Source: Balneolaceae bacterium
GTDB lineage: Bacteria; Bacteroidota; Rhodothermia; Balneolales; Balneolaceae
Direction: 5' to 3'
Length of the DNA: 37,221 nt
Assembly: GCA_007134085.1 (NCBI GenBank)
Contig: SLLL01000209.1
Span: 1-37,221 of the forward strand
Shown in pieces: positions 1 to 37,221 of this stretch (position 1 is its first letter; each line of letters opens with the position of its first letter). The notes below the pieces were generated by a model. That model worked only from the letters and a program-made list of their open reading frames with translations, was not told where the DNA came from and did no database searches. Both the position numbers and the translations under genes were made by a program.

Positions 1-2
1 AC

Positions 3-110
3 CTAAAGAAATGGATGGAGCAGTGGGTTAGAGAAGGAAAAAAATGGCTCTGTTTTTCTTGGGTAACCTTTATCGGTGCAGGCCAGAATCATGCCATTAT
101 GAGTTCTTAA
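3..110 (+). CDS. C-terminal tail of an unidentified upstream gene (5' end outside window)
   Basis: Reading from base 3, an open frame of 35 codons enters from the left edge and stops at TAA 108-110. It is rich in Trp, Lys and aromatic residues (KKWMEQWV near the start, WVTFIGAGQNHAIMSS at the end), which looks like a protein C-terminus rather than random translation. The stop codon is fused to the Shine-Dalgarno of the next gene (taaggag, then ATG at 125), a typical operon junction. I do not recognise the family; an additional component of the restriction cassette is possible. Because it runs off the window, only the tail can be judged. Confidence 0.4.
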   Translation, partial: LKKWMEQWVREGKKWLCFSWVTFIGAGQNHAIMSS

Positions 111-124
111 GGAGCGACTATATA

Positions 125-1417
125 ATGGAAAAGATATTCTTTGAAGAATTTCCTGATAAAACCGATAACCAATTTTATAAACAGGGCAGCAGCCCAGAAT
201 TGCTTAACAAACTGTTAGAATTGTTGGAATCGAGCCATGCTACAGCTATATATGTGTCATTTTATCTTTTCAATAATTGGTATATCTATCAGAAATTAAC
301 AGAGTTGGCCAAAAGAGGAGTTAAGGTTCATGTAGTTTCAATTCCTTTAGAAGGGTATGATGGCAGTAAATCAAAGCATTTAGTAGGTTTTGCCGGAGGA
401 AGTAAATCAAACAAACCCCATAGTAAAAAATCTCTTGCTGAAATAATTTACGCGGATTACTGCTCGAAACAGCATAAGAATTTTATGTTCTATGTTTTTC
501 CGCATGTTTACGTTAGAAGTAAAAGAATGAGACGTTTTTCAAGAGGAAGCCTTCCTTACAGTTTGCACGTGAAGTCTATGCTCATTGTAGAAAAAAGTAG
601 TTTTACAACGGTTTTAAGTTCTTCAAACTTTGCAGTAAGAGATCTTAGAAAGTTCGACTATTTGTACATAAGGAAAACGAATAAAAACCAATCTTCGAAA
701 GAATTTTATACACAGTTAATTAATCACAGCATCCCACTTAAAGAGTTTGATGAAAATGAAAACTACGAATTCAATTATCCTATTAGAAAAACGGAGTGCG
801 TACTGGGAGATAAGTCCATTTTTTCCGCTCCCTTTTTCTTTGACTCAAATTCCAGGATAGAATCACTTCTTATAGCCAAGCTTAAATCAGCAAAAGAGTT
901 AATTGTTATTTGTGCACAACATTTGGCAGCATACCAATATAGATATCAAATAGAGGGTGAAAGTGTAAATAAAAAGGGCATTCTATTTGAAGCTTTAAAG
1001 AATAATCGTGCAAAGAAAGTTTTTATTTCCCAAACGTATTCAATGCAAGGAGTAAGTTTGCCGGATGTACGTAAGCCGGCAAATACAAAACAATTTCAGG
1101 CATTTGCTGGTGCTGTTCAAAATAATGCTGAATCAGCATATAGAGTAAACAGCAATATTCATAGTAAGTTTTTAATAATTGACGATGATGTTTTTTTATC
1201 GTCAGCAAACTTTACCCCTACTCAATTCATTTATTTGCCGGAAGTAAAAATTGGCCGGTTCGATTATGATAAAACCAAAAGTTATTATGGCACACATTCT
1301 GAAATTGCGCACTTCGAGCAAACAAACAATAAAGAAATTAGGGAAGCACTGTTAGCCCATTGCAGATTTATTGAAAAGCACCCAAGCACCCATATTGTTA
1401 AAAATATTGGTAAGTAA
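125..1417 (+). CDS. PLD-superfamily nuclease, putative type II restriction endonuclease (NgoFVII-like)
   Basis: This is a 430-residue protein with two phospholipase-D type HKD half-sites. The second is canonical (HSKFLIID, H346, K348, D353, followed by SSANFT). The first keeps H148 and K150 (HVKSMLIVE, followed by SSSNF), but the usual Asp position is Val155. PLD-fold nucleases pair two HKD motifs across an active site, and the fold occurs in restriction enzymes such as BfiI and the NgoFVII family. Position directly before a C5 methyltransferase and a Vsr homologue argues for the restriction subunit. I chose ATG 125 over the in-frame ATG at 44: it has AAGGAG ten bases upstream, and the longer frame would overlap the upstream gene. 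The nuclease assignment is firm by motif; the restriction role is inferred from context. Base composition is clearly more AT-rich than in the heme genes downstream. Confidence 0.65.
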   Translation: MEKIFFEEFPDKTDNQFYKQGSSPELLNKLLELLESSHATAIYVSFYLFNNWYIYQKLTELAKRGVKVHVVSIPLEGYDGSKSKHLVGFAGGSKSNKPHSKKSLAEIIYADYCSKQHKNFMFYVFPHVYVRSKRMRRFSRGSLPYSLHVKSMLIVEKSSFTTVLSSSNFAVRDLRKFDYLYIRKTNKNQSSKEFYTQLINHSIPLKEFDENENYEFNYPIRKTECVLGDKSIFSAPFFFDSNSRIESLLIAKLKSAKELIVICAQHLAAYQYRYQIEGESVNKKGILFEALKNNRAKKVFISQTYSMQGVSLPDVRKPANTKQFQAFAGAVQNNAESAYRVNSNIHSKFLIIDDDVFLSSANFTPTQFIYLPEVKIGRFDYDKTKSYYGTHSEIAHFEQTNNKEIREALLAHCRFIEKHPSTHIVKNIGK

Positions 1418-1646
1418 GCCTTTTCAAAGAATTAAAAACATTACTTTAGGCGGAGTAAATAGGCATGCAGCACCCTGATGATACAACCTGCATTTTTTAA
1501 TATTTGAAAGGTAATATTGTGATGGAGGTGCGTTGAAGAGATTCGGGAAAAAACGTATACAGCATAAAAGATGTTAACAATTGAAAGCTTCAATAACCCT
1601 GAAAAATGAATAAATTGTACTTTAAAAATTTCAAATATTTGACCAT
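1418..1646. other. Intergenic spacer between PLD nuclease and methyltransferase
   Basis: This is 229 bases of AT-rich DNA with no ORF that I believe. It presumably carries the promoter of the methyltransferase-vsr pair, which would let the methyltransferase be expressed separately from the nuclease, as restriction-modification systems often need. I see no clear controller-protein box. The methyltransferase ATG lies in a CATATG with no recognisable Shine-Dalgarno, as is common in this phylum. Confidence 0.35.
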
Positions 1647-2678
1647 ATGAAAATAGTATCTCTTTTTTCTGGAGCCGGGGGCTTAGATTTAGGCTTTCGA
1701 AATGCTGGCTTTAATGTGTTATGGGCAAATGAATACGATAAATCTATTTGGGAGACCTATGAGAGGAATCATCCTGATACAGTACTAAACAGAGATAGTA
1801 TTGTTGATGTAGATAGCTCGGCAATTCCGGATTGTGATGGAATTATCGGTGGCCCTCCATGCCAAAGCTGGAGTGAAGCAGGAGCATTAAGAGGAATTAA
1901 TGACGCGCGTGGCCAACTGTTTTTTGAGTTCATTCGAATTTTAGTTGATAAAAAACCAAAATTCTTTTTGGCTGAAAATGTCTCTGGTATGCTATCAAAA
2001 CGCCACTCAGAAGCACTGCTTAATATTCTTGAAATGTTTGAACGTGCCGGGTATGATGTGGACTACAAGCTATTGAATGCAAGAGACTTTAATACCCCTC
2101 AAGACCGAAAGAGAGTGATATTTTTAGGGTTTAGAAAAGATTTAAATTTAAAAGTGTCATACCCAAAGCCTGTAAAAAATCCTCCCACACTTAAGGAGGC
2201 TATTGGAGATTTAATTGATACTGTTTTACCGGCAAAAGATAAGAACAAGGCTAATGGAGAAGGCTGCATTATTCCAAACCATGAGTATATGACCGGAGGA
2301 TTCTCTACTATTTATATGTCGAGAAATCGGGTACGGGCATGGAATGAACAATCCTATACAATTCAAGCAGGTGGAAGGCATGCTCCATTACACCCTCAAG
2401 CACCAAAAATGCCAAAAGTTGCTGAAAACAAACGTAAATTCGTTGAAGGCAAAGAAGATTTGTACAGGCGATTAAGTATTAGAGAATGTGCCAGGATCCA
2501 GACTTTTCCGGATGATTTTATTTTTCATTACAAAAATGTTGCCGATGGGTACAAGATGATTGGAAACGCTGTACCGGTAAACCTGGGATATTATTTAGGC
2601 AAGCATGTGATGAGTATATTAAATAGCGAAATTACCAATGAAAAAGAGATTCAAAAACAAATAGAATTCGCAGAGTAG
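1647..2678 (+). CDS. DNA (cytosine-5-)-methyltransferase
   Basis: Transfers a methyl group from S-adenosylmethionine to C5 of cytosine in a specific site and is the protective half of a type II restriction system. At 343 residues it has all the diagnostic motifs in order: motif [12 protein letters not shown] at the N-terminus, motif [14 protein letters not shown] with catalytic Cys72, motif VI ENV, motif [16 protein letters not shown], then the target-recognition region, motif IX ([18 protein letters not shown]) and motif X (MIGNAVPV). Nothing is missing or broken, so it should be active. The target sequence cannot be read from the protein. Three bases separate its stop from the vsr start, so the two are co-translated. 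It presumably protects the host against the upstream PLD nuclease. Confidence 0.95.
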
Positions 2679-2681
2679 AAG

Positions 2682-3107
2682 ATGGCTGAGATTGTCTCAA
2701 AACATGGTTTTAAAACTACCAAAAGTAGGTCCAATACCATGAGGCAAATCCAATCAAAAAATACATATCCAGAAGTTCGTTTAAGAAAAGCACTTTGGAA
2801 AAGGGGTGTTAGATACAGAATTAATAATCAAGATATTACAGGCAATCCGGATATCGCAATTAGAAAATATAAACTTGCCATTTTTGTTGATGGCGAATTT
2901 TGGCATGGATACAATTGGGAAGAAAAAAGAGGCAAAATAAAGTCAAACCGCGAATACTGGATAAAAAAAATTGAGGGCAACATGGAGCGCGATCTAAGAG
3001 TAAACGAAGCTCTTAAAAGAGACGGTTGGACTATTCTTAGGTTTTGGGAGAAGGAAATTAAAAACAATTTACCCTCATGTGTAGATAAGGTATTGAAAGC
3101 CATATAG
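2682..3107 (+). CDS. vsr: Vsr-like very-short-patch mismatch endonuclease lacking the zinc-binding residues
   Basis: Vsr nicks DNA 5' of T:G mismatches that arise when 5-methylcytosine deaminates, so it repairs damage caused by the neighbouring methyltransferase. The 141-residue protein matches the family throughout: SRSNTMRQIQSKNT, E31 in the YPEVRLRKAL helix, catalytic D57 in GNPDI, FVDGEFWHG with H75, the EYWIKKIEGNMERD helix and GWTILRFWE. By alignment from memory with E. coli Vsr, the four zinc ligands (Cys66, His71, Cys73, Cys117) are replaced by Glu72, Tyr77, Trp79 and Lys124, while the catalytic Asp and His remain. It is therefore either a metal-free-core branch of the family or a related strand-specific endonuclease. 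The start codon lies three bases after the methyltransferase stop. Confidence 0.88.
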   Translation: MAEIVSKHGFKTTKSRSNTMRQIQSKNTYPEVRLRKALWKRGVRYRINNQDITGNPDIAIRKYKLAIFVDGEFWHGYNWEEKRGKIKSNREYWIKKIEGNMERDLRVNEALKRDGWTILRFWEKEIKNNLPSCVDKVLKAI

Positions 3108-3143
3108 AGACTTATTACAACTTACAGTACCAAACGACCCTAA

Positions 3144-3186
3144 AGCCACGATTGGAGGGCCGATTATCGGACGCTCCAATGTGGCT
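3144..3186. terminator. Long hairpin between convergent vsr and hemL
   Basis: AGCCAC (3144-3149) and ATTGGAG (3151-3157) pair with CTCCAAT (3174-3180) and GTGGCT (3181-3186), leaving one bulged G at 3150. The loop holds a further CCGA/TCGG stem (3160-3163 with 3167-3170). It sits between two genes transcribed towards each other, so a bidirectional terminator is the natural reading. A T-run after the stem is absent on both strands, which leaves a structural repeat as the alternative. Confidence 0.5.
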
Positions 3187-3199
3187 GTATCTTAATTAG

Positions 3200-4498
3200 C
3201 TATCCGGCTGCTTTTATCACGCCGATCGAATCATTAGCTGCGGCGATGGTTTTATCGAGCATTTCGTAGGTGAGTGTGTTTGCCAAAAACCAGCTTTCGA
3301 ATGGTGATGGCGGCAGATAGATTCCCCTTTTTAGCATTTCGTGGAAGAAGGTTTTGAAGAAAACCTGGTCTGTGGTATTGGCTCCCTTAAAATCTTTCAC
3401 TTTTTCTTTTGTGAAGAAGACGCTGATCATCGATCCCACCTGATTCAGGTGGTAATCAATTTCATGCCTGTTCAGTACATCAATCAGATGTTTCTTCAGA
3501 TAATCTGTTTTCTCTTCAAGCTCTACATAATACTCGGGATGTTTTTCAAGGGCGCCAAGCTGTGCGAGGCCCGCACTCATTGCCAGTGGATTTCCCGATA
3601 GTGTACCCGCCTGATAAACCGGCCCTACAGGGGCAATCACATCCATAATCTCTCTCTTTCCGCCAAAGGCTCCAACAGGCAGCCCGCCACCGATGATTTT
3701 TCCGAATGTTACCAGGTCGGCCCAAACATTAAACCGCTCCTGAGCGCCACCCCGAGCGAGGCGGAAGCCGGTCATTACTTCATCAAAAATCAGGACGGTT
3801 TCATGCTCATCGCACAGTTTCCTAAGCCCTTCAAGAAAACCGGGATCTGGGGGTATGCATCCCATATTTCCTGCAACCGGCTCAACAATAATCGCTGCTA
3901 CATTGCCTTTATTTTTTTTAAGCAGCTTCTCAACACTGGCAAGATCGTTGTAATCTGCGTTGAGGGTGTCTTTTGCCGTCCCTTTTGTAACACCCGGGCT
4001 GCTTGGCTTGCCGAGGGTAAGCGCACCGCTTCCGGCTTTAATCAGAAATGCATCCCCGTGGCCGTGGTAGTTTCCTTCAAACTTGATGATCTTCTCCTTG
4101 CCGGTATAACCCCGGGCTACCCTCACGGCGCTCATGCACGCTTCCGTGCCGGAGTTTACCATTCGCACCCGTTCTATGTTAGGCACCATTTGCTGCACCA
4201 GTTGTGCCATCTTTATTTCCAGTTCGGTAGGTGCCCCAAACGAGGTAGAATTAAAGGAAGCGTCCTGAACAGCTTTCACAACAGGCGGATAGGCATGCCC
4301 AAGTATCATCGGGCCCCAGGAGCCTACATAGTCAATAAATTCATTGCCATCTTCATCGGTGATGACAGACCCCTTCGCCTTTTTGAAAAATACCGGAATT
4401 CCACCGACTGATTTAAATGCCCGTGCCGGTGAGTTAACACCACCCGGAATAAATTGCTGTGCTTTGTTGAACAGGTACTCGCTTTTGTTTAATAACAT
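3200..4498 (-). CDS. hemL: Glutamate-1-semialdehyde 2,1-aminomutase
   Basis: Converts glutamate-1-semialdehyde into 5-aminolevulinate using pyridoxal phosphate, the last step of ALA formation in the C5 pathway. At 432 residues it is the usual family length. It starts with the typical [18 protein letters not shown] segment, has [16 protein letters not shown] for cofactor phosphate binding, Asp239 in FDEVMTGFR contacting the pyridine nitrogen, and the Schiff-base Lys267 in [17 protein letters not shown]. The ATG start (4498) is followed by a normal N-terminus. It is transcribed after htpX and hemB on the same strand, but a repeat-filled spacer of about 130 bases separates it from htpX, so a common transcript is uncertain. 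No anomalies were seen. Confidence 0.97.
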
Positions 4499-4505
4499 AT
4501 GTTTT

Positions 4506-4614
4506 AGTCTTGAGTCTTGAGTCTTGAGTCTTGAGTCTTGAGTCTTGAGTCTTGAGTCGTGAGTCGTGAGTCTTGAGTCTTGAGGAAAATTCTCATGACT
4601 CAGGACTCACGACT
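4506..4614. repeat. Heptanucleotide tandem array (TGAGTCT) with inverted end
   Basis: Ten contiguous 7-base units of TGAGTCT/TGAGTCG fill 4511-4580, with partial units on each side; units seven and eight carry G instead of T at the last position. After a short AT-rich loop, the end of the element is the reverse complement of the array: AGTCGTGAGTC (4555-4565) matches GACTCACGACT (4604-4614) exactly, and 4574-4584 pairs with 4592-4602 with one mismatch. The whole can fold into a long hairpin between hemL and htpX. It may terminate the htpX transcript or be a selfish intergenic repeat; slippage in copy number between strains is likely. Confidence 0.85.
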
Positions 4615-4625
4615 ATCTTCTAATT

Positions 4626-5516
4626 TTAATCGCTCATGTTTTGAAGTGCAGCAATCCGGTCTTCGAGTGGCGGGTGGGTTGCAAAGAGGGCTTTGATCCC
4701 TTTTCGCTTACCACTTGTGATACCAAATGCCTGCATGGATTCCGGCATCTGATTTGGCACGTTCATTTCCCGCTGTAGCCTTTGAAGTGCTGAAATCATA
4801 CCCTGTCGGCTTCCAAGCCTTGCACCGGCTTCATCAGCAACAAATTCACGCCTTCTTGAGAACCAGAATACAATCATAGAAGCGAGGAACGCAAGAATGA
4901 TTTCAGCTATAATGGTTGTAACAAAATAGCCGATGCCTAATCCCTGCTCGTTTTTCAAAACCACACGGTCCACAACAAAGCCTACAATTCGGGCAAGGAA
5001 CATCACAAATGCGTTAACCACACCTTGGATAAGCGCCAGCGTAATCATGTCGCCGTTGGCTACATGGCCAATTTCGTGGCCCATTACGGCACGAATTTCC
5101 TCGCGGTCGAAGCGCTGCATCATACCCTCGCTAACTGCCACAAGAGCTTTGTTTCTGTTTGCACCGGTTGCAAAAGCATTGGCTTGCTGTGCTGGAAAAA
5201 TACCAACTTCGGGCATGCCAATTCCTGCTGCTTTCGACTGCTCTTCAACAAGCCGCATCAGCCATTGTTCACGCTCGTTTCGGGGCTGATCAATAATCTG
5301 AACTTTGGTTGTCCATTTAGCAATTTTCTTTGAAAACAGAAGAGATACGAGTGAAATACCCATACCAAAAATCAGGCAGAATATGAGAAGTGCCTGCAAG
5401 TTCAGGTTGGTTCCGGTTTCATCAAGAAAAGAACCAACACCCAAAATTGACAGGGTTACACTTGCCACAATCAGTATGGCAAAGTTGGTAGCAAGAAATA
5501 ATAGAATACGTTTCAT
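4626..5516 (-). CDS. htpX: HtpX-type M48 membrane zinc metalloprotease
   Basis: Integral-membrane protease that degrades misfolded or damaged membrane proteins, acting on the cytoplasmic side of the inner membrane together with FtsH-type quality control. At 296 residues it is close to the E. coli length. Two hydrophobic N-terminal segments (about 5-28 and 42-61) precede the catalytic zinc site HEIGH at 147-151, then a second pair of hydrophobic stretches (about 160-183 and 196-220), and the third ligand Glu224 in RREFVADEAGARLGS. The substrate-binding stretch AQQANAFATGANRNKALVAVSEG is typical. It is flanked by repeat-filled spacers on both sides, so it is probably transcribed on its own. No unusual residues were noted. 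Confidence 0.95.
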   Translation of the reverse strand: MKRILLFLATNFAILIVASVTLSILGVGSFLDETGTNLNLQALLIFCLIFGMGISLVSLLFSKKIAKWTTKVQIIDQPRNEREQWLMRLVEEQSKAAGIGMPEVGIFPAQQANAFATGANRNKALVAVSEGMMQRFDREEIRAVMGHEIGHVANGDMITLALIQGVVNAFVMFLARIVGFVVDRVVLKNEQGLGIGYFVTTIIAEIILAFLASMIVFWFSRRREFVADEAGARLGSRQGMISALQRLQREMNVPNQMPESMQAFGITSGKRKGIKALFATHPPLEDRIAALQNMSD

Positions 5517-5562
5517 TTTCGTCTGTTAATGCTTAGTTGGGTTATAAAATGTTTTTAAAAGT

Positions 5563-5581
5563 CCACCGCCTTAGGCGGTGG
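5563..5581 (-). terminator. Hairpin likely ending the hemB transcript
   Basis: CCACCGCC (5563-5570), loop TTA, and GGCGGTGG (5574-5581) form a perfect 8-bp GC-rich stem. Read on the minus strand the stem is followed by ACTTTTAAAAAC, a weak T-run, which suits a factor-independent terminator downstream of hemB and before htpX. Confidence 0.55.
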
Positions 5582-5585
5582 GTTT

Positions 5586-5721
5586 AGGGGTGTGTAAGAA
5601 ACTGGTTTAGGGAGGTGTTTTGATTTATAAACACAACGTAGAACCCTAAACACACCCCTCGTTCACCGAATAGTCCGCATTAGGCGGGCATTCGGTTTCA
5701 CATTTCCCCTCTCTAGAGGGG
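5586..5721. repeat. Composite intergenic inverted-repeat element between htpX and hemB
   Basis: Three nested or adjacent palindromes fill this spacer. AGGGGTGTGT (5586-5595) pairs with ACACACCCCT (5650-5659). ACCGAAT (5665-5671) pairs with ATTCGGT (5690-5696) around an inner CCGC/GCGG stem. CCCCTCTCTAGAGGGG (5706-5721) is nearly a perfect palindrome. The combination of a TTTAGGGGTGTGT-like arm with a CCCCTC...GAGGGG hairpin resembles dispersed intergenic repeats known from Bacteroidota genomes (recalled, not searched). No ORF is present. Confidence 0.65.
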
Positions 5722-5737
5722 ATTTGTAATAGTTTCC

Positions 5738-6730
5738 TTAACCATTCAACAACAATCGTGCCGCATCTTTTGCAAAATAGGTTGCGATGATATCAGCTCC
5801 GGCTCTTTTAAACGCAATCAGAGCCTCCATCATTGCATGCTCTTCGTTCAGCCAGCCTTTTTCTGCAGCTGCTTTAATCATGGCGTATTCACCGGAAACA
5901 TTGTAAACCGAAACAGGAATATTCACAGCCTCTTTTACTGCACGAACCACATCCAGGTATGGAAGGCCCGGTTTAACCATAACAATATCAGCACCCTCAG
6001 ATTCATCAGAAACAGCCTCTTTTACCGCTTCCCTTATGTTTGCCGGATCCATTTGATAGGTTTTTTTATCGCCAAATCCGGGTGCAGAATCCAGAGCATC
6101 GCGAAACGGGCCATAGTAGGATGACGCATATTTTGCACTGTACGCCATAATTCCGGTATTGTGGAAACTGGCATCTTCAAGAAACTCTCGCATTATCATA
6201 ATCCGCCCGTCCATCATATCGGATGGAGCTACAAAATCGGCACCGGCTTCTGCGTGGCTTACCGCCATTCTGGCAAGCAGCTCCGCACTTTCGTCATTAA
6301 CTATCTGCCCATCTTTTACGATGCCATCGTGCCCATAGCTGCTGTATGGGTCGAGCGCCACATCAGTCATTACCACCAAATCAGGAAACTCTTTCTTTAT
6401 CGCACGTACTGTTTGCTGCATCAATCCATCCGGGTTCAGAGCTTCTGTACCTTCATTATCTTTTTTATTGTCGGGCACTTTCGCGAAGAGCAACACTGAT
6501 GGAATCCCCAGCTTGCTGACCTCTTCCACTTCCTTCAAAAGAAGATCGGCCGTAAACCGAAAATAGCCGGGCATAGACTGTATCTCTGCCTTTTCACCTT
6601 TCCCCTCCATCACAAAAAGAGGAGCGATAAAGTCTTGAACTGAAAGTGAGTGCTCGGCTACCATCCCCCGAAGTTTTTCACCGGTGCGAAGCCGCCTGCC
6701 TCTGAAATAGGGATATTCTGAATGGCTCAT
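5738..6730 (-). CDS. hemB: Porphobilinogen synthase (delta-aminolevulinic acid dehydratase), magnesium-type
   Basis: Condenses two 5-aminolevulinate molecules into porphobilinogen, the step after HemL in tetrapyrrole synthesis. At 330 residues it has the full family pattern: the N-terminal RGRRLR region, PLFVMEG, Lys200 in AYSAKYASSYYGPFRDA and the Schiff-base Lys253 in MVKPGLPYLD. In the metal loop (DVALDPYSSYGHDG, 123-136) Asp127 and Asp135 replace the cysteines of zinc enzymes, which places it in the zinc-independent, Mg-using class. Only 18 bases separate its start from the stop of the ChaN-like gene upstream, so the two are almost certainly co-transcribed. The GC-rich hairpin downstream probably ends the transcript. 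Confidence 0.97.
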   Translation of the reverse strand: MSHSEYPYFRGRRLRTGEKLRGMVAEHSLSVQDFIAPLFVMEGKGEKAEIQSMPGYFRFTADLLLKEVEEVSKLGIPSVLLFAKVPDNKKDNEGTEALNPDGLMQQTVRAIKKEFPDLVVMTDVALDPYSSYGHDGIVKDGQIVNDESAELLARMAVSHAEAGADFVAPSDMMDGRIMIMREFLEDASFHNTGIMAYSAKYASSYYGPFRDALDSAPGFGDKKTYQMDPANIREAVKEAVSDESEGADIVMVKPGLPYLDVVRAVKEAVNIPVSVYNVSGEYAMIKAAAEKGWLNEEHAMMEALIAFKRAGADIIATYFAKDAARLLLNG

Positions 6731-6748
6731 AGTTGTGAATCTTTATCT

Positions 6749-7609
6749 TTAATAGGTGGTGGTCATACGCGATGGCACTACAAGCGTAACATCGGCCGAT
6801 TGTAGTTTTTCAGGGTCCACATCAAGCGGATCATCAACCGTAATCGTGTTGATGGTGAAGATTTCGTAGCCGGACACCATTTCGTTGATGTACCAGATGA
6901 TTCCTTCCCAATCGTTGGAGTGGTATGAACCGTTCAGATGTAATAAGCGGTCGTTCAATCCCATATTCAATATAATGAAGTGCGCCATGGTAGCATCTTT
7001 AACAGCCTGGGCGTAAATGAGGTTTTCGCCACCATGGCCGTGCCCCATTTGCAGCATGTTTTGGTATGCGGGCAGATCCTTATCCACCTCAATGGGGAGA
7101 GGAGCGATCCATCGTTGAGCGGTTGTACTGAGCGCATCAAGAGCTTCAAGCCCCTCCCGAAAAACCGACGAGGCATATCTTCTCGGGATATTCGTTGCTA
7201 CAACTTTCAACCCGTTCGATTTTGCAAACTCTACAATGGGTTTATAATCGGTTTGATAGTTATTCCACAAACGGGCTTCACTCTCGAAGCTGCTCTGGCT
7301 TATTAAGCCGCTAAAGTATTCGTCAATCAAAATTTGCTGATCGGCTTCAAACATTTCCATCCCGATGATGGTATTTCGGGACGTATCTTCAGCCAGATCC
7401 CGTGCCATTTCATGCTGCAGCCAGTGTGCAATGGCGCTGTTATGCAGCTCACCAAAGAAAATCAGGTCGTTCTGAAGGGCTCTTTCAATTAGCTCAGAAT
7501 AACTGATCAAATCTCCGTCTTTGGTGTAAAGAAGGTAGGCCGGTTTATCTGCTTTTGATGATGCCAACAGAAAAACCCCGGCAATAATTAAAAATAACAG
7601 CTGCTTCAT
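6749..7609 (-). CDS. ChaN-like haem/iron-associated exported protein (Cofac_haem_bdg family)
   Basis: The 286-residue protein begins with an export signal (MKQLLFLIIAGVFLLASS) without a lipobox cysteine. It then shows the ChaN/Tiki-like core: LIFFGELHNSAIAHWLQ, a GMEMFEADQQ strand, VVATNIPRRYASSV, a GHGHGG segment and FIILNMGLNDRLLHLNGSYHS. Campylobacter ChaN is an iron-regulated surface lipoprotein that binds haem; the wider superfamily includes metalloproteases of the TIKI/TraB type. Conserved Glu and His residues of the core are present. Being 18 bases upstream of hemB supports a job linked to haem or iron, though substrate and direction are unknown. It probably acts in the periplasm or at the cell surface. 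Confidence 0.82.
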   Translation of the reverse strand: MKQLLFLIIAGVFLLASSKADKPAYLLYTKDGDLISYSELIERALQNDLIFFGELHNSAIAHWLQHEMARDLAEDTSRNTIIGMEMFEADQQILIDEYFSGLISQSSFESEARLWNNYQTDYKPIVEFAKSNGLKVVATNIPRRYASSVFREGLEALDALSTTAQRWIAPLPIEVDKDLPAYQNMLQMGHGHGGENLIYAQAVKDATMAHFIILNMGLNDRLLHLNGSYHSNDWEGIIWYINEMVSGYEIFTINTITVDDPLDVDPEKLQSADVTLVVPSRMTTTY

Positions 7610-7675
7610 AAGATTATTCTTTTGATACGTTTTGCTAATGATATTGATGTGATATGAATTGGCTGTTAAGTTGTT

Positions 7676-9331
7676 TTATTGAGCCTCTTCCAGCATCTGA
7701 ATGCGAATTGCCTCAAATTCATCGCCCGGATACCACTCCATCATTTCGTTCGCGTTGATGATATCGAGAGATGCACGGAAGATAAGGCGAGTGTCTGCCT
7801 CCATACCGGCCATATCCCAGTACTCATTAATGGTATCTGAAAGGGCGTGGTAGTTTGCAGCAGTTACACTATCAACAATTGCATTGAAACCTTCGGGCTT
7901 ATCAAGATATTCACGTCCCGGATTGGGAAAGATCGCAGGGATGCCAATCCTTGCATAAGAGAAATGATCTGACCTGTAGAAGAATCCCTGTTCAGGCTGC
8001 AGGTCGGGCACTACTGTTCTTGCGTCTCTTTCTGCATGCTCGCGGATGATTGGCGTAATTGTGTTTCTGCCATATCCTACAAGTACAAGATCACGCGTTT
8101 CACCATAAATCTGCATGCTGTCGAGGTTTATATTTGCTGAAACTTTGCCGGGATGAACCGTTGGGTTTTGCGACCAGTAGAGGGACCCCAAAAGCCCCAT
8201 CTCCTCAGCGCCAACAAACATAAAGAGTACACTTCTGCGCAGATCATCTTCCACCTGTTTCAGCGCTTTCGCAACTTCCAGAACAGCTGCTGTACCTGAT
8301 GCATTATCCCATGCTCCGTTAAAAATAGAGTCGCCATCAACCGGTTCAGGCGCAATGCCAAGGTGATCGTGGTGTGCTGAAAATATCACATATTCATCCC
8401 GCAGATCAGGGTCACTGCCTTCAATTTTTCCAATTACATTTTTGCCAGACATGTTGCTGTATTGCGCGCTCAATGCTATGTCCAAGGTAACTCCCTCAAG
8501 TACCACCGGATGGAAGTCGCGGTCAGCAGCGGCATCCAGCATTTCGTGCAGATCGAGGCCGGCATGGCTGAACAGCGCTTCGCTTGCCTCTTCTGTAAGC
8601 CAGCTGTTAAATGCCGGCCTGCCCGCAGGATCGTCCGTTCTTGGCAAGGAGAAGCGTTCGCGGCCCCAGCTGTTTTCCACTACCGGCCAGCCGTAACCCG
8701 CTGTTGGCGTTGTGTGAACCAGAATTGCACCCAATGCACCCATCTCTTCTGCTTTCTCAAACTTGTAACTCCAGCGCCCGTAATATAGCCGTGATTCGCC
8801 ATCAAAAATATTGGGGTCGTGTGATGGATCACTATTTTTGAACACTAGCACTTTACCTGCTACATCCACACCTTTATAATCATCCCAGTCAAATTCCGGA
8901 GCCTGAATGCCATACCCCACATAAATTAACTCTGCTTTTTGCAGTGCAACCCGCTCCTCTTCATTGCTTGGCCACCCCATAAAATCACTGCCGAATGAGA
9001 AAATTTCAACATTTTGGCCATTTCGGTTAATCGTCATTGATGAGGCTGAACCATCTACACGCTGCCCCAGCAGTGGAAATTCCTGCACAAATGTTCCATC
9101 ATCCATGCCGGGTGCAACACCCATGCTTTCAAGTTCATTTATCAGATACTCCACGGTAAGCTCTTCACCCCGGGTTGCGGGTGCCCGGCCTTCAAATTCG
9201 TCAGAAGAGAGAATTTCGATATGAGTTAATAGTGATTGCTCTGTAATGCCCGATGCCGCACGGTCTGTTTGAGATCCGCATCCGATAAGAAAGAGTACTG
9301 CAAAAGTTAATAGTAGTGTGCTTTTTTTCAT
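7676..9331 (-). CDS. Lipoprotein M28-family metallopeptidase with inserted PA domain
   Basis: Zinc-dependent exopeptidase anchored to the membrane by a lipid. I place the start at 9331 because MKKSTLLLTFAVLFLIGCGS is a clean lipoprotein signal with Cys18; the frame also opens nine codons earlier. A protease-associated domain lies at about 125-260 (YVGYGIQAPEFDWDDYKG, MGALGAILVHTTP). The catalytic domain follows with SAHHDHLG (zinc ligand His320, catalytic Asp322), bridging Asp342 in GAWDNASGTAAVLE, Glu376/Glu377 in GAEEMGLLGS, and SDHFSYARIGIPAIF near the end. Length (551 residues) fits PA-containing M28 peptidases. It stands 66 bases upstream of the ChaN-like gene on the same strand, so it may lead that transcript; a peptide-scavenging role is likely. 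Confidence 0.93.
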   Translation of the reverse strand: MKKSTLLLTFAVLFLIGCGSQTDRAASGITEQSLLTHIEILSSDEFEGRAPATRGEELTVEYLINELESMGVAPGMDDGTFVQEFPLLGQRVDGSASSMTINRNGQNVEIFSFGSDFMGWPSNEEERVALQKAELIYVGYGIQAPEFDWDDYKGVDVAGKVLVFKNSDPSHDPNIFDGESRLYYGRWSYKFEKAEEMGALGAILVHTTPTAGYGWPVVENSWGRERFSLPRTDDPAGRPAFNSWLTEEASEALFSHAGLDLHEMLDAAADRDFHPVVLEGVTLDIALSAQYSNMSGKNVIGKIEGSDPDLRDEYVIFSAHHDHLGIAPEPVDGDSIFNGAWDNASGTAAVLEVAKALKQVEDDLRRSVLFMFVGAEEMGLLGSLYWSQNPTVHPGKVSANINLDSMQIYGETRDLVLVGYGRNTITPIIREHAERDARTVVPDLQPEQGFFYRSDHFSYARIGIPAIFPNPGREYLDKPEGFNAIVDSVTAANYHALSDTINEYWDMAGMEADTRLIFRASLDIINANEMMEWYPGDEFEAIRIQMLEEAQ

Positions 9332-9551
9332 GGTGTGATTATGTTCATTTTTGGTCAAGATTTACAAAATACAGCATTCCGAACCTCACTAACAAATGTT
9401 TGGTTTTTATACGTGAATGTCTGCCTTAAATTGGATCAATCAGGAAAAGTCATCACGTTACTTAAAGGGGTTTCTCACAATTCTGTATGTTTACCGATTA
9501 TTTCTTTTAAATTGAGAGGACAGTTAACCCAGTCACTGATTACGCGCACCT
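9332..9551. promoter_or_regulatory. Divergent promoter region between M28 peptidase and lactonase operon
   Basis: About 220 bases separate the two outward-facing genes, so promoters for both must lie here. I can see no convincing -33 TTTG / -7 TAnnTTTG pair or operator palindrome. The short plus-strand frame crossing it has no support. Confidence 0.4.
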
Positions 9552-10712
9552 ATGAAATTAATCACTTTATTGCTTTCACTACTTTTTGTTCTCACTTTTT
9601 TTAAAGCCTGCACAGATCAACCCGAAATGACTGAATTTATATATGCCGGAACCTTCGAGGGCCGAGATAGCGAGGGAATCTACCTCTTTGGATTCAACAG
9701 AGAAACGGGCACGTTAAACCACATCGATACATTTACCGACAGAGTTGGGCCTAACTTTCAGGCTATTCACCCAAACGGTAAGTTTCTCTATTCGGTGAGT
9801 GATGACCGTTTCAATGATGAAGAACCTTTCGGAACTGTTTCAGCATATTCTATAGATAACCATACAGGAAATCTACAACTTATCAATGAACAATCGGTTA
9901 ATGGACGAGGAACGGCGCATGTCAGTGTAGACCCGCTTGGTATCTATCTCTATGTATCCAATTATTCTGAAGGCAATCTTGCCATGTATCAGATTAATGA
10001 AGACGGCAGCATATCTGAAGCAGTAGATATTGCATTTCATGAGGGAAGCAGCGTAAACCAGTCTAGGCAAAATGCTGCCCACGTTCATTCGGCTATTCCC
10101 TCTGCCGACGGGCGCTTTCTCTACGTTTCTGATCTCGGAATTGATAAGATTATGATCTACCGTATTGACAGAGAAAACCACACCCTCGAACCGGCTGAAA
10201 CACCCTTTTTTGAAAATGAACCCGGAGCCGGCCCACGCCATTTTACCATCCATCAAAATGGGCAGTTTGCCTATTCGGTTGAAGAGCTCACGTCAACCAT
10301 AGCCGTTCTTTTAATTGATGAGGATACCGGTGCACTGCAACAAATTCAACGCATTGATATGCTGCCTGATGGTTTTGATGAGCCAAATACTGCTGCTGAT
10401 ATTCACATTTCACCTGATGGCCGTTTTCTCTATGCCACCAATCGCGGGCATGATTCAATCGCTATTTACGAAATTGACGAAGCAAGTGGCATGCTTACAT
10501 TTATAAGTCACGAAGACAGCCGTGGCGGACACCCCCGTAATTTTATGATTGATGAACTTGGCGAATTTCTGTTAGTAGCTAACAGAGATGATGATAATAT
10601 CACCGTTTTTCGGCGTAATGCAGAGACAGGCTTATTGGAATTTGTGAATGAACAAACCGGCATTCCGATGATTGTCTGCCTTACTCAGTTTATTCCCCAG
10701 GCCGCAGAATAA
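9552..10712 (+). CDS. Exported seven-bladed beta-propeller lactonase (6-phosphogluconolactonase/YbhE-like)
   Basis: The 386-residue protein has an N-terminal hydrophobic segment ending in FFKAC (Cys20), so it is exported and may be lipidated, although the lipobox is imperfect. The rest is a repeating blade pattern: FIYAGTFEGRDSEGIYLFGFN, HPNGKFLYSV, DPLGIYLYVSNYSEGNLAMYQ, SADGRFLYVSDLGIDKIMIYR, GPRHFTIHQNGQFAYSVEEL, SPDGRFLYATNRGHDSIAIYE, GGHPRNFMIDELGEFLLVANRDDDNITVFRR. That is the lactonase propeller family, which includes E. coli Pgl and muconate-lactonizing enzymes. Because the protein is exported, a cytoplasmic pentose-phosphate role is unlikely; hydrolysis of an external sugar lactone is more plausible. 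It is first of four closely spaced genes (11 bases to the next). Confidence 0.88.
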   Translation: MKLITLLLSLLFVLTFFKACTDQPEMTEFIYAGTFEGRDSEGIYLFGFNRETGTLNHIDTFTDRVGPNFQAIHPNGKFLYSVSDDRFNDEEPFGTVSAYSIDNHTGNLQLINEQSVNGRGTAHVSVDPLGIYLYVSNYSEGNLAMYQINEDGSISEAVDIAFHEGSSVNQSRQNAAHVHSAIPSADGRFLYVSDLGIDKIMIYRIDRENHTLEPAETPFFENEPGAGPRHFTIHQNGQFAYSVEELTSTIAVLLIDEDTGALQQIQRIDMLPDGFDEPNTAADIHISPDGRFLYATNRGHDSIAIYEIDEASGMLTFISHEDSRGGHPRNFMIDELGEFLLVANRDDDNITVFRRNAETGLLEFVNEQTGIPMIVCLTQFIPQAAE

Positions 10713-10723
10713 TTACAGGACCC

Positions 10724-11554
10724 ATGTCTTTAAAGAATTTCTATCATCATAAAACCATACTCATTACCGGAGCAGCGAGCGGAATAGGCAAACGTTTTGC
10801 CGAACGAATTTCTCAAGTTGCAGAAGTTACGCTGATTTTATGGGACAGAAATCCTGATGACCTTAAGCAGATTAAAGTGCAGCTTGCTGGTTCAGCAACA
10901 GTTTATACAGCAGGAATTGATGTAACCGATGCTCAGCGTGTTGAGTTTGAGGCGGATAAATTGATCAAACAGAATCTATTGCCAGATATCGTAATTAACT
11001 GTGCCGGAATAGTGATTGGTAAGTTTTTTCACGAACATTCTGTTTCTGATATCCAAAAAACAATGCAGATTAACACATTCGGCAGCATGTTGATTGCACG
11101 GGTTTTTCTGAATGAAATGCTGGACCGCAATTCAGGGATTGTTGTAAACCTTGGTTCTGCATCTGGTTATATCGGCAATCCCAGAATGAGTGTGTACGCC
11201 GCCAGTAAATGGGCTGTTCATGGATGGTCGGAATCATTAAACATTGAGTTGAAGCGTTTAGAGAGCAGTGTTAAAGTTATAACCGTTATTCCCAGCTATA
11301 TCAATACCGGTATGTTTGATGGAGTGAAGGCTCCACTTTTGGTACCTATTCTCGAAACAGACGATATTGTTGATAAAATGATATCCGGCATACACAAAGG
11401 AAAGCGCACAATTAAAGCCCCTTTTATGGTTCATTTTGTCCCGCTTTTAAAGGCTTTGCTTCCTGCTTCGGTTTTCGACTGGCTTGCCGGACGTGTTCTT
11501 GGGGTATATTCTTCAATGGATCAGTTTAAAGGACGAAAACCAAAATCATCATGA
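10724..11554 (+). CDS. Short-chain dehydrogenase/reductase (SDR)
   Basis: NAD(P)-dependent oxidoreductase of 276 residues with the classical SDR set: cofactor motif TGAASGIG (15-22), NCAG (92-95), Ser145 in NLGSASGYIG, and the catalytic Tyr158 and Lys162 in YAASK. After the active site, VITVIPSYINTGMFDGV and a hydrophobic C-terminus (VPLLKALLPASVFDWLAGRVLG) resemble the retinol/long-chain alcohol dehydrogenase branch, which associates with membranes. Its stop overlaps the next gene's start by four bases (ATGA), indicating translational coupling to the aldehyde dehydrogenase. A lipophilic alcohol oxidised here and passed on as aldehyde is a reasonable inference; the actual substrate is unknown. 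Confidence 0.92.
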   Translation: MSLKNFYHHKTILITGAASGIGKRFAERISQVAEVTLILWDRNPDDLKQIKVQLAGSATVYTAGIDVTDAQRVEFEADKLIKQNLLPDIVINCAGIVIGKFFHEHSVSDIQKTMQINTFGSMLIARVFLNEMLDRNSGIVVNLGSASGYIGNPRMSVYAASKWAVHGWSESLNIELKRLESSVKVITVIPSYINTGMFDGVKAPLLVPILETDDIVDKMISGIHKGKRTIKAPFMVHFVPLLKALLPASVFDWLAGRVLGVYSSMDQFKGRKPKSS

Positions 11555-12921
11555 GTATTGAGAGTATTGTATCACAACAAAAAGCTGCTTTTAGAGATGG
11601 GCGAACACGCTCCATAAAGGCAAGAAAGAGCATGCTAAAACAGCTTAGAAAGCTAATCTCCACACATGAAAAAGAGTTATGTGATGCTATAAAACAAGAT
11701 TTCGGCAAGCCCTATATCGAATCATATGTTACTGAAATTTATACTCTTCTTGATGAAATAGATTACCATCTTAAAAATCTTTACGGCTGGATGAAGCCTG
11801 AATCAGTTGGCGGCCCAATCGTAACTTTTCCATCAAAGAATGTGATCTACAAACAGCCAAAAGGTACGGTTCTTATTATTGGTGCCTGGAATTATCCGGT
11901 TAATCTCACACTTATGCCGTTGATCGGTGCTATATCTGCCGGTAACACAGCTATTTTAAAGCCTTCTGAACTGGCGCCGGCAACATCAACAAAATTGAAA
12001 GAGCTTTTTGAACGTTATTTTAAACCCGATGTGATATCAGTGATAGAGGGTGGAGTTGATGTCACCACGGAGCTCTTATCCCAATCGTTTGATCATATCT
12101 TTTTTACCGGCAGTACGCGTGTTGGGAAAATCGTGATGAAAGCTGCTGCTGAAAACCTAACACCTGTCACTCTTGAGCTTGGTGGTAAAAGCCCTGCAAT
12201 CGTTTTTGAAGATGCCAACATTGATGTTGCCGCTAATAGAATATGGTGGGGAAAAACCATCAATGGCGGACAAACCTGTGTAGCTCCGGATTTTGTTTTG
12301 ATACACTCCTCTAAAAAAGAGGCGTTTATTGAAGCCTCGAAGAAGGCTATCTCCTCTTTTTTCAAAAATGATTACCGAATAGGTGAGAATTATACAGCAA
12401 TCATAAACCATGTTCACTTCGACAGGCTTATTGATTTACTTAAGCAAAGTAATGTGATTTTTGGCGGCGATACAAACAGAGACACACGTTTTATCGAACC
12501 CACAATTATCGATGCTGAATGGGATGATGAGATCATGAAGGATGAAATTTTTGGCCCGCTTCTGCCTGTAATTACATACGATGATGATAAAGAAATTCCT
12601 TTACAGTTAAACAAAAAACCTGCACCATTGGCACTTTATATATTTACAGAAAGTAAAGAGAAACAGGAGTTTATTATTCAACATGTGCCTTTTGGCGGAG
12701 GGTGTGTGAATGATACAATAAGCCATTTGGGCAACCCTAATTTACCATTTGGTGGAGTTGGTTTTAGCGGAATGGGATCGTATCACGGAAAGTATAGTTT
12801 TGATACATTCAGCAGAGAACAAGGTGTTTTGAAAAAGCCATCCTGGCCCGACCCCGATGTTCGCTATCCACCCTATAATGATTTGACGCTGAGCGTTTTC
12901 AAGCGTTTGTTTTCTAAATAA
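11551..12921 (+). CDS. Aldehyde dehydrogenase, class 3 / fatty-aldehyde type
   Basis: Oxidises an aldehyde to the carboxylic acid with NAD(P). At 456 residues it has the shorter N-terminus of the ALDH3 family rather than the ~490-500 residues of other classes. Active-site residues are all visible: Asn114 in GAWNYPVNLTLMPL, FTGSTRVGKIVMKAAA, Glu209 in TLELGGKSPAIVFEDANID, catalytic Cys243 in NGGQTCVAPDFVL, and EIFGPLLPV. The C-terminus (PFGGVGFSGMGSYHGKYSFDTFS, then a hydrophobic tail) also matches ALDH3. It begins within the last codons of the SDR gene and is followed after 12 bases by the YhdH/AcuI gene, so all act in one pathway, probably turning medium- or long-chain alcohols and aldehydes into acids. 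Confidence 0.96.
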   Translation: MSIESIVSQQKAAFRDGRTRSIKARKSMLKQLRKLISTHEKELCDAIKQDFGKPYIESYVTEIYTLLDEIDYHLKNLYGWMKPESVGGPIVTFPSKNVIYKQPKGTVLIIGAWNYPVNLTLMPLIGAISAGNTAILKPSELAPATSTKLKELFERYFKPDVISVIEGGVDVTTELLSQSFDHIFFTGSTRVGKIVMKAAAENLTPVTLELGGKSPAIVFEDANIDVAANRIWWGKTINGGQTCVAPDFVLIHSSKKEAFIEASKKAISSFFKNDYRIGENYTAIINHVHFDRLIDLLKQSNVIFGGDTNRDTRFIEPTIIDAEWDDEIMKDEIFGPLLPVITYDDDKEIPLQLNKKPAPLALYIFTESKEKQEFIIQHVPFGGGCVNDTISHLGNPNLPFGGVGFSGMGSYHGKYSFDTFSREQGVLKKPSWPDPDVRYPPYNDLTLSVFKRLFSK

Positions 12922-12933
12922 TCCCTTTTTTAT

Positions 12934-13929
12934 ATGGCTGATGAAAGCTATGAAGCTATTGTAGCAGAACAGGTTGGAGAGAAGTTTACTCAATCGGTTA
13001 AAGAGTGTCTTCTGTCTGATTTGCCGGATAATGACGTGTTGATTCGGGTTCACTATTCATCCCTGAATTATAAAGACGCCCTCTCCGCTACCGGGCATAA
13101 GGGCATCACAAAATTTTACCCATTCACTCCGGGCATTGATGCAGCCGGTATTGTGGCAATCAGCAATTCGGCTCTCTTTTCCGAAGGTGATGAAGTTATT
13201 GTAACCAGTTACGATCTGGGAATGAACACACCGGGTGGGTTCGGGCAGTATATTTCTGTACCGGCTGATTGGATAGTTCCTTTGCCCAAAAATCTTTCCC
13301 TAAAAGAGAGTATGACGATTGGTACATCAGGACTTACAGCGGCAATTGGAATCGATAAATTAACCAGACATTCATTTAACCAGGATAGTCCCGAAGCTCT
13401 TGTTACAGGGGCTACCGGTGGCGTTGGGTCTTTTGCTGTTGCATTGCTTGCTCATCTGAATTACCGCGTTGTTGCGGCTACCGGAAAAATGGATCAGGCT
13501 GATTTTTTAACCTCATTAGGTGCGGGTACAGTCATTCACAGAGATGATGTTCTAAATGTGCCCGAAAATCCGCTCCTTTCATCCCGGTGGCCAGCCGCAA
13601 TAGATACTGTTGGCGGTAAAATACTCGATTCTATTCTTCGGCAGGTTTCTCATAACGGATTCGTTGCTTGTTGCGGCAACGTTTTGGGCAATCAGCTTGA
13701 TACTTCCATTCTTCCTTTTATTTTGCGCGGCATTACCCTGGCTGGTATAGATTCCGGCATTGCAAGAATGGAGCTTAGAAAAACCATTTGGAATAAGCTT
13801 GCTGATGAATGGAAACCGGCTGCACTTCACAAACTTGCAAGGGAAGTAAAGCTCCATGATCTGCCAAAAGAAATTGAAGCCATTCTTAATGGAAAGCAGA
13901 TTGGGAAAGTATTAGTTAACCTTTTATAA
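12934..13929 (+). CDS. YhdH/AcuI-family NADPH quinone/acryloyl-CoA reductase
   Basis: Zinc-free medium-chain dehydrogenase/reductase of 331 residues. Typical family features are SSLNYKDALSATGHKG near the N-terminus, PGIDAAGIV, the linker YDLGMNTPGGFGQYISVP, and the nucleotide-binding GATGGVGSFAVALLA (159-173). The relative AcuI reduces toxic acryloyl-CoA to propionyl-CoA; other members act on quinones or enones. It ends the four-gene run, and a hairpin with seven Ts follows the stop. In this context removal of a reactive alpha,beta-unsaturated product is plausible, but which one cannot be read from sequence. Confidence 0.9.
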   Translation: MADESYEAIVAEQVGEKFTQSVKECLLSDLPDNDVLIRVHYSSLNYKDALSATGHKGITKFYPFTPGIDAAGIVAISNSALFSEGDEVIVTSYDLGMNTPGGFGQYISVPADWIVPLPKNLSLKESMTIGTSGLTAAIGIDKLTRHSFNQDSPEALVTGATGGVGSFAVALLAHLNYRVVAATGKMDQADFLTSLGAGTVIHRDDVLNVPENPLLSSRWPAAIDTVGGKILDSILRQVSHNGFVACCGNVLGNQLDTSILPFILRGITLAGIDSGIARMELRKTIWNKLADEWKPAALHKLAREVKLHDLPKEIEAILNGKQIGKVLVNLL

Positions 13930-13930
13930 C

Positions 13931-13964
13931 GTGATTTTTGATATAAAGCGTATCACATTTTTTT
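13931..13964 (+). terminator. Possible terminator of the lactonase-SDR-ALDH-AcuI operon
   Basis: GTGAT (13931-13935) can pair with ATCAC (13952-13956), followed after one base by seven Ts (13958-13964). It lies one base after the stop of the last operon gene. The stem is short and the loop large, so efficiency is doubtful, but position and T-run are right. Confidence 0.5.
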
Positions 13965-14017
13965 ACCGTTATAACTAATATTATTATTTAACTCACATTT
14001 AAACATGAAGTTAACGG

Positions 14018-14092
14018 CCACGAGGGCTCGAAGGTACACGAAGTTATTCTCAAGTCCTCTTCGTGATTCTTTGTGCCTTTGTGCCCTCGTGG
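14018..14092. repeat. Imperfect long hairpin repeat (CCACGAGGGC ... GCCCTCGTGG)
   Basis: CCACGAGGGC (14018-14027) pairs exactly with GCCCTCGTGG (14083-14092), and CACGAAG (14037-14043) with CTTCGTG (14059-14065). Between the 3' arms the phrase TTGTGCC/TTTGTGCCC repeats. It sits in the 310-base gene-free stretch 13930-14239. The wording resembles dispersed noncoding repeats I recall from many Bacteroidota-group genomes. Confidence 0.75.
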
Positions 14093-14187
14093 TAAATAAT
14101 TATAGATTATTAATTTAATAAAATCACCCTGCTAAAAAATTAGAAGAATAATTCTCTATCTATTTTCACGATCTCAACCTTATTAAA

Positions 14188-14212
14188 AAAAAGTGTAAGG
14201 TTTTCACTTTTT
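14188..14212. terminator. A/T-flanked hairpin upstream of small ORF
   Basis: AAAAAGTG (14188-14195), loop TAAGGTTTT, and CACTTTTT (14205-14212) form an 8-bp stem whose arms are A- and T-runs, a shape that can terminate transcription on either strand. It could stop readthrough from the operon upstream, or belong to the leader of the small ORF 28 bases downstream. Confidence 0.4.
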
Positions 14213-14239
14213 CCGGTTCATACAAGTAAAGGTTATGAT

Positions 14240-14464
14240 ATGAACGGTTTGCACAACAAAATACATCAGTTTATAAACGGCTCGCTTTCACCTGAGGAAT
14301 CGGAAGGCCTTCAAAAAACCATCCGTGAAAAAAAGTTGTGGCGCGACTACTTTATTACTGAAATAACTGCCCGTCAAAAAATTCGCGGTGATCTAAATGT
14401 CGGCCAGTTTGTTGATTTGATTTTTTCTGATTTCTCAGCCCAAAACGATCAGCCTTTCTGCTGA
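14240..14464 (+). CDS. Small hypothetical protein resembling the N-terminus of anti-sigma/FecR-type proteins
   Basis: A 74-residue frame with AAAGG seven bases before its ATG. The segment HQFINGSLSPEESEGLQKTI followed by WRDYF resembles the leading helix pair of FecR-like and other anti-sigma factors, where an xxGxLSPEE pattern precedes a helix. There is no transmembrane segment or periplasmic part, so if related it is a truncated or stand-alone fragment. Its last 16 bases overlap the 3' end of the convergent WYL regulator gene. I cannot assign a function, and it may be a remnant. Confidence 0.45.
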   Translation: MNGLHNKIHQFINGSLSPEESEGLQKTIREKKLWRDYFITEITARQKIRGDLNVGQFVDLIFSDFSAQNDQPFC

Positions 14465-15408
14465 TGTAGCATCTCCTCCAAAAGCGACTCTCTTTTTTCA
14501 ATCAGCTCTTTTGGAGTGAGAACCTGAACATTATTGCCAAATTGGAGAAGCCACTCGTTCAGGAAGCCAAGATTTTCGAACCGGAACCACACTTTAATTT
14601 TTTTATTATTTTGAGCCTCTTCCTTAAAAATCTTCGTTGGTAAATTAGCTCTAAACGCACGATCTGCCTGATTGTCGACCAACACCACTACTTCCCGCCC
14701 GGATTCGTTAGATCCAAAAATTAGCGCCTCTGTGTCAATGTTCTCTTTTGCCTCAAATTTTTGGGGCGTTATCGACACATTTTCCATTCTATCGAGCACA
14801 AAATTTCTGATGGCATCTCTTTTGTGCGAAAACCCGATCATGTTCCAATGGTCACGGTAAAAAACCAGTAAGTACGGATCCACTTTTCTTTCAGAAATCG
14901 ATGAGTTTTTCTGGCTTTTATATTTAAACGTAATCGTTCGCTTTTCTGAAATGGCATTGCTTAATGTGTACCAGTTTCCGCCTACTTTTTTTTCATGGCC
15001 AAAATGCAAAAATGGGTCAACCACTGTTTTGTTGTCGAGCGATTCCATATAGGTTTTCAGATTATCTGGCAGAACGTTCTTTATTTTCAGCTCTACTCCT
15101 TTGGCGTCATCAATCAGGTTTTTATCTACCTGAGATTTCACAAAATTTAAACCAACCAGAATTGTGGCGAGCTCTTTTTGGTTAAACATTAGTGGCGGAA
15201 CAGAATATCCATCCATGATGCCATAGCCACTGTAATCATCGTATGTAACAGGTACCTGAACCTCCGATAAAGCATTGAAATCCCTGAAGATAGTTCTTCT
15301 GCTTACCCCAAATTCCCTTGCAAGTTTATCAACTGTAATCCGCTCTTTTGACTGCTGAAGTTTGAGAATGATTTTCATTCTCCGCTCTGAACTTTTTAAT
15401 CTCGACAT
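14449..15408 (-). CDS. HTH and WYL-domain transcriptional regulator (YafY-like)
   Basis: The 319-residue protein starts with a winged helix-turn-helix (SSERRMKIILKLQQSKERIT, then LAREFGVSRRTIFRDFNAL, about residues 5-55). A linker follows, then a WYL ligand-sensing domain around 130-210 (ITFKYKSQ, KVDPYLLVFYRDHWNMIGFS) and a WCX-type C-terminal extension (VLVDNQADRAFRANL, WFRFENLGFLNEWLLQFG). WYL proteins bind nucleic-acid-like ligands or other effectors and control stress, defence or metabolic genes. It is convergent with the oxidoreductase operon and does not face it, so control of that operon is not implied. An own promoter should lie in 15409-15668. Confidence 0.9.
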   Translation of the reverse strand: MSRLKSSERRMKIILKLQQSKERITVDKLAREFGVSRRTIFRDFNALSEVQVPVTYDDYSGYGIMDGYSVPPLMFNQKELATILVGLNFVKSQVDKNLIDDAKGVELKIKNVLPDNLKTYMESLDNKTVVDPFLHFGHEKKVGGNWYTLSNAISEKRTITFKYKSQKNSSISERKVDPYLLVFYRDHWNMIGFSHKRDAIRNFVLDRMENVSITPQKFEAKENIDTEALIFGSNESGREVVVLVDNQADRAFRANLPTKIFKEEAQNNKKIKVWFRFENLGFLNEWLLQFGNNVQVLTPKELIEKRESLLEEMLHQQKG

Positions 15409-15668
15409 ATGAATTTTTTTACTGTTTCGATTAGGTTAGCAAGTAATTCTGTTCCTGGATCCATTCTGAGGAAGTTAATCAAGAACAACCGATTATTTGA
15501 ATTTTATTAGTACACTATCTTATATCCAGTCTATAAAAAAACCCTCTTCAGTGGTTGTATGAAAACTGCTTATCCATAAAAACGTGGTTTAAAAATAACT
15601 TTATTGCCACTGAAGCACGGAATATTCAGTGTATCCGTGGCAATAGTTCTCAGCCTTTAGGTGAGAGT
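15409..15668. other. 260-base spacer between WYL regulator and rsmG
   Basis: Both flanking genes are on the minus strand, so this stretch holds the 3' end of the rsmG transcript and the WYL promoter. Apart from the hairpin repeat at 15603-15644 nothing coding was found; the 72-codon plus-strand frame runs through the repeat and into rsmG antisense. Confidence 0.4.
15603..15644. repeat. Dispersed hairpin repeat, copy 1
   Basis: ATTGCCAC (15603-15610) pairs with GTGGCAAT (15637-15644), with an inner TGAA/TTCA stem. The same wording (GCCAC, GAAGCAC, ...GTGGCAATA) recurs at 33612-33650, far away and in another gene context, so this is a dispersed element rather than a local signal. It lies downstream of rsmG, where it could also end that transcript. 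Confidence 0.6.
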
Positions 15669-16316
15669 TTATGGCTCCAGAACTACAATCGCCTTACCTT
15701 CATAGAATGGTTCACCTTTACCAAAATCAAACTCGTATATAGTAGCGTTCACTTTTCTTCTTGTTTGATGTAGTTCCTGCTCAGCATCTTTTGCGCCTTT
15801 CCACATAATGATCTCTTCCCAACTCTTTTTATCGAGAAGGCGCAGGAGGCCATCAATCTTGAATGCATGCTTCGTTACAATTCCCGTTCCTCTTTTAAGG
15901 TCAACAAGCGAAATGCTTTTTGCGGCAATATCTGCATTTTTCAATCCAAGCTTTTGAATGATATCATCCACAGCCCGCATTTTTTTCTTCACATTGTCGT
16001 TTATAGTCCAGTTAAAACCACCCTTACAAATTGCCAAAGGCACACCGGGAAGGCCACCGCCCGACCCTGCATCTACCCAGTTTTTGCATCCGTTTAGAAG
16101 GTGCAGTGCTTCGGGAATCAATGAATGAACCACATGCGCCCTCACTGTTTCACGTGAAACAGTGCGGCTGACGAGATTGATTTTTTCGTTCCATTCGAGC
16201 AGATAGTCAAGATACTCTTCAAGCCGGGTTTCATTTCCACGATACAGTTCTCTAGCTGATTGTAAAACTTCGTAGCCGATTCGCTTCTTGACAATTTGTT
16301 GTTTCACGTGAAACAC
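15669..16316 (-). CDS. rsmG: 16S rRNA (guanine-527 N7)-methyltransferase RsmG
   Basis: Methylates N7 of G527 in the 530 loop of 16S rRNA with S-adenosylmethionine. At 215 residues it matches the family: LEEYLDYLLEWNEKINLVSRTVSRE, then the SAM-binding WVDAGSGGGLPGVPLAI, and IVTKHAFKIDGLLRLL. The start codon is GTG (16316), directly after the mnmG TAG with no base between, so translation is coupled. The first codons (read as MFHVKQ) lie in a parS site, and a second parS site occupies codons in the VSRET segment. The mnmG-rsmG pairing is widespread near bacterial chromosome origins. No defects were seen. Confidence 0.96.
   Translation of the reverse strand: MFHVKQQIVKKRIGYEVLQSARELYRGNETRLEEYLDYLLEWNEKINLVSRTVSRETVRAHVVHSLIPEALHLLNGCKNWVDAGSGGGLPGVPLAICKGGFNWTINDNVKKKMRAVDDIIQKLGLKNADIAAKSISLVDLKRGTGIVTKHAFKIDGLLRLLDKKSWEEIIMWKGAKDAEQELHQTRRKVNATIYEFDFGKGEPFYEGKAIVVLEP
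16143..16164. other. parS: parS centromere site within rsmG
   Basis: The core TGTTTCACGTGAAACA at 16146-16161 is identical to the bacterial parS consensus bound by ParB, and the palindrome extends to 22 bases (16143-16164). It lies inside the rsmG coding region, encoding VSRET on the minus strand. ParB loading here would organise and segregate the chromosome. Confidence 0.9.
16300..16315. other. parS: parS centromere site over the rsmG start
   Basis: A second perfect TGTTTCACGTGAAACA, 154 bases from the first and one base short of the first base of the rsmG GTG start. Two exact 16-base matches so close together cannot be chance. ParB bound here would sit across the mnmG/rsmG junction and might affect rsmG expression. 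Confidence 0.9.
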
Positions 16317-18206
16317 CTACCCTTTTAAATAGACCATGAGAACGGCAACATCGCTCGCAGACACACCGCTGATTCTTGATGCCTGGCCAATTGTTTCGGG
16401 CTTAATCTTCTCCAGCTTGCTTTTCCCTTCGTTAGAAAGGCTTTTTATCTTCTCATAATCTAGCTTTTCCGGGATCCTGGTATTCTCCTGACGGCTAAGC
16501 TCCTGAACCATTTCAAACTCTCTTTGGATATAGCCATCATACTTTACCTGAATTTCTACCTGCTCAATTACATCTCTGCTTTCAGTAATTTCGGCTACTT
16601 TTGCATTTAGTTCTTCATCAGCATCAAGCAAATCCTGAAGATGAATTTCAGGACGCGGTATCAGCGATTTTGCTTTTACCGGCTGGCTCAATACAGACGT
16701 GCCTTTTTCAAGAAGCATGGAATCCATCTTCTCAGGGCGAACAGTGTAATCACTTATAAGATCATAAAGACGGTCAATTTCACTTTTTTTCTTTAGATAT
16801 CTGTTATACCGTTGATCATCTGCCAGGCCTATTTTCTTACCAAGCTCCGTAAGCCTAAGGTCTGCATTATCCTGCCGCAATAAAATTCGGTGCTCAGCCC
16901 TTGATGTAAACATTCGGTAAGGTTCTTCGGTGCCTTTATTTATAAGGTCATCAATCAGCACGCCTATGTACGCCTCCGAACGTTTCAGAATAAATGGCTC
17001 TTTCTTTTGAACGTGAAGGGCGGAGTTAATGCCCGCCATCAATCCCTGACAGGCTGCCTCTTCATATCCGGTAGTACCGTTTATTTGTCCGGCAAAAAAT
17101 AGTCCGCTTACAAGCTTTGTTTCAAGGCTTCGCTTTATTTGGTATGGCGGGAAATAATCATACTCAATTGCATAACCGGGGCGTAACATCACAGCATCTT
17201 CAAAACCGGGTATGGTTCGCAATGCATGGTATTGTACATCCTCGGGGAGTGAAGTGCTGAAACCGTTCAAATACATCTCATAGGTATTCCACCCCTCCGG
17301 CTCAAGGAAAAGCTGGTGCCTGTCCCTGTCTGCAAAACGGTTGATCTTATCCTCAATACTCGGGCAATATCTTGGCCCGATGGACTTAATGCGCCCATTA
17401 AACATAGGGCTGCGGTCAAAACCGGTTTTAAGCAGTTCGTGAACGTCGTTATTGGTGTACCCAATCCAACAGGTAAGCTGAGCTTCCACAGACGGCAGCT
17501 CATCTGTCATAAATGAAAATGGTGAAGGATCTTCATCGCCGTACTGAATCTCAAGCTTAGAATAATCGATGGAGCGCCCGTCAATCCTGGGTGGGGTTCC
17601 GGTTTTTAGCCTTCCAATTTCAAAACCAAGCTTTTCAAGCGAAGCGGAAATCCCGACAGAAGCTCTTTCACCAGACCTGCCCCCACCATACTGGCTTTCA
17701 CCGATGTGAATAATCCCGTTTAAAAATGTACCGCTTGTTAAAACAACTGAATCAGAGCTAAACTTCTGCCCGGTTTGTGTAACCACGCCGGTTACACGTG
17801 TGCCATTTTCACTGGTGAGAATATCTACCACATTATCCTGCCTGAAGTGGAGATTGGGAACCTTTTCAAGTTCTTCCCTCATAATCTGGGCATAAAGAAC
17901 CCTATCACTCTGGCAACGTGGGCTCCACATAGCCGGCCCCTTACTTCGGTTCAGCATTCTGAATTGCACGCCACTCTTATCACTCACAATACCACTCAAA
18001 CCACCCAATGCATCAATTTCCCGAACAAGCTGGCCTTTTGCCACGCCACCCATAGCTGGATTGCACGACATCTTTGCAATGGCATCCATATTCATTGTAA
18101 TGAGAAGAGTTTTAGCTCCCAGCTTAGCTGCTGCACCGGCTGCTTCGCTGCCGGCGTGCCCTGCTCCTACAACAATCACATCATAAGCAGGATATATACT
18201 ATTCAT
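16317..18206 (-). CDS. mnmG: tRNA uridine-5-carboxymethylaminomethyl synthesis enzyme MnmG (GidA)
   Basis: FAD-dependent partner of the GTPase MnmE; together they add the carboxymethylaminomethyl group to U34 of tRNAs reading NNA/NNG codons. The 629-residue protein has the dinucleotide motif [12 protein letters not shown] (12-23), then [23 protein letters not shown], the [11 protein letters not shown] stretch, [29 protein letters not shown] and the [20 protein letters not shown] region, plus the helical C-terminal MnmE-binding domain. Length equals the family norm. Its stop abuts the rsmG start. The 155-base space to the divergent R2lox gene should contain its promoter. Confidence 0.98.
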
Positions 18207-18361
18207 ATCTGTTTGTTTATGTTCAATTTGCGCGTTATAATTAACCTATTCTCAATGCCCTGAAAAATATTGTTTTTTATTGAATTAATAAATCATTTGA
18301 TTTTTGCCCCATACAAACGAACTTAACGTTATAAACAGTTCAATCATATCATCAAAGATTT
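18207..18361. promoter_or_regulatory. Divergent promoter region, mnmG and SCP2-R2lox genes
   Basis: 155 AT-rich bases between two genes that point away from each other, so both promoters are expected here. I could not define individual boxes with confidence. Confidence 0.35.
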
Positions 18362-19687
18362 ATGTGGTTTACAAAGAAAAAAGAGGCCCGCTCTAAAAAG
18401 TATTTTTCGGATGAGTGGGTTCGTGAATGGAAAGGTGCACTGGAAAAGAGCGAACACTATAAAGTTAAAGGCAAAGATTGGAATGCTTCGGTATTGCTGA
18501 GAATGGAGCCGCCATCAACTGCATTAAAAAAAGCTGAATCAATCGGTTTCTATTTAGACTTACAGTACGGAGAATGCCATGATTTACGATATGCAAAAAA
18601 AGCGGATAAAGATCTTGCGGAGGTAATTCTTAAAGCTGATGAAGCTACATGGCTTAAATTAATTGAGCAGAAAAAAGATCCTGCCATGATGATTCTAAAG
18701 GGTTCTTTGAAATTGGAGAAAGGTAGCCTTGTGATGTTAACCAATCAAAAAGAGGCAGCAAAAGCTTTATTACAAACGGCACCTTCTTATGGAAAAGAGG
18801 AACTTGATGAAGAGTATATTTCTGAAACTGTGGATAAAATACCGGCCAGGAAAGAGCACACTTCTTTCAATACCACAAAGAGGGGCCTCAATTTTGAAAG
18901 CTTCCCTATGAAACTGTTCCAAAAGGCAAAGCAGTTTGGAATTTGGGATCCATCTGCAATAAACTTTGAAAAAGACAGGGAAGACTGGAAAAAACTATCA
19001 GAAGAAGAAAAAACCATCATCATACATTTATCTTCTCTATTTATGGCCGGTGAAGAAGCTGTTACACTCGACCTCCTTCCCCTAATCCAAACTATATCAA
19101 AAGAGGGGCGCCTTGAAGAGGAGATTTTTCTCACATCGTTTTTATGGGAGGAGGCAAAACATACAGAGTTTTTTTCGCGGTTCGTAAACGAAGTTTTTGT
19201 TGAACGTCCCGATTTTGAACATTTTCATAAGCCATTCTACAAAAAACTTTTTTACAGACAGCTACCCGAAGATCTGAACAGGCTCTATACAGATAGCTCA
19301 CCAATGGCACAGCTTAAAGCATCAGGTACCTATAACATGATAGTTGAAGGCACCCTTGCAGAAACCGGCTATGAAGCCTACCACAAAATGTTAAAGGAGA
19401 ATGACTTACTTCACGGTTTACAGGATGGAATTATCAAGCTAAAGCAGGATGAATCACGGCACATTGCATACGGGCTCTATCTGATAAACCGGTTGCTTGA
19501 TGATAACCCGGATTGCAAGGAGCCTTTCGAAAAACATCTTGAAGAATTGCTGGATGATGCAACCAATGTTATCCACGAAATTTTTGAACCGTATGATGTT
19601 GTGCCCTTTGGCCTGGAAAAAGAGTGGTTCCTTAATTATGCCATTAAACAATTTCAGCAAAGAATTGATAAACTTGGTATATACTAA
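18362..19687 (+). CDS. Fusion protein: SCP2-like lipid-binding domain and R2-like ligand-binding Mn/Fe oxidase (R2lox)
   Basis: The C-terminal half (about 165-435) is an R2lox, a ferritin-like dimetal oxidase related to ribonucleotide reductase R2. All six metal ligands are present: Glu231, Glu264 and His267 (EEAKH), Glu329, Glu364 and His367 (DESRH). Their spacing equals that recalled for the Geobacillus enzyme plus 162. Val234 and Tyr324 occupy the positions that form the autocatalytic Val-Tyr ether crosslink. R2lox enzymes bind a long-chain fatty acid at a Mn/Fe centre and activate oxygen. The first ~140 residues look like a sterol-carrier-protein-2 fold (SIGFYLDLQYGECHDLRYA, WLKLIEQKKDPAMMILKGSLKLEKGS). 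A lipid-binding module joined to a lipid-binding oxidase suggests substrate delivery. The gene appears monocistronic. The R2lox part is sure; the SCP2 assignment is by pattern only. Confidence 0.85.
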   Translation: MWFTKKKEARSKKYFSDEWVREWKGALEKSEHYKVKGKDWNASVLLRMEPPSTALKKAESIGFYLDLQYGECHDLRYAKKADKDLAEVILKADEATWLKLIEQKKDPAMMILKGSLKLEKGSLVMLTNQKEAAKALLQTAPSYGKEELDEEYISETVDKIPARKEHTSFNTTKRGLNFESFPMKLFQKAKQFGIWDPSAINFEKDREDWKKLSEEEKTIIIHLSSLFMAGEEAVTLDLLPLIQTISKEGRLEEEIFLTSFLWEEAKHTEFFSRFVNEVFVERPDFEHFHKPFYKKLFYRQLPEDLNRLYTDSSPMAQLKASGTYNMIVEGTLAETGYEAYHKMLKENDLLHGLQDGIIKLKQDESRHIAYGLYLINRLLDDNPDCKEPFEKHLEELLDDATNVIHEIFEPYDVVPFGLEKEWFLNYAIKQFQQRIDKLGIY

Positions 19688-19694
19688 TACGGCA

Positions 19695-19717
19695 ATCATT
19701 CAACGTTATAGAATGAT
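19695..19717. other. Short hairpin after R2lox gene
   Basis: ATCATTC (19695-19701) pairs with GAATGAT (19711-19717) over a nine-base loop, seven bases after the R2lox stop. There is no T-run, so termination is only a guess. Confidence 0.3.
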
Positions 19718-19781
19718 CAAGAATTAAATTCTGTTCGTCAAAAAAACTTTCGCTAAATCGCTTACTTGTAAATTTCTTCAG

Positions 19782-22556
19782 ATGGTTTATTGTACTAAAC
19801 AGAAACTCTTTTTTCCGTTTATTTTCATCATTACACTAATCGTCTCTGTTCCCCTTTCAGCTCAGGAAATGAATGAGCTTTTCAGGGCTACGGATACTAC
19901 GCCAGAAGGTTGGGCAGCCAAAGACAGATCTCACATTGCTGCTGACGCCCTGGAAATCAACAGCGAAGTACTTTATGGGCTTCGTGAAAATCAATTAAGA
20001 GATTTTACCATTATAAACAGCGCTGGTACAGTTTATTCGGTAGATGTTCAGCGGATAATTCACCATGACGAAAACAACTGGTCAGTAACCGGGCATATTG
20101 ATGGAAACTGGCATAATAGCGTTACTCTTTCCTACTCCAATGGCAGGGTACTTTCAAACATCACAAATATTTCAAATCACTCTTTTTACAGAGTTCAGTT
20201 TGATAATACCATCCAAAATCATGTAATGCTTCACATTGACCCGCATGAAGCAGATGAAATCTCTTGCGGAGTAGATCACGATTTATCGTCAGAAACTATT
20301 CCGTCAAAAGAGGTTCAAAAATTACCCTCTCTGCCAGCTGATCCTGACAGGGTTGATGTAATCGATGTGATGATAGTGTATACACCGTTTGCTGAAAACT
20401 GGGCAAATTTAAATGCCGGTGGAATAGACAATGTAATTAATGAAGCGATGGCAGTAGCACAACAATCTGCTGACAATGGGCAGACTAACGTAGTGTTTAG
20501 ATTGGTACACAGAGCACTGGTAGATTATCGTGAATTTGATGCACCTCGTCAAAATACTCCTTCTGCTACTGATTTACGCAGATTGACAGCTTCACCGTCT
20601 TTCAATCCATTTGGGCCGGAATATGCGGGATTCATGGAAGAGGTTCACGAGTGGAGGGATGAGTATGCCGCCGACCTTGTGGCAATGTTTACGTTAGCAG
20701 AAGATGTTGGTGGGATTGCCTGGCTTATGAATAGTTTGCAAGGAAGGCCTGAGCTTGGCTTCTCAATTACCCGTGTACAACAAGCAATGGGCACAACACA
20801 TGCTCACGAAATGGGCCACAACATGGGAAACAATCACAGCAGAAACCAACAACAAAACGCAGCAGGCAGTACAGGTGGAATATTTGAATACTCAACCGGA
20901 TGGAGATGGAGAGGCAGCGATGGCCGTGGTTATGTATCTGTTATGACGTATAACGACGGTGATATATCCTTTAATACCTTTTCAAACCCCGATGTACTTC
21001 ATCTTGATGCGCCAACAGGTTCATATACCAGAGCCGGCGCCCCTGCTGATAATGCCCGAAGTATGCGGGAAATTAAACACATTATAGCAGATTACAGAGA
21101 TGGTGACCCGCTCTTTTTTATGCCCACAGTTACTATAAATGATGTAAGGGATATAACATTAAACTCTGCCGTAATTGAGGCAGAAATTACCGATGATGGC
21201 GGTGAAGAGGTTATCACTAATGGCATTTGCTGGTCTGAGACGATTAACCCAACGTTATCAGACAATTGCATAGAATTGAACAGCAGCAGTAATGAATTTA
21301 CTGCAACCATAACCGGGCTTGAGCAGAACACCACCTATTATGTACGCGCATATGCTGAAAACCGCGCGGGTACAGCCTACAGCCCAAATAGAAATTTCTT
21401 TACACTTGGCATAAACACCCCGGAAATAGCCACAAACAACCCACAAGAGATTGGTTATTTTGATGCTGTGATTGGCGGTACTGTTTTAGATAATAGCGGA
21501 TCAGCTCTTACAGAAACAGGCGTTTGCTACTCAAAATTTGAGATGCCCGGTTTTGCCGATAACTGTGTAGCAACAGATATTCCACAAACTGATTTTGCAG
21601 TAACAATAACAGGCCTTGAACACAGCACCAATTATTTTGTACGGGCATATGCTACAAATCAGAATGGTTCTGCTTTTGGTGATGATGTTATGATTTCTAC
21701 AGATATACTCCCTCCACCAGTAACCTTGAATGCCACCGACAGAACTGCAGTCTCATTCCGTGCAAACTGGGAAGCTGTAGATGGCGCGAATAATTACAGG
21801 ATGGATGTGTCACTGTCAGAAGATTTTGAGAATTTTATATCGGGCTATCAGAACCGTAATGTTGGGGCTGGCACTGGGTTTACTTTAACTGGGCTTACCC
21901 CGGGAACCACTTATTACTACCGGCTTAGAACGCAGCTAGAAAACGGAACCAGTTTAGACTCTGAAGTTGTGGAAGTTACCACGGTAGATGTAAGTGCATC
22001 AGCATCGCGGGTTGCTTCTACCAGAGATCGTGTGCTTGCAACAGGGATTCAGGAGAGTGAGGTACGCGTGCAGGTTTTAAACAACAGAATGATGCCTGTT
22101 GTTGGGGTAGAAGTTTCCCTGAGGGCATCTGGTGGTAACCCAACAATTGTGGCAATACAGGATATAACAGACGAACAAGGAAGGGCAATATTTTCAATTA
22201 CCCACACAAGGGAAGATAACGTAACATTTACCGCAACTGCAGCGGGCTTAGATCTTACAGAACGGTTTACTATAGAGTTTGTATTTGCAGACGGTGAGCT
22301 TACACTGGGTGATAACTTTCCAAACCCCTTCAGGATAGATACCACCATACCTATTGTTATACCCGAACCTACAAGAGTAAGAATAGATCTTTTCAACTCC
22401 AACGGTGCACATATCCGCTCCATAACCGATCAGGAGTTCAATACTGGCTACTTTGAAATACCCCTGAACATGAGTGGCTTGTCATCCGGAGTTTATTTCT
22501 ACAGAATGGTTACGGATAGTGATGTAAAAACGGAGAAACTGATGCTGATACAATAG
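19782..22556 (+). CDS. Secreted metzincin metalloprotease with FN3-like/Ig-like domains and T9SS sorting domain
   Basis: A 924-residue exported protein: signal peptide (hydrophobic 10-24, ending PLSAQE), a propeptide to about 185, then a reprolysin-like catalytic domain. The zinc site HEMGHNMGNNH (342-352) is the metzincin HExxHxxGxxH pattern, with a Met-turn candidate in YVSVMTYND. Three beta-sandwich repeats follow; the first two are tandem copies (TNGICWSE..., TTYYVRAYAENRAGTAYS; TGVCYSK..., TNYFVRAYATNQNGSAFG) and the third is a classical FN3 (FRANWEAVDGANNYRMDV). Next comes a bacterial Ig-like domain around 745-835, and a type A T9SS C-terminal domain beginning LGDNFPNPFRIDTTI and ending SGLSSGVYFYRMVT. 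It should be exported by type IX secretion and released or attached at the surface to digest proteins. Confidence 0.93.
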   Translation: MVYCTKQKLFFPFIFIITLIVSVPLSAQEMNELFRATDTTPEGWAAKDRSHIAADALEINSEVLYGLRENQLRDFTIINSAGTVYSVDVQRIIHHDENNWSVTGHIDGNWHNSVTLSYSNGRVLSNITNISNHSFYRVQFDNTIQNHVMLHIDPHEADEISCGVDHDLSSETIPSKEVQKLPSLPADPDRVDVIDVMIVYTPFAENWANLNAGGIDNVINEAMAVAQQSADNGQTNVVFRLVHRALVDYREFDAPRQNTPSATDLRRLTASPSFNPFGPEYAGFMEEVHEWRDEYAADLVAMFTLAEDVGGIAWLMNSLQGRPELGFSITRVQQAMGTTHAHEMGHNMGNNHSRNQQQNAAGSTGGIFEYSTGWRWRGSDGRGYVSVMTYNDGDISFNTFSNPDVLHLDAPTGSYTRAGAPADNARSMREIKHIIADYRDGDPLFFMPTVTINDVRDITLNSAVIEAEITDDGGEEVITNGICWSETINPTLSDNCIELNSSSNEFTATITGLEQNTTYYVRAYAENRAGTAYSPNRNFFTLGINTPEIATNNPQEIGYFDAVIGGTVLDNSGSALTETGVCYSKFEMPGFADNCVATDIPQTDFAVTITGLEHSTNYFVRAYATNQNGSAFGDDVMISTDILPPPVTLNATDRTAVSFRANWEAVDGANNYRMDVSLSEDFENFISGYQNRNVGAGTGFTLTGLTPGTTYYYRLRTQLENGTSLDSEVVEVTTVDVSASASRVASTRDRVLATGIQESEVRVQVLNNRMMPVVGVEVSLRASGGNPTIVAIQDITDEQGRAIFSITHTREDNVTFTATAAGLDLTERFTIEFVFADGELTLGDNFPNPFRIDTTIPIVIPEPTRVRIDLFNSNGAHIRSITDQEFNTGYFEIPLNMSGLSSGVYFYRMVTDSDVKTEKLMLIQ

Positions 22557-22588
22557 GGGCTTTTTAGTGCTTAAGGCTCACAAGGCAA

Positions 22589-23542
22589 CTAATTTACCTC
22601 CAAAACAACATCCGCCGGGCGAACACCCTGCTTAAATTGTTCGCCAAACCCAGCCGGGTTGGGATCGTACTCACCAACGATATCTACATTCAATCCTACT
22701 TCCGGAATTTGATCTTCCATACCAAGGGCCCAGAAAATGCCCTGAATGGATAATCGCCTCATGTTTTCATCCAAAAAATCTTCAGGATGGCCAAGTGTGG
22801 TAAAAAACACCGGGCTAATGCCACGCACGCCTTCATAGGCATGAACCCAGGCAACGGCATGGGGATCGTCAAAATGACCGCCGCCGGGTTCTGCTCCTTG
22901 AACCGCTCGCCCATAGAGCAGAGTTTCCGCATTTTCAAGCAATGTTGTGGCATGATATAGCCAGCTGCGGGCATGAAAAGGTTCTACGCCACGTAAAATA
23001 GTGTGGGCTTGAGAATCTTCATAAATAAAAACATCCGTTGAATTTTGCCCTCCGTGATGACTAATCCAAGGCAACCCAAAAACTTGTTGCGGCCACTCAA
23101 AATAGAGATGGTGATTAGGGTGATCCTCTCCATAGCTAAAAGCGTGTGTTGAAGTTCGGAAACCAGCCATTGGCCTGCCCGATTCGGCAAAATCAAGAAT
23201 GTGCTGAAGCTGATCTGCCGGAAGATTCCTGAACCGTGTGTACATTACCATCATGTCGGCATCTTCCAAAACCTCCAGCCCTTCGATATTATCCTGCCTG
23301 TTTGGATCGATGATTCCATCGCTCAAAGCGTAAGCAACTGTTACCCTAAATCCATAACGATTTGCCAGGATACGCGCCAGCATCGGCATACTCTCTTCGG
23401 AACGGTACTCTTCATCGCCTGTTACAAAGACAATATGGGCAGTATCTTCATTCGGGAAGTAGGAACTGGTGACGGAATCATCAGAAGCTTCACTTGTACA
23501 TGCAATAAACAGGAGGCTGAGAAATGCGATATATTTAATCAT
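22589..23542 (-). CDS. ThuA-domain lipoprotein
   Basis: The 317-residue protein begins with a short lipoprotein signal (MIKYIAFLSLLFIAC, Cys15). The rest is the ThuA fold, a class-I glutamine-amidotransferase-like domain: HIVFVTGDEEYRSEESMPMLARIL, a GLEVLEDADMMVMYTRFR strand-turn, SGRPMAGFRTSTHAFSY, VFGLPWISHHGG, and PVFFTTLGHPEDF near the end. ThuA proteins are tied to carbohydrate use, often next to dehydrogenases, but the reaction is not established. It lies 159 bases downstream of the large copper/propeller lipoprotein on the same strand, a pairing that recalls gene clusters of ThuA with sugar-dehydrogenase-like proteins in Bacteroidota and Planctomycetes. Both probably act in the periplasm or at the outer membrane. 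Confidence 0.88.
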   Translation of the reverse strand: MIKYIAFLSLLFIACTSEASDDSVTSSYFPNEDTAHIVFVTGDEEYRSEESMPMLARILANRYGFRVTVAYALSDGIIDPNRQDNIEGLEVLEDADMMVMYTRFRNLPADQLQHILDFAESGRPMAGFRTSTHAFSYGEDHPNHHLYFEWPQQVFGLPWISHHGGQNSTDVFIYEDSQAHTILRGVEPFHARSWLYHATTLLENAETLLYGRAVQGAEPGGGHFDDPHAVAWVHAYEGVRGISPVFFTTLGHPEDFLDENMRRLSIQGIFWALGMEDQIPEVGLNVDIVGEYDPNPAGFGEQFKQGVRPADVVLEVN

Positions 23543-23578
23543 AAAAAAGAATTTTAAAATAAGTGAAATTTAAAGGAT

Positions 23579-23677
23579 GAAGACGCTTATTTTTGAATAC
23601 TCGGTGAAATAAATAAGTTTTCGTCTTCGATTCGGTCAAAAAGCGGCCTCATCTGCGCCTGTCTGCCGACGAGGCAG
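23579..23677. repeat. Two hairpins between the copper/propeller gene and the ThuA gene
   Basis: GAAGACG (23579-23585) with CTTATTT (23586-23592) pair with AAATAAG (23611-23617) and CGTCTTC (23622-23628), leaving four bulged Ts. A second, GC-rich stem, CTGCC (23663-23667) with GGCAG (23673-23677), follows. They sit between two same-strand genes and may attenuate or separate transcription, or be repeat debris. Confidence 0.5.
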
Positions 23678-23701
23678 GCTCAAACTAACGTCATTATAAG
23701 T

Positions 23702-26539
23702 TTACTCTAACACCTCCATAACGCCCCGCATCAGTTCACCATGTCCGGGAAATGTGCAAATAAACTGATACCTGCCCGGAGTGGATGGAGCCGTAAATTC
23801 AAGGAGTTCACTTTCATTATGCCTAAGCAGACGGCTGGCAATCAAAATATCGGGGCTATCAGGTACAAATTGAAGCTCAAAACCCAGCCCGCCAAGGTCA
23901 ATGGCCATTTGGTAAACTTCATCAGCCTTTCCCGGTTCGGTAAACAGGATATTATGCGGCATAAAATCGGGATTATCAAATGTGAGGCGAACGGGCTGAT
24001 TGCTGCGAACGGTGAAACGTGCCACATCAAACCGCATCTGTTCTATAATGGCTCTGATTGTAAACTCCGCAATATCCTCATCGGAAAAATCGAGCTCCAT
24101 CCCGGCGCGGTCAAACGAATCGGCCAGTGGAATATCGGGGTCTGAATAATGGTGGGGCGAAATCAAAGCGGGGTCGCGTTCACTCCAAAACCACTCTACC
24201 TGTTCTGCAGCAATGCGCACATTCTCCTCCGGCGAATTGAGCAGATGATACAACAGTTCATGATTTTGCACATTATGCTGCTGATGAACCCAAAGCGCCT
24301 CAAGCAGGGGATGCGCATCATCAATATTATGTGGATCAAACTGATCAGCCCATTCCTGAACGGCTGAAATCACATCACCTGTATTTCTACCGCTCAGCTC
24401 TACCCGGACTCTGTGGCGAATGCTGTTATCGGGATGGTTTAGTAGCTCTAGTAAATTATCAATCGGCTCATTATAAATAGGAATTGGTTCGAGCAGCGGA
24501 CGATCTTCAGCCGTGACTCTGAAAATCCGGCCATGTGTATGATCTCTCATCGGGTCGCGAAGATTGTGCTGCATATGGCCAATGATGGCGTTGTGCCAGT
24601 CGCTAATGTAAAGCGCACCATCATTACCAACAACACCGTGAGTTGGCCTGAAGTTGGGATCTGTTGAATAGAAAAGGTCCGGCAGCTCTTCACCCCAAAC
24701 CATACCATCGTTGTAGGTCAAATCATATCGCTTTGCACCGAGGAACCCAATCACATTATAGATCAGAAAATTGTCTCTGAACTCTTCTGGAAAATGGCTT
24801 GTGGAAAGCACCTGATTCCCGGGAACGGGGCGCACCGTATGATCGAGCAGCGGACGTTTTTCGAAACGCCCTCCATCAAGATAAACCTGATGAGCCGTAC
24901 CCATAGTACCGTCTGTGATGAACAGGTTTCCCCACTTATCAAAACTGATGCCGTGCGGGTTGTAGATGTTTTCCACCACAAAATCGAACTCGAAGGTGCG
25001 GGGGTTGAAGCGATAGAGCCCCGAAACATCCGACTCCATATTTTTCCGCCACGGAGATTCTACATTGTTGAGATGAAACACCCCGCGCTGGTAATAGATC
25101 CAGCCATCAGGCCCGTAGATTACATTGTTTGCGGTGTGATGGGTATCTGCCGAATCGATAGCGCCCATCAGGCGGATGATAACATCGGCTTTATCATCTC
25201 CCGTGGTATCTTTCAGGAAAAGGATATCCGGCGCTGATACCACAATCACCCCGCCGTTCCAGAATTCGAAACCGGTAGGATTGTGGATCTTCGCAAACGT
25301 GGTGGACTTGTCTGCAACGCCATCTCCCGTGGTATCTTCGAGAATCAGCAGCCGGTCGCTCATCTCTTTCATTGGCTCCCATTTTGGATAGGTTGACCAT
25401 GCTGCAACCCAAATCCTGCCTTTGGCATCAACCTGCATCTGAACGGGATTTACCAGTTCAGGGAACATCTCTTCTGAAGCGAACAGATTGGCCTGCAATC
25501 CATCAGCGAGGGTAAGTTTTTGCAACGATTCTTCACCGCTGAGATAGGTTGCATCACCGGTAAAATTGGTTTCAACCGGAGTGGGTGGAGGTACGTTGCT
25601 GTCATCAACAGTTTTTTCATTTCCTCGAGCTTTTACCCAGATAACTTGGTCGCGATTGGCGGTCATCACATCGAGCATTATAAGTTCATGTTGCAAGGTT
25701 TCGTAGTTGCCGTGAAGTTCGGCCCGCCCGCCCCAAACATCATTACCGCTGGTGGCACGGTATCGGTTAAACCAGTGCCAGTTTTTATTAAGTACAGCTT
25801 CGCGGATGCTGGCAATTCTGTTGCCACGCATCCGGGGTAAACCACCAAAAAGATCCTCCACAATAATCTGCGAAATTTGTCGGTTTCCCTCCGCTGAGAG
25901 ATGCACGCCATTAATGGTTAACGGTTCACGGGCTTGCATGTACAAACGTTGCGAGGCGTGGAAGAGGTCAACGAACGGGATATCATAATTATCTGACACC
26001 TCCTGCATTACATTCGTGATAGCTAGCAGGCGCTGATTATTCTCTATGCCATCAGGCAGGTTTGGATCGTTCAGGTTCTCATGGGCAATTGGGGAGAAGA
26101 GCACTATTTTTGGTTCGGTTTCACCATTGTAGCTCTGACTGCGGGTATGCTCAATCCAGGCGATGAGGTGTGCGCGGAACTCTTCAGGCCTGTCATCAAA
26201 AGATTCGTTGTAGCCAAACATGGCAAATATCACATCAGCCTCAACTCGGGTAAGGTGAGAATCGCTGTCGCCAAAATTTTCGTGTGCCCTTGGACGATGG
26301 TGGATCTGATCACCCGTAAAACCAAGATTTCGAATCACAAGATTGTGTTCGGGGTGAGCTGCGTGGATGTAGGTTTCAAGCCAACCGTCGTGCTGCATTC
26401 TATCAGCCAGCGAGTTGCCAATGATAGCGATGGAGTCACCTTCTTGGAGCTCAATTTTTTTCTCAGGTGTGCATCCTGTAGTCCAGAGAATTATCAGAAA
26501 AAGAATTACAGCAGAGAAAGTGAAGCGGGAATAGATCAT
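23702..26539 (-). CDS. Lipoprotein fusion: SGNH hydrolase, soluble-dehydrogenase-like propeller and azurin-like cupredoxin
   Basis: A 945-residue lipoprotein; start chosen at 26539 (MIYSRFTFSAVILFL...TTGC, Cys23), though the frame opens ten codons earlier. An SGNH/GDSL esterase-like domain follows (IAIIGNSLADRM, Ser43; later NGVHLSAEGN, with Asn where Asp is usual before the His). From about 335 a membrane-bound-dehydrogenase-type beta-propeller appears (LFASEEMFPELVNPVQMQVD, VAAWSTYPKWEP, RLLILEDTTGDGVADK, YNPHGISFDKWGNLFITDG, ALYISDWHNAIIGHMQHN), then a HEAT-like helical stretch. The C-terminus is a cupredoxin: His862, Cys928, His933, Met937, with exactly azurin's H-C-H-M spacing. No CxxCH haem motif exists. 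An extracytoplasmic sugar oxidase/esterase passing electrons to copper is inferred; the substrate is unknown. Confidence 0.85.
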   Translation of the reverse strand: MIYSRFTFSAVILFLIILWTTGCTPEKKIELQEGDSIAIIGNSLADRMQHDGWLETYIHAAHPEHNLVIRNLGFTGDQIHHRPRAHENFGDSDSHLTRVEADVIFAMFGYNESFDDRPEEFRAHLIAWIEHTRSQSYNGETEPKIVLFSPIAHENLNDPNLPDGIENNQRLLAITNVMQEVSDNYDIPFVDLFHASQRLYMQAREPLTINGVHLSAEGNRQISQIIVEDLFGGLPRMRGNRIASIREAVLNKNWHWFNRYRATSGNDVWGGRAELHGNYETLQHELIMLDVMTANRDQVIWVKARGNEKTVDDSNVPPPTPVETNFTGDATYLSGEESLQKLTLADGLQANLFASEEMFPELVNPVQMQVDAKGRIWVAAWSTYPKWEPMKEMSDRLLILEDTTGDGVADKSTTFAKIHNPTGFEFWNGGVIVVSAPDILFLKDTTGDDKADVIIRLMGAIDSADTHHTANNVIYGPDGWIYYQRGVFHLNNVESPWRKNMESDVSGLYRFNPRTFEFDFVVENIYNPHGISFDKWGNLFITDGTMGTAHQVYLDGGRFEKRPLLDHTVRPVPGNQVLSTSHFPEEFRDNFLIYNVIGFLGAKRYDLTYNDGMVWGEELPDLFYSTDPNFRPTHGVVGNDGALYISDWHNAIIGHMQHNLRDPMRDHTHGRIFRVTAEDRPLLEPIPIYNEPIDNLLELLNHPDNSIRHRVRVELSGRNTGDVISAVQEWADQFDPHNIDDAHPLLEALWVHQQHNVQNHELLYHLLNSPEENVRIAAEQVEWFWSERDPALISPHHYSDPDIPLADSFDRAGMELDFSDEDIAEFTIRAIIEQMRFDVARFTVRSNQPVRLTFDNPDFMPHNILFTEPGKADEVYQMAIDLGGLGFELQFVPDSPDILIASRLLRHNESELLEFTAPSTPGRYQFICTFPGHGELMRGVMEVLE

Positions 26540-26569
26540 GGTAAACAAAAAAGGTGGATTGGGTTGCAT

Positions 26570-27049
26570 GAATAAGCAACGAGATTAGGGAATTTCATCA
26601 CGGCATTCAACAGTTGATAAAGAGTAGTCACAACGATATTAATTTATACATCACTAAGATCCATCATTAAATATTATTTTAGTTTTTTGGATAAATAGGG
26701 AAGGAAATTAACAGATAAAAAGTGTTCGACCTTGAATCAATTGACGGGTACAGGGTATTTTCAGCGGCGCGTGGCAGCATTTTTTACCGGCTCGAACTTT
26801 AATAGATATTTAGAATGTTGTGGATCATTAAAATGATGCCGCGTCGATGAAAAACCCGCCGGCAATTGATTCGCAGTCTTGATTTTTTGGTACTTTTGCA
26901 TCAAGGCAAAAGTACAAGAAGTTACAAGGGAGGTAAGATATTTCTATATGAAAATAATGAGTGTTAGTACTCTTAATGCAGAGCAGATACTTCATGAAAT
27001 GTTTATTCAAAGAGTCTATCTTTACTGGCCTGTAATTTGAACAACCATC
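26570..27049. other. 480-base gene-free region upstream of MFS gene
   Basis: Apart from a hairpin at 26890-26915 I see no feature. A 60-codon minus-strand frame has no coding character. Promoters for the divergent copper/propeller gene and the MFS gene must lie here. Confidence 0.4.
26890..26915. repeat. Perfect 10-bp inverted repeat (GTACTTTTGC/GCAAAAGTAC)
   Basis: GTACTTTTGC (26890-26899), loop ATCAAG, GCAAAAGTAC (26906-26915). It is preceded by TCTTGATTTTTTG. Phrases of this kind (a KTTTTGC-AAGGCAAAA hairpin) are recalled as common intergenic repeats in Bacteroidota; it may also be a leader hairpin of the MFS gene 134 bases on. Confidence 0.65.
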
Positions 27050-28312
27050 ATGAATAAACCTGCCCTTGCTACCGTGTTTCTGGTAGTGGTGATCGATCTT
27101 CTCGGTTTTGGAATTGTATTGCCACTGCTGCCTTTCTACGCGCAGGAATTTGCCGCATCGGCCGTGATGATCGGCCTGCTTTACAGTGTCTATTCGTTTA
27201 TGCAGCTCATTTTTTCGCCAATATGGGGTAGTTGGTCCGACAGAATTGGCCGCCGCCCCATCATGCTGCTTAGCACATTCGGTGCAGTGATTGCCTACAT
27301 CATTTTTGGGCTGGCCGAGTCGCTAGGTGTACTTTTCTTTTCACGGGTAATTGCTGGAATGATGGGCGGAAACATATCCACAGCACAAGCTTACATAGCC
27401 GATATAACGGATAGCGAAAACCGTGCCCGTGGCATGGGGCTTATCGGGGCGGCATTTGGAATTGGGTTTGTAGTTGGGCCTGCAAGTGCCACGGCGCTAA
27501 TTCATCCCACTTTTCATGAATTAGTTGCCAATGCCGGTTTTGTTCAGTTTGCCGAATGGATGGGGGAAAACCGTTTTGCCCTGCCCGGCTTTTTTGCTGC
27601 ATTTTTGTCGCTCTGCAGTTTTATGATGGTGATGTTTCTGCTGCCCGAAACAGTGGATACATCTAAAGCGAAGGCTGCTGCATTCAGGCGCCCGAGTGTA
27701 TTCACGCCAAGATTCTGGAGGCTGCTGAAAGAGCAGAAAGGAAAATCTTCAAGAGGGTATCTCATTCCGCTTGTTATCGGTTTCTTTTTGCTGTCGTTTG
27801 GTGAATCAAGCCTTTATAGTTCATTCCCGCTCTTTGCCGAGGGCGAGCTGAATATGACGGCAGAACAGGTTGGCGTTCAGTTTTTCTACATCGGGATAAT
27901 AGCAGTTGTTGTGCAGGGCTTTTTAATTAAGCCGCTCACAAACCGGTTTGCCGAGGAGAAGCTCTTTATGGTAGGCAATGTGCTGATGGTAATTGGCCTC
28001 GGCTTAATACCATTTGCGCACAACACGCTAACACTGGCACTATTTCTCGGTTTGATGGCGCTTGGTAAAAGCCTCAATTCACCCACCATTACAAGCCTTA
28101 TCTCGAAAGAAGCGGATGAAGATAATGTAGGCGCAGTGATGGGGGCGGCACAAGGCCTCTCGGGTCTTGGACGCATGATTGGCCCAACCTGGGGAGGAGC
28201 GCTGTTTGCTGTTTACTTTGGGTTGCCGTTTGGTGCTACTGCCCTTATTGTTGCCACCACCATCTGGATTGCAATTGGGCTGATGAAAAAAGAGAGTTCA
28301 GCCCGCCAGTAA
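27050..28312 (+). CDS. MFS transporter of the DHA1/TCR-like drug:H+ antiporter type
   Basis: A 420-residue inner-membrane protein with about twelve hydrophobic segments. The N-terminal VVVIDLLGFGIVLPLLPFY is typical of DHA1 exporters, motif A reads GSWSDRIGRRPIMLLS between helices 2 and 3, and motif C lies in LIGAAFGIGFVVGPA in helix 5. A middle cytoplasmic loop (KAKAAAFRRPSVFTPRFWRLLKEQKGK) separates the halves. Family relatives include tetracycline exporters, but nothing here proves a drug substrate and many environmental members export unrelated metabolites. It stands alone: long spacer upstream and 119 bases to serA-like gene downstream. Confidence 0.93.
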   Translation: MNKPALATVFLVVVIDLLGFGIVLPLLPFYAQEFAASAVMIGLLYSVYSFMQLIFSPIWGSWSDRIGRRPIMLLSTFGAVIAYIIFGLAESLGVLFFSRVIAGMMGGNISTAQAYIADITDSENRARGMGLIGAAFGIGFVVGPASATALIHPTFHELVANAGFVQFAEWMGENRFALPGFFAAFLSLCSFMMVMFLLPETVDTSKAKAAAFRRPSVFTPRFWRLLKEQKGKSSRGYLIPLVIGFFLLSFGESSLYSSFPLFAEGELNMTAEQVGVQFFYIGIIAVVVQGFLIKPLTNRFAEEKLFMVGNVLMVIGLGLIPFAHNTLTLALFLGLMALGKSLNSPTITSLISKEADEDNVGAVMGAAQGLSGLGRMIGPTWGGALFAVYFGLPFGATALIVATTIWIAIGLMKKESSARQ

Positions 28313-28431
28313 GAATGGTTTATCACTTGCCAGCCATTCGGAAAGCTCACATTAACTCTTTGTTACACATTTCAGGATGAATACAGGTTTCTGTACCTTT
28401 CATAAATGTCATATAACTAAATAGTAGAAAA

Positions 28432-29634
28432 ATGAGAGTATATATTGCAGATAAACTACCCGATGAAGCTGTAAGCCAGCTCAATAAATTAAAACAGGAT
28501 GTTATATCGAACCCAAAAGCCACTTCCTCCGAACTTGATGCCGGGGTAGGCCAGGCGCAGGTTTTGATCGTCCGGTCAACGGTGGTGAGTGAGAGCTGCA
28601 TTAAAAACAGCCCGGAGTTAAGCCTGATTATTCGAGCAGGTGCTGGGGTAAACAACATCGATATGGATGCCGCAAGCAGTATGGGCATCTACGTGGCAAA
28701 CTGTCCGGGACAGAATTCCATCGCTGTGGCAGAGCTTGCTATGGGGCTCATTCTGTCGTTAGACCGGTTTATTGCAGATAATGTATCTGATTTCCGGGCT
28801 GGCCATTGGAACAAAGCTGCGTTCAGTAAAGCAGATGGTATTTATGGAAAAGTGTTGGGTGTGATTGGCACAGGACAAATCGGGCGCGAACTTATTAAAC
28901 GTGCACAGGCTTTTGGAATGCCGGTTGTGGCATGGTCGCGCTCACTGACAGATGAACTGGCCGAAGAGCTCGACATTGAACGGGCAGGAAGCATCAAAGA
29001 GGTTGCGGAGAAGTGTGATGTTTTATCTATACATCTTGCGCAAAATGAGCATACAAAAGGGATTATTTCAAAAGAAGTGCTCGCTTCGTTAAAAGATGGC
29101 GCAATGGTTATCAATACATCGCGTGCCGGTGTGATTGATGAAGAGGCACTTTTCGAGGAGCTGAAGGCGGGCAGGCTCCGTGCCGGGCTCGATGTATTCA
29201 GCGACGAGCCGGAGTTTAAAGAGGGAGAATTTACATCCCGCTTCCAGGATCTGAAGAATGTGTACATCACCCATCACACGGGTGCAAGTACAACCCAGGC
29301 GCAGCTTGCAGTTGCCAATGACGCCGTGGATATTGTTCGCGGTTATGTGCAGGAGGGCCATGTTCGTAACTGGATTAACCGATGCGGCCAGACCGAGGCA
29401 CCATGGCAGCTTGTGGTACGCCATTTTGATAAGCCGGGTGTAATTGCCAACGTGATGACAGAGCTGAAAAAAGCCGATATCAATGCACAGGAGCTCACCA
29501 ATGTTATATTTGATGGAAAACGAACAGCCTGCTGTACTATTCAGCTTGCTTCAAAGCCATCCGATGAAATGATGGAGAGTATTCGCACCCGCCAGGATGA
29601 GGTGATTAGTGCAACACTGCTTCCGCGGATGTAA
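28432..29634 (+). CDS. serA: D-3-phosphoglycerate dehydrogenase-like 2-hydroxyacid dehydrogenase with C-terminal ACT-like domain
   Basis: Oxidises 3-phosphoglycerate to 3-phosphohydroxypyruvate with NAD, opening serine synthesis. The 400-residue protein has RAGAGVNNIDMDAASSMGI, the Rossmann motif GVIGTGQIGREL (143-154), Arg231 in NTSRAGVIDEEAL, Glu259 in SDEPEF and His282 in HHTGASTTQAQ, the catalytic Arg-Glu-His set. After about 320 an ACT-like segment (RHFDKPGVIANVMTELKKADINAQEL) would allow serine feedback. Architecture is the E. coli SerA type rather than the long type with an extra domain. The isolated position, without serC or serB, leaves a small chance of another 2-hydroxyacid substrate. 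Confidence 0.9.
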   Translation: MRVYIADKLPDEAVSQLNKLKQDVISNPKATSSELDAGVGQAQVLIVRSTVVSESCIKNSPELSLIIRAGAGVNNIDMDAASSMGIYVANCPGQNSIAVAELAMGLILSLDRFIADNVSDFRAGHWNKAAFSKADGIYGKVLGVIGTGQIGRELIKRAQAFGMPVVAWSRSLTDELAEELDIERAGSIKEVAEKCDVLSIHLAQNEHTKGIISKEVLASLKDGAMVINTSRAGVIDEEALFEELKAGRLRAGLDVFSDEPEFKEGEFTSRFQDLKNVYITHHTGASTTQAQLAVANDAVDIVRGYVQEGHVRNWINRCGQTEAPWQLVVRHFDKPGVIANVMTELKKADINAQELTNVIFDGKRTACCTIQLASKPSDEMMESIRTRQDEVISATLLPRM

Positions 29635-29710
29635 TTGATTTGGAGGTAGGTTAATTGAGGATTTTTTCCAGTATTTCAGGTAAGATGCCTTAGTAAATTG
29701 TAACAACCGC

Positions 29711-29733
29711 TCCCGATACAAAACATATCGGGA
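29711..29733. terminator. Hairpin between convergent serA-like and LytM genes
   Basis: TCCCGATA (29711-29718), loop CAAAACA, TATCGGGA (29726-29733): a perfect 8-bp stem 77 bases after the serA-like stop, between converging genes. No T-run follows, so it is at best a bidirectional or Rho-assisted terminator. Confidence 0.45.
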
Positions 29734-29795
29734 CAGGCTAATGGCGCGAAGAAGCGCAAAGGTATTTTGAACCAGATTTGGGATTTTGGCGAATA

Positions 29796-31052
29796 CTATG
29801 GTTGCGGGCTCTGAAGCCACGTTTCTGGGTTAACCATACGGCTGCCTTCACCAATAAGGAAGAAGAGAACAGGCCCGCGGATGGAGTTGGAATCACCGGA
29901 AAGGCCAATGATATCTCCTTTTCGGAGTACCTGATTTCGGCGGACAAAAATATCGCTGAGATTGCCATACGCGCTGTTATACCCTCCGTGATTTACAAAA
30001 ACAACATCACCGTAACCGGTCATGTTTTGAATTCCATAAACATAACCATCACTTACAACCTGAACATTCGATCGTGGGCTGGTTGAAATATCTATCCCAA
30101 GATTTTGTGTACGGGTGTTATAAACAGGGTGAATTCGCTCACCAAACCGCTCGGTAATGGTGCCATTCGCTACCGGCCAGGGAAGCTGGCCACGCTGTTC
30201 CCGAAATTGCGCCTCGAACTGGTTGATCTCATCCTCACTTACGGCAATTTCCCTGCGGATAACTTCAGCACCGGAGGCTTCTGCACGGCGTAGCCGTTCC
30301 ATTTCCCTAAGAAGGTTCTCCATGGTTGATTGCAGGTTGTCGCGCTGTTGCTGTGATTGATTTCTGCGCTGCTCAAGGCTCGAGATATCACCTTGCAATG
30401 TCTGCACTATGCGTTGTTGCTGTTGCTGCTGCCCTTCGAGATTGGTTGTTTCCCGCCGGATGGATGCAAGCGACTGCTCATTGCGGGCGCGGCTTGCTTC
30501 AAGATCGCGTTTTGTTTGTTCGAGGCGGGCTTGTGTTTGCTCAATTTCTTCAACTTGCCCCTGCAGGTGTTCATTGAATTGAGCCAGGTAGTACGAACGT
30601 ATCATCAATTGGTTAAAAGATGTTGCCGTGAGAAGCAGTGCAAGTTCTGTAGTTCGCCCGTGTTTGTAAAGATAGATAAGTGTTTCCTGATACTGCTCGA
30701 TCAGATCAGCAAGCCGGCGTTCAAGCTGAGCCAGATTTCTTTCGATTAGCTCTGTCTCCTCAGCGATCTGATTCTGCTCGCGGTTCATCTGCCGCAAGCG
30801 CTCTCTCTGAAGGGAGATAATGCGATTTAGTTCTTCGAATTGTCTGTAAATCTCATCGTACTCCTGAGATACTTCATCAAGGCGGGTGGTTAAACTTTCT
30901 ATCTGGCGATCCAGATTTTCAATTTGAGAGCGGGTGGATTGTTGCCTTTCAAGCAGCTGAGACCGCAGCTGATCGTACGATGTTTGCCCTGTGGCCGCAT
31001 CAGCCAAAAAGAGAAGAAAAACCGATAGGATTAAGAGAGACTGTTTAATCAT
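29796..31052 (-). CDS. EnvC-like murein hydrolase activator: coiled coil plus degenerate LytM (M23) domain
   Basis: A signal peptide (MIKQSLLILSVFLLFLADAATGQ) precedes a long coiled coil, about 25-280, very rich in Gln, Glu and Arg with heptads, then a LytM fold from ~292 (ITERFGERIHPVYNT). The catalytic zinc residues are gone: the usual HxGxD reads NLGID, the HLS of YxHLS reads YGNLS, and the HLHFE strand reads VLFFLI. This matches EnvC-type proteins, which activate cell-wall amidases instead of cutting peptidoglycan themselves. It follows the DUF4292 gene with an ATGA overlap. A role in cell separation or wall remodelling, in the periplasm, is inferred. It is not an active endopeptidase as far as the motifs show. 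Confidence 0.9.
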   Translation of the reverse strand: MIKQSLLILSVFLLFLADAATGQTSYDQLRSQLLERQQSTRSQIENLDRQIESLTTRLDEVSQEYDEIYRQFEELNRIISLQRERLRQMNREQNQIAEETELIERNLAQLERRLADLIEQYQETLIYLYKHGRTTELALLLTATSFNQLMIRSYYLAQFNEHLQGQVEEIEQTQARLEQTKRDLEASRARNEQSLASIRRETTNLEGQQQQQQRIVQTLQGDISSLEQRRNQSQQQRDNLQSTMENLLREMERLRRAEASGAEVIRREIAVSEDEINQFEAQFREQRGQLPWPVANGTITERFGERIHPVYNTRTQNLGIDISTSPRSNVQVVSDGYVYGIQNMTGYGDVVFVNHGGYNSAYGNLSDIFVRRNQVLRKGDIIGLSGDSNSIRGPVLFFLIGEGSRMVNPETWLQSPQP

Positions 31053-31810
31053 GGCCTGTTAATGGGAACGTCGTCGGGCAGAACGATTGAAAGTTCGGGA
31101 AGTTCTGTGTTCACATCAAGCCGCTGCACTAATAAAGCCGCACGCGACTCCCCATCCCGGCTGTAAATGGTAATTCGCCGGGGCAGGCGGAAGCCTTCAA
31201 TGGTTCCATATCCATCATATTCAATGCGGCTGTACGGGGCACTATAATTTTCGATTGCATGTACAACTTCAAGAATGGTTCCGTTTGCCTTGCTGATATT
31301 CAGAATGGTACGATTTGTGAGAAGCGCAACAAAGGTATCTCTGTCATCAAAAATCTGCTCAACATCAGCAGCCTCGAAGGTATAATTAATGAGGTCGAGA
31401 ATGTTGATGGAGGCGATGGATCCCACACTGCTGAGGCGGCCATCACGCAGCGGCACTTTTTCAGCGATTCTGTCGATGCGATTGTAGATGAGCAGCGAAT
31501 CTGTATCCACGTAAATTTGCCCCCCCTCAATACCAACACTGTTCCGTACAGTGATAAGGCTTTCATTTCTGTTTGATTGAAACTGCAGGGTAACCCGTTC
31601 GCTGTTTCCCGGCTCGCTAACAATAGCGCGCCCGCTGCCTGAAATGGTGATCAGTGTTTCTGAATAGTTTGGAACCAGAGCCACAAGTTCATCAGCCGTC
31701 AGGCCTGCCGGCTCCAAACCTTCAAATGTGGTTAAACCCCTGGTAGTGCTGCATGCCGATACAATCAGCAGTAGAAAAAAAAGTACCGGTATCTGTTGGG
31801 ATAATTTCAA
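31049..31810 (-). CDS. DUF4292 lipoprotein with TTG start
   Basis: The 253-residue protein has a lipoprotein signal (KLSQQIPVLFFLLLIVSAC, Cys20) and a beta-rich body (LITISGSGRAIVSEPGNSERVTLQFQ..., LLIYNRIDRIAEKV, FRLPRRITIYSRDGESRAALLVQRLDV) that fits DUF4292, a LolA/LolB-like fold found in Bacteroidota. The start codon is TTG at 31810, overlapping the TPR gene stop as TTGA; no ATG precedes the lipobox, so the signal peptide requires this start. It also overlaps the LytM gene by ATGA. TPR, DUF4292 and LytM genes occur in this order in other members of the group. An outer-membrane or envelope-assembly role is a guess. Confidence 0.88.
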   Translation of the reverse strand: MKLSQQIPVLFFLLLIVSACSTTRGLTTFEGLEPAGLTADELVALVPNYSETLITISGSGRAIVSEPGNSERVTLQFQSNRNESLITVRNSVGIEGGQIYVDTDSLLIYNRIDRIAEKVPLRDGRLSSVGSIASINILDLINYTFEAADVEQIFDDRDTFVALLTNRTILNISKANGTILEVVHAIENYSAPYSRIEYDGYGTIEGFRLPRRITIYSRDGESRAALLVQRLDVNTELPELSIVLPDDVPINRP

Positions 31811-33504
31811 ATACGTTCCTGCAAATAGGTGCGTTCGGGGTCCATTTCAAAGGCTTTTTTCCACCATTTTTGTGCGGTTTCAAGGTCAGAAAGGGCTTCG
31901 TAAACGTCACCAAGGTGCTCGTACACTTCAGCGCTTGCATCGCCCGTATCCACCGATTGTTGAATATACTCACGCGCCTTCTCATAGTTTCCTTTTTTGA
32001 AATGAATCCACCCGATGGTATCGAGATAAGCCGCATTGCCGGGATCCATCGCCACTGCGCGCTCCGACATTTCGAGCGCTTCATCCAGCTGTTCACTACG
32101 CAGGGAGAGATAATAGGCATAATTATTAAGTGCGGTATGATTGTTGGCATCCAAACGGAGCGCCATTGTAAAAGCATCCACAGTTTCATCCCATTTGCCG
32201 AGATCATGGCGAACATCGCCCAGCGTGCCGTAAATGATGGAGCGAAAATTTCGCTGAGAAGGGGCAATACTTGCATTTTCAAGCCATATTTCCGCTCGCT
32301 CATTATCATCAGAAAACATGTGAGCAGCGCCGGTAAAAAACTGAATAAAGGCATTATCTGGAGCGCGATCGTTGGCTTCATCGGATAGAGCAATGATCTC
32401 ATCATATCGCCCAAGCTGAAACAATATCTGCATCCTCTGGCTCCACGCATCGGCTTCGGAGGGCAACAGCTCATTAACACGTTCAAGTGTTTCGAGCGCT
32501 GCTTCGGGATTATTTTGTTGCATGTGGTAATCAACAGCCACAAGCTGGGCGGGGCCGTAATCCGGCTCATGCTCACTAATGGCAAGAATCACTTTTTCGG
32601 TTTGCTCCTGAAGCACCTGTTCCTGCGGCATGCTTTGCTGCTGTAAATACATAAAGCGGACGATTTCCATTTTTTGGGAAGCAGGCACCAGCGGGTCTTC
32701 TATAATGGTGATGAAGGTATCGCCCAGTTTTTCCCATTCTTTTTCGTCGATGTAAATCTCTGCCAGAAGAATTTGCGTTTTGGGATCACGGGGATTGCGC
32801 TCGCGGGCCTCGTTCAGAACTTCGCGCGCGGCTTCGGCATCACCCATCTCCATGTAATACTGGCTTATAGTGTGAAGCGTACTGAGATTGCCAGGGCTCA
32901 ATTCCCTCATTTTTTCAAGTTCAGCAAGTGCACTTTCGCGGTCGCGGAGGGCATTGTATGTTTGAAATTTTCTTAGGTGCACCTCGAATATGCCACCACG
33001 GATAGTGAGAATCTGATCGAGCACGTTGTTGGAATCTTCAAGACGTCCGGTTTCGAGGTAACTCTCTGCAAGCAGAAAAAGCACGTCAACATCACCGGGA
33101 TCCATATCCAGAATACCCTTGAGTGCGTTGATGCTCTGTTCGTATTGGCCGGAGTGACGATAAATTTCGGCCATATTGAGCCGGTACCATCTGTTTTCGG
33201 GGTCTGAATCAACGGCAATTTGGCCGTAATATGCCGCATTGTTGAGGTCGCCCATGGTGAGGTACACATCAGACAGCGCATAATTGATGCCTGCATCATC
33301 GGAGAGAATCAGATGGGCAGCGGTTAATTTATCAAGTGCCTGTTCAAATTCACCATTTTCAAAATGGGTAATGCCATCAATAAAATACCCCATTGCACGG
33401 TTTTGATCGGCATTGGATGCGCCATTTTCCTGTGCAAGGACAGCAGAAGCGGCAAAAAGAAAAAGAATTACCGGCAGGGTAAAGCGGAGTAAAAAGTGTT
33501 TCAT
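31807..33504 (-). CDS. Exported TPR-repeat protein
   Basis: A 565-residue protein with a signal peptide (MKHFLLRFTLPVILFLFAASAVLAQE) followed by about a dozen tetratricopeptide repeats over nearly the whole length; clear units include INYALSDVYLTMGDLNNAAYYG, LNMAEIYRHSGQYEQSINALKG, LFLLAESYLETGRLEDSNNVL, ISQYYMEMGDAEAAREVL and LDTIGWIHFKKGNYEKAREYI. TPR superhelices bind proteins, so this is likely the periplasmic scaffold of the operon it leads. Translation is coupled to the DUF4292 lipoprotein (TTGA overlap). No catalytic motif is present. Its promoter should be in the 380 bases upstream, which also serve the divergent CotH gene. Confidence 0.92.
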   Translation of the reverse strand: MKHFLLRFTLPVILFLFAASAVLAQENGASNADQNRAMGYFIDGITHFENGEFEQALDKLTAAHLILSDDAGINYALSDVYLTMGDLNNAAYYGQIAVDSDPENRWYRLNMAEIYRHSGQYEQSINALKGILDMDPGDVDVLFLLAESYLETGRLEDSNNVLDQILTIRGGIFEVHLRKFQTYNALRDRESALAELEKMRELSPGNLSTLHTISQYYMEMGDAEAAREVLNEARERNPRDPKTQILLAEIYIDEKEWEKLGDTFITIIEDPLVPASQKMEIVRFMYLQQQSMPQEQVLQEQTEKVILAISEHEPDYGPAQLVAVDYHMQQNNPEAALETLERVNELLPSEADAWSQRMQILFQLGRYDEIIALSDEANDRAPDNAFIQFFTGAAHMFSDDNERAEIWLENASIAPSQRNFRSIIYGTLGDVRHDLGKWDETVDAFTMALRLDANNHTALNNYAYYLSLRSEQLDEALEMSERAVAMDPGNAAYLDTIGWIHFKKGNYEKAREYIQQSVDTGDASAEVYEHLGDVYEALSDLETAQKWWKKAFEMDPERTYLQERI

Positions 33505-33610
33505 CTGAGTGATATTGGATAATGTAATACTACCTGAATGAACGGAGTTGAGGTAAAGTAATTATAGCTGAAGGCAGATCAAAAGCTGGAATTGATTTTG
33601 GCTTGTAAAT

Positions 33611-33650
33611 GGCCACAGAAGCACTGAGGTTTCTGTATTAGTGGCAATAA
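33611..33650. repeat. Dispersed hairpin repeat, copy 2
   Basis: GCCACAGAA (33612-33620) pairs with TTCTG (33631-33635) and GTGGC (33641-33645), with TATTA bulged. It shares the layout and much of the wording of the element at 15603-15644 (GCCAC, GAAGCAC, GTGGCAATA). It lies in the gene-free stretch 33505-33884. Confidence 0.6.
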
Positions 33651-33775
33651 TAATGTCAAGCATAGCCCTATCAAAAAACACTCTGGATATTCCATAAGTG
33701 GTATGATCACAAAAGGGGAAAAAACCGAGTAAATAGTTTAAAAACAACTATTAACAATAGTTAAGATATAAAAAT

Positions 33776-33786
33776 GGGGGGGGGGG
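33776..33786 (+). repeat. Eleven-G homopolymer tract upstream of the CotH gene
   Basis: A run of eleven Gs sits 99 bases before the CotH start and 41 bases before a possible -33 box. G-runs of this length slip during replication and, when placed near promoters of surface genes, are classic phase-variation switches. Here location fits, but the effect is inferred. Confidence 0.8.
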
Positions 33787-33826
33787 TAATCCACACTGTA
33801 AGTATCTTAAAAACAGGTTGTTTTCT

Positions 33827-33860
33827 TTTGGAATGGGAGCAGAATATTTTCCTATATTTA
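33827..33860 (+). promoter_or_regulatory. Possible Bacteroidota-type promoter for the CotH gene
   Basis: TTTG at 33827-33830 and TATATTTA at 33853-33860 resemble the -33 TTTG / -7 TAnnTTTG pair, 22 bases apart and 24 bases before the ATG at 33885. The last base of the -7 element does not match. Confidence 0.35.
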
Positions 33861-33884
33861 GAAAAAAGTTTAATCATCCGCCAA

Positions 33885-36800
33885 ATGAGTGCGCAGATTC
33901 GCCCGGTAACGTCATTCACATCCCTTCTATTCCTACTGTTTTTTGGATTTCAAACATACCACATAAACGCTCAGTCTGTCCACCTGAATGAGGTTATGGC
34001 ATCGAACAATAGCACCATTGCAGATGAAGATGGTGATTTTGAAGACTGGATAGAGATCTATAACTCCGGTGATGAGCCCGTAAACCTCTCCGGATTTGGC
34101 CTTTCGGATGATTATGACAACCCTTTCCGATGGGCTTTCCCCGATACATCCATCGCCCCGGGCGAATTTATGCTGATCTGGGCATCCAACAAAAACAGGC
34201 AGCAGCCTGGCGCACCGCTTCATACCAATTTTGCGATATCATCATCCGGCGAAGAGGTTATTCTTACCAGCCCTGATGGTGCCCGGATTGATGAGCTGGA
34301 GCCTACTGAGATACCCACGGACATCTCTCTCGGCCGCCAGCCCGATGGAACCGGAGCCTGGGTATATTTTGATGAGCCAACACCCGGCGCATCCAATACC
34401 ACCCAGCCACTTGAGGATATTCTTGAGCCCGCTCAGTTCTCACATCAACCCGGGTTCTACAGTAGCTCTTTTTCTCTGGAGCTTTCCCATCCCGAAGAGG
34501 GCGTTACACTGCACTACACGCTGGATGGTTCAACTCCCACAACGGAATCACCCATTTACACCCAACCCATCCAGATTCAAGACCGCTCACCTGAGCCGAA
34601 TGATATTTCTACCATCCCAACAACGAATGTAACGGACTGGAGGGAATTTAGGCTACCACCACCGGGAATCAACAAAGGCAATAGTGTGCGGGTACTTGCT
34701 GTGAAAAATGGCTATAAGCCGGCCGTTAGTACCGGCACGTTTTTTGTCTTTCCTGAGGGTGCCAATACCCACAACATTGCAGTGATATCTATCAATACAG
34801 ACCGCGAAAACCTTTTTGACCACGAAAGAGGTATTATGGTTCCGGGTGTGAATCATCAGGAAGGGGTGCATCATACCGGCAATTATGCTGAGCGTGGCAT
34901 TGAATGGGAGAGGGAAGCCGCAATTGAGTTTTTTGATGAGGGCGGCGAGTTGAGGTTTGCTCAAAATGTAGGGCTCAGAATCCATGGCGGATTCAGCCGG
35001 CGATGGGCACAGAAAAGCTTCAGAGTGTATGCACGTAGTGAATATGGAGAGAGCAGAATTAATTACCAGATATTTCCGGATCAGGAGTATGATTCCTACA
35101 ACCGGCTTCTTTTACGAAATTCAGGCAATGATTTTGCACGCACCAAACTACGTGATGCAATAGCCCACAGGCTGGTTCGACATTTGAGTTTTGATACGCA
35201 AGCATACAGGCCGGCGGTGGTGTACATTAACGGAGAGTATTGGGGAATAAAGAATATTCGCGAACGGTTCGACAGGCACTACCTTGCACGCAAACACGGT
35301 GTAGACCCCGACAGGCTTGACATTCTCACCGGCCGCTGGGATGTAAAGGAGGGAGATAATGATGCGTATGCTTCTCTCTGGTATATCTTAAGAAACCACA
35401 GCATGGCCGACCCTGAACGCTTTCAGGTGGTGTCGGATCGTATGGATATCGATAACTTTCTCGATTACTACAGCGCTCAGATCTATTTTGTAAATACAGA
35501 CTGGCCTCATAACAATATTGATTATTGGCGAGTGAGGCAGGCATTAGATCCTGATGCACCCGCACCACATGATGGCCGTTTCCGCTGGCTATTTTATGAT
35601 ATAGACTTCACCTTTAGGCTGGTTAGAGACGAAAGTTTCGACATGCTGAGCTGGGTAACAAGCCAGTTTAACCCAAGACAAAACACAGAATGGCCAAATC
35701 ACTTTTTACGAAATCTGCTTGAAAACGATGGCTTTAAAATCGATTTCATCAATAGAATGGCAGATCATTTGAATACCGCCTTCAAATCGGAGCGTGTATT
35801 ACCTATAGTAGAAGAGATGAAGAGTGTTATTGAGCCTGAAATAGAAAGACACGGGCTAAGATGGTTTTTTCCACGAGGGCTTAATGAATGGAATCAGTTA
35901 CTGGATGATATTCGTGGATTTGCTGAAAACCGGCCTACTTATATGCGGCAAAATATCATCAATCATTTTAATTTGAGTTCGGCATCAGACATAACGGTTG
36001 ATGTGAACAACAACAAAATGGGCAGAATCAAAGTAAATTCGATAATCATAAGCCCCGATACTCCCGGGATAGATTCAGAGCCATACCCCTGGGCCGGCAC
36101 TTATTTTGCCGGTGTGCCCGTGAAACTTGTGGCAGAACCTGCGGAAGGGTTTCTGTTTTCTCATTGGGATGTGGATGGTGATATCCATCACTCAGAAACA
36201 CTGGAAATTGATCCGGAAAGCACAAATAAAGCAACGGCTCATTTTTCCACAACTGAAATAGAAGATATTGACCCCTTCAAACTTTCTGAGAACTACTATC
36301 TTTTCACAAGATGGGGCTCAGGTGAGGATGCCGGCAGTTATCCTGAGTCTATGATTTTTGTTTACATGGATGAAACAGATCCAGGCCTTAACGCATCCAT
36401 TTCAGGTGCAACCTTTGGCGCATACGATTTTAGCTCACGAACACGCATTAATGGATTAGGGGATGATGGTTTCTCATTCATCAACACCACCAACCCTGAT
36501 GGCAATCCCGGCTACCCGGGAACACGGCTTGGCGGAGCTATTTTGGTGCTGGATACTCAAAACATTCCCGGGGCAGAAGTGGGCTGGGAAGCGGGTACAG
36601 TAACACCAAATTCCCGCATCTACAATTTGAGGCTGCAATATCGGGTTAGCAGTGAGGGAGAGTTTCAGGATGTTACAGATAGTGAAGGAAACCCGGTTGA
36701 ATACCTGCGCAATGAAGAGGAGGGGCACACCGAATTTATAGGCCCGGTTGCACTGCCTGAAGATGCCATTGGCCAGCCACGAGTGGAGCTTTTATGGCGA

Positions 36801-37221
36801 TATTACTTCACGGGTGTGCAGCTCGACCCCGAGAGTAATCAGCGTTCGGAGCTCAACATTTCAACCATTCATGTTGCTGCTGTGCCAGAAACAGTGCAGC
36901 CCGAGGCGCATAATCTACGTGAGGGAATGTACGAATTTACCTCTTGGCCGGAAGATGCGGAAGCAGGAACCGCACCGCCATCCATGGCATTTGCCTATAT
37001 GAACCTCGCAGAGCCGGGGCTCGATGCCTCTATTCTTGGGTACACATCCGGCGCGTTTGATCTTGATTCACGAACCCGCATCAATGGAATGGATGATGGC
37101 GGTTTCTCATTCATTAACACAGCGAACCTTGAGGGGAATCCCGGCTATCCCGGAAGGCGCCTTGGCGGAGCGGTACTGGCACTCAATACAGAGGGGCAGG
37201 GTTCGGTTGAAGTGAGCTGGA
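33885..37221 (+). CDS. Secreted CotH-kinase-family protein with lamin-tail domain and tandem repeats (3' end outside window)
   Basis: The frame is open from ATG 33885 to the window edge, over 1,112 codons without a stop. A signal peptide (hydrophobic SLLFLLFFGF, cut near INAQ) is followed by a lamin-tail domain (VHLNEVMASNNSTIADEDGD, WIEIYNSGDEPVNLSG), a chitobiase-C-like sandwich (VTLHYTLDGSTPTTESPIY), and the CotH domain (LRIHGGFSRRWAQKSFRVY, NRLLLRNSGNDFARTKLRD, VVYINGEYWGIKNIRERFD, WLFYDIDFTFRL). Spore-coat CotH is an atypical protein kinase; secreted bacterial relatives in this phylum occur with surface adhesion or sugar use. The C-terminal part repeats a ~211-residue unit (633 bases apart: RTRINGLGDDGFSFINT, later RTRINGMDDGGFSFINT). 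A T9SS domain likely follows outside the window. Confidence 0.92.
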   Translation, partial: MSAQIRPVTSFTSLLFLLFFGFQTYHINAQSVHLNEVMASNNSTIADEDGDFEDWIEIYNSGDEPVNLSGFGLSDDYDNPFRWAFPDTSIAPGEFMLIWASNKNRQQPGAPLHTNFAISSSGEEVILTSPDGARIDELEPTEIPTDISLGRQPDGTGAWVYFDEPTPGASNTTQPLEDILEPAQFSHQPGFYSSSFSLELSHPEEGVTLHYTLDGSTPTTESPIYTQPIQIQDRSPEPNDISTIPTTNVTDWREFRLPPPGINKGNSVRVLAVKNGYKPAVSTGTFFVFPEGANTHNIAVISINTDRENLFDHERGIMVPGVNHQEGVHHTGNYAERGIEWEREAAIEFFDEGGELRFAQNVGLRIHGGFSRRWAQKSFRVYARSEYGESRINYQIFPDQEYDSYNRLLLRNSGNDFARTKLRDAIAHRLVRHLSFDTQAYRPAVVYINGEYWGIKNIRERFDRHYLARKHGVDPDRLDILTGRWDVKEGDNDAYASLWYILRNHSMADPERFQVVSDRMDIDNFLDYYSAQIYFVNTDWPHNNIDYWRVRQALDPDAPAPHDGRFRWLFYDIDFTFRLVRDESFDMLSWVTSQFNPRQNTEWPNHFLRNLLENDGFKIDFINRMADHLNTAFKSERVLPIVEEMKSVIEPEIERHGLRWFFPRGLNEWNQLLDDIRGFAENRPTYMRQNIINHFNLSSASDITVDVNNNKMGRIKVNSIIISPDTPGIDSEPYPWAGTYFAGVPVKLVAEPAEGFLFSHWDVDGDIHHSETLEIDPESTNKATAHFSTTEIEDIDPFKLSENYYLFTRWGSGEDAGSYPESMIFVYMDETDPGLNASISGATFGAYDFSSRTRINGLGDDGFSFINTTNPDGNPGYPGTRLGGAILVLDTQNIPGAEVGWEAGTVTPNSRIYNLRLQYRVSSEGEFQDVTDSEGNPVEYLRNEEEGHTEFIGPVALPEDAIGQPRVELLWRYYFTGVQLDPESNQRSELNISTIHVAAVPETVQPEAHNLREGMYEFTSWPEDAEAGTAPPSMAFAYMNLAEPGLDASILGYTSGAFDLDSRTRINGMDDGGFSFINTANLEGNPGYPGRRLGGAVLALNTEGQGSVEVSW

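Follow-up and report, generated by a model that had tools for sequence, protein, structure and literature searches.

The fusion gene and its two domains

The window analysed here is a 37,221-nt stretch of contig SLLL01000209.1 (assembly GCA_007134085.1) from a Balneolaceae bacterium. It contains a gene in which an SCP2 lipid-carrier domain is joined to an R2lox oxidase domain, and this gene is the sole match in its own genome (91% complete). The gene, its parts, and the neighbours discussed below are as follows.

18362..19687, + strand: SCP2-R2lox fusion gene (441 aa)
18395..18790, + strand: SCP2 lipid-carrier domain (residues 12-143)
18791..18853, + strand: linker (residues 144-164)
18854..19675, + strand: R2lox oxidase domain (residues 165-438)
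19052..19462, + strand: span of the dimetal ligands, crosslink pair, and Ala333
16317..18206, - strand: mnmG/gidA, divergent neighbour (PF01134, PF13932; homologue at this position in 22 loci, the window among them)
15669..16316, - strand: rsmG/gidB (PF02527; homologue at this position in 20 loci, the window among them)
10724..13929, + strand: run of genes for short-chain, aldehyde, and zinc alcohol dehydrogenases, 4-8 kb upstream of the fusion gene

The C-terminal part scored 361 bits against the R2lox family profile NF006202 (curated cut-off, 315) and has the R2lox fold. The dimetal ligands (E231, E264, H267, E329, E364, and H367; four Glu and two His) were identical in 96 of 96 sequences. 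The same was true of Val234 and Tyr324, the pair that could form the ether crosslink, and of Ala333, which corresponds to A171 in the fatty-acid tunnel of the Geobacillus enzyme. The roles of these residues were taken from PMC10867098 and PMC6399176.

A structure search with the whole predicted model returned only R2lox and R2 folds, covering residues 159-441; a model of the N-terminal domain on its own was thus used as a separate query. It proved to have the SCP2 fold. The PF02036 score exceeds the gathering score by a narrow margin (23.6-25.9 against 21.3 bits) and is backed by a match to PDB 1wfr/2cx7 (E about 1e-13). A preliminary description of this DNA was correct in its domain identities, its residue numbering, and its assignment of the N-terminal part to the SCP2 fold.

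The linker is the quickest-evolving region of the protein, and its residues 145-158 have pLDDT values below 50 in the predicted model. In comparison with the closest relative, dN and dS were 0.082 and 0.98 for the SCP2 part, and 0.033 and 1.08 for the R2lox part; purifying selection acts on both domains. The fusion is a genuine gene.

Distribution of fused and paired genes

In a set of 58 genomes that included the window's own, 31 gave a match, and 24 of these (again including its own) have full-length fusions; the one in G004 starts at a contig end. Of the remaining matches, one is a fusion reported as two pieces that share a frame (G006), five are cut by contig ends, and one is an SCP2-only piece close to a contig end (G048). 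The fusion noted in the preliminary description is confirmed.

The architecture was also found beyond Balneolaceae, in several phyla, where the fused homologues are 40-89% identical to the window protein. Among the best 80 of 542 loci, the records with fused genes are titled Balneolaceae, Balneolales, Rhodothermales, Calditrichia, KSB1, Roseiflexaceae, Gemmatimonadetes, Acidobacteriota/Thermoanaerobaculia, and, in one case, Verrucomicrobia. The locus labelled Thermoflexus (L083) is near-identical to the Roseiflexaceae rows in the tree and may be mis-binned, and the phylum labels that rest on a single MAG (Verrucomicrobiota L126 and Bacillota L117) carry the same doubt. The ORFs at L098, L112, and L099 (669, 725, and 904 aa, respectively) resembled three-domain proteins with an extra N-terminal domain. 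This reading was rejected; their upstream parts gave no Pfam match, and the frames look spurious.

Among the best 80 of 542 loci, 52 were fused (three cut by contig ends), three were two-gene loci, and 25 were R2lox alone. These 80 were ranked by their match to the full-length query and are biased to fusions; we therefore rejected them as a frequency estimate and used group samples instead. Each group sample contains its own centre genome, picked from the best-80 set (as was G433, beside G432).

In the phylum sample (395 genomes), 27 genomes matched: 19 with the fusion (one cut by a contig end), one with an adjacent pair (G124), four with stand-alone R2lox, two with SCP2 alone, and one with a weak R2-like match. 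The fusion was thus present in 19/24 R2lox genomes of this sample and the adjacent pair in 1/24. Around G434 (a Gemmatimonadaceae MAG), 64/249 genomes matched. Nine of them have a strong R2lox, which is fused in five, including the centre, and stands alone in four, with a related SCP2 on a different contig. Seven have a divergent R2lox-like gene; SCP2 is encoded directly upstream of it in four and on another contig in one, and in two it lies on the same strand with about 1.4 and 1.9 kb between it and the downstream R2lox-like gene. An amidohydrolase gene lies between the two genes in one divergent genome (G1463). One further genome has an R2lox fragment only, and the remaining matches are SCP2 alone.

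Around G432 (Acidobacteriota), 17/247 genomes matched. The three with a strong R2lox all have gene pairs, two of which (G432 and G433) were known before sampling; four have SCP2 alone, and no SCP2 was listed for the ten divergent R2lox-like genomes. Around G431 (a Bacillota MAG), 9/348 matched: six with R2lox, two with SCP2 alone, and one with a distant R2-like protein. In the six, the genes form an adjacent pair once (the centre), four have a same-strand SCP2 gene 1.3-1.7 kb upstream, and one is without SCP2. Around G430 (a Chloroflexota MAG; 301 genomes), 121 matched, and among the matches listed only the centre is fused; at least 44 others have stand-alone R2lox at 280 bits or more, a sample in which weak SCP2 matches could be missing. 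The partnership is thus frequent in some of the sampled groups and infrequent elsewhere.

When 13 genomes with stand-alone R2lox were examined, a related SCP2 was found elsewhere in nine and none in four. No SCP2 was found in the flanks of the 25 stand-alone loci among the best 80 of 542; in 20 of these loci, each flank spans 5 kb or more.

Two-gene loci with SCP2 upstream occur at G124, L087, L092, L117, and G1104, and the SCP2-first order of the examined pairs outside actinobacteria matches that of the fusion. In G124, 13 bases separate the end of the SCP2 gene from the first R2lox ATG, which is in a different frame. At L087, L092, and L117, the two genes are in the same frame with a single stop between them and a start codon 9-45 bases after it. 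Joining through loss of the stop would therefore be easy, and the fusion could be a chance joining of neighbour genes with no functional meaning. We regard this as most improbable. The spread of the architecture largely refutes it, with fused proteins from several phyla 40-89% identical to the window protein. Both domains are under purifying selection, and a second SCP2 subfamily lies near another R2lox subfamily (see below).

Five members of the divergent R2lox-like family were scanned and reached at best about 136-154 bits to NF006200/NF006202, which is under the cut-off. In loci L165, L166, L167, and L168 (also L169 and L170), the SCP2 gene is directly upstream of the divergent gene or nearby. 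No SCP2 was seen within the fetched stretches of L174 and L175 from the Acidobacteriota sample, and L175 is slightly over the NF006200 cut-off.

In a tree from a rapid search (91 rows with one outgroup; L069 and L074 left out because their R2lox pieces are shorter than 240 aa), the SCP2-linked state requires at least four changes, with gain and loss indistinguishable. Two rows (L162 and L163) were labelled as ADH operons from spacing alone. As the search was quick and branches were long (the Geobacillus row joined a long row), the tree was used only to show that the labels cluster. SCP2 and R2lox distances were correlated (r 0.72 over 63 pairs; 0 of 2000 permutations), a value that shared descent alone could produce; 63 of the 91 loci were kept, with SCP2 longer than 105 aa and R2lox longer than 235 aa. 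A tree of the SCP2 domain (73 rows, few columns) left it undecided whether the R2lox-linked SCP2s form a single clade.

Gene neighbourhoods and plasmid clusters

The mnmG and rsmG genes recur beside fused genes in Balneolales and relatives. Three opposite-strand genes lie between the dehydrogenase run of the window and the fusion gene, and just two close relatives (L051 and L075) have the run at this position. Searches with eight dehydrogenases and regulators (E <=1e-20) gave matches near fused genes only in the window, L051, L075, L090, and L126. No metabolic neighbour recurs widely, and we rejected the neighbours of fused genes as a pathway clue for the window gene. Elsewhere in the window (23705-26569, - strand), a 955-aa protein has a part resembling GDSL lipases, DUF7133, and, at its C-terminus, a cupredoxin-like domain.

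Bacillota-type clusters of relatives suggest a pathway. In G804, the gene order is TetR regulator, SCP2, Zn-alcohol dehydrogenase, R2lox, and aldehyde dehydrogenase, and the order in G843 is identical; the resemblance of G757 and G932 to this cluster is known from spacing alone. G1017 has R2lox, aldehyde dehydrogenase, and Fe-alcohol dehydrogenase without SCP2, which is similar to the Geobacillus cluster described in PMC10867098, where the R2loxI gene adjoins alcohol and aldehyde dehydrogenase genes.

The SCP2 subfamily of the window also occurs apart from R2lox. In Chloroflexota, four wax ester synthase/DGAT proteins (L135:3592-5625, L136:2096-4144, L137:3090-5114, and L138:3282-5318) carry a C-terminal SCP2 of this subfamily, and patatin-like genes lie directly 5' of them (Pfam in L135 and L136). 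At L141:5059-7302, L143:3324-5584, and L140, also Chloroflexota, such an SCP2 adjoins aldehyde ferredoxin oxidoreductase genes; the SCP2 frame at L140 is ambiguous.

The window protein matched 34 plasmid records, nine of which are annotated as R2lox; most of the other 25 are annotated as ribonucleotide reductase. With the Rhodococcus opacus R2lox (E <=1e-30), eight records were found, and SCP2 is on the same strand, 0.24-9.8 kb away, in 8/8; the records are four near-identical pairs, hence four loci. A transposase gene separates the two genes in Rhodococcus sp. 008. Both partners belong to subfamilies different from those of the fusion (R2lox by NCBIfam). The actinobacterial SCP2 is recognised by PF02036 (32.2 bits in R. 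opacus and 22.1 in R. oxybenzonivorans), and a profile built from fused SCP2 domains fails to reach it.

The run in R. opacus B4 comprises alcohol dehydrogenase, R2lox, FAD oxidoreductase, ferredoxin, aldehyde dehydrogenase, SCP2, fatty acid-CoA ligase, two ABC permeases, and an MCE protein. Plasmid pREL1 of R. erythropolis PR4 has a homologous run of SCP2, ligase, alcohol dehydrogenase, aldehyde dehydrogenase, ferredoxin, P450, and FAD-dependent oxidoreductase, and its alcohol dehydrogenase, CoA ligase, and SCP2 are 78%, 61%, and 59% identical to those of B4. However, PR4 has a P450 with a 2Fe-2S ferredoxin, whereas B4 has R2lox with an FdxA-type ferredoxin, and the aldehyde dehydrogenases are just 31% identical. 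The best PDB match of the PR4 P450 is 5fyf (E 4.6e-204; named cytochrome P450); its matches to 8b2p (P450 alkane hydroxylase, E 1.7e-197) and 3rwl (CYP153A7, E 3e-138) indicate that it is CYP153-like.

Only eight of the 34 records with the actinobacterial SCP2 have the R. opacus-type R2lox; thus, this SCP2 marks a lipid-oxidation cassette rather than R2lox. Five of the other 26 were inspected; a P450 is in the same stretch in four, and no oxygenase label was seen in one. In the ninth R2lox-annotated plasmid record, Geobacillus plasmid pHTA426 (L188), no SCP2 is annotated within 9 kb of R2lox; an adenylate-forming enzyme adjoins it, a UbiD-family decarboxylase is near, and aldehyde dehydrogenase and Fe-alcohol dehydrogenase genes are 5-8 kb off. 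Likewise, no SCP2 is annotated within 6 kb of an R2lox-like gene of Halomarina (132 bits, under the cut-off), which is one of the other 25 matched records.

A putative lipid-oxidising enzyme and its relatives

In relatives of the window gene from several phyla, SCP2 and R2lox are fused or encoded side by side, in some cases next to enzymes that oxidise alcohols and aldehydes; this suggests that R2lox works on hydrophobic molecules handled by SCP2. We consider it likely that both act in one hydrophobic-substrate pathway. With somewhat less confidence, we favour the fusion as a two-domain lipid-oxidising enzyme in which SCP2 serves alkyl hydroxylation by R2lox. Counting against this reading are the stand-alone R2lox loci, the divergent Acidobacteriota-sample genes with no SCP2 listed, the Geobacillus plasmid and Halomarina genes, the actinobacterial SCP2 records that lack the R. 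opacus-type R2lox, the crude-lysate basis of the published alkane activity, the low-confidence linker, and the scarcity of recurrent neighbours. The SCP2 domain would draw a long, hydrophobic molecule out of membranes or pools of lipid and hand it to the hydrophobic R2lox tunnel, or would receive the product from it. With O2, the Mn/Fe (or Fe/Fe) centre may hydroxylate an alkyl chain that is not activated. In the related clusters, alcohol and aldehyde dehydrogenases would then oxidise the alcohol, a CoA ligase would activate the product, and ferredoxin and its reductase would deliver electrons. That the SCP2 domain presents a lipid to the oxidase was already proposed in the preliminary description. 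The two-gene pairs, the Bacillota-type dehydrogenase cluster, and the actinobacterial SCP2 clusters lend this putative presentation step partial support through gene context.

As to the substrate, an alkane or fatty chain is possible, a weaker claim than that of the shared pathway. A fatty acid occupies the tunnel lined by A171 in R2lox crystals, and the physiological function is stated as not identified in PMC6399176. The earlier remark that R2lox has no settled substrate needs a qualifier, since PMC10867098 (2024) claims alkane hydroxylation and degradation by Geobacillus R2loxI. The activity was observed in crude lysates, and a ligand mutant loses it just slightly; we treat the claim as contested. 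Instead of an alkane or fatty chain, a different membrane lipid (for example a hopanoid, a carotenoid, or a precursor of isoprenoid quinones) could be the substrate, and a UbiJ-like SCP2 would hold its tail for the oxygenase. This seems unlikely to us, since the R2lox clusters with context carry a degradation-type set of alcohol and aldehyde dehydrogenases, plus CoA ligase in actinobacteria, and the ligand held in the crystals is a fatty acid.

SCP2 might also be a membrane tether or product sink for an R2lox that is not a monooxygenase and, for example, removes O2 or lipid peroxides. The function left unassigned in PMC6399176 would accommodate this, and none of the widely recurring neighbours of fused genes resembles an electron donor. 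On the other hand, ferredoxin and FAD oxidoreductase genes adjoin R2lox in the three Rhodococcus records examined, and the PR4 cassette pairs its P450 with the same two kinds of protein; we regard the tether or sink as quite improbable. The preferred reading, alkyl hydroxylation by an SCP2-served R2lox, can be extended only tentatively: R2lox of several subfamilies may be dimetal enzymes that hydroxylate alkyl chains and receive them from a soluble lipid shuttle, standing in the place of a CYP153-type P450 in homologous hydrocarbon-oxidation cassettes, with the SCP2 partner gained repeatedly, as a gene cluster in actinobacteria and as a gene pair or fusion elsewhere.

Many crystal structures of R2lox are available and its Mn/Fe cofactor has been studied, and its job is disputed. 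The fused carrier, together with clusters containing ferredoxin, reductase, and alcohol and aldehyde dehydrogenases, offers a concrete enzyme system to reconstitute, from organisms such as R. opacus B4 and Balneolaceae. If our reading is correct, it would firmly establish Mn/Fe enzymes as hydroxylases of alkyl chains and reveal how one such enzyme is served by a soluble carrier. Open-licence articles yielded no report joining R2lox with a sterol carrier, none on a ribonucleotide reductase-SCP2 fusion with alkane, and none on SCP-2 fused with wax ester synthase; such absence is weak evidence.

The alkylsulfatases SdsA1 and Pisa1 carry an SCP2-like C-terminal domain; their catalytic domain is a hydrolase unrelated to R2lox. 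Thermus thermophilus TT1886, a sterol carrier protein 2 (PDB 2cx7/1wfr), consists of SCP2 alone (about 130-143 residues), whereas the SCP2 of the window is fused to an oxidase. UbiJ, an accessory protein of ubiquinone synthesis, has the SCP2 fold in common with the window's N-terminal domain and is proposed in PMC9499169 to hold a lipid for partner enzymes. The crystal chains of Geobacillus kaustophilus R2loxI (PDB 4hr0) comprise the R2lox part only, whereas the window protein has 162 additional N-terminal residues.
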